This document shows, piece by piece, positions 1 to 39,123 of a stretch of DNA of 39,123 bases. The position numbers and the translations under genes were made by a program. How positions within the stretch are numbered: the first letter of the stretch is position 1; every line of letters begins with the position of its first letter. The stretch lies in NCBI GenBank assembly GCA_004377365.1, contig SOHZ01000392.1:1-39123 (forward strand), read 5' to 3'. The notes below the pieces were generated by a model. The model was not told the DNA's origin. It worked only from the letters and a program-made list of their open reading frames with translations, and made no database searches. This stretch comes from Anaerolineales bacterium (GTDB taxonomy: Bacteria > Chloroflexota > Anaerolineae > E26-bin7).

Positions 1-141
1 CGCCTTTACCCTCGCCCAGCAATCTGTACCAACGACCGACTCAGTGTAACGTTGTCATATTCAAGGGCGGAGGCGACTTTTCCGTGTCAAAACAGACCCT
101 AAACATTCCCTGCAAGCCCCCTCACGCGAAAGGCCAGGAGC

Positions 142-1089
142 ATGGATCAAGCGTTTGAACCAGCCTATTTGAAACTGCTCCGCTCCGGCGAGCTAAAGAA
201 GCGCGTCGAGGCAGCCTACCAGCGCCTGGAGGCCTGCGATATCTGCCCTCGGGAGTGCGGGGGCAACCGCAGGGAGAGCGCCAAGGGCGCTGTGTGCCGC
301 ACAGGCGAGAGGGCGGTCGTGTCCAGTTTCAATCCACATTTCGGGGAGGAAGCGCCGCTGGTGGGGCGAGGCGGGTCGGGGACGATCTTTTTCTCGTGGT
401 GCAACCTCAAGTGCCAGTACTGCCAGAACTACGAAATCAGCCAACTGGGCCACGGGCGCGAGGTGGAGCCGGAGGACCTGGCAGCCATGATGATGCGGTT
501 GCAGGCCATGGGCTGCCACAACATCAATTTTGTCTCCCCGACCCACGTGGTACCGCAGATTTTGGCCGGGCTGCTCATCGCCGCCGAGGCTGGGCTGCAC
601 CGGCCGCTGGTCTACAACACCGGCGGCTACGATTCGCTAAAGACCCTGGCCCTGCTGGACGGCGTCTTTGACATCTACATGCCCGATATGAAATACGCCG
701 ATGCCGAGATCGCTCGCCAGTACTCCAAGATCGAGGACTATCCCAGGCACAACCAGGCAGCAGTGAAGGAGATGCATCGTCAGGCAGGAGACCTGGCTAT
801 GGACGAGCGGGGGGTGGCCTTGCAGGGCCTCCTGGTGCGCCACCTGGTACTGCCCAACGGCCTGGCGGGCACGGCCGAAATAGCGCGCTTCCTGGCCGAG
901 GAAGTCTCTGGGGATACTTACATCAACGTCATGGATCAGTACAGGCCCTGCCACAAAGCCCATGAACTGCCGGATGTGAATCGTAGCCTCACTGCTCAGG
1001 AATACGAGGAAGCGGTCCGATCAGTCCATGAGGCAGGTTTACATCGCCTGGATGAGCGAAGAGCGAGGCTAATCTGGCTACGGAGGTAA
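142..1089 (+). CDS. Radical SAM protein, PflA/PflX-like (COG1313 type)
   Basis: Full ORF; CxxxCxxC motif in FFSWCNLKCQYCQNYE; N-terminal CDICPRECGGNR cysteine motif typical of PflX-like activases. Confidence 0.88.
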   Translation: MDQAFEPAYLKLLRSGELKKRVEAAYQRLEACDICPRECGGNRRESAKGAVCRTGERAVVSSFNPHFGEEAPLVGRGGSGTIFFSWCNLKCQYCQNYEISQLGHGREVEPEDLAAMMMRLQAMGCHNINFVSPTHVVPQILAGLLIAAEAGLHRPLVYNTGGYDSLKTLALLDGVFDIYMPDMKYADAEIARQYSKIEDYPRHNQAAVKEMHRQAGDLAMDERGVALQGLLVRHLVLPNGLAGTAEIARFLAEEVSGDTYINVMDQYRPCHKAHELPDVNRSLTAQEYEEAVRSVHEAGLHRLDERRARLIWLRR

Positions 1090-3135
1090 AATAGGGCGCA
1101 GGCGGCCCCTCTCCCGCCTGAATGAAAGGAGCCTGACCCAGGTGGGGTCCTCCAGGAAACGGACGGCGTATGGGGACTCCACGATGCGAGCAGGCAGACG
1201 TTTCCCCCCCTCCCAGTACTCCCCCTCAAAAACCCCCAGGCCCAAAGTAAAGCTGTCGCCCAGCCCGGTCAGGAGCAAGGTCTCGATGATCACTACCTCG
1301 CCCTGACGCCAGCGACCGGTGGGATACCATAAGGGAACGGTCATGGGCTGGCGGATAGTGTCGGCCAACACTTGGCCGCCGTCCCCCAGGAAGGCAAGGT
1401 ACAACCGGTAATCGCGGTCCATTTCCCTCAGGACTTGCCAATATAGGCGCACCCTGACCCTCTGCCACTTCCAATCGTCCACCAGGTCAAAGCCCAGCAG
1501 GCGCAGGGAATCCCCAAAGTCAACGGTCAGGGGATAGTCGGGGGTCGGAGCCTCCACCCGGGCGAAATCGTAAAAGCTGTCGGGAAGGGTGTCCGGGCCA
1601 GCCAGGCCCCGTTGCAACAGGATGTAGCCATCGGCGCTGTCGAGGATGCCAAACCTGGCCCCTTCGACAAGTTTCAAGTAGGCGCGGTGGAAATCGTTGG
1701 GGTGGATGTCGGTCACTCCGGCTACGTCCAGGAGCACATATTCTGTGTCGTCCAGTACCACCGGGAACAAGTAGATGACCCGCCGGTGGGTCAGGTGAGG
1801 GAAGAGAGGCGGGGTGGTGGAGAGCACCGCGTCGGGCGGGATCTGGGCAGCGAAGCGCTGGAAGAGACGATGGTGAGGGGTAATGCGTGGCACGTCAAAA
1901 TTGGGCCCCAGGGGCGTAAAGCCCCGCAGGCGTTGATAGCCCAGACTGCACAGCAGCAACCAGAAGAGAACCAGCGTCTTAGCTGACAACTGCCCGACCT
2001 CTGAGAGCCTCACTAGATCACGCTTTTGCTCGCGGCGGATTACAAATCCAGCGGGAGCGATCTGTGATCCGAGTTTCTCCAGCCACCCGACCCAACGCTT
2101 GGCCCCATAGATGGCCGACACAACGAAGAAGGGCACCACCGGAGCCGAATAGTGGAGTTCGCCCGAGTACATAAGAGGGTAGTCGCTCAGGGCATTGGCC
2201 AGGTAGATGGGCGCGCTCAGAAGCAAGGTTAGAGGATCAAAGAGGGAGAGGAACCCAACCGAAGCCAGCAGGCCACCCAGGTAGGCCAGACGAGGGCCGC
2301 TCAACAGAAGACCCACGACCACCCAGGGCTCCGTGAGCAGGGTCAGGACGATGCCCTTGAAGCTTCCCCCCAGGCTGGTGTAGCGCTGGGTGTAGATGGT
2401 CTCGGTCATCGCTCTGAAGTGAGGAATGATGACAAAGGTCGCTACCCCAAACCAGGCCAGGCTGACCAGGGCCAGCAGCCCCCCCATGAGCCTCTCTTGC
2501 TTCTTATTTTTGGGCACCAAGAAAGTGTAAAGGCCCAGCATGAAGACCAGGAGGGTGATCTCCTCCTTGGCGCTCATAGCCAGAATGGCAAAAAGCCAGG
2601 CCTTGGGCCAGTCTTTCTCTCTGGTGTAATGGAAAGCGAAGAGGAGGGGACAGACAGCCAGAGGGACGGCGTGGAACTCGGTCAGGTTGGCTGCCTGCAA
2701 GGCCGGAAAGAGGAGATAGACAGCAGCGAAAACCAGGCCGGCGCCTTTACTCTCCAACTCATCGCGGGCCAGCCAGAAAACGGGCAGGGCCCCCAAAGCA
2801 ACGACCACCGTCTGCAAGATCAGGATGGCCTTGACGTCATCGTAGATCAAGAAGGAGAGGGATACCAAGGTGAAAATAGGCTCGAAATGATCTGTCAGAC
2901 GAGGACCCTGGCTGCCGTCATTCTTGGTCTCTTCCACGAAGCGCCCGTGCAGGGTGTTCCAGATGGGCTGGTCCATGTTGCCCAGGTCAGCCGCATAGGT
3001 CTGAAAAGCCTCGTGCTTCAGGACAGAAAGGGTCCCAAAACACAGCACGTAGAGCCCTATCAACAGCCAAACCAAAGCGAGGGCTAGCCGAGAACGATCG
3101 AGTTTGCGACGAGATTCAGATTCGGACGATTCCAT
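1078..3135 (-). CDS. Multi-pass membrane protein, DUF2079-like, with one C-terminal 'DFGDSLRLLGFDL...LYWQ' module
   Basis: ORF track 1078..3282; start MESSESESRRKLDRS at 3135 preferred because the upstream extension is encoded by a palindromic repeat; many TM segments. Confidence 0.8.
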   Translation of the reverse strand: MESSESESRRKLDRSRLALALVWLLIGLYVLCFGTLSVLKHEAFQTYAADLGNMDQPIWNTLHGRFVEETKNDGSQGPRLTDHFEPIFTLVSLSFLIYDDVKAILILQTVVVALGALPVFWLARDELESKGAGLVFAAVYLLFPALQAANLTEFHAVPLAVCPLLFAFHYTREKDWPKAWLFAILAMSAKEEITLLVFMLGLYTFLVPKNKKQERLMGGLLALVSLAWFGVATFVIIPHFRAMTETIYTQRYTSLGGSFKGIVLTLLTEPWVVVGLLLSGPRLAYLGGLLASVGFLSLFDPLTLLLSAPIYLANALSDYPLMYSGELHYSAPVVPFFVVSAIYGAKRWVGWLEKLGSQIAPAGFVIRREQKRDLVRLSEVGQLSAKTLVLFWLLLCSLGYQRLRGFTPLGPNFDVPRITPHHRLFQRFAAQIPPDAVLSTTPPLFPHLTHRRVIYLFPVVLDDTEYVLLDVAGVTDIHPNDFHRAYLKLVEGARFGILDSADGYILLQRGLAGPDTLPDSFYDFARVEAPTPDYPLTVDFGDSLRLLGFDLVDDWKWQRVRVRLYWQVLREMDRDYRLYLAFLGDGGQVLADTIRQPMTVPLWYPTGRWRQGEVVIIETLLLTGLGDSFTLGLGVFEGEYWEGGKRLPARIVESPYAVRFLEDPTWVRLLSFRRERGRLRPILPP
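2027..2078. repeat. Palindromic repeat family A, shortened copy inside a CDS
   Basis: TTGCTCGCGGCGGATTACAAATCCAGCGGGAGCGATCTGTGATCCG matches both ends of the copy at about 19991-20070 with the central part missing. Confidence 0.75.
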
Positions 3136-3182
3136 CGGATCAGCCTGTAGCGTAACAGGGTCTGTAAAAACAACTCTCTGTT

Positions 3183-3255
3183 TCCGGCTGGATTGCAAAT
3201 CCAGCCGCCAGACCGCCGGATTGCAAATCCGGCGGGAGCGGAAGTGTTCTTTTAC
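3183..3255. repeat. Palindromic repeat family A (double hairpin), intergenic copy
   Basis: CCGGCTGGATTGCAAATCCAGCCGCCAGACCGCCGGATTGCAAATCCGGCGGGAGCGGAAGTGTTC; nearly identical to 25600-25667. Confidence 0.9.
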
Positions 3256-3260
3256 AGGCC

Positions 3261-3292
3261 CACAGTGGCACCTGTGCCGCAACAGTGGCGCT
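3261..3292. repeat. Short inverted repeat related to the hairpin at 35473-35504
   Basis: CACAGTGGCACCTGTGCCGCAACAGTGGCG; the reverse complement shares CCACTGTTGCGG with the hpf downstream hairpin. Confidence 0.5.
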
Positions 3293-4269
3293 TATCCAAG
3301 ACCATCAGGGGCAGCGCCCTGTCCCTTACCTTCAACAGGGACACGGCCATGACCCCAAGGCAACGCTCCTCCTAGCCCATCGAATCCAAAAGCCAGAGCC
3401 GTGCCCATCAATTCGGCAGCCGTGACCCACAGCCTGGAGAGCAGGGTGACGACAATGGCCACGTGGGAGGGCAGGTAAAAGCCCAACAGATAGACCAGAA
3501 TGCCCTCTCTGACGCCTAATCCCCCTGGGGCCAGGAAACTCAGGAAGCCAATGACCCAGGCCCCGGCGAAAATGCCAACCAGGGCCGGCAGCCGCTCCAA
3601 CGACACTGGATAGAGGGCCCTGGTGAAGAGGTAAAAGGCCAGGCCGTAGCCAAGCCAGCAAAGGAGGTGAAGGGCGGCGAAACGCGCCAGATCCCAGGCC
3701 GTCAGTTCAATGACCACTGGTTCGCGTTTGAACAGGCGCAAGGCCCAGTTGAGCAATCTCTCCAGAACAAAGGGTTGAATGACCACCAGGCCCAGTGGGA
3801 TCACGATCAGCAAAGGCAACAGCCGCCCGCTCAACTCGGTGCTGCGGATGCCTGTCAGGACGACGAAAGCCAAAGCCAATCCTGTCATATTCTGGATGAC
3901 CTGATTGACGGCGATACTGGTCAGGGTCTGGACCGGGCTGACGCCTTCCCGTTCGAAGAGGTAGAACCAACCCAGGAACTGCCAGATTTTGCCAGGGATG
4001 TAGCGACCCAAATTGCCTATGAAATAGATGCGCAGGACCTTGATAAAACCGATGGCCGCTCCCAGACAACGGAGAGACACCCTCCACTGCCAAGCGTAGA
4101 GGCACAGAGAAGCCAGCATGACCCCCAGTGAAAGGGCCAACAAGGCATAGTTGAAAGACCACTGGTAGGTCCTGACCTCTTCCCAGTGGCCGTAGAGAGC
4201 CCAGCCCAGGAAGAAGGCGATCACCGCCAGGGCCAGGTATTGCAGGACCTTCCTGAGCCTGGCAGTCAT
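3292..4269 (-). CDS. Lysylphosphatidylglycerol synthase TM region / flippase-like integral membrane protein (AglD/UPF0104 type)
   Basis: ORF; GNLGRYIPGKIWQFLGWFYLFEREGVS and FLAPGGLGVREG motifs typical of the family. Confidence 0.8.
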   Translation of the reverse strand: MTARLRKVLQYLALAVIAFFLGWALYGHWEEVRTYQWSFNYALLALSLGVMLASLCLYAWQWRVSLRCLGAAIGFIKVLRIYFIGNLGRYIPGKIWQFLGWFYLFEREGVSPVQTLTSIAVNQVIQNMTGLALAFVVLTGIRSTELSGRLLPLLIVIPLGLVVIQPFVLERLLNWALRLFKREPVVIELTAWDLARFAALHLLCWLGYGLAFYLFTRALYPVSLERLPALVGIFAGAWVIGFLSFLAPGGLGVREGILVYLLGFYLPSHVAIVVTLLSRLWVTAAELMGTALAFGFDGLGGALPWGHGRVPVEGKGQGAAPDGLG

Positions 4270-5507
4270 AGGGAAACCGCCTCGGCTTCGGGGGAGTAGA
4301 GGGCCATCACCTGATCCACGATGCGTGGCCAGGAGAAGTACTCCTTTACGTAGGCAAAGCCAGCTTGACCCAGCTCTCTAGCCCGCTTCTCATCTGTCAA
4401 CACGGCCTCGATAGCCTGAGCCAGTGCCTGAGGGTCACGCTGCTCGACCAGGATTCCTGTCTCGTTGTGACGGACGATGTCTGGGATACCCCCCACGTTG
4501 GTGGCGATGACCGGCTTTTTGTAGCCCATGACCTCCACCAGGACTACCCCTAGTCCTTCAGTGTCGCCTCGGGAATCCACGATGGCGGGTAAGACAAAGA
4601 GGTCGCAGCCAGCGTACAGTTCAGCCAGTTCCCCATAGGGTATTCTCCCTCGGAAGAACACCCGCTCTGCCAGGCCCTTGTCCTTCACCAGGCTCTCCAA
4701 CAGCGGCCGCTGGTCGCCAGCGCCGACGATGTCCAATCGGACGCGGAGGCCGGGGGGGAGGAGGTCCATAGCCTCGATGAGGTAGGGCAGGCCCTTGCGC
4801 TCGATGAGGCGGCCCACATAGAGGATACGCCGTTCTCCATCCCGCCCTTCGTCCCGAGGCTCAGGGCCGAGGGGCTCAGGGTAGGGCTCCGCGCCAGCCG
4901 CTATCGGGGGGACGTCCCTGGCCACGATGGTCGAGCCGTAGGGAATGACCTTGACCTCGACGTCGGCTAGCTCACGGACCAAACTCGCTGTGAAAGAAGA
5001 GTTAGCCGAGACGGCATCGCTGCGCTTGACGATGTACCTCAAGACAGGCTTGAGAAAAGGGTAGCGGCGCGTCAGGAGAAGCTCCGCACCGTGAAAGGAG
5101 GTCACCAGCCGTGCGCCGCTGATATTCTGGCCAGCCAGACCAAAGACGCCCTGAGGCAACGGCCAGTGGACGTGGAGCACATCGTATCTCTGGCGGCGGC
5201 AATGCCTGATCACCGCGAGGGTGCCAAAGAACATATAGGGCAAGATCAGGGGCAGGTAGAGAGGGTTCTTTATCTTGTTCGGTCCCCCCTCCAGATGGGT
5301 CAAGTCCTCCCAACGACTGGGGAAATAGCGGAAGCGGTAGACGGGAATGCCATAAATCTCATGATCCCTTAGCCCTTTGTAGGAAGGAGCCAGGACAGCC
5401 GATTCGACGCCTCGTTCTCGCAATTGCAAAGCCTGTTCCACCAACCAGGGCGAATGGGGGTCACCCTCCCAGCGGGCAAAGTTGGTCACCAGGTACAACA
5501 CCCTCAT
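4266..5507 (-). CDS. Glycosyltransferase family 4 (GT-B)
   Basis: ILYVGRLIERKGLPYLIEAM ... EGLGVVLVEVMGYKKPVIATNVGGIPDIV; 4-bp overlap with both neighbours. Confidence 0.92.
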   Translation of the reverse strand: MRVLYLVTNFARWEGDPHSPWLVEQALQLRERGVESAVLAPSYKGLRDHEIYGIPVYRFRYFPSRWEDLTHLEGGPNKIKNPLYLPLILPYMFFGTLAVIRHCRRQRYDVLHVHWPLPQGVFGLAGQNISGARLVTSFHGAELLLTRRYPFLKPVLRYIVKRSDAVSANSSFTASLVRELADVEVKVIPYGSTIVARDVPPIAAGAEPYPEPLGPEPRDEGRDGERRILYVGRLIERKGLPYLIEAMDLLPPGLRVRLDIVGAGDQRPLLESLVKDKGLAERVFFRGRIPYGELAELYAGCDLFVLPAIVDSRGDTEGLGVVLVEVMGYKKPVIATNVGGIPDIVRHNETGILVEQRDPQALAQAIEAVLTDEKRARELGQAGFAYVKEYFSWPRIVDQVMALYSPEAEAVSL

Positions 5508-6454
5508 AGCCGCTCCCTGTCCCTAGCCAGGTCTTTGATAATTCTTTCCAGCTCATCAATGCGCTCGTGTTGGTCTACCACCAATTCGGCCAAGAAGCCC
5601 ACCAGGAAGATAATCAGGCCAGCCAGAGCCAGAGTGACGCCGAAGGTAAAGACCGGACGCAACTGCCGGACACGGGTAAACCACTGGTGAAGCAAGTATA
5701 CTCCTATCCCGGAGGCAGCCAGGATGAGAGTTGAGCCCAGCGCACCGAAGAAGATCATGGGCTTGCGGCTGAAGGTCAGGAGGAACTTGACCACCAGCAC
5801 GTCGAGGAAGGAAACAGGGATGCGTCCCAGCCCGTACTTGGACTTGCCCTGTCGGCGGGGATAATAGTTGGTCGGAACCTCACCGATCTTGTAGCCTTGA
5901 GCGGCGGCGATCATCAGGATAAAGCGGTGCCAATCAGAGCGCAGATAGAGCCCCTCGATCACCTCACGCCGGAGGGCCTTGATCCAGTTCATGTCATGGG
6001 CCTGGACGTCAAAGAGAAGGCGAGAGACGAAATTGTAGATCCTCGAAGCCACGATTTTGCGATCGTGCCTCCCTTGCCGCCAGCCAGCCACCACGTCATA
6101 GCCCTCGGCCAGCTTGTCCAGCAGTTTGGGGATATCCTCTTCGGGGTCCGACTCCAGGTCCCCCGGCAATAAGACGATGATGTCACCGCTGACGTGACGG
6201 AACCCGGTTTTGATGGCCTCGGTCAGGCCCAGATTGCGCCGGTGGCTGACGACCTTGACGAAGGGGTAACGGGCAACGCAGGCTGCTGCCTCGTGGCTGG
6301 TCCCGTCGGTTGAGCCGTCGTCCACGAACACCACCTCGCCGTCCAGGCCCCTGGCCTCAAAGGCCCTGGCCACTTTATCAATGACCAGGGTCACATTCCC
6401 TTCCTCGTTATAGGCCGGTATGAGAACCGAGACCCGCCTATTGGTTTTCTCCAT
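5504..6454 (-). CDS. Glycosyltransferase family 2 with C-terminal TM segments (dolichol-phosphate mannosyltransferase-like)
   Basis: VSVLIPAYNEEGNVTLVIDKV, VFVDDGSTDGT; start MEKTNRRVSV preferred over the longer ORF (6526). Confidence 0.9.
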   Translation of the reverse strand: MEKTNRRVSVLIPAYNEEGNVTLVIDKVARAFEARGLDGEVVFVDDGSTDGTSHEAAACVARYPFVKVVSHRRNLGLTEAIKTGFRHVSGDIIVLLPGDLESDPEEDIPKLLDKLAEGYDVVAGWRQGRHDRKIVASRIYNFVSRLLFDVQAHDMNWIKALRREVIEGLYLRSDWHRFILMIAAAQGYKIGEVPTNYYPRRQGKSKYGLGRIPVSFLDVLVVKFLLTFSRKPMIFFGALGSTLILAASGIGVYLLHQWFTRVRQLRPVFTFGVTLALAGLIIFLVGFLAELVVDQHERIDELERIIKDLARDRERL

Positions 6455-6560
6455 CCATCCTCCATTCTCCGCGCTCAGTGGACCTTGACTCCCTGTTCCA
6501 CAGCCTGTCACAGCTTCCACCCCCACGGGAAACCGAAGAGGCGATGCTTCCAGATACTCC

Positions 6561-9116
6561 TTACTCCCTGTGGCCTACCTGCACTGTTGACGAGAGCAGA
6601 ATTCGATTGCCAAGGGGCGATCCCGCCTCGTCAGTCACCGGCAGTCGCTCCCCGGTTTCGAGGAGATACATTCCCACTTCCAGCCGATAAGCGCCCGAAG
6701 GGGCCTCAGGCGAGATCCCTATTTCATACGGATCCTCGATGATGGCACCTTGTGCCCACTGACTGGTTGGATAAGAGCCATCCACCGGCCAGGCGTCTTT
6801 CTGCCCCCAAATCACATCATCGTTGTCTATCAAATGGGTGAACACGGTATAGTCCTGGTTTATCTCGGCCAGGGCTTGCCAAAAGAGAACCAGACGCATG
6901 GTATCTCCAGGCTGGAATCGGGTTCCTGGCAGGTTATAGCCCAGGAAGCGGATCTCAGAGCCCAAATCCGCCCTCTGAGGATGCGCGATTTCCAGCTCCT
7001 CCGCCGAAGGGGGAGCTTCCCCTGTTACTATCACCAAGCTCAAGGGTACTTCTTCGCCCTCTGGAGTGGGCAGTCTCTCTCTCTTCTCTTCATCGTACAA
7101 GCTGAGGAGCAACCGGTACGTTCCCTCCGGCGTGGCGGGATCCACTTCCAGTTTCAATTCATCTCGGATCACCAATCCCCTCTCCCAAGGGTCGTCCCAG
7201 TCGCCAGTCTCTAACTCCCGCCCCTGGCCCCACACATCCCCCTCCTCATCAACCAGAGTCAAGACAGGCTTGAGGTTCGCCTCGGACGGCTTCTGGCACT
7301 GCCAGTAGAGGGTCACTTTGGTCTTTTGCCCAGCTTTGAGTCTGTTCTCTTCCAGATCGTAGTCCAATAGACGAGCCGAGGAGCCAAACTCTACCCGTCG
7401 GTCGTGCTGAGCAGGAACCAAAGTGTTGGGAATCTCCGATCCTGGGGATGCATAGATCCAAGCGTAATCAATGCCTTTCATACGCACCACATACTCTGGC
7501 TCCAGCGAACTAAAGTACTTGGCTGTGCTCAAACCGAAATGGGCGCCCGTGTCCCGGCGACCGACGTAGAACACCACGTAGTCAATGTCTTCCCAGGGCA
7601 GAGAGTTGCCCTTGCACTCCTCGCTCAGTTCCCGCAGTTCTCCCTGAAAGAAGGAAGCAAACCGCACATCGGAATCCCACATGGCGGCTTTAAGGCTGGT
7701 TGCGTTTTCTTTTTGATTGAGGTAACGAGCCGCCCGGTCCAGCCCCTCTCCCCAACCGATGGGCATCAAACGGGTTGCCACTACGCCTCCCCCCAACAGC
7801 GGGTTATAGTAAGTCAAGTAGTAGGGATGATGGGGCAGGCTGAGGCCGGCTTGCAAGAATATGGGCAATCCCAGGCCCATTGCTACCAGACTTGAGGTAG
7901 TCACTCGGGTCAGACGAGCACTTATCATCTTTGCCACAGATTCGCCCAGCCTACACAGACCCACAGCCGCCACTATCTGTACAGCCGGTGATACCGGCAA
8001 GATGTAACGACCGGATTTCACACTGGCCAGACTCATGGAAACGATAAAGCCCAAGACATAGAACAGAAGAGTGATGATGCTCCTGGTCTGAATACCCTTT
8101 GTTCGAGAAGCGCGGTGATCCTGGACCAGGAACCAAACCGCCGCTGCTACTCCCACCAGGGCCAAGGGGGTGACGCGGAAAAGCAGGGTGATGGGATAAG
8201 TCAACACTTGGGCATTGAGCAGGGAAACCCCCATCAGGAAACCGCCTGTACCCTCTCCAGCGCCTTGAACTTTGCCTGTGATCTGGCCAAGCACCATGCT
8301 GATAGTGCGCACCGGATCAACCCACATCGCTGGCCAAAACACAATGACTGTTAACAAAGATATGGCACACCAGACAAGGTACGTTTTCACGCCGAGGAGG
8401 AGAGCATCCCGGCGCTGTGCAGCCTCACCAGCACCTCGCCCCCAGAGCCAGTTGGAAAGCAGGATCGGCCAGACTATGAAAGGGATCAAGAACAAAGAGC
8501 TGGCTTTGCTCAGGAAGGCCAAACCGGCCATCAGACCTGACAATAGCAAATAGCCCCCCGACCGCCCCCTCTCCAGGTGAACCAACAAGCTGAGCAGCGA
8601 CAAGATCATAAAAGTAGTGGCCAGAGCATCGTGGTGGAGCAGGCGCGAATAGGCCAAATAAAAGGGATCGAGAGCGACCAGGGCGGTGCCGAGAAAAGCG
8701 ACCTTGTCATCGAAAAGCCTTCTGAGGAGGAGGTAGATTCCCACCACAGACAGGGAGGCCAACATTACAGTGGGCAATCTGGCAGCGGCCAGAACGTCGA
8801 GGTCGAGGACAGGGCGCACAGGCACCCTCTGCAGGAATTCACGCAAAGAGGCGGCATTGGCCAGTATCCTCTGCAACCGGGCTTCATTCACGTATTTAAT
8901 TGTCAAAGTGACGGCTGCTGTCCACATCGTGGTGACGCCGGGGTGTCCGGCCGCCGTTCTTTGCAGGTCCCCATCCAGCAGCCCCAGGAGGAACCTTATC
9001 GAGCGGTCAACCCAGCGACGTTCGTCGGGGGTCAGAAAGATGTTCAGTCCTGAGACCCTGGGCACCAATGCCAGCCAAAAAAGAAAAAAGCTGGCACATA
9101 TTGTCCGCAGTTTCAT
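6561..9116 (-). CDS. GT39-like membrane glycosyltransferase with two C-terminal 'LLGYDL...LYWQA' modules
   Basis: Multi-TM protein with LDPFYLAYSRLLHHDALATTF; module copies begin near VEFGSSARLLDYDL and ADLGSEIRFLGYNL. Confidence 0.82.
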   Translation of the reverse strand: MKLRTICASFFLFWLALVPRVSGLNIFLTPDERRWVDRSIRFLLGLLDGDLQRTAAGHPGVTTMWTAAVTLTIKYVNEARLQRILANAASLREFLQRVPVRPVLDLDVLAAARLPTVMLASLSVVGIYLLLRRLFDDKVAFLGTALVALDPFYLAYSRLLHHDALATTFMILSLLSLLVHLERGRSGGYLLLSGLMAGLAFLSKASSLFLIPFIVWPILLSNWLWGRGAGEAAQRRDALLLGVKTYLVWCAISLLTVIVFWPAMWVDPVRTISMVLGQITGKVQGAGEGTGGFLMGVSLLNAQVLTYPITLLFRVTPLALVGVAAAVWFLVQDHRASRTKGIQTRSIITLLFYVLGFIVSMSLASVKSGRYILPVSPAVQIVAAVGLCRLGESVAKMISARLTRVTTSSLVAMGLGLPIFLQAGLSLPHHPYYLTYYNPLLGGGVVATRLMPIGWGEGLDRAARYLNQKENATSLKAAMWDSDVRFASFFQGELRELSEECKGNSLPWEDIDYVVFYVGRRDTGAHFGLSTAKYFSSLEPEYVVRMKGIDYAWIYASPGSEIPNTLVPAQHDRRVEFGSSARLLDYDLEENRLKAGQKTKVTLYWQCQKPSEANLKPVLTLVDEEGDVWGQGRELETGDWDDPWERGLVIRDELKLEVDPATPEGTYRLLLSLYDEEKRERLPTPEGEEVPLSLVIVTGEAPPSAEELEIAHPQRADLGSEIRFLGYNLPGTRFQPGDTMRLVLFWQALAEINQDYTVFTHLIDNDDVIWGQKDAWPVDGSYPTSQWAQGAIIEDPYEIGISPEAPSGAYRLEVGMYLLETGERLPVTDEAGSPLGNRILLSSTVQVGHRE

Positions 9117-10234
9117 CAGCTCCCCAGAAATTCTTTGATCGCCCGCACCACTTCCTCAATTTGCGTCTGGGTCAACTCTGGGTACATGGGCAAAGAGAGC
9201 ACCTGGCGGGCGCATTCCTCAGTGATGGGGAAATCGCCCTCTGTGTGGCCCAGGTGACGGTAGGCTGGTTGCAGGTGCAGGGGGATGGGATAGTGGATGC
9301 CCGTGGAGATGCCCTTGGCCCTGAGATGCTCTCGTAAGGCATCGCGCTCCTGCAACAACGAACCTTCCAGACGGACGACGAAGAGGTGATAGACTGCCCT
9401 GACGTGCTCCGGTTCGTAGGGCAGGACGAGGTCGAGATCGCTCAGCAGTTCGCGGTAGGTGGCGCCGTGGCGGCGGCGGGCCTCGTTCCATTCCTCGAGG
9501 TGAGCCAGTTTGGCTCGCAGGATGGCCGCCTGCAAGGTGTCAATACGATAGTTGAAGCCCTGCAACAAGTGCTCATATTTCTCCCGACGCCCGTGGTTGC
9601 GCAACAACCGTACTTTCTCAGCTATTTCCCCATCGTCAGTGACCACCGCCCCGGCGTCACCGTAGGCCCCCAGATTCTTGCCCGGGTAAAAGCTAAAGAT
9701 AGCCACGTGGCTCATGCTGCCCGCCCGTCTCCCCTTGTACTCGGCCCCGTGGGCCTGGGCCGCGTCCTCGATGACCTTCAGCCCATGCCTATCCGCAATC
9801 TCCAGGATGGGGTCCATCTCGGCTGGCTGGCCGTAGAGGTGGACGGGCATAATGGCCTTGGTCTGTCTGGTGATGGCTGCTTCGATCCTGGCCGGGTCAA
9901 TGTTGTAGGTCTGGGGGTCAATGTCTACGAAGACGGGTGTGGCTCCCACGCGGCCCAGCATCCCAATGGTGGCGATAAAGGTGTGCGGAGTGGTGATGAC
10001 CTCGTCGCCCGGTCCGATGTCACAGGCCATGAAGGCCAGGTGCAAGGCCGCCGTGCCCGAATCAACGCCCACAGCGTGTTGGACGCTGCAGAACCTGGCA
10101 AACTCTTCCTCAAAGGCCTGCACGTCAGGTCCCATGATAAAGCTCGTGTTATCCACGACCCTCTGGATGGCGGCATCCATCTCGTCTTTGATGGAAAGGT
10201 ACTGGGCTTTGAGGTCCACGAGAGGGATCGTCAT
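9116..10234 (-). CDS. DegT/DnrJ/EryC1/StrS family PLP-dependent sugar aminotransferase
   Basis: MTIPLVDLKAQYLSIKDEMDAAIQRV; GTAALHLAF; SFYPGKNLGAYGDAGAVVT with the PLP lysine. Confidence 0.93.
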   Translation of the reverse strand: MTIPLVDLKAQYLSIKDEMDAAIQRVVDNTSFIMGPDVQAFEEEFARFCSVQHAVGVDSGTAALHLAFMACDIGPGDEVITTPHTFIATIGMLGRVGATPVFVDIDPQTYNIDPARIEAAITRQTKAIMPVHLYGQPAEMDPILEIADRHGLKVIEDAAQAHGAEYKGRRAGSMSHVAIFSFYPGKNLGAYGDAGAVVTDDGEIAEKVRLLRNHGRREKYEHLLQGFNYRIDTLQAAILRAKLAHLEEWNEARRRHGATYRELLSDLDLVLPYEPEHVRAVYHLFVVRLEGSLLQERDALREHLRAKGISTGIHYPIPLHLQPAYRHLGHTEGDFPITEECARQVLSLPMYPELTQTQIEEVVRAIKEFLGS

Positions 10235-11343
10235 GATGATAAGTCTCCTGTCAATTCTTTATACAACATCTCGCAAAAGTTGTCAAACTGGGCCGGCGCA
10301 CCGCTGATGACCGTCGAGGGACGCACCTGTATGGCTCGCCAGATAAAGCTTTCCACCGCGGGTTCCTCCGGGTGGACGTACCAGATGGCTCCGCCGTCCC
10401 GGATGCAGCGGTTGATGTCATCGTCGCGCATTTCGTGGCCGATGATGACCACATCGCCGTTGAGGTACTTGGCCAGAACATTTTCCACCTTCTGGCCGAA
10501 CTCGAATATTTCCTTGGGGGTGAAAGCCATGTTGCGGGCCTTCAGGTCACCGTGGAGCTTCAGTAGCTTGATGCGGGGCGTGGGGCGCTCCAGGGCCTTG
10601 AGGATATAGTCCTCCGACTCCCGGCCGTTGACCAACACCTCGACGTCCTCTGCCTTCAGGCCGACCTCGGTGAAAGCGTTTTCCAGCAGGAAGTCAAAGT
10701 TGGTGCTGAAGATAACGTCAAAGTAGCCGATCTTGGCTAATTCAGCCAAGTGACGGTAGCCAGGGGAGGGATAGGGTTCCTGGAAGAATTGTTGCAATCG
10801 GGCATAGCGCTCCGTCTCGCTCAGATTGTCCAGGATATCGTAGAATGCTTTCAGGTCGTAGTGGCCCACTACCTCCTGCACCACATCTCGCATGGCCCGG
10901 CAGCCCGACGAAAGCGTCGCCCCAGCCCCCAGCACCAGGACGTAGGGCGGCTGACCGGCAGCCTTACGATCCCGCATCAGCGCGGCTGATCGTTTGATCA
11001 TCCTCTTGCCTCCTTCCATCATGTCCAACGTAGCCTCATCGGATATCTCGCTCTTCTGTTTCCAATCAGCGCTTTCTCGCAGCCAGCCAGCGAAGAAGGC
11101 GTTGCCCACAGCGTAATCGTCACCCTCGCGGCGCAGGTAGCCCAGCTGGGTCATGCCGTGGAGAAAAGTAGGGAGGCGGGGGTGGGAGATGTGCCCCTGC
11201 AGTTGCGGCTCGTTGATCCCCTCGGCAGCACACACCTCATGCAGGATGCGCCGCTCGGTGTCGCTCAGGTAGTCAAAGTCCATCCTCAGACGGGCTGCTA
11301 AATGTTCGTCGGGTTCCAGGTCTCTGGGTATGATAGGCCGCAA
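10231..11343 (-). CDS. SIR2-like domain protein with N-terminal winged-helix remnant of an ATPase
   Basis: VLVLGAGATLSSG, VIFSTNFDFLLENAF, LLKLHGD, GHEMRDDDINR; N-terminus resembles the wHTH following AAA/STAND ATPase domains; ORF start is TTG and the frame is open upstream. Confidence 0.75.
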   Translation of the reverse strand: MRPIIPRDLEPDEHLAARLRMDFDYLSDTERRILHEVCAAEGINEPQLQGHISHPRLPTFLHGMTQLGYLRREGDDYAVGNAFFAGWLRESADWKQKSEISDEATLDMMEGGKRMIKRSAALMRDRKAAGQPPYVLVLGAGATLSSGCRAMRDVVQEVVGHYDLKAFYDILDNLSETERYARLQQFFQEPYPSPGYRHLAELAKIGYFDVIFSTNFDFLLENAFTEVGLKAEDVEVLVNGRESEDYILKALERPTPRIKLLKLHGDLKARNMAFTPKEIFEFGQKVENVLAKYLNGDVVIIGHEMRDDDINRCIRDGGAIWYVHPEEPAVESFIWRAIQVRPSTVISGAPAQFDNFCEMLYKELTGDLSS

Positions 11344-11405
11344 AGTATTGTCCGGCTGCCAGAGGCGATGGCAGAGCCATTGGATGAGGTAAGGGTGATT
11401 GTTGG

Positions 11406-11816
11406 TCAGGCGACGGAGTCCTGTTCGCCCAGATCTATCAATCCTTCGGCCTCGTCACAGAGAAGCCACAGGCTAGTGCCCTCCGCCTCAGCCTGCTCGT
11501 CGGCGTCCTCCAGCAATTCAAAGGCACTCTTACCTTCATCGGGGGGCGGCAACCAGGGGAGTCGTCGGCTCAGGCGGCGGAGCCCGCGTTGCACCTGCCG
11601 GGTCAAGTCTGTGCGTCCGACTGCTGCCTGAAAGTCGAGGAAGAGGCCAGGCAACTGCGATTCGAGTTGGCGCAGAAGCGACGTTTTGCCGATACGACGC
11701 ATCCCCATCACGTGGATGGCCCTATCTCGCCGCTCACAAATCGCCTCGATGATAGCCTCACGTCCGTAAAAGTCTCGACCCATCACCGGGCCGCCGACGA
11801 TGTAGGGATTTCTCAT
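11406..11816 (-). pseudogene. AAA/STAND-type ATPase N-terminal fragment, apparently truncated by deletion/frameshift
   Basis: Walker A GMRRIGKTSLL and Walker B-like LWLLCDEAEG, then a stop after GEQDSVA; the expected TNNHPYLIQWLCHRLW motif lies in another frame immediately downstream (11344-11405). Confidence 0.65.
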
Positions 11817-14182
11817 TGGTCACCTTGTCCGTCCGTGTTGACTTGATACTCTGTCTGACCCTCTGCCACCTGCTTCTCCAACAGTCCTACTTTGCCTCGT
11901 TCCGCAACCTCTCTTGAGATTGCCTCCCCCGCCGCAAGGCCCTGGTAGGCCCTTTCCACGTCCTCTCTGGTCACCCAGATCGGGCCGGTCACCCGGCGCC
12001 GTTTCTGAGCCAGGACACGATTGATGGTCGCCAGACAGATTTGCTGGATGCGGAAAGGTTTGTGCTCACTGTACTGCAAGATCAACTCGATAGCATCCTT
12101 GTCGTAGCGATAGATTCCCTTGACCGGCTCCTGGATCAGGCGAAGGGCTTCGTCTAAGGTGAAGGGAGGCAAATGTTTCTCTATGGCGAAGAGGTTGTAC
12201 CAGGGGCTGGTACCTAACTTCCACTCTCTATCAATGGACAGGCCTGACCAAATCATCCTCAGGTGTTGTCCGGCTTTGGACATCAAAACGCGCCGTAGCC
12301 GCGCCTGCACTTTTGGATCGTACTCGTTCAATTCGTCGCCCTCGTCCAGGAGCAACACCAGCCTGAGCTGTTTGTCCGTGGTCGCCTTCAGGGCTTCCAG
12401 CACCATCTCCAGATCGTCCACCAAATCGTAGACGTCATAGCCCTCCTTTTTGGTGGCATAGATCAAATCTAGCGAGCCGATATGGGGTCGGCAACTCCTG
12501 GCGATAACGCTCATCAGGGTGTAGAAAAGTCTTTCAGCAGGTACGCCTTGAAGGCTGACGAAGGCGGGGATGAAGAGATACTGCGGATCCTCCGCCTCGC
12601 GCAGCCTGTTGTCCAACTGGTGCAAGAACGAGGTCTTGCCAATGCGTCGTTCGCCGTAGATGGCGACGTGGTTATTGTGGATGGTATCCAGCACCTCGGC
12701 CAACGCCTCTTCCCGCCCGAAAAACATATCTGGCTCGCGGACGGGAAGGCCGGAGAGGTAAGGATTAAATTTGCGCTTGATGGCCTGGCGAATGCGGTGA
12801 CTGGCTTGCCAGTGAGAGATAGAGATTGCGGCCAACACCAAGAGCAGAGTCGCCAAGAGGCCCAACAAACCGTAAACCTGAATCGGTGACGGTAGGATGG
12901 TGATTCGGGCGTGGGCTGGCTCGGAGTAATTAAAGTCCATGTCCCTGGCCTGGACGACAAAGGTATAGGTGCCGGATGGTAAGTCGAAATACCGGGCTGT
13001 TTCCTGAAATGGTTCTGTCGTAACCTGCCAATCCGGGTCGTGTCCTTCCAGTTTATAAACATAACGCAAGTCCTCGCGGTCGGTCTTCAAGTCGCCACTG
13101 GCGAACTCGAAGGTAATGTCCCGCTGGCTATAGGGCAGGGTGATCTGACCGGTTGAAGTATATACCTGCCCGCCAGTGGTGATAAGATTTAGGTAGACTA
13201 TGATGGGTGGAGCAGTGCCCACGATGTGGCGGCTAATCCCATCATTGGTGCCAAACCAGAGAGCGCCCTCGCCATTTTGCAGGATGGCCTCAACATCGTT
13301 GTCCGCCAGGCCGCTGTTCTCAGTAGTGAGGGTCTGCCAACTGACCCCGTCGTAGCGGCTTACCCCACCTGAGGTACCGAACCAGAGGTTGCCTTCGCTG
13401 TCTTGCAGGATGGCCCCAACATCGTTACGCGCCAGGCCGCTGTTCTCGGTGGTGAAGCTCTGCCAACTGGCCCCGTCGTAGCGGCTTACCCCACCCCCCC
13501 AGGTACCGAACCAGAGGTGGCCTTCGCCGTCTTGCAGGATGGCCCACACATCGTTGTCCGCCAGGCCGCTGTTCTCGGTGGTAAAGCTCTGCCAACTGAC
13601 CCCGTCGTAGCGGCTTACCCCACCTTCCCGGGTGCCAAACCAGAGGTTGCCTTCGCGGTCTTGCAGAATGGCCCGGACAGCGTTGAGCGCCAGGCCGCTG
13701 TTCTCGGGGGTGAAGCTCTGCCAACTGGCCCCGTCGTAGCGGCTTACCCCCCAACCTGTACCGAACCAGAGGTCGCCTTCGCCGTCTTGCAGGATGACCT
13801 GAACAACGTTGGCCGCCAGGCTGCTGTTCTCGGTGGTGAAGCTCTGCCAACTGGCCCCGTCGTAGCGGCTTACACCTCCAAAGGAGGTGCCACCAAACCA
13901 GAGGTTGCCTTCGCTGTCTTGCAGGATGGCCTGAACAACGTTGTGCGCCAGGCCGCTGTTCCAGGTATTGAAAGTACGCCAGGGACTATAGCCGCCCTGG
14001 GCCTGGGCAGGCGGAGCGACGGAGAGGAGAAGGAGTGGGATGAGGAGGGCGAGGGGGAGTGCAGCAGACAGTACAACGGACGGGAGAATTAAACGGACTC
14101 TTTCTGCGGCCTGTCCGTTGAATTCTTTTGTCCGTTGTACTCTCTCCCACAGCCTTCCGATCCCTTCCCCCCTACCCCTCAT
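11813..14182 (-). CDS. Transmembrane sensor-ATPase: signal segment, six propeller repeats, Y_Y_Y-like domain, TM helix, cytoplasmic AAA/STAND ATPase
   Basis: Repeats of 'ILQDxEGxLWFGTxxGGVSRYDGxSWQSFTTENSGLA'; TFVVQARDMDFNYSEPA; TM VYGLLGLLATLLLVLAAISI; MFFGREEALAEVLDTIHNNHVAIYGERRIGKTSFLHQL. Confidence 0.85.
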   Translation of the reverse strand: MRGRGEGIGRLWERVQRTKEFNGQAAERVRLILPSVVLSAALPLALLIPLLLLSVAPPAQAQGGYSPWRTFNTWNSGLAHNVVQAILQDSEGNLWFGGTSFGGVSRYDGASWQSFTTENSSLAANVVQVILQDGEGDLWFGTGWGVSRYDGASWQSFTPENSGLALNAVRAILQDREGNLWFGTREGGVSRYDGVSWQSFTTENSGLADNDVWAILQDGEGHLWFGTWGGGVSRYDGASWQSFTTENSGLARNDVGAILQDSEGNLWFGTSGGVSRYDGVSWQTLTTENSGLADNDVEAILQNGEGALWFGTNDGISRHIVGTAPPIIVYLNLITTGGQVYTSTGQITLPYSQRDITFEFASGDLKTDREDLRYVYKLEGHDPDWQVTTEPFQETARYFDLPSGTYTFVVQARDMDFNYSEPAHARITILPSPIQVYGLLGLLATLLLVLAAISISHWQASHRIRQAIKRKFNPYLSGLPVREPDMFFGREEALAEVLDTIHNNHVAIYGERRIGKTSFLHQLDNRLREAEDPQYLFIPAFVSLQGVPAERLFYTLMSVIARSCRPHIGSLDLIYATKKEGYDVYDLVDDLEMVLEALKATTDKQLRLVLLLDEGDELNEYDPKVQARLRRVLMSKAGQHLRMIWSGLSIDREWKLGTSPWYNLFAIEKHLPPFTLDEALRLIQEPVKGIYRYDKDAIELILQYSEHKPFRIQQICLATINRVLAQKRRRVTGPIWVTREDVERAYQGLAAGEAISREVAERGKVGLLEKQVAEGQTEYQVNTDGQGDQ
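13250..13990. repeat. Tandem approx. 120-126 bp coding repeats (propeller blades)
   Basis: Recurring 'CTTGCAGGATGGCC...CGCCAGGCCGCTGTTCTCGGTGGTGAAGCTCTGCCAACTGGCCCCGTCGTAGCGGCTTACCCC', about six copies. Confidence 0.9.
14070..14141. repeat. Nested inverted repeat (long hairpin) at the N-terminal coding region
   Basis: AGTACAACGGAC (14070-14081) vs GTCCGTTGTACT (14130-14141), perfect 12 bp; inner GAATTAAACGGAC vs GTCCGTTGAATTC with one mismatch. Confidence 0.85.
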
Positions 14183-14819
14183 ACGGCCTCTCCATCAACC
14201 CATACGGACATTCCAATTCGTCTATCGTTTTCACAACCTTAGCCGGATTGCCCACCACCACCGCCCGTGGCGGGACGTCGTCGGCTACAACGGAGCCAGC
14301 CCCCACCAGGGCCATCTCGCCGATGGTGATGTCGGGCAGGAGGGTGGAATTGGCCCCGATTTTGGCCCCGCGCTTGAGGGTAGGGCCCTTCATGCACTGT
14401 TTGGCCTTGGGACAGCGGGGATGGAGGGCATTGGTAATGGCCACGTGGGGACCTATCCAGCAGCCATCTTCAATGACAGTGTACTCGCCGACGAGATCGT
14501 GTCCCCGGAAGCGCACGTCGTTGCCGATCTGGCAGTCGTTGTCAAGGGTCACGCCGGTGCCGACGCTGACGTCATCGCCGATCTGGTTTCCCTCGCGGAT
14601 GGTGGCGCGGTGCCCCGTCTGAAAGTTGTGGCCAATGACGGTGCCAGCGTAGATGACGGTGTGCGAGCGGATGACAGCGTTGTCACCAATGACCACGGGC
14701 AACTCGCCAGGCTTCTTGCCCCGGGGTGGATGGCCGATGATGACGTAATCTCCGATCTGAGCGTTCTTCCCCAGTCGGACGTTGGGATAACGGCGGTAGG
14801 TGACCTGGTCAGCTTCCAT
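14172..14819 (-). CDS. Left-handed beta-helix (hexapeptide) acyltransferase, WlbB/WbpD-like
   Basis: Hexapeptide repeats ... ALHPRCP ... LKRGAKIGANSTLLPDITIGEMALVGAGSVVADDVPPRAVVVGNPAKVV; start MEADQVTYRRYPN preferred over the ORF start at 14921, which lies in a palindrome. Confidence 0.88.
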   Translation of the reverse strand: MEADQVTYRRYPNVRLGKNAQIGDYVIIGHPPRGKKPGELPVVIGDNAVIRSHTVIYAGTVIGHNFQTGHRATIREGNQIGDDVSVGTGVTLDNDCQIGNDVRFRGHDLVGEYTVIEDGCWIGPHVAITNALHPRCPKAKQCMKGPTLKRGAKIGANSTLLPDITIGEMALVGAGSVVADDVPPRAVVVGNPAKVVKTIDELECPYGLMERPYEG

Positions 14820-14857
14820 GTTCTTCGCAGTTCCTTCCCTTTCAATAGATGTTATAA

Positions 14858-14934
14858 GAACTCTGGAGTAGCGAAACTGGTTTCGCGCCTGGCGCAGAAC
14901 AAGTTCTGCTACTCCTGCCAACGGGTCAGAGTTC
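14858..14934. repeat. 77-bp nested palindrome with two internal hairpins
   Basis: GAACTCT...AGAGTTC outer arms, GGAGTA...TACTCC, internal GCGAAACtgGTTTCGC and GCAGAACaaGTTCTGC. Confidence 0.88.
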
Positions 14935-15942
14935 TACCGACACCCCACCGCGATCCAACGAGGCCTGGGCAGCCTCGAGCACCTTAACGACCCGCAAGCC
15001 GTTCTCCCCATCGGTGCGAGGTCGCGCCCCCGTGCGTACACACTCGATAAAGTGGGCACACTCGTTGCGCAAAGGCTCCGTCATTTCGATCTTGGGTATA
15101 TAGATGTCGCCTGAATGAACTTTGTACTGGAATTCACCATAGATGTCCTCTTTCCCCTTGAGGTAGATCCCTTTGTCGTAAATCTTGATTTTGCCCTCGT
15201 CGGCTATGTCGTCGTAGATGATCATCTTCTCGCTGCCGACGATGGTCATCTGCCGGACTTTGCTGGGGTCCAGCCAACTGGCTTGAACGTGGCCCAGTAC
15301 ACCAGCGGGAAAGGTCATCGTCACAAAGACCACGTCTTCGACCTTGCTGTTCAAATAGGTCGCCCCGGTGGCTCTGACAGAGAGGGGCATGTCGCCCAGG
15401 AGATAAATCAGGATGGAAACATCATGAGGTGCGATGCTCCACAGAGCGTTGATGTCGCTCTGCACCCGGCCTAGGTTGACCCGGTTGGAGTAGATGTAGT
15501 AGACCTGGCCGATTTGCCCCTCGTCAACGAGTTCCTTGATCTTGAGCACAGCAGGATTATACTCGAACACGTGACCGACCATCAACGTCCGGTTTCGCTT
15601 CTGGGCCAGGGTGATCAGTTCTTCGGCCTCCTCGCTGCTCATGGCCAAGGGCTTTTCCACGAGAACGTGCTTATCGGCCAGCAATGCATCTCTGGCAAGC
15701 TCGTAATGAGCGCGGGCGGGTGTAGACAGGGCCACCGCTTCAATCTCTCCGTTAGCCAAAATGTCAGCATAGCTCACCGTCGTCCTCACAGTGGGATAGA
15801 GGGCCTTGATCTTGTCCAGTTTTTGTAGGTCTACGTCACAACAGGAGACCAAATCAGCGGTGGACAATTGGTGGAAATTACGCACTAGATTGGGTCCCCA
15901 ATAGCCACAGCCTACCACTGCTACTTTAACCTGTTCACTCAC
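14926..15942 (-). CDS. Gfo/Idh/MocA family oxidoreductase (WlbA/WbpB-like)
   Basis: KVAVVGCGYWGPNLVRNF; HVLVEKPLAMSSEEAEEL. Confidence 0.93.
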   Translation of the reverse strand: MSEQVKVAVVGCGYWGPNLVRNFHQLSTADLVSCCDVDLQKLDKIKALYPTVRTTVSYADILANGEIEAVALSTPARAHYELARDALLADKHVLVEKPLAMSSEEAEELITLAQKRNRTLMVGHVFEYNPAVLKIKELVDEGQIGQVYYIYSNRVNLGRVQSDINALWSIAPHDVSILIYLLGDMPLSVRATGATYLNSKVEDVVFVTMTFPAGVLGHVQASWLDPSKVRQMTIVGSEKMIIYDDIADEGKIKIYDKGIYLKGKEDIYGEFQYKVHSGDIYIPKIEMTEPLRNECAHFIECVRTGARPRTDGENGLRVVKVLEAAQASLDRGGVSVEL

Positions 15943-15951
15943 TCTCTACCT

Positions 15952-15997
15952 CCCATTCTCCATCCTCTATTCTTCATTCTCCATCCTTCCATTCTCC
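15952..15997. repeat. Degenerate heptamer (CATTCTC) tandem tract
   Basis: CCCATTCTCCATCCTCTATTCTTCATTCTCCATCCTTCCATTCTCC. Confidence 0.7.
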
Positions 15998-16060
15998 AAA
16001 TTAGTCTATCACACATCACCCGATTTGACAACCTGGCCGCTGCCCGAGACTACCAGCCTG

Positions 16061-18505
16061 TCAGGGCTCTGACACCTGCACAGTGCCCAACAGAAGATGG
16101 CTATCACTCACCCCCTGGTCACCTGTATCTAAAGCCAATCGCTCACCATTGGCCAGCCGATACAGCCCCGTGACGATCTGGTATTCGCCTGGCGGCGTGT
16201 CAGGCCTGAGGACGATTTCATGCTCGTCCACTATCACCTCACCTTCGTCCCAAAAACAGGTCGGATAGAAGCCTCCCTCAGGCTGGCCATCGTGCTGCCC
16301 CCACAGTCGGCCATCCTCACCCACCACGTGCACGAAAACGGTATAGTCCTCGCCGACCGGCTCCCTGGCCTGCCAATACAGTTTCAGGCGAATGACATCG
16401 CCCGGTTTGGTCGCTGCCGGGTCCAGGTCGTAGCCCAATAGAGAGATGCTATCACCAAAGGTGGCCGCCAGGGAGTGTTGGGGGGAAAGGCTTTCCTCAT
16501 CACCCATGACCTTCAGGTAATCCAGAACCAGCGTGTCGCCCTGAGGGCGGCCTTCCTCATCCAGCACGGGCAGGCGCTCCAGAGTGGAGGGTTCGTACCA
16601 ACCGACCTCCAGGCGGTAGCGGCCCGGGGGAGCATCGGTGGGGATTGCGATCTCGCGCCCATCCCATACCTCAACCCCAGTCGGCCATTGGCTGGTAGGA
16701 AAGAGGCCATTGACAGACTGACCGTCTTCCTGCCACGTGAAAGCATCTCCTTTATCGGCCAGGCGCACGAAGATACTGTAATTCTCCGTCAGAGGCTGCC
16801 AGGCCTGCCAGAAGAGGGAAAACGGCACGACTCCTCCAGGACGCGCCTCAACCGCATCGAGTTGATAGCCGAGGAACTCTATCTTGTCAGCCAAATTCGC
16901 CCGCCGCGATCTGTGGATGGGAGGGGAGGAAAAGTCCTGTGCCAGGAAAGCGATGACTCCTTGCCTCTCGTAGACCGCTTCCATCTCCTGACGCACAAAG
17001 CGAATGAAATCCGGGTAGTATTGTTGGTGGAACCTTCCCTCGTCAACGACCAGCCACACCCGGCGATTCTCGGCCAGAACCGGCATCAATTGTCCAACTG
17101 AGTTGACTAGCGTGGACCCCGTCCAGTTGTCAACCGGGGCCCCATCCACGATCATCAGATGCTCTCTGTAAGTTACCTGGTTGGCGTAGTAGTCGCAATC
17201 ACCCAGGTAGACGCAGCCGATGGCGGGGAGGATCATCACCAGGATGTCCCCCTCCTGCCAGTGTTCCTCTACATAGCCGAAAGCCCGATCATAAGCTGGC
17301 TCGGGCTGAGTGGCTGCCGCCATGGCGGCGGGCAGGGTGTAGCCGCCTGCGATAAGCGCTATCAAAAGCCAGGCCGCCAGCCTCAGTTCCTCCCGCCTCT
17401 CCCACGTCTTCCACCGGCGCAGGTGCTGACCTATCCAAGCCAAGCCCCGAGCCAAGGTGCCCGCTGCCAGCAAGAAGTAGACGGGCAACAGCAGGAAGAG
17501 ATAGCGAGGTCGGCGCCACGTCTCGCCAACCAGCAGGAAAACCTCAGCCATAACCCCGCAGAAGGTCACGTAGCAGAAGATCAAAGCTGCGTTCTGGCCC
17601 TGAAAATCGGCTACCCTCTTTGACAGTTGCTTGCTGCTCGATGGAAGAAGTGGCAAGAGAAGATAGACGAAGCCCAGGAGGAAGAGCAGGGTCAGAGGCA
17701 GATAAGGCCAGAGCCAGAAGAACTCTCTAAAGAAGAAGCCAGATTTCAGCCCCCAGCCCAGGGAAAGCTCGAGGAAGGGCCGTTCGCCAGCGCTAGTCAG
17801 TGGCCCAGCTATGAGACCGAGCGCAAAGGTTGTCAAGGCCCCCGCCCCACTCAGGAAGAGAGGCCCCAGGACCCCCGGCTTGAAGAACCACCTCCACCCC
17901 CGTCTGACCAGGATGGCCAGAAGGAGAGGAAGGAACAGCAAAACTGTAGTCGTCTGGCTGAAGAGGGCAGCGATAAAAAAGAGGGCGAAAAGGTAGCGGG
18001 GTCGGTCATCGTCGCCGCCGATGAATCCTTCGTAGAAGTAACAAAGAGCCAGGATGACGGCAAGCTGTTGCAGAGCGTACATCCGGGCTCGCCCGCTCCA
18101 GACGATGGCCTCGGGGCTGAAAGCCAGGAGAGCAGCAGCCAGCAAACCCACGCCCCTGGAAAACATTCTCTTGCCCAGCAGATAGATCAGGGGAACGGAA
18201 AAGAGGCCAATAAGCAAGCTGGGCAGCCTGGCCACCCCTTCACTGGAGCCGAACAGGTAGATGAAAAGGGCATCAAGATAAGAGAAGAGAACCCCCGGCA
18301 GATAGATGAAACCTGAAGGCAGCAAGGGATACCCATGCTCCATGATTTTCTGGGCTGCCCATACAGTCAGGTACTCATCCACGTGGGGGCTGACTGTCGT
18401 CAAGTAGGTCAGTCGGAAATAGGCCCCGACGCCCATCAGGACCACGATAACGACAGCGATGCCCTTTCTCCCATCCGTCAGGTCCTTGATTTTACCCAAC
18501 ATCAA
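16061..18505 (-). CDS. GT39-like membrane glycosyltransferase with two C-terminal 'LLGYDL...FWQA/YWQA' modules
   Basis: YLTTVSPHVDEYLTVWAAQ; ALLAFSPEAIVWSGRARMYALQQL; modules begin ANLADKIEFLGYQLD and ATFGDSISLLGYDLD. Confidence 0.83.
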   Translation of the reverse strand: MMLGKIKDLTDGRKGIAVVIVVLMGVGAYFRLTYLTTVSPHVDEYLTVWAAQKIMEHGYPLLPSGFIYLPGVLFSYLDALFIYLFGSSEGVARLPSLLIGLFSVPLIYLLGKRMFSRGVGLLAAALLAFSPEAIVWSGRARMYALQQLAVILALCYFYEGFIGGDDDRPRYLFALFFIAALFSQTTTVLLFLPLLLAILVRRGWRWFFKPGVLGPLFLSGAGALTTFALGLIAGPLTSAGERPFLELSLGWGLKSGFFFREFFWLWPYLPLTLLFLLGFVYLLLPLLPSSSKQLSKRVADFQGQNAALIFCYVTFCGVMAEVFLLVGETWRRPRYLFLLLPVYFLLAAGTLARGLAWIGQHLRRWKTWERREELRLAAWLLIALIAGGYTLPAAMAAATQPEPAYDRAFGYVEEHWQEGDILVMILPAIGCVYLGDCDYYANQVTYREHLMIVDGAPVDNWTGSTLVNSVGQLMPVLAENRRVWLVVDEGRFHQQYYPDFIRFVRQEMEAVYERQGVIAFLAQDFSSPPIHRSRRANLADKIEFLGYQLDAVEARPGGVVPFSLFWQAWQPLTENYSIFVRLADKGDAFTWQEDGQSVNGLFPTSQWPTGVEVWDGREIAIPTDAPPGRYRLEVGWYEPSTLERLPVLDEEGRPQGDTLVLDYLKVMGDEESLSPQHSLAATFGDSISLLGYDLDPAATKPGDVIRLKLYWQAREPVGEDYTVFVHVVGEDGRLWGQHDGQPEGGFYPTCFWDEGEVIVDEHEIVLRPDTPPGEYQIVTGLYRLANGERLALDTGDQGVSDSHLLLGTVQVSEP

Positions 18506-20916
18506 CCCGAATCCCCGTCGGCTGCCAGCAACTCTATTCGCTGGAAGAGCACACTCAGGCAGCGCCTATCTTTGGAACCCGCCTCGACCTCGGCCGGCAC
18601 CTCACAACCCTCAGCCACTCGAAAGACGATGTCGTTCTGACCTTTCGCCAGAGTGAAAGACGGTGTAACAAACTCTTGCCAGTTCGCGACCTCGAAATCG
18701 GCCACCGCTTGGCCATTGACCGTGACCTGCAAGTGCCGAGGTTCTCGGAAGGGATAGGCGGCGAAACGCAGGCGATAGCGGCCTTTGGTCAGGCGGTGGA
18801 CGTACAGAATGCCTTCATCTTTCAGCCAGCGGGCCGGGTGGCCGTCGGCGTCCTCGACCTGGTACCAGCCATAGCTCAGAGCCAGCAGACCCTCCTCCTT
18901 CCCTCCAATCTCGATCTCGGGCACGAGGAAAGCCGCCAGCCGTTGGTCATCGTAGAAGGGTTCGCCCAGCAGGCGGCCAAGGGCGGCCAGCGTCTCCGCG
19001 TCTTCCTCAGCAGTCCACACCTCCTTGTGCAGGATCACGTACCGGATGTGGTAACGGTTCAAAGCTTGCAGGGCTTCTTCTGGTGAGGAGCGCGGGATCA
19101 TATCCTCCGTCACCGGGGGCAGGACCAACTCTTGAAGGGCCTTCATGCCACCTTCCAAGCCCTCCGGCAAGCGCCAGACGTAGCCCCCCACGATTTTATG
19201 TTGGTGCACGGTCTGATAGTACATGGCCCGGTTGGAGGCCTCCCGCAACCAGATGGGCCATTGGGGCAGGTCCAGCACAGCAAAATCCCCGGGCTCCTGA
19301 GCCATGCGCTGATAAAAGCCAGGCACGCTAGCTTCCATGGCCGGGAAAGGCCAGGCAACCACACAGTCAAAGAGGATGAGCACAGAAAGGACGGTTATCA
19401 GCCACCCTTGCGAAGGTTTTCGCAACCTTCGCAAGGGTTCCAGCAGAGATGCGATGCCCAAACTGGCCAGGACGGCAAGGGGCAACACGATGGTCTCGTT
19501 GGCACGTCCTGGAATGCGCCCCCATTTGTAGAAAGGCAAGCGCTGCAACAGGGCATAGGGCAGCGGCAAGCTGGTTTGCAAACCGCCTATCTTGAGAACG
19601 GGGCCCAGCGATAGCAGCAGAGCCACCAGGCCCAGTATGAACCAGAAGCGGGCCTCTCTCCAGCGTCGCCTGGCTCCCCACCCGGCCAGGAGCAAAGCCA
19701 CCACCCCCAGATAGACCGTGCTCTCCAGCGTGTTGCCCCGCCCGATGACCGCCGCTGCCCAGGTCCGGAAGGAGGGCCATCGTCCCCAGACAGGGTGCGA
19801 GAGCGCGGGAGTGAAAAAGCCCGAGAGATCGGCCGAATAGTCCACCGTGCCGGCCATGTGCAAGTAGCTCAGTTGCCCGCTCAGGGAGCGCCAGGCAAAG
19901 GGCAAAAGAAAGGGAGCAGTGAGCATCGCCGCAAACGCAAAGGCTGCAACAATATGTAAGGGACTGCCGGTCAGTTTCGCCCGACCACATTCTTGCTCGC
20001 GGCGGATTTGTAATCCGCCGCCTGGCCGCTGGATTGCAAATCCAGCCGGAGCGATCTGTAATCTGCCAAGTTTCACCCTCTTGCTAGGAAGGCTGCCTTT
20101 TTCCCCCTCCCTTAACTTCCCCACGGCGATGCGATAGAGGATGAGCAGAGCAGTGAAAGGTAGGATGAAATAAGCGACGTGAACGATGTTGACCAGCATA
20201 GAGAGCGCCAGAAGGATGCCACACAACCAGGCATTCCGCCAGCCCCCACCCCGGCCCTCCCTCCAGCCCCCTCTCTCTGGCACCCACCCCGGCCCTCCCC
20301 CAACTTTAGGGGAGGGAGTATGACAGCAGAGGAGTTTGATGAGATAGAGAGCGTAAAGAGGGAAGAAATAGGTCACTACCTGGGCCAGGTGAGCCGTGGC
20401 GTGGCTGAGGCGGTTGGGGAAGAAAGCAAAGACGAGGCCGCCAATGAAAGATGCCGACTTGTTCCTCGTCAGGTAATAACACAGGAGGTAGGTCGTCAGC
20501 CCCGTCAGGACAAAGGAGAGGAGAAGATGCAGATTGTAAGCCACCACCTGGCCGAAGAGCAATTGCAGGGGCAGGGCAACCACCTGGGGATAGGGAGTCA
20601 CCCAGAGCATGGGATGATAGGTGCCATCGGGATAGTAGAGATAGCTAGCCTGCGCCGGGCTGGTACCCAAATCCAGCAGGGCTTTCTCCGTCCACCACGA
20701 GATCCACAGATGCTGCAAAGCATCCTGATCCGGCGCGCCCGCCAACGCCGACCTCAACCGGAAGGCCACGGGATAGGTCACCACGACGGTGATCAGCGTG
20801 TAGGCCAGGATCACCCAAAGGATGCTTCGCCATTCGACCATCCCTTGGCTATTCAATTGCCGCCACCGTTTAGAGCCCAATCCCAGTTTCCTGCCTCCCC
20901 ACTCTCTAGTGAGCAT
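18502..20916 (-). CDS. Multi-pass membrane protein, putative glycosyltransferase-like; carries three repeat-derived in-frame segments
   Basis: YPVAFRLRSALAGAPDQDALQHLWISWWTEKALLD; multiple TM segments; 4-bp overlap with the downstream gene. Confidence 0.72.
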   Translation of the reverse strand: MLTREWGGRKLGLGSKRWRQLNSQGMVEWRSILWVILAYTLITVVVTYPVAFRLRSALAGAPDQDALQHLWISWWTEKALLDLGTSPAQASYLYYPDGTYHPMLWVTPYPQVVALPLQLLFGQVVAYNLHLLLSFVLTGLTTYLLCYYLTRNKSASFIGGLVFAFFPNRLSHATAHLAQVVTYFFPLYALYLIKLLCCHTPSPKVGGGPGWVPERGGWREGRGGGWRNAWLCGILLALSMLVNIVHVAYFILPFTALLILYRIAVGKLREGEKGSLPSKRVKLGRLQIAPAGFAIQRPGGGLQIRREQECGRAKLTGSPLHIVAAFAFAAMLTAPFLLPFAWRSLSGQLSYLHMAGTVDYSADLSGFFTPALSHPVWGRWPSFRTWAAAVIGRGNTLESTVYLGVVALLLAGWGARRRWREARFWFILGLVALLLSLGPVLKIGGLQTSLPLPYALLQRLPFYKWGRIPGRANETIVLPLAVLASLGIASLLEPLRRLRKPSQGWLITVLSVLILFDCVVAWPFPAMEASVPGFYQRMAQEPGDFAVLDLPQWPIWLREASNRAMYYQTVHQHKIVGGYVWRLPEGLEGGMKALQELVLPPVTEDMIPRSSPEEALQALNRYHIRYVILHKEVWTAEEDAETLAALGRLLGEPFYDDQRLAAFLVPEIEIGGKEEGLLALSYGWYQVEDADGHPARWLKDEGILYVHRLTKGRYRLRFAAYPFREPRHLQVTVNGQAVADFEVANWQEFVTPSFTLAKGQNDIVFRVAEGCEVPAEVEAGSKDRRCLSVLFQRIELLAADGDSG
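19405..19437. repeat. Perfect 14-bp inverted repeat inside a CDS
   Basis: CCCTTGCGAAGGTT-ttcgc-AACCTTCGCAAGGG. Confidence 0.92.
19991..20070. repeat. Palindromic repeat family A (double hairpin), in-frame copy
   Basis: TTGCTCGCGGCGGATTTGTAATCCGCCGCCTGGCCGCTGGATTGCAAATCCAGCCGGAGCGATCTGTAATC. Confidence 0.9.
20240..20320. repeat. C-rich repeat insertion in-frame in CDS
   Basis: 17-bp direct repeat CCCACCCCGGCCCTCCC at 20245-20261 and 20283-20299, followed by CTCCCCcaactttaGGGGAG. Confidence 0.75.
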
Positions 20917-21279
20917 CCCCAGAAGAAAAGCCTCGTGGCTCGTTACCGCCCACGAGGCGGCGCAGAGGCGAGCCCAAGCCCTTCTGCGCCATGATTATAT
21001 CATGAAAGGGAAGCCCTTGCCAAATGCGCGCGTCGCCTAAAAAGAAAAGGCAGTTGCCACAGGGAGCTTACATTTGGAAGCAGAGCGATGTTGCATGTCC
21101 GGCAGTAGAGTTCTGGGCAATCACCAGCCAAGTCGGTTTGACAGATTCCCCTTGCTGACGTATAAGAGCATCGTTCGCCTGCCCGCGAAGTCTCCCAGAC
21201 GCCTGCCGCTTTCAGCCAGAAACGCTTGAATCTATGGTTGTCTACCGGTGAAGAGCATCATCTCAATCGGAGAGATTTT

Positions 21280-21806
21280 CTAGTGAACCAATTCGTTAAT
21301 GAAAAAACCTCCTTGATGCGGCCGATAGTACAAAAACTGAGAATACGCTTCGTCTCCTGTCTTGAACAAATCAGTCATGTCATTTTCGCTATAGCGCGAG
21401 CCTAGCTGTTCGGAGATGGTTCCTTGGATCTCAACCGCTGCAGCGTTCGAGATCCAGTCCTCCCTTTCTGTAAGATACTCTACCGTTAATGGGACACGCT
21501 CGTCCCCGACTACGACCGAGTAATCAGGATTGGCCAGTATATCTTTCAGCAACTCTTCGAGCAGACACCGCTTGGCCTCGGGATCATCAGCAGAAAGCCC
21601 CCTTGACAGGGCCACAACCGAAACGTACCATCGAACAATAGAGCAAAACTACTTGTGGAAAGCATGTTCCACCGGTGGTTGCATGATTTATCTCGAGGTA
21701 GAAAAAAACTCTCCATAGAGATCTCTGGTCTGAGGCGAGCGACAGTACTCGCCAGTTCTCTGATCTTTTCTTCGGGCGCTGGCTTGGCAACTAGCATCGT
21801 ATGCAC
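21280..21806 (-). pseudogene. Unknown protein split by a frameshift (two ORFs: 21546..21806 and 21280..21615)
   Basis: MLVAKPAPEEKIRELASTVARLRPE...SSFALLFDG continues in another frame as YVSVVALSRGLSADDPEAKRCLLEELLKDILANP... Confidence 0.5.
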
Positions 21807-21829
21807 GTTTCACTTTCAAGAACTGTTTG

Positions 21830-21879
21830 CACAAAACAAAAGACGCGTCAAGACAGGGGTGCGGCCCTGCCGACGCGTC
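21830..21879 (-). terminator. Putative rho-independent terminator for the TumE-like gene
   Basis: GACGCGTC...GACGCGTC with inner CAGGG/CCCTG, followed on the minus strand by TTTTGTTTTG. Confidence 0.6.
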
Positions 21880-22225
21880 AGCTTTCAGATGTACACAGGG
21901 AGTTCACTTCTGCTACTACGATATCCATATCCTGTTCGGGATCACCCACCAGCGACGATGACTCTATACTACCATCCGGTCGGTGGACGTGGTGTGGAAA
22001 GTGAGCCAGGCCAGGGTGGTGTCTGGCGTTGTCCCACCCGATGACGCGTCGCCCACCCTGAATCAGTGCGTAGGTATACTTGCCCAAAGTGGCATTGTAA
22101 TACAAGTCAACGAAGTATCCACCCTGGAGGTCAATCCGCACTTTGGTCACCAAATCGCGGACGGCAACAACGTGGGAGCAAGTGTCTACGAAGCGCCGTA
22201 CTGCGCGAGCCAGCGGATCAGCCAC
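21878..22225 (-). CDS. TumE/DUF6516-like toxin-family protein
   Basis: KYTYALIQGGRRVIGWDNARHHPGLAHFPHHVHRPDG resembles the DUF6516 signature (RWDNAPHHP...FPHHVH). Confidence 0.6.
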   Translation of the reverse strand: MADPLARAVRRFVDTCSHVVAVRDLVTKVRIDLQGGYFVDLYYNATLGKYTYALIQGGRRVIGWDNARHHPGLAHFPHHVHRPDGSIESSSLVGDPEQDMDIVVAEVNSLCTSES

Positions 22226-22494
22226 GCAAATATGCTCCTGCTCATTTCAATACGCTCCAACTGCTCTACCGCGTTGCGCCACTCGATGGACTCTTCCCAT
22301 CCAGGGTGCTCGGGCACCTCCAGATTTTCCAGCTTTCGCTCAAAGGTCTCCAACGAGCATTGGTATTTCCCTTCAAAGTGACTGGTGATCTGACGCAACA
22401 ACTCTGCTCGCGCGGCGGCATCCGCTTCCAGACTGCGAAGCATATCGGTAGTCACACTGGCTGGCAGTTCTAAGGCTGTAGAGGGCACAGACAT
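22186..22494 (-). CDS. Small protein, probable partner of the TumE-like gene
   Basis: 102-aa ORF immediately upstream and overlapping the TumE-like ORF by 40 bp. Confidence 0.55.
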   Translation of the reverse strand: MSVPSTALELPASVTTDMLRSLEADAAARAELLRQITSHFEGKYQCSLETFERKLENLEVPEHPGWEESIEWRNAVEQLERIEMSRSIFAWLIRWLAQYGAS

Positions 22495-22623
22495 TGTTCT
22501 CTTCCTCGATTATACATTTCTTGCGGAGACACAATGCTTTAACGTCTGGTGTCTCATCACCCATCCATTGTAGCATAGGCTGTACAAACCGTCAAATGCC
22601 AAAGAACAGCTCCCAATGCCAAC

Positions 22624-22652
22624 TTGCTTGAGCATCCGTTGTATGGTATGAT
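22624..22652 (+). promoter_or_regulatory. Putative sigma70-type promoter for the plus-strand glycosyltransferase arm
   Basis: TTGCTT - 17 bp - TATGAT, 33 bp before the start at 22685. Confidence 0.55.
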
Positions 22653-22684
22653 ACGCTCCGAAGCGGTGAAAGGGAGCGTGTAGC

Positions 22685-25564
22685 TTGAGCGAGAGGCCGA
22701 AGCGACAGATTGCAACAACGAACCATTGGACAGCCATACTTCCATTTGTCATCACCCTGCTGGCTCTGGCCCTGCGGCTCTACCATCTGGGGGCGCAGAG
22801 CCTGTGGTACGACGAGGGGGTCAGCGTCTACCTGGCCAGAATGAGCCTGCTCCAGTTGACAGCCTGGACAGCCGACGACATCCAGCCCCCCCTCTATTAC
22901 TACCTCCTCCACTTCTGGCTGCCCCTCTTCGGCCAGTCCAGCAGCGAATTCGTGGTGCGCTTTCCCTCGCTGTTCTTCGGGGTGCTGACCGTGCCCCTGA
23001 TGTACAGGATGGGCCGGCACCTTTTCGGCGCAACGGCCGGCCTCCTGGCTGCTTTTCTGACCGCCATCTCTCCTCTCTACCTATGGTACGCCCAGGAAAC
23101 CCGCATGTACACCATGCTGACCTTCCTGTGCCTGTTGTCGAGTTACCTGCTGTTGAAGGCGCTGGAGCGAAGAGCACCTCCGTACCTTCCTTTGTGGCCG
23201 GCCTTTGCTGTGGCCAACGTCGCCGCTGCCTACACCCACTACTTTGCCTTCTTCGTGATGGCCTTTCAGGGGATTTACCTCGTGGCCTGGTCGTGGTGGA
23301 TGCGGCGTCGAGAGCGGCAGTCGCTCCTCCAGGGACTCGCCACTTTCGCCGCTGTCGCCCTGGCTTATCTGCCCTGGGTGCCCTTCATGCTCTATCGCTA
23401 CCAGGCTGACGTCAGCTACTGGCAGGGCACTCTCAAGCTCAACGAGGTGCTGCGAAAAACGCTCATCTCCTTCAGCCTCGGAGAGACCGTCATCGAGGAA
23501 GTGGGAGCCAAGCTGGCTGTCGGATATGGGGGGATCGTTTTGATCGCCCTCGCCGCCATCGCCCTTTCAGAGCGCTCAGGACGTGACTCAGACCACAAGT
23601 CAAGGAGCATTCTCCATTCTCCATTCTCCATTCTCCTATTCTTGCTGCTCTACCTGCTCCTCCCCGTAGCCCTCATCATCGCCCTTTCCTACCGCATCCC
23701 CAAATTCAGCCCACGCTATCTGATGCTCTCCTCCCCGGCTTTTTTCCTCATCATTGCCGGCGGCCTGACAACCCTCCTTCAACGGAGCGGAAAGCGGCAA
23801 GGGTCAATCTCCAATCTCCATCTGCTATCTGCCATTTGCTTGCTCTTCATTCTGACCACCTCCGCCTACGCCGATTACAACAACTACTTCAACATCCATT
23901 TCACCAAGGCCGACTTCCGGGGAGTAGCCCGACGCATCGAAGAACACATCGGGCCCGATGAGACCGTCATCCTCACCTCCGGTCACATGTACCCTGTCTT
24001 CACCTACTACTATGGTGGCCACAACTGGTATCCCATTCCCGCCGAGCGGACCCTGTCCACCGAGCACACCCTCAACTTTAGCGTGGCCGCCGACCTGAAC
24101 CACGCCCTGGCCGACAAGAGCGGCGTGTGGGTGGTACTGTGGCAGGACGAGGTGGTTGACCCCAATGGCTTTCTGCTCATGATGCTGGAGGAGAAAGGCG
24201 AGCTTCTTGAGACCGAGGATCTGTGGCACGTGCGCCTGCGCCACTTTGCCCTGCCGGAGGGCGTGCACTTCTCCTCGCAGCCGGACATCCAACACCCCAC
24301 CGAGATCAACTTTGAAGGGCGAATCAAACTCCTCGGCTACGATTCACGATTCACGATTCACGATTCACGATTCACGATCTATTGGCAGGCGGAGCAGCAG
24401 TTAGAAGATGACTACAAAATCTCCCTGCGTCTGCGCGACGAGGAGGGTCACTACTGGGGTCGCCTCGACAGGCGGCCGGCGGCCTACCTGTATCCCACCA
24501 CGCGCTGGAAGGTGGGCGAACTCCTCTTCGGCCGCTACCCATTGCCTGTGCTGCCGGGCACCCCGCCGGGCGAGTACCAGTTGGAGGTAGTCCTCTACTC
24601 GGAGGCGCGGCCCGAGGGTCTGGACGTCGTGGATGCCGACGGGGTGGCCAGGGGCGCGAGTGCCGTTATCGGGGCGGTGACCGTGCCCAAAGGTTCGTTG
24701 TTGCAGCCGCCTTCTAGAGAGGAACCGGGCATCAGTCAACCTCTAGAAGCCGACTTTGGCGGGCGCATCGCCCTGCTGGGCTACGAGCTGGGCCGGACCG
24801 CAGTGCAGCCCGGTGATAGCCTGTACCTGATGCTCTTCTGGCAGGCGCTGGCGGACGTGGGCGAAGACTACTCGTTGACGGTTGCTATGGTGGATAAAGA
24901 TGGAAGAGTGATGGGTGAAGAAAAGTTCTCGCCTTTGGTACGGGCCTATCCGACCAGTCGCTGGGTAGCGGGCGAGGTGTGGCGTGGCCAATACGATTTC
25001 ACGGTACCCATCAAGGCTCAGTCTGGTCAGGCCCGGCTGCAGATCGGTTTGGTGGACGAGTCAGGCCAACCGCTGGGTGAGAGCGTTTCGCTGGCAAGCC
25101 TGGAGGTCCAGGCCACAGAACGGGTCTTTACCGCGCCTGAGACCCGGTACCCCAGTGGGGCTAACTTTGGAAACCTGGTGACCCTCGTCGGCGCCGATCT
25201 GGACACGGCCACGGTGGGACCTGGGGAGACCTTGCACCTGACTCTATATTGGCAAGCCCAGACCAGCATGGTTAAATCCTATACCGTGTTCACCCATCTC
25301 CTGGACGCCGACAGCCGCATCCGGGGCCAGCAGGATGGCATCCCGGTGAGCGGCGCTCGCCCCACGACGGGCTGGGTGCCCGGCGAAGTCATCAGAGACG
25401 AGGTTCAGTTGGCCGTTGATCCCCAGGCCCCTCCAGGTGACTATACCATCGAGGTGGGCCTGTACGACGCGGGCGATCCGGCCCTGCCCCGCCTATCTGT
25501 GTTGGATGAGGCTAGCCAGCCCACTGACGATAAAGTGTTGTTTGCAGAAGTGAGGGTAGAGTAA
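22685..25564 (+). CDS. GT39-like membrane glycosyltransferase with three C-terminal modules
   Basis: YHLGAQSLWYDEGVSVYLARMS; LWYAQETRMYTMLTFL; modules at INFEGRIKLLGYD, ADFGGRIALLGYEL, ANFGNLVTLVGADL. Confidence 0.87.
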   Translation: MSERPKRQIATTNHWTAILPFVITLLALALRLYHLGAQSLWYDEGVSVYLARMSLLQLTAWTADDIQPPLYYYLLHFWLPLFGQSSSEFVVRFPSLFFGVLTVPLMYRMGRHLFGATAGLLAAFLTAISPLYLWYAQETRMYTMLTFLCLLSSYLLLKALERRAPPYLPLWPAFAVANVAAAYTHYFAFFVMAFQGIYLVAWSWWMRRRERQSLLQGLATFAAVALAYLPWVPFMLYRYQADVSYWQGTLKLNEVLRKTLISFSLGETVIEEVGAKLAVGYGGIVLIALAAIALSERSGRDSDHKSRSILHSPFSILLFLLLYLLLPVALIIALSYRIPKFSPRYLMLSSPAFFLIIAGGLTTLLQRSGKRQGSISNLHLLSAICLLFILTTSAYADYNNYFNIHFTKADFRGVARRIEEHIGPDETVILTSGHMYPVFTYYYGGHNWYPIPAERTLSTEHTLNFSVAADLNHALADKSGVWVVLWQDEVVDPNGFLLMMLEEKGELLETEDLWHVRLRHFALPEGVHFSSQPDIQHPTEINFEGRIKLLGYDSRFTIHDSRFTIYWQAEQQLEDDYKISLRLRDEEGHYWGRLDRRPAAYLYPTTRWKVGELLFGRYPLPVLPGTPPGEYQLEVVLYSEARPEGLDVVDADGVARGASAVIGAVTVPKGSLLQPPSREEPGISQPLEADFGGRIALLGYELGRTAVQPGDSLYLMLFWQALADVGEDYSLTVAMVDKDGRVMGEEKFSPLVRAYPTSRWVAGEVWRGQYDFTVPIKAQSGQARLQIGLVDESGQPLGESVSLASLEVQATERVFTAPETRYPSGANFGNLVTLVGADLDTATVGPGETLHLTLYWQAQTSMVKSYTVFTHLLDADSRIRGQQDGIPVSGARPTTGWVPGEVIRDEVQLAVDPQAPPGDYTIEVGLYDAGDPALPRLSVLDEASQPTDDKVLFAEVRVE
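23608..23635. repeat. Perfect heptamer tandem repeat (CATTCTC)x4 inside CDS
   Basis: CATTCTCCATTCTCCATTCTCCATTCTC. Confidence 0.92.
24344..24378. repeat. Perfect heptamer tandem repeat (CGATTCA)x5 inside CDS
   Basis: CGATTCACGATTCACGATTCACGATTCACGATTCA followed by partial CGATCT; encodes DSRFTIHDSRFTI. Confidence 0.94.
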
Positions 25565-25599
25565 AGTTGGAGAGAGCATCCCGTAGGGCTCACATTGCT

Positions 25600-25667
25600 C
25601 CGGCTGGATTTGTAATCCAGCCGCCGGACCGCCGGATTGCAAATCCGGCGGGAGCGGAAGTTGTTCC
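25600..25667. repeat. Palindromic repeat family A (double hairpin), intergenic copy
   Basis: CCGGCTGGATTTGTAATCCAGCCGCCGGACCGCCGGATTGCAAATCCGGCGGGAGCGGAAGTTGTTC. Confidence 0.92.
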
Positions 25668-25695
25668 TCCACGGACCCGTAGGCAATGTCAAACG

Positions 25696-27666
25696 ATGAT
25701 TGTCTTAAGTCTTCTGGTGCTCCTGGCTTTCACCCTGCGCCTCTATCGCCTGGGGCATCAGAGCTTCTGGTACGATGAGGGGCAGAGCTATTACTTTGCT
25801 CACCAGGATAGCCTGGGGGCCATGCTGGACGTCATCTCCGACAGCGACCATCCACCTCTCTACTTCATACTTCTCTACCTCTGGATGTCTGTGGCCGGTC
25901 TCAGCGAATTCGCTCTGCGTTTCACGGCCCTCTTCTGGAGCGTGTTGCTGGTGCCCCTGGTCTACCTTTTGGGGCGGCGAGCCTTTGGCACCGGGGAAGG
26001 GATAGCAGCCGCTCTGCTGATGGCTATCTCTCCCTTCCACGTCTGGTATGCCCAGGAAGCGCGGATGTATACCTTGGCTACCTTCCTGGGCCTTCTTTCA
26101 AGTTATCTGCTCTTGCTGGCCTTGCAGAAGGGACGGCGCTCTCTATGGCTGGCCTACACTCTGGCAGCCCTGGCCGCTCCCTACGCTCACCTCTACGCCT
26201 GCTTCGTCCTCCTTTTCCAGGGTCTTTTCGTCCTACTGTGGGCCTGGCGCAGCCGACCCAGGGTACCCTTCCTGCGAGCCTGGCTCCTCTCCCAGGTGGG
26301 CATCGGCCTGGGCTTCCTGCCCTGGGTCAGCATTGTGCTCAGGGAATACGCCAGCAACGCCACCTACTGGCCGGGCATCCTGGACCTGAAGAGATTCCTT
26401 CTGGATACTGTCATCGCTTTCTCCGCTGGCCTGACTCTGCCCCTTGACCGGGCTGGCTGGATGGCCACGGCTTTTCTGCTGGCCTTGGGGGTGGGATGCG
26501 CCTCGCTGGCCTTCCGACGGCCCGAACCTCGCCCCCGCCAGCAGGGATTCTCCCTGGTGCTGCTCTATCTGATGGTGCCAACCCTGGCCGCGCTGGTCAT
26601 CTCCTATCGCCATCCCAAGTACGCCCCCCGTTATCTGCTCCTGGTCACCCCAGCCTATTACCTGCTGGCGGCCAGAGGGTTGGCTACCCTGAGGGCTCAT
26701 CGCCGCTGGGTGGGGCTGGCCATTATCCTTCTTACGGTTATACTTTTTGGAGCTGTCCAGTCCCTCTACAATGGCTACTTCGTGGAAGAATACGCCAGGG
26801 ACGACTTTCGGGCTGTGTTGGGCTACGTTGAGGCCAACGCCTGGGAGGACGACGCCGTCATCATCGTGGGCGGTCACGCCTATCCCATCCTGGATTACTA
26901 CAATCGCCTGGGCCTGGCAGCCTATCCTATCCCGCCCAGGCTGGTGGCCTCGGTGGAGCAGCCGGTGAGCCGACAGTTGGTGGCCGAGACTCTCAATGAG
27001 ATCGCAGCCCATCACCGGCGGGTCTGGCTGATCCTATGGCAAGAGCGCCTGGCCGACCCGGCCCGCCTGGTGCTCAACGAACTGGTAGCCAACACACTCC
27101 GTCTAGGAGTAGGGGCAGAGTTCCACGGCCCACCCTTGCTCCTCTTCTCTTTGGAAGACAAACCACATTTCTCCGTTGAGCCGCCGGTTCAACACCCCAT
27201 CACCGTTGATTTCGCCGACAATATGCAGTTGGTAGGCTACGAACTGACCAAGGGGCAATGGCTGCGGGATAGGCAGCAGAGGGATTTCGCCGCTACCCAG
27301 GTGGAGACAGAAGAATTGGTCTTTGAGCCCAGCGAGACCATCTACCTGGCCCTTTACTGGCGAACGCGCGGCTTGGTGGAGGGCGATTACATAGCTTTCA
27401 CCCACATCCTCGCTCAGGATGGGACCCTCTATGGCGGTTGGGATCGCAAGCTGGGTGGTGAGTTCTACCCTTCATCTCAGTGGCCAGCCGGCGACACCCT
27501 GCGGCAGGAGTATCCTCTCATCGTCTCGCCAGAAGCGCCATCGGGACGCTATCAAATCGAAGTGGGGCTCTACTTACAGGCGACTATGGAACGGCTGCCT
27601 GTTCTCGACGAAAACGGTCAACCCGTGGAAAACAGGGTCCTGCTATGCGAGGTGCAGGTGGAGTGA
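25696..27666 (+). CDS. GT39-like membrane glycosyltransferase with one C-terminal module
   Basis: LYRLGHQSFWYDEGQSYYFAHQDS; VWYAQEARMYTLATFLG; start MIVLSLLVLLAF preferred over 25567, which reads through a repeat. Confidence 0.87.
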   Translation: MIVLSLLVLLAFTLRLYRLGHQSFWYDEGQSYYFAHQDSLGAMLDVISDSDHPPLYFILLYLWMSVAGLSEFALRFTALFWSVLLVPLVYLLGRRAFGTGEGIAAALLMAISPFHVWYAQEARMYTLATFLGLLSSYLLLLALQKGRRSLWLAYTLAALAAPYAHLYACFVLLFQGLFVLLWAWRSRPRVPFLRAWLLSQVGIGLGFLPWVSIVLREYASNATYWPGILDLKRFLLDTVIAFSAGLTLPLDRAGWMATAFLLALGVGCASLAFRRPEPRPRQQGFSLVLLYLMVPTLAALVISYRHPKYAPRYLLLVTPAYYLLAARGLATLRAHRRWVGLAIILLTVILFGAVQSLYNGYFVEEYARDDFRAVLGYVEANAWEDDAVIIVGGHAYPILDYYNRLGLAAYPIPPRLVASVEQPVSRQLVAETLNEIAAHHRRVWLILWQERLADPARLVLNELVANTLRLGVGAEFHGPPLLLFSLEDKPHFSVEPPVQHPITVDFADNMQLVGYELTKGQWLRDRQQRDFAATQVETEELVFEPSETIYLALYWRTRGLVEGDYIAFTHILAQDGTLYGGWDRKLGGEFYPSSQWPAGDTLRQEYPLIVSPEAPSGRYQIEVGLYLQATMERLPVLDENGQPVENRVLLCEVQVE

Positions 27667-27743
27667 GTCATTGACCGTTGGCGCAATCAAACGCCAAGTC
27701 CCCATCTCCTGCGAGAGGAGACGGAGAGCTTGCCCCTTTATCC

Positions 27744-27772
27744 TTGCAACAAGGCGGGGAGTGTGGTACCAT
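27744..27772 (+). promoter_or_regulatory. Putative promoter upstream of the antitoxin-like gene
   Basis: TTGCAA - 17 bp - TACCAT. Confidence 0.6.
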
Positions 27773-27840
27773 CAGAACACACAAGTGATTCGAGCAAGGG
27801 TAGGCGGGAAACACCGCCATGAACAAAATCTCGGCAAAGG

Positions 27841-28185
27841 ATGATAGCAAACATGACTGTCTTGGAAAAATTCAGTCCCGATCTTCTATCAAAGGCCATA
27901 AAAGAGCGATTCGGTTTGGCGAAAGACGAAGAGGTCTATCTGAAAGCAGTTAGGCTTGGCGTCATTGAGGACATAAAGCGCAAGATGAGAGAGAGAACGG
28001 GACTTACCATCGAAGAGATGGAAATAGCAGCCGATTTGGGCTTGATCCGTAGAGATCAGTTCTGGCATTGGACACCTGAAAGTCAAGTCAGTATAAAAGA
28101 AGGACTTGAAGATTTGGAAGCGGGGAGATACGAAACTTTCGATTGCGTTGATGCCCTGTTTTCTGATCACGATAGGCAAGCATGA
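27841..28185 (+). CDS. Small antitoxin-like hypothetical protein (no adjacent toxin seen)
   Basis: C-terminus IKEGLEDLEAGRYETFDCVDALFSDHDRQA resembles RelB/Phd-type antitoxin tails. Confidence 0.55.
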   Translation: MIANMTVLEKFSPDLLSKAIKERFGLAKDEEVYLKAVRLGVIEDIKRKMRERTGLTIEEMEIAADLGLIRRDQFWHWTPESQVSIKEGLEDLEAGRYETFDCVDALFSDHDRQA

Positions 28186-28223
28186 CATTTACAGGAGATA
28201 GCTGCGATTCCTGGAACAAGACT

Positions 28224-28267
28224 GAGCCCCCACGTCTCATTGAGAGATGACGGGGGCTCGCCTTTTG
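28224..28267 (+). terminator. Rho-independent terminator after the antitoxin-like gene
   Basis: GAGCCCCC...GGGGGCTC stem followed by GCCTTTT. Confidence 0.7.
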
Positions 28268-28270
28268 CCC

Positions 28271-28299
28271 TTGCAACAAGGCAGGGAGTGTGGTACAAT
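28271..28299 (+). promoter_or_regulatory. Putative promoter for the lipoprotein gene
   Basis: TTGCAA - 17 bp - TACAAT; spacer nearly identical to the 27744-27772 promoter. Confidence 0.65.
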
Positions 28300-28331
28300 T
28301 GAAGCAACAATACCTGGGGAGGTTGGAACTG

Positions 28332-29534
28332 ATGCGTTTGGCAGTGCTTGGGTTGGTTGTGTTGAGTGTGCTTGCGGCGGGCTGCATCTCGCGGCCCCTT
28401 CTATACGATGTCAAGGTCGCCCCCGACGTTATCTCACCCAACGCCGATGGGCGGGACGATGTAACCCGCATCGAGTACAAGCTGCGGCGCAGCGCTGACT
28501 TGTCCATATACTTCCTCGACGCTGAGGGTGAAAAACACTACTTCCGCGAGAATAAGCGCCGTTCCTCTGGTAAATACAATGTCTACTTCGGGGGTGTGGT
28601 GGAGGGACGGATGCTGCCCGATGGCCCTTATACCTGGGGGCTGGAAGCCACCGAGCTGAGTAGTCACACTGAGAAAGTAGAAGGCCCCTTCACCATCGTT
28701 GACGCTGATACGGTGATGCCCGAGCTGCGCAACTTCTCTGTCTATCCACAAGTCTTCACCCCCAACCAGGATGGCATTGACGACCGAGTGGCCATCACTT
28801 TCTACCTTAATAAAGAGGTGCGCGAGCTGCGGGTCTATGTTCTCGACGAAGAGGGCAACAAATATCCTGTGTCTCAGAAAGAGGGAGTAGCCAAGCCCAG
28901 GGAGATCGGCGAACCCTGGGTGCCCGGCGTGTACACGTATGATTACGAAGGCGGGGTGGATCTGGGGGCTACCCCACCACCCGATGGCATCTATACTGTG
29001 GTAGCCGAAGCAGAAGACCTGGTAGGCAACAAGGTGCGGGAGACCAGTACCCTGACCATCGAGCACGGCGGTGTGCCCCGCGCCGACATTGTCAACGCTG
29101 CTGTCGAGTTTTATCCCGAGGTGGTCCCCCTGGGAGGCACCCTGACCTTTACCGCCACGGTGGAGAACTTTGGCTCGGTGCCCGTCCGCACCACGGGACC
29201 ACCTCCCGGCACCACTTACACTACCAGCGAAAATTTTAACAGCCTGGGTTGGTACGAGGAGCCAGGCGCCTGGCGCTTCGGCATTGACTTTGAGGGCAAC
29301 TCCAGCGGCCGACCCTACCCCTATCGCTTCGCCATAGGCAGCGACGCCGAGTTGACGGTCATCAATGGCGAGAAGTATCTGATGCCCGGCCAGTGGGTCA
29401 CCATCGTCGGACACCTGCAAATCATTGACAAGCCGCCGCGTATTGCCCCCCACTATTGGGCCGGCCTGATCCACGAAGACGTACGCATTGTCAACGATCA
29501 CGTTGATCCGCAGGTGATCAACATAGGGTTTTGA
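28332..29534 (+). CDS. Lipoprotein with FlgD-like Ig-type domains
   Basis: MRLAVLGLVVLSVLAAGCIS lipobox; VAPDVISPNADGRDDVTRIEYKL and VYPQVFTPNQDGIDDRVAITFYL. Confidence 0.8.
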   Translation: MRLAVLGLVVLSVLAAGCISRPLLYDVKVAPDVISPNADGRDDVTRIEYKLRRSADLSIYFLDAEGEKHYFRENKRRSSGKYNVYFGGVVEGRMLPDGPYTWGLEATELSSHTEKVEGPFTIVDADTVMPELRNFSVYPQVFTPNQDGIDDRVAITFYLNKEVRELRVYVLDEEGNKYPVSQKEGVAKPREIGEPWVPGVYTYDYEGGVDLGATPPPDGIYTVVAEAEDLVGNKVRETSTLTIEHGGVPRADIVNAAVEFYPEVVPLGGTLTFTATVENFGSVPVRTTGPPPGTTYTTSENFNSLGWYEEPGAWRFGIDFEGNSSGRPYPYRFAIGSDAELTVINGEKYLMPGQWVTIVGHLQIIDKPPRIAPHYWAGLIHEDVRIVNDHVDPQVINIGF

Positions 29535-29544
29535 GCTTGGGCGG

Positions 29545-30546
29545 ATGAAACCGGATCTTTCCATCATCATCGTCAGCTTTAACACAAGACAGCTTTTGAA
29601 GGAATGTCTTGACTCGGTTTACGCCAGCCTGGCAGAGTCCACCCTGACCAGTGAGGTCATCGTCGTTGACAACGCTTCCCGCGACGGCAGCGCTGCGATG
29701 GTGCGAAGGCACTTCCCCCAGGTCAGGCTCATCGCCAACGAGGACAATCGCGGCTTCGCAGCGGCCAACACTCAGGCGCTAAGGGCTATAGGGTATGAGA
29801 CAGGGCATAGGGAATACCCATTGTCCCCTACTCCTCATCCCCCACTCCCTAAATACGTGATCTTGCTCAACCCCGACACCCTTGTAGGTAAGAGCGCCTT
29901 GGCCACGCTGGTCCGCTTCATGGACGAGAACCCACAGGCGGGGGCCTGTGGGGCCAGGCTGCTTCACAGCGATGGTAGCTTCCAGCATTCGGCCTTTGCT
30001 TTTCCCACTCTGTTTCAGGTCTTCCTCGATTTCTTCCCCATCAACTACCGTCTGACGGACTCTCGCCTGAACGGCCGCTACCCCCGCTACCTTTATCAGG
30101 CCAGCGAGCCCTTTCCCATTGATCACCCGCTGGGGGCCGCGTTAATGGTGCGGCGAGAGGCTATCGAACAGGTGGGGCTCCTCGACGAGCGGTTCTTCAT
30201 CTACTGCGAGGAGATAGACTGGTGCTTGAGGATCAAGGCCGCCGGATGGGGTATTTGGTGCGTGCCGGAGGCCGAAATCGTGCACCACGTGGCCCGGAGC
30301 ACCGGACAGTTCCGAGATGAAATGTTTGCGGCTCTCTGGAAAAGCCGCTACCAACTGTTCGAGAAGCATTACAGCCGCCTCTTTCAATGGATGGCGCGGC
30401 GCATTGTGAGGTTGGGGCTGTGGACGGAGGTCGAGCGGGCACGGGCGGCAGCCCGACGGCGGGAGATCACAGAAAGCGAGTTGACCAGCCGCCTGACGGC
30501 TTACCGGCGAGTAGCCGAGATGGGACAAAGGTCAAAAGGTGAGTAA
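29545..30546 (+). CDS. Glycosyltransferase family 2 (rhamnosyltransferase-like) with in-frame repeat-derived insert
   Basis: LSIIIVSFNTRQLLKECLDSV; VVDNASRDGSAAMVRRHFPQV; LLDERFFIYCEEIDWCLRIKAAGW. Confidence 0.9.
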   Translation: MKPDLSIIIVSFNTRQLLKECLDSVYASLAESTLTSEVIVVDNASRDGSAAMVRRHFPQVRLIANEDNRGFAAANTQALRAIGYETGHREYPLSPTPHPPLPKYVILLNPDTLVGKSALATLVRFMDENPQAGACGARLLHSDGSFQHSAFAFPTLFQVFLDFFPINYRLTDSRLNGRYPRYLYQASEPFPIDHPLGAALMVRREAIEQVGLLDERFFIYCEEIDWCLRIKAAGWGIWCVPEAEIVHHVARSTGQFRDEMFAALWKSRYQLFEKHYSRLFQWMARRIVRLGLWTEVERARAAARRREITESELTSRLTAYRRVAEMGQRSKGE

Positions 30547-30958
30547 TTTGGAGCATTTGCAGAAGCTGAGGAAGCTGTTCGAAGAGGCGCCCATCAGGGA
30601 GCTCGACGATCTGGAACTGGTGTCCTGCAGCGACGGGGGGGCTGAGGTGCGGCTGCCCTTCAAGCCTGACCTCACTCAAGGTCTGGGGGTAGTCCACGGC
30701 GGCATGGTGGGCCTTGTTGCCGACACGGCTGGTTGGTTCGCCGCCGCTTCAGTATACCCTCAGGGATTGGTCACCACAGCCGAGTACAAGATCAACCTGC
30801 TGACCGGGGCCAGGGGTGATTTGCTGGCCACCGGCCGGGTGGTGCGCCAGGGACGGAACCTGATCACCTGCCAGTTAGAAGTGATGGATGCCGAGAACAA
30901 GCTGGTAGCGGTGGGGATTGGAACGTATGCTTGTATCCGCACTCAGAGGGACCGATGA
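30539..30958 (+). CDS. PaaI-type hotdog thioesterase
   Basis: LTQGLGVVHGGMVGLVADTAGWFAAASV ... TTAEYKINLL. Confidence 0.85.
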   Translation: MSNLEHLQKLRKLFEEAPIRELDDLELVSCSDGGAEVRLPFKPDLTQGLGVVHGGMVGLVADTAGWFAAASVYPQGLVTTAEYKINLLTGARGDLLATGRVVRQGRNLITCQLEVMDAENKLVAVGIGTYACIRTQRDR

Positions 30959-30959
30959 G

Positions 30960-31727
30960 ATGGGTGAAAGTGGACCAGCCCAACTAACCGTTGTCATCCT
31001 CACCAAAAACGAAGAGCGCAACATCGCCGCTTGCATCGAGAGCGTGCGCTGGGCCGACGAAGTGGTGGTCTTTGATTCCCTCAGCCAAGATCGCACCGTG
31101 GAGATCGCCCAAGAGTTGGGAGCCAAGGTCATCCAGCGCCCCTTCCGCAACTATGCCGATCAGCGCAACGCGGCCCTGAAAGCAGTAGAGAGCCAGTGGG
31201 TCTTTTTCGTTGATGCCGATGAACGGGCCACGCCAGAACTGGCGGCAGAAGTACGACAGGCTATCGAGGACGAGACGAAAGCGGGCTGGTGGGTGCCGCG
31301 TCATAACTACATCTTCGGCCGGCTGACTCGCCATGCAGGCTGGTTCCCCGACTACCAACTGCGCCTCCTCAAGCGAGAGCACGCCCATTACGACCCGCCG
31401 CAAAAAGTCCACGAGGTGGTCATCCTCGACGGCCAGGAAGGACACCTGAAGAACGTCTTGATCCATTACAACTACGATAACCTGTCCCAGTTCCTGGAGA
31501 GGCAAAGCCGCTATACCCATTACGAGGCCAGGATACTCTACGATCAGGGTATCCGGCCCAGGGGGCGCAATTTCATCCTGCAACCGCTGCGAGAGTTCAG
31601 GCGGCGCTACGTCTCTCTGCAGGGCTGGAAGGACGGTCTTCACGGCTTGTTCCTCAGCAGCCTCATGGCCTACTACCATTTCGTCATGTACGTGCGCCTG
31701 AGACGGTTGTGGCGCACTTTGACGTAA
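30960..31727 (+). CDS. Glycosyltransferase family 2, WaaE/KdtX-like
   Basis: LTVVILTKNEERNIAACIESVRWADEVVVFDSLSQDRTVEIA; HNYIFGRLTRHAGWFPDYQLRLLKRE; start ATG at 30960 preferred. Confidence 0.88.
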   Translation: MGESGPAQLTVVILTKNEERNIAACIESVRWADEVVVFDSLSQDRTVEIAQELGAKVIQRPFRNYADQRNAALKAVESQWVFFVDADERATPELAAEVRQAIEDETKAGWWVPRHNYIFGRLTRHAGWFPDYQLRLLKREHAHYDPPQKVHEVVILDGQEGHLKNVLIHYNYDNLSQFLERQSRYTHYEARILYDQGIRPRGRNFILQPLREFRRRYVSLQGWKDGLHGLFLSSLMAYYHFVMYVRLRRLWRTLT

Positions 31728-31747
31728 TCAAGGGGTTGTGTTATACT
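31719..31747 (+). promoter_or_regulatory. Putative promoter overlapping the upstream stop codon
   Basis: TTGACG - 17 bp - TATACT immediately before the ATG at 31755. Confidence 0.65.
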
Positions 31748-31754
31748 TCCCCAA

Positions 31755-32171
31755 ATGAAGCCAGAGAAGGTCTGCAATCCCACACCGGAGCAAATGACCG
31801 CTGCCCTGCTGAAGGCGGCCCAAGCCGGGCGCTGGAACCATTGGCAACACAAAGTTGAGACCCACGCTGGCGATTGGGTTAAAGCAAGAGCCATGCACAA
31901 GCCATTGGTAGCGGAACAGTTTGCCAAACTGCCGGCAGCGGTGGCTGAGTACCCGTTCGTAGAGCTGTGTGTGTATCGGTATAAGGGGAAGGTAGTATGG
32001 GGATACTACTGCAAAAAACTCCCCTTTGAGGGAAACGTGCTCGTCCACGTGTTGGCGGTTCTGGAACCAACGGAGGGGAAAATCATTCATTGCATGCGTT
32101 CCAACCGAGGAAAGAAATACACAGAGCGTTGGGGAGAACAAGAAAAGCTATTCATTCCAGTGAGGTGGTGA
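31755..32171 (+). CDS. Hypothetical protein
   Basis: 138-aa ORF, promoter immediately upstream, tightly packed with next ORF; no recognised family. Confidence 0.6.
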   Translation: MKPEKVCNPTPEQMTAALLKAAQAGRWNHWQHKVETHAGDWVKARAMHKPLVAEQFAKLPAAVAEYPFVELCVYRYKGKVVWGYYCKKLPFEGNVLVHVLAVLEPTEGKIIHCMRSNRGKKYTERWGEQEKLFIPVRW

Positions 32172-32172
32172 A

Positions 32173-32649
32173 ATGTCTACGTATGAGTATGAACCTTTGT
32201 GGGATGCACCCCTAAAAGAATTGGAAGCCAGCCTCAACATTTACAGGCACATGATCGAGTGTCTGTACACTCTGGATGATATGGAAGTGGTCAATTATCT
32301 GTCAGCCCGCGATGGGGTGGCCTGGGCCATCAAGCAAGTGGACGGGGAAGTGGATCCGGCCATCCTGGCCGAGGTAGAGGAACTGGACGCCCAGCTCAAA
32401 GCGGCGGCTGATTACCTGGTGCACGAGTTGGACATTTACGGTGACATTTGGCGCGACGAACCAGAAGAGTATTGGTGGTGGTACCTGGACGGGGGCAAAC
32501 CCGACCCCGGCGGCATCCCCTCAGTCGAAGAGCGGCACCGATGGACGATGGAAATGCTAAAGGCTGAGAAAATGCCCAAGGCAATCGAGATGGCGGAAGA
32601 AAGGGAAGAATACAGGCGGAGGGGGATAAATAATCCAGACAGGTGGTGA
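32173..32649 (+). CDS. Hypothetical acidic protein
   Basis: 158-aa ORF separated from the previous stop by one base. Confidence 0.6.
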   Translation: MSTYEYEPLWDAPLKELEASLNIYRHMIECLYTLDDMEVVNYLSARDGVAWAIKQVDGEVDPAILAEVEELDAQLKAAADYLVHELDIYGDIWRDEPEEYWWWYLDGGKPDPGGIPSVEERHRWTMEMLKAEKMPKAIEMAEEREEYRRRGINNPDRW

Positions 32650-32657
32650 TTCATTCC

Positions 32658-33170
32658 ATGTCACAACTGGATTTGCCGGTTCTGGTGCTCAATCTAAACT
32701 ACGAACCTTTGAACGTCTGCACGACCAAGCGGGCCATGGTGTTGCTCGTCATCAGTAAGGCTGAGGTGATAGAAAACGGTCGAGGCTATATCCGGACGCC
32801 CTCTACCATCTACCCCCGCCCTTCGGTGATTAGACTGGGCTACATGATCAAGCGCCCACGTCCTCGGGTAAAGTTGAACCGTCGTGAGATCTTCCGGCGG
32901 GACAACTATACCTGCCAGTATTGTGGTCGGGAAACGAGGCGGTTGACGGTGGATCACATCGTGCCCCGCCACCGTGGGGGAGAATACCGTTGGGAGAACC
33001 TGGTGAGCGCCTGCCCGGCCTGCAACCGCCGAAAAGGGGGTAAGACGCTTCACGGGGCTCACATGAGCTTGCTGCGACGCCCTTATGTGCCCCGGGCCAC
33101 AGGAGACTATCTTTTTGGCCACTACTTGAAGCGTAACAGGGAATGGGAGAGGTTCATAGCAGGGTGGTAA
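32658..33170 (+). CDS. HNH endonuclease
   Basis: YTCQYCGRETRRLTVDHIVPRHRGGEYRWENLVSACPACNRRKGGKT. Confidence 0.92.
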   Translation: MSQLDLPVLVLNLNYEPLNVCTTKRAMVLLVISKAEVIENGRGYIRTPSTIYPRPSVIRLGYMIKRPRPRVKLNRREIFRRDNYTCQYCGRETRRLTVDHIVPRHRGGEYRWENLVSACPACNRRKGGKTLHGAHMSLLRRPYVPRATGDYLFGHYLKRNREWERFIAGW

Positions 33171-33189
33171 CAGTGTAGGGTGATGGTAC

Positions 33190-33217
33190 AAGGGGACCAG
33201 ATGGTCCCCTTTCTTTA
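33190..33217. terminator. Rho-independent terminator between convergent genes
   Basis: AAGGGGACC AGAT GGTCCCCTT TCTTT. Confidence 0.85.
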
Positions 33218-33688
33218 TGTGTACGTGCCTTTGGCAAGCTCTAATATTCGAAGGTAGCTTCCCTCGATGAGATCTTCCAGTTCATCGGCACACTGAAGAT
33301 ATTCGTACAGGGGGCCGCCACCGGGGTCGGGTATGTCGTGATGGCGTCCCACCATCTCGCTCAGGAGATGGATCTTGGGCTTATATTGGGGGAGCAGCGT
33401 TTCGATGACCTCTGCGTGCTCTGAGGCCATGACCAGTATCAAATCAGCTTCCTCTACGTCGGCCTGAGTCAGACTATGGGCACGGTGGCCGCTGATGTCA
33501 ATACCTCGCCTGGCCATGACCTGGATGGCGAACGGGCTGGCTGGCCGCCCGTTCGCCGCCCACACACCGGCCGAACGCACCGCACAGTCCGCCGCCAAGC
33601 CCTCACGAGCCAGGATACGATTGAGGAACGCTTCGGCCATGGGCGAACGGCAGATGTTGCCCGTGCACACAAAGACGACGGTCCTCAT
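33215..33688 (-). CDS. Low-molecular-weight protein-tyrosine phosphatase
   Basis: VFVCTGNICRSPMAEAFLN (CX5R P-loop); HDIPDPGG. Confidence 0.93.
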   Translation of the reverse strand: MRTVVFVCTGNICRSPMAEAFLNRILAREGLAADCAVRSAGVWAANGRPASPFAIQVMARRGIDISGHRAHSLTQADVEEADLILVMASEHAEVIETLLPQYKPKIHLLSEMVGRHHDIPDPGGGPLYEYLQCADELEDLIEGSYLRILELAKGTYT

Positions 33689-33903
33689 TCCGCAACCAGC
33701 AGGTACATCAACTCCAGGTATCTCTCCTCCTGGTCTTCCGTCAGCTCCTGTCCTTCAGCGTCCAGGGCCAGGAGATCGAGGAGTTCGTCGTCCAGGCGGT
33801 CGAATTCCTCGGGACTCAGCTTGGGCTGGCCTTCACTGAAGAGCTCATATCTTTCCAGATAGCTCGCATATTCCTCGCTGTACTTTTTCTTCTCTTGACT
33901 CAT
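33685..33903 (-). CDS. Small acidic hypothetical protein, 4-bp overlap with LMW phosphatase
   Basis: 72-aa ORF; overlap 33685-33688. Confidence 0.55.
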   Translation of the reverse strand: MSQEKKKYSEEYASYLERYELFSEGQPKLSPEEFDRLDDELLDLLALDAEGQELTEDQEERYLELMYLLVAE

Positions 33904-33997
33904 TTCGCTTTTCCCCTTGCTGATAAAAAGTCACCCAGGCCCTTACTCGCCCTCCAGATGGGTGCGATGGATGATTGATGCCAGTCGACAATAACAG

Positions 33998-35263
33998 CTA
34001 AGCTCCCAGTTCCTCTATTTGCATCTTGATCTTCGCAATTTCGTCTTTCTCAGCGTCAATCTGGTTGAGCACGGAGATGGGAACATCCCCACCTGACATG
34101 TCAATTTTCCGCTGCAAGTGGTCCAGGTTCCTCTCGCGAATTCTAAGTCTTTTCTTCAGCGCGACTACTTTCCCTAACTTGTTCTTCATTTTCCCGAGTC
34201 CATCGAGCTCTTTCTGGATTTCAGCGAGACGGGCCTGATCTTTGCCCTTATAATCAACTCGCCAAGGCTCCGTGATCCGCCCCTTCTCCTGTTCAAGGTC
34301 AAACACTTGCCCTTTGAGTTTAGTAAACTCTGTCTCTAGAGCCTCGTCACTCATTGTCAGATAAGAAGTTGGAGCAGGAGGAGGTGGCTCAACTGGAGGC
34401 GCTGTGATTGTCTCTACTGGAGCGACCCTCGAAACAGCAGCTTCAGCGACTGGCGCGCCCACCAGTTCATCGCGTAAGGTACAGAAAAAGTGGTCGAAGT
34501 AGCCGTCCTCACCTTCAATAGTCGTCCCTTTTCTGACCCGCATGGCCCGTCCGATGAAATCGCTGGCTGTGGGGGCCGAGGGGTTCACGTACCACAGAGA
34601 CCCACCCTCCCCCCGGAGGCAACGGTTGATGTCGTCATCTCTCATGCCGTGACCGCTGATGATGACATCCCGGCTCAGGTAGTCGGTCAACACCCGCTCT
34701 ATCTTCTCACTAAACTGGAAAATCTCCTCGGGCGTAAAAGCAAAGATGCGAGCGTCTAAATCGCCGTGCAGCTTGACCAGCTTGATGCGGGGCTGTGGGT
34801 AACCCAGGGCTTTGACGATCCCTTCCTCAGTGTCCTGGCCGTTGATCAGCATAGTAAAGTCTCGGCTGCGGAGGCCAACATCGGCGAAGGCGTCCTCGAC
34901 AAAGGTGTCATAGTTGGTGGAGAAAATGACTTCGAGGTAGCCTTCCCTGGCCAGTTGGGCCAGGGCATGATAGCCAGCAGAAGACCGTTGCCCTTCGGTG
35001 TGCCTCTTGATAATGGCGTATCGCTCGCTCTCGCTAAAGCCATCCAGGATTTCGTAAAACTCGGCGACCTTATCATCCCACGACATGGCGCCGGGGTCTT
35101 GCACGCTGTAACCGTCCACCACACTCTCGATCACCTGGCCAAAGGAACTGGCCCCCGAAGTAAGGGAGGCCCCTGCCCCCAGGATCAGCACATAGGGCGG
35201 CTCGGCGTTCTCCTTGCGGACTCGCATGAGATTAGCCAGTACTTTGATGGCACGCGATGCCAT
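33998..35263 (-). CDS. SIR2-like domain protein with Pro-rich linker and C-terminal coiled coil
   Basis: VLILGAGASLTSGASSFGQVIES; VIFSTNYDTFVEDAF; LVKLHGDLDARIFAFTPEEIFQFSEKIERVL; GHGMRDDDINRCL; charged heptad-like C-terminus. Confidence 0.85.
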   Translation of the reverse strand: MASRAIKVLANLMRVRKENAEPPYVLILGAGASLTSGASSFGQVIESVVDGYSVQDPGAMSWDDKVAEFYEILDGFSESERYAIIKRHTEGQRSSAGYHALAQLAREGYLEVIFSTNYDTFVEDAFADVGLRSRDFTMLINGQDTEEGIVKALGYPQPRIKLVKLHGDLDARIFAFTPEEIFQFSEKIERVLTDYLSRDVIISGHGMRDDDINRCLRGEGGSLWYVNPSAPTASDFIGRAMRVRKGTTIEGEDGYFDHFFCTLRDELVGAPVAEAAVSRVAPVETITAPPVEPPPPAPTSYLTMSDEALETEFTKLKGQVFDLEQEKGRITEPWRVDYKGKDQARLAEIQKELDGLGKMKNKLGKVVALKKRLRIRERNLDHLQRKIDMSGGDVPISVLNQIDAEKDEIAKIKMQIEELGA

Positions 35264-35403
35264 AACTTTACCTCCTCATCGGTGAAGTCAGGTCACTCCT
35301 TTTGCCTACATTACTATTTTACCCTGCCTTGCTCGCTATGTCAATACCCAATTTTCTCAATGATCGTTCGGAATTTGGCAAAACTCGATGGGCGCCACAA
35401 GTG

Positions 35404-35432
35404 AAGGGGTTAGAGCAGAGCCCTAACCCCTT
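35404..35432. repeat. Hairpin between hpf and the SIR2-like gene
   Basis: AAGGGGTTAG...CTAACCCCTT, 10-bp perfect stem; no clear U tract. Confidence 0.6.
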
Positions 35433-35472
35433 GAATTTCATCCTCAGCCTATGGCGCCTGTACCGCAATCAC

Positions 35473-35504
35473 CACTGTTGCGGTGCAGGAGTGGTGCAAC
35501 AGTG
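35473..35504. repeat. Inverted repeat immediately 3' of hpf
   Basis: CACTGTTGC ... GCAACAGTG. Confidence 0.75.
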
Positions 35505-35509
35505 CCACT

Positions 35510-36067
35510 TCACTTCAATTCCGGCTGAATCAGTCCGTAATCGCCGTCCTTACGGCGGTAGAGGACGTTTATGCCCTCAACTTCGGCGTTGAAAAAGACG
35601 AAAAAGTCGTGGCCTAACAGTTCCATCTGCTCGATGGCTTCATCCTGGGTCATGGGAACCATCGAGAATTGTTTGACCCTGACAACGCGATGAGCTTCCT
35701 CCTCCAGTTCCTCAATAGGTAGGGATTCGCCGCGGACACGGCGACCGCGGACACGGCGTTTCCCTTTGTAGCGGGCAATCTGGCGGTGTATTTTGTCCAA
35801 AACGGCGTCAATGGAGGCGAATATATCATCCGTTCTTTCTTCAGCGCGCAGGATAGTGCCGTTGCTTCGCAGAGTTACCTGAGCCACCTGGCTATCCTGG
35901 GCACTCTTAACCTTCTCTGTGGAAAGCTCCACTCGAGCTTCGCTGATGCTTGGGAGATAATGATCCAATCTACCTATCTTTGTTTCGACGTACTCGCGCA
36001 ACCACTCTGTCACCTCAATGTTTTTGGCTTTGATAATCAGTTGCATGTCCCTTTCTCCTTTCTTCAA
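35510..36067 (-). CDS. hpf: Ribosome hibernation promoting factor (long form)
   Basis: MQLIIKAKNIEVTEWLREYVETKIGRLDHYLP; C-terminal FVFFNAEVEGINVLYRRKDGDYGLIQPE. Confidence 0.95.
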   Translation of the reverse strand: MKKGERDMQLIIKAKNIEVTEWLREYVETKIGRLDHYLPSISEARVELSTEKVKSAQDSQVAQVTLRSNGTILRAEERTDDIFASIDAVLDKIHRQIARYKGKRRVRGRRVRGESLPIEELEEEAHRVVRVKQFSMVPMTQDEAIEQMELLGHDFFVFFNAEVEGINVLYRRKDGDYGLIQPELK

Positions 36068-36075
36068 ATCGCCAA

Positions 36076-36148
36076 GTAAGTGCTCAGCCAGCAGCGGTCA
36101 GTGGTCAGCTTTCAGCGATCGCCTAATTGCTGACCGCTGCACACTTAC
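36076..36148. repeat. Long imperfect intergenic hairpin between comF-like gene and hpf
   Basis: GTAAGTG (36076-36082)/CACTTAC (36142-36148) and CAGCGGTCAG (36092-36101)/CTGACCGCTG (36130-36139). Confidence 0.85.
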
Positions 36149-36161
36149 ATCCAACATTGCC

Positions 36162-36872
36162 CTAACGTGCCCGGGCCAGGGTTAGAGCCCAGACGGTGCA
36201 GATACCTCGTTGCTTCAGGGCCGAGCTGCAAGCCTCCAACGTCGCTCCAGTGGTGTAAACGTCGTCAACCAACAACACGCTTTTACCTGCTAACTGGTCA
36301 TCGGGGCAATGAAAGGCCCCGCGCACGTTTTCCTTACGTTCCTCGGCGTTCAGGTCAACCTGGGGAGATGTCTCTCGCACACGGACCACAGCATTTTCCA
36401 GCACCGGCAGGCCCACTCCTTTTCCCAGTTCTCTGGCCAGCAAGGCCGCCTGGTTGTAGCCGCGTTCGCGCAAACGTCGGGTGTGGAGAGGCACGGGAAT
36501 AATGACATCGGCAGGGAGATGGACGTCCTGCCAGTATGAGACCATCATCTCGCCCAGGGGAGCAGCCAGACCCTGTGAATTGGAATATTTGAGGCGGTGT
36601 ATGGCCTCGCGGATGGGGCTCTCGAAAAAGGCGACAGAGCGGACGCCGTCAATCTGCAAGGGAGCACGCTGACAACGAAGGCAAAGCTTGCCCTTGGTTA
36701 TGGGGAGGCCACAGCAGGGGCAGAGAGGAGGTCTGAGGAGTTCGATGGCGCTGCGGCACTCTGAGCAGAGCCAGCCGCCAACTTTACGGCAACCAACGCA
36801 GCGTGGAGGAAAGAGCAAATCGAGAAAGGTTGTCTTAATGCGAAAGACAAAGTCTGCGCTCGTAGGTGCCAA
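36162..36872 (-). CDS. ComF family protein (phosphoribosyltransferase domain)
   Basis: LLFPPRCVGCRKVGGWLCSECRS zinc-finger; SVLLVDDVYTTGATLEACSSALKQ. Confidence 0.92.
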   Translation of the reverse strand: MAPTSADFVFRIKTTFLDLLFPPRCVGCRKVGGWLCSECRSAIELLRPPLCPCCGLPITKGKLCLRCQRAPLQIDGVRSVAFFESPIREAIHRLKYSNSQGLAAPLGEMMVSYWQDVHLPADVIIPVPLHTRRLRERGYNQAALLARELGKGVGLPVLENAVVRVRETSPQVDLNAEERKENVRGAFHCPDDQLAGKSVLLVDDVYTTGATLEACSSALKQRGICTVWALTLARAR

Positions 36873-36941
36873 ATCTTTCCTTCCTGTCCGCTCCTGCCCA
36901 CTCGAAGCGTATGGGGAAGATAGATAAAGCCTGCAGAGATT

Positions 36942-37889
36942 CTAGATGACTCCCAAAACGCCCGAACTCATCACTACCAGGATGGCCGGTCCCAGGAGAA
37001 TGACGAGGAGGGCGGGGAAGATCAAGAAAACCATCGGGAACAGCATCTTGACAGGAGCCTGGTGCGCTTTTTCCTCGGCCCGTTGGCGGCGTCTGATGCG
37101 CATCTGCTCCGATTGGATGCGCAACACTTTGGCGATGCTAACGCCCAATTGATCGGCCTGGATGATGGCCGCTACAAAGCTGCTGACGTCAGACACGTCC
37201 ATCCTGTCAGCCATGTCACGCAGGGCTTCGCGTCTCAATTTGCCCATCTGAATCTCCTGAATGACACGAGTGAAAGCCAGACTGAGTTCGTTCTCCCACT
37301 TTTCGGCCACTTTGGACAGGGCAGCATCGAAACCCAAACCAGCTTCGACGCTGATAGTAAGCAGGTCAAGAGCGTCAGGCAGGGCCTTCAGTATTTCCGT
37401 TTGCCTTCTCCTGATCTGGCCGGACAGCCATAGAGTGGGCAGCACGTAGAAGCCCAAACCGCCCGCCACGGCAGTGGCAAGGAATCGCTTGGGTAAATAC
37501 TGGCCAGTGAGAGTCAACAGAAGGAAAGTCAGTGTCGCCAGGAGAATCCCGGCCAATCCCCGGATCCCCAGGAACTCTGTCGACCCCCAGCCGTAGGGCT
37601 TACCGGCCAGCTCCAGTTTGCGGCGAGTCTCCTCAATGTTACGCTGGGGGGTAAGACGGCCTAAGAGCTGGGCAATGCCTTCTAGGACAGGCTTGATGAT
37701 ACGCTGGCTGAAAGGCTGCGACAGTTCGATTTCTTCCAGGGTCAGGGTCCGCCCCCCGTACTCGGTCAGACGATCCATAACCTGGTCAGAAGAGCGAGGT
37801 GCCGCTACCCCTACGAAGAGCAAGACAACGCTCCCTAGAATGGCCATAGCAACAATTAGAACCACTGGTGACATGATCCAATCTCCCAC
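36942..37889 (-). CDS. Type II secretion system F family protein, TadC-like
   Basis: ALPDALDLLTISVEAGLGFDAAL...RADQ-type region QADQLGVSIAKVLRIQSEQMRIRRRQRAEEKAHQAPVKMLFPMV. Confidence 0.88.
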   Translation of the reverse strand: MGDWIMSPVVLIVAMAILGSVVLLFVGVAAPRSSDQVMDRLTEYGGRTLTLEEIELSQPFSQRIIKPVLEGIAQLLGRLTPQRNIEETRRKLELAGKPYGWGSTEFLGIRGLAGILLATLTFLLLTLTGQYLPKRFLATAVAGGLGFYVLPTLWLSGQIRRRQTEILKALPDALDLLTISVEAGLGFDAALSKVAEKWENELSLAFTRVIQEIQMGKLRREALRDMADRMDVSDVSSFVAAIIQADQLGVSIAKVLRIQSEQMRIRRRQRAEEKAHQAPVKMLFPMVFLIFPALLVILLGPAILVVMSSGVLGVI

Positions 37890-38032
37890 TTAGTACACGG
37901 CGACGCAAATAAGCCACCGATTATCAGGGTAAGATGAGCGCATCCTGAGTAGCCGAAACGGAGTGGAGGCCGTCAACAAATTGGTGTTTAAACAGATCAC
38001 ACTGTAAGCCTATGACCACCACACAAGCTGGT

Positions 38033-39004
38033 CTACACCTCGATGCGTACGATTTTCTGGGTAGCAATGAACCCGATGATGATGCCGGTCACTGCGCCAC
38101 CCATCATGATCCATCCACAAAGCTCTGTGAACATGGCACCTAGGTAATCCGGGTTCATCAAGTAAAGTAGCAGGCCCATACCGATGGGCAAAAAGCTGAT
38201 GACATAGCTAGAGATCACCCCCTGGGCGGTCAGGACTCTGATTTCGCCTTTGATCCTGACTCGCTCGCGGATGGTGTAGCCAATGATCTCAAGGATCTCA
38301 GCCAGATTGCCGCCGACTTCGTGTTGGACGTTGATGGCCGTAATCATCAGGTCCAGGTCGTCACTCTGGATACGGCGCAACATATTGTTCATAGCTTGCT
38401 CGTTGGATAGCCCCAAACCAACCTCCCGCACAACCCGGGCGAACTCCTCCGAAATAGGAGGCGGGAGCTCCCTGGCCACCGTCTCCATAGATTGGAGCAA
38501 GCTGTAGCCAGAGCGGAGAGAGTTGACCAGAAGGTTGATGGTGTCCCCCAACTGATCGTTGAAAGCGTTCAGTCGTCTCCGCTGCTGAATTTTCAGATAA
38601 ATACCGGGAGCGTAGAATCCGAGGACTGCAGCCCCACCAGCCATAAGCAGACTCTTGCGGAAAAGCAAATAGCCGATAAGGAAAAGGCCCAAAATACTGG
38701 TGATGCTCAGGAGGACGTACTCGCCAGGAGTGAGTTTTACGTCAGCACGGGCCAATTGCGTGGCAATTTTGTCCGCAAAGCCCCTGCCAGCAATAGCCTT
38801 ATCCACACCAGCCGCCAGAAGCGAGGGCCCTTTCTCCTTTTCGCCCTTCCCCAAGGCTATGGGCTCGGCCACTCCGCTGGTGTACTGTTCCAAACGGTCC
38901 TCAATAGCCCTATCGCCAGCTCCCACAGTGCTGGCTATCCCCCAGAAGAGGACCACCACCGCCAGCACGATGACTATAGCAAGCACAATTACCATAGGAC
39001 CCAT
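38033..39004 (-). CDS. Type II secretion system F family protein, TadB-like
   Basis: LGDTINLLVNSLRSGYSLLQSMETVARELPPPISEEFARVVREVGLGLSNEQAM. Confidence 0.88.
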   Translation of the reverse strand: MGPMVIVLAIVIVLAVVVLFWGIASTVGAGDRAIEDRLEQYTSGVAEPIALGKGEKEKGPSLLAAGVDKAIAGRGFADKIATQLARADVKLTPGEYVLLSITSILGLFLIGYLLFRKSLLMAGGAAVLGFYAPGIYLKIQQRRRLNAFNDQLGDTINLLVNSLRSGYSLLQSMETVARELPPPISEEFARVVREVGLGLSNEQAMNNMLRRIQSDDLDLMITAINVQHEVGGNLAEILEIIGYTIRERVRIKGEIRVLTAQGVISSYVISFLPIGMGLLLYLMNPDYLGAMFTELCGWIMMGGAVTGIIIGFIATQKIVRIEV

Positions 39005-39093
39005 AACAACATCCCTCCTGTTCTCCGATTGCCTACCGCTGACTCCTTTCCCTCGCTCTATCGCCTATTACTACAACCGTACTTCCGTCGAAA

Positions 39094-39123
39094 TGTCATT
39101 CTGAGCGACCGAAGGGAGCGAAG
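39094..39123. repeat. Partial copy of a widespread 'TGTCATTCTGAGCG...GAAG' intergenic repeat, cut by the window end
   Basis: TGTCATTCTGAGCGACCGAAGGGAGCGAAG. Confidence 0.55.

Follow-up and report, generated by a model that had tools for sequence, protein, structure and literature searches.

An ISH3-type MITE candidate inserted in-frame in a multi-TM protein gene of an Anaerolineales bacterium

The palindromic repeat within a membrane protein gene of this Anaerolineales bacterium is very likely to be a non-autonomous ISH3-type MITE, which would have inserted in-frame with a 5-bp duplication and been kept where it is tolerated. The window, the whole stretch of 39,123 nucleotides that was analysed, is contig C645 of a 5.87-Mb genome in 676 contigs, a fragmented MAG with 7% contamination. 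The host gene lies on the reverse strand at 18502-20916 and encodes a multi-TM protein of 804 aa, its ORF being assigned to no family of Pfam or NCBIfam. The gene probably starts further downstream than 20916, as the orthologue of a sister species carries TAG at codon 9, and an AlphaFold model of the protein from 2 sequences had a pLDDT of 37 and was not usable. As noticed in the sequence-only reading, the palindrome lies in-frame inside this ORF and contains no stop in that frame, its reading being LGRLQIAPAGFAIQRPGGGLQIRREQECGRAK; LQIAPAGFAIQR is a segment of the peptide predicted from the insert. The interval proposed there, 19991-20070, does hold the repeat but misses its left end, the full unit being 19977-20069.

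The 80-nt palindrome is confirmed as the core of a complete MITE. Using a covariance model (R1) and a scan for terminal inverted repeats (TIRs) and target site duplications (TSDs), the element was placed at 19977-20069 on the reverse strand, with a length of 93 bp when the outer T/A of the TIRs are included and of 91 bp (19978-20068) by the 5-bp-repeat convention. It is bounded by identical direct repeats, AGTTT at 19973-19977 and at 20069-20073 (AAACT in the gene's sense), which are of the ANNNT target type. In the gene's sense the element runs TTGGCAGATTACAG...GAATGTGGTCGGGCGA. The ends of the unit are inverted repeats of about 13 bp, TCAGTAGATCACA...TGTGATCTACTGA, enclosing two inner hairpins, GGCGGATTTGTAATCCGCC at 20001-20019 and one with the core GCTGGATTGCAAATCCAGC at 20028-20047, which represent helices 4 and 3, respectively, of the covarying structure. 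In the window copy the two TIRs are worn, with 5 and 4 mismatches over 13 positions, and this copy, which itself belongs to the model, matched R1 over its full length with 89.1 bits and E = 4.1e-19.

Evidence for insertion comes from the sister species G001 (JAOZOT01, an Anaerolineae MAG), the only same-genus genome compared, in which the orthologue of the host gene has 87-90% identity over the aligned stretches. This orthologue is without the element and is shorter by exactly 96 bp, or 32 codons, at the insertion point, and 96 bp is the element plus the duplication. The nucleotide junction reads GGGTGAAAC/CCACTGGCC in G001 against GGGTGAAAC/TTGGCAG...GGGCGAAAC/TGACCGGC in the window, and the protein junction KRVKPTGRPL against KRVK-(32 aa)-LTGSPL. 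The earlier proposal of a mobile palindrome inserted in-frame between TM helices is thereby borne out: the closest homologue without the repeat is not of equal length but shorter by exactly that piece of 32 residues. Because direct repeats flank the element, a gain in the window species would seem the better explanation than a loss in G001. In distant homologues the insertion site corresponds to a short, variable loop between two hydrophobic segments, a loop that would be cytoplasmic. In one distant homologue (L064, G012:C92) this inter-helix loop contains an unusual long insert of its own, GSNPLPCLQPVQTGEGRGGGS.

The insertion might also be an assembly artefact, or an inconsequential event in a dying gene, given that the genome is a MAG of 676 contigs with 7% contamination and that a gap of Ns interrupts the G001 contig 5' of the insertion site. 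We regard this as extremely unlikely, since the empty-site segment is continuous 3' of the gap, direct repeats flank the element, the frame is kept and the pattern recurs in many contigs of two genomes. The host gene is also under purifying selection, with 114 synonymous against 64 non-synonymous codon differences from the sister species, differences of 49/26/116 at codon positions 1/2/3 (a third-position excess) and no stops in the segments compared between the two species. Two further repeats of the host gene were considered. A palindrome at 19408-19440 was rejected as another insertion, a near-identical sequence being present in the sister gene, and at 20236-20320 a G-rich repeat is read as PSPKVGGGPGWVPERGGWREGRGGG; the repeat stretch found at this place in the sister gene is longer and different.

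Many related copies are present in both genomes. In the 5.87-Mb genome there are 131 occurrences of the core GGATTNNNAATCC and none of its reversed control; G001 has 93 occurrences of the core, and a 73-nt query matched about 40 places in the host genome. In some 100 stretches fetched from the two genomes, TIR pairs concentrate at exactly 93 bp and shuffled TIRs yielded 0 pairs. Thirty-nine distinct full-length copies were collected, 32 of them 93 bp long, one 91 bp and six 112-142 bp, the last with extra sequence, mostly palindromes, within a hairpin loop. Identical 5-bp ANNNT repeats are found at 22/39 copies (control offsets, 0/39). The inner 3 bp of the flanking repeats are identical at 28/39 (control, 1). 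For copies with >5 TIR mismatches, including the window copy, a matching 3-bp repeat was a condition of entry into the set of 39. Like other MITEs, the elements are short, carry no transposase gene, end in TIRs, are flanked by a target site duplication and have empty sites.

Subfamilies have very different inner hairpins (GGATTTGCAATCC, GGACCACAGTCC, GGATCTGGCGATCC, GGATTGCCAAATCC, GGCTCCCACGCC), and in 14 aligned copies a cloverleaf is kept that consists of the TIR stem, a GCTC/GAGC stem and two hairpins. In this alignment 91.7% of cells are paired, against 25-40% for slid partners, and double-sided changes number 19, compared with 6.4 in shuffles. A longer or shorter hairpin is compensated by the right spacer, interiors of 56, 58 or 60 nt being combined with spacers of 20, 18 or 16 nt. 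The covariation of paired positions, together with the stable fold of the window copy (z = -4.9), could be taken to indicate a selected regulatory or RNA structure, such as a terminator or riboregulator, located in the gene by chance. There is scarcely any likelihood of this, since no Rfam match and no terminator or promoter pattern were found, the orthologue is without the insert and copies occur in unrelated genes and in both orientations; arm-to-arm covariation of hairpins is, moreover, equally expected in palindromic transposons.

As another rival, the repeat could be REP/BIME-like and owe its mobility to a RAYT (Y1) transposase, in which case the twin GGATTNNNAATCC hairpins would be the mobile part and the outer inverted repeats incidental. 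Consistent with this, the twin-hairpin core within GCTC..GAGC also has other outer ends (window 3161-3258 and 25580-25675; L136, L140, L141), and REP-type palindromes are nested in the hairpin loops of some copies. REP/BIME elements are moved by RAYT and are not known for a TIR/TSD signature, or for fixed-length target duplications with TIRs at fixed spacing. Here the TIRs and ANNNT repeats are exact and agree with ISH3, and cores with completely different hairpins still show the same TIRs and the 93-bp length, which makes a REP/RAYT origin quite improbable. The related twin-hairpin element at 3161-3258 and 25580-25675 of the window has its inner module in common with the ISH3-type MITE but differs in its ends (GGGTCTGTAAAAGAATAACTTC...). 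Other REP-like palindromes were seen in the hairpin loops of MITE copies at L018 2029-2141, L019, L034, L021, L110, L104, L043 and L107.

The assignment to ISH3 follows from the ends. The TIR, the target repeat and the flanking A/T agree with those of ISH3-family IS that are intact in related genomes. These were sought with NF033541, most of the transposases scoring below the equivalog cut-off of that model. General DDE_Tnp_1 transposases, considered as movers, had no matching ends, except for an ISH3-like one in G056 with the ends TCAGTACTTCCCG, which prompted the search for ISH3. The ISH3 element of G183 is 1259 bp long, carries TCAGTACATCACG at each end and has A-GAT-T repeats; that of G021 is 1309 bp with ends as in G183, A-GTA-T repeats and one stop in the transposase frame; and that of G058 is 1289 bp long, carries TCAGTAGATCCAA at each end and has repeats that are unlike. 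An ISH3 fragment in G021 adjoins an exact TCAGTAGATCACA. The MITEs of G086 end in TCAGTACATCACA and those of G218 in TCAGTAGATCCAA, the same as the ISH3 element of G058. The ends are thus shared with autonomous ISH3 elements, but in genomes other than the host. A search of both host assemblies (G000 and G001) gave no ISH3 transposase, so that it is the relatives that suggest mobilisation in trans by an ISH3-type transposase. Next to isolated TIRs in G018, G056, G063 and G086 there was no transposase. In G086 (C100; L218 1-950) what appears by eye to be an IS5-like transposase gene lies directly against the right-hand portion of a MITE copy whose TIR is TCAGTAGATCCAA.

Across the class, the model matches relatives in 34 of 396 genomes. 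The same TIRs bound 93-bp elements in G018, G056 and G086, with one in G277, as well as elements of 84 bp in G063, 83 bp in G130 and 92 bp in G218. A length divisible by three was consequently rejected as a fixed property of the class, and since lengths vary between genera, the in-frame length is a property of the element of this lineage rather than a law.

Most copies are intergenic, and about a dozen lie in-frame in real genes, as established by a survey in which both strands and all frames were examined and domains checked. These occupy inter-helix loops, linkers or the stretch just before signal peptides. In a PEP synthase-like protein (L005) the copy lies between PPDK_N and the PEP-utilizer domain, and in a PDB search the insert region was not covered by the alignment. 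In a GNAT protein (L006), for which a PDB search gave no match, a homologue in G003 is without exactly query residues 105-136, or 32 aa. Other in-frame copies are found in an antiporter-like protein at a contig edge (L119), an alpha-2-macroglobulin-like protein (L122) and an FtsA-like protein (L124). In BcsB (L109), a DUF11 protein (L130), L126 and a LysM/M23 protein (L007 and L139) the copy lies, as judged by eye, just before the hydrophobic core of an apparent signal peptide. The LysM/M23 insertion is at the same position in both species, with the frame open and a length difference of 3 bp, and is therefore older than their split. L128 is an uncertain case with an ambiguous start codon.

A single codon phase is common to all in-frame copies, because TAG or TGA codons within the TIRs close the remaining two, and in most subfamilies the stop-free phase is open on both strands. 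By virtual excision and inspection by eye, with which decayed genes are hard to see, no genes clearly broken by an out-of-phase copy were found. The loci L034, L105, L125 and L132 were rejected as out-of-frame disruptions, since the genes that can be recognised by eye have their start or end next to the element. The window holds a second in-frame copy on the reverse strand at 2013-2075, in a DUF2079 gene, which is 63 bp long, internally deleted with the loss of one hairpin, and read as KLGSQIAPAGFVIRREQKRDLV. The loop concerned appears to be a hot spot for tolerated insertions. In the DUF2079 orthologue of G001 (C30:1043-3007, L184) a different, GTAG-type palindrome lies in-frame at the exact spot of the window copy.

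We propose that the transposase is of ISH3 type and would come in trans from an element absent from the assembly; it would cut at the TIRs, and the MITE would be joined into an ANNNT target in the gene with duplication of 5 bp. Element and duplication together would add 96 bp, so that the frame would be kept on insertion into a gene, and with one of the three codon phases free of stops, insertions in that phase would be survivable. They would be kept where 32 mostly polar, basic residues are harmless, such as loops between TM helices, interdomain linkers and the region before the hydrophobic core of signal peptides, the remaining insertions being removed by selection. The insert is predicted to be translated, and seems to be tolerated rather than beneficial. 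It is also conceivable, although we think it doubtful, that the element is adapted to coding, the 96-bp insertion length and a phase free of stops on both strands having been maintained while the hairpins were replaced several times. Such adaptation is unproven because most copies are intergenic and 93 bp is not universal. If true, copies that land in genes and contribute a harmless basic peptide would survive and give the element a refuge, and protein genes would be a regular habitat in the genus.

MITEs lying in-frame in ORFs are already known as RPE and as Coxiella QMITE (PMC5896051, PMC10969869). The RPEs of Rickettsia are about 150 bp long and form ten families (Ogata et al. 2000, reviewed in PMC10969869). 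The analogy drawn with them in the sequence-only reading holds for behaviour, both being small dispersed palindromic repeats, often in-frame in protein genes, that add peptide; it does not extend to identity, as the element here is 93 bp long, has its own ISH3-type ends and a 5-bp ANNNT duplication and is found in Anaerolineae, a distinction drawn against the description of RPEs rather than their sequence. QMITE1 and QMITE2 of Coxiella are likewise bacterial MITEs that are sometimes in-frame in ORFs, but they are longer (150-400 bp) with other direct repeats, and the named mid-ORF in-frame cases are hypothetical proteins (PMC5896051). With REP/BIME repeats, which are GTAG- and CGTC-tagged palindromes (PMC3733652), the element shares hairpins, here paired in inverted orientation. 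With ISH3 IS it shares the TIR type TCAGTA[GC]ATC.. and 5-bp ANNNT repeats (PMC2266710), intact copies being present in related genomes of the class, but it has no transposase gene and is 93 bp against about 1.3 kb. In 2008 the ISH3 family had so far been reported only from archaea (PMC2266710), and a search of open-licence literature gave no account of ISH3-type MITEs from Chloroflexota.

The spread of in-frame palindromes in proteins is best known from Rickettsia, and the same behaviour is now seen in Chloroflexota, with the addition of a related transposase family (ISH3), exact target duplications, empty sites and an insertion common to two species. The copies show that genes can accommodate such pieces between TM helices, in linkers and ahead of signal peptides. 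Whether selfish palindromes contribute segments to proteins, and whether these are retained or only tolerated, can be tested by ordinary reporter and transposition assays. The window contains two further repeats of other kinds: another MITE-like inverted repeat with 33-nt arms (GTACAACGGAC) at 14066-14145, found also in L025 near 2050, and six tandem repeats of 126-132 bp at 13247-13990, with a mutual identity of 81-91%.
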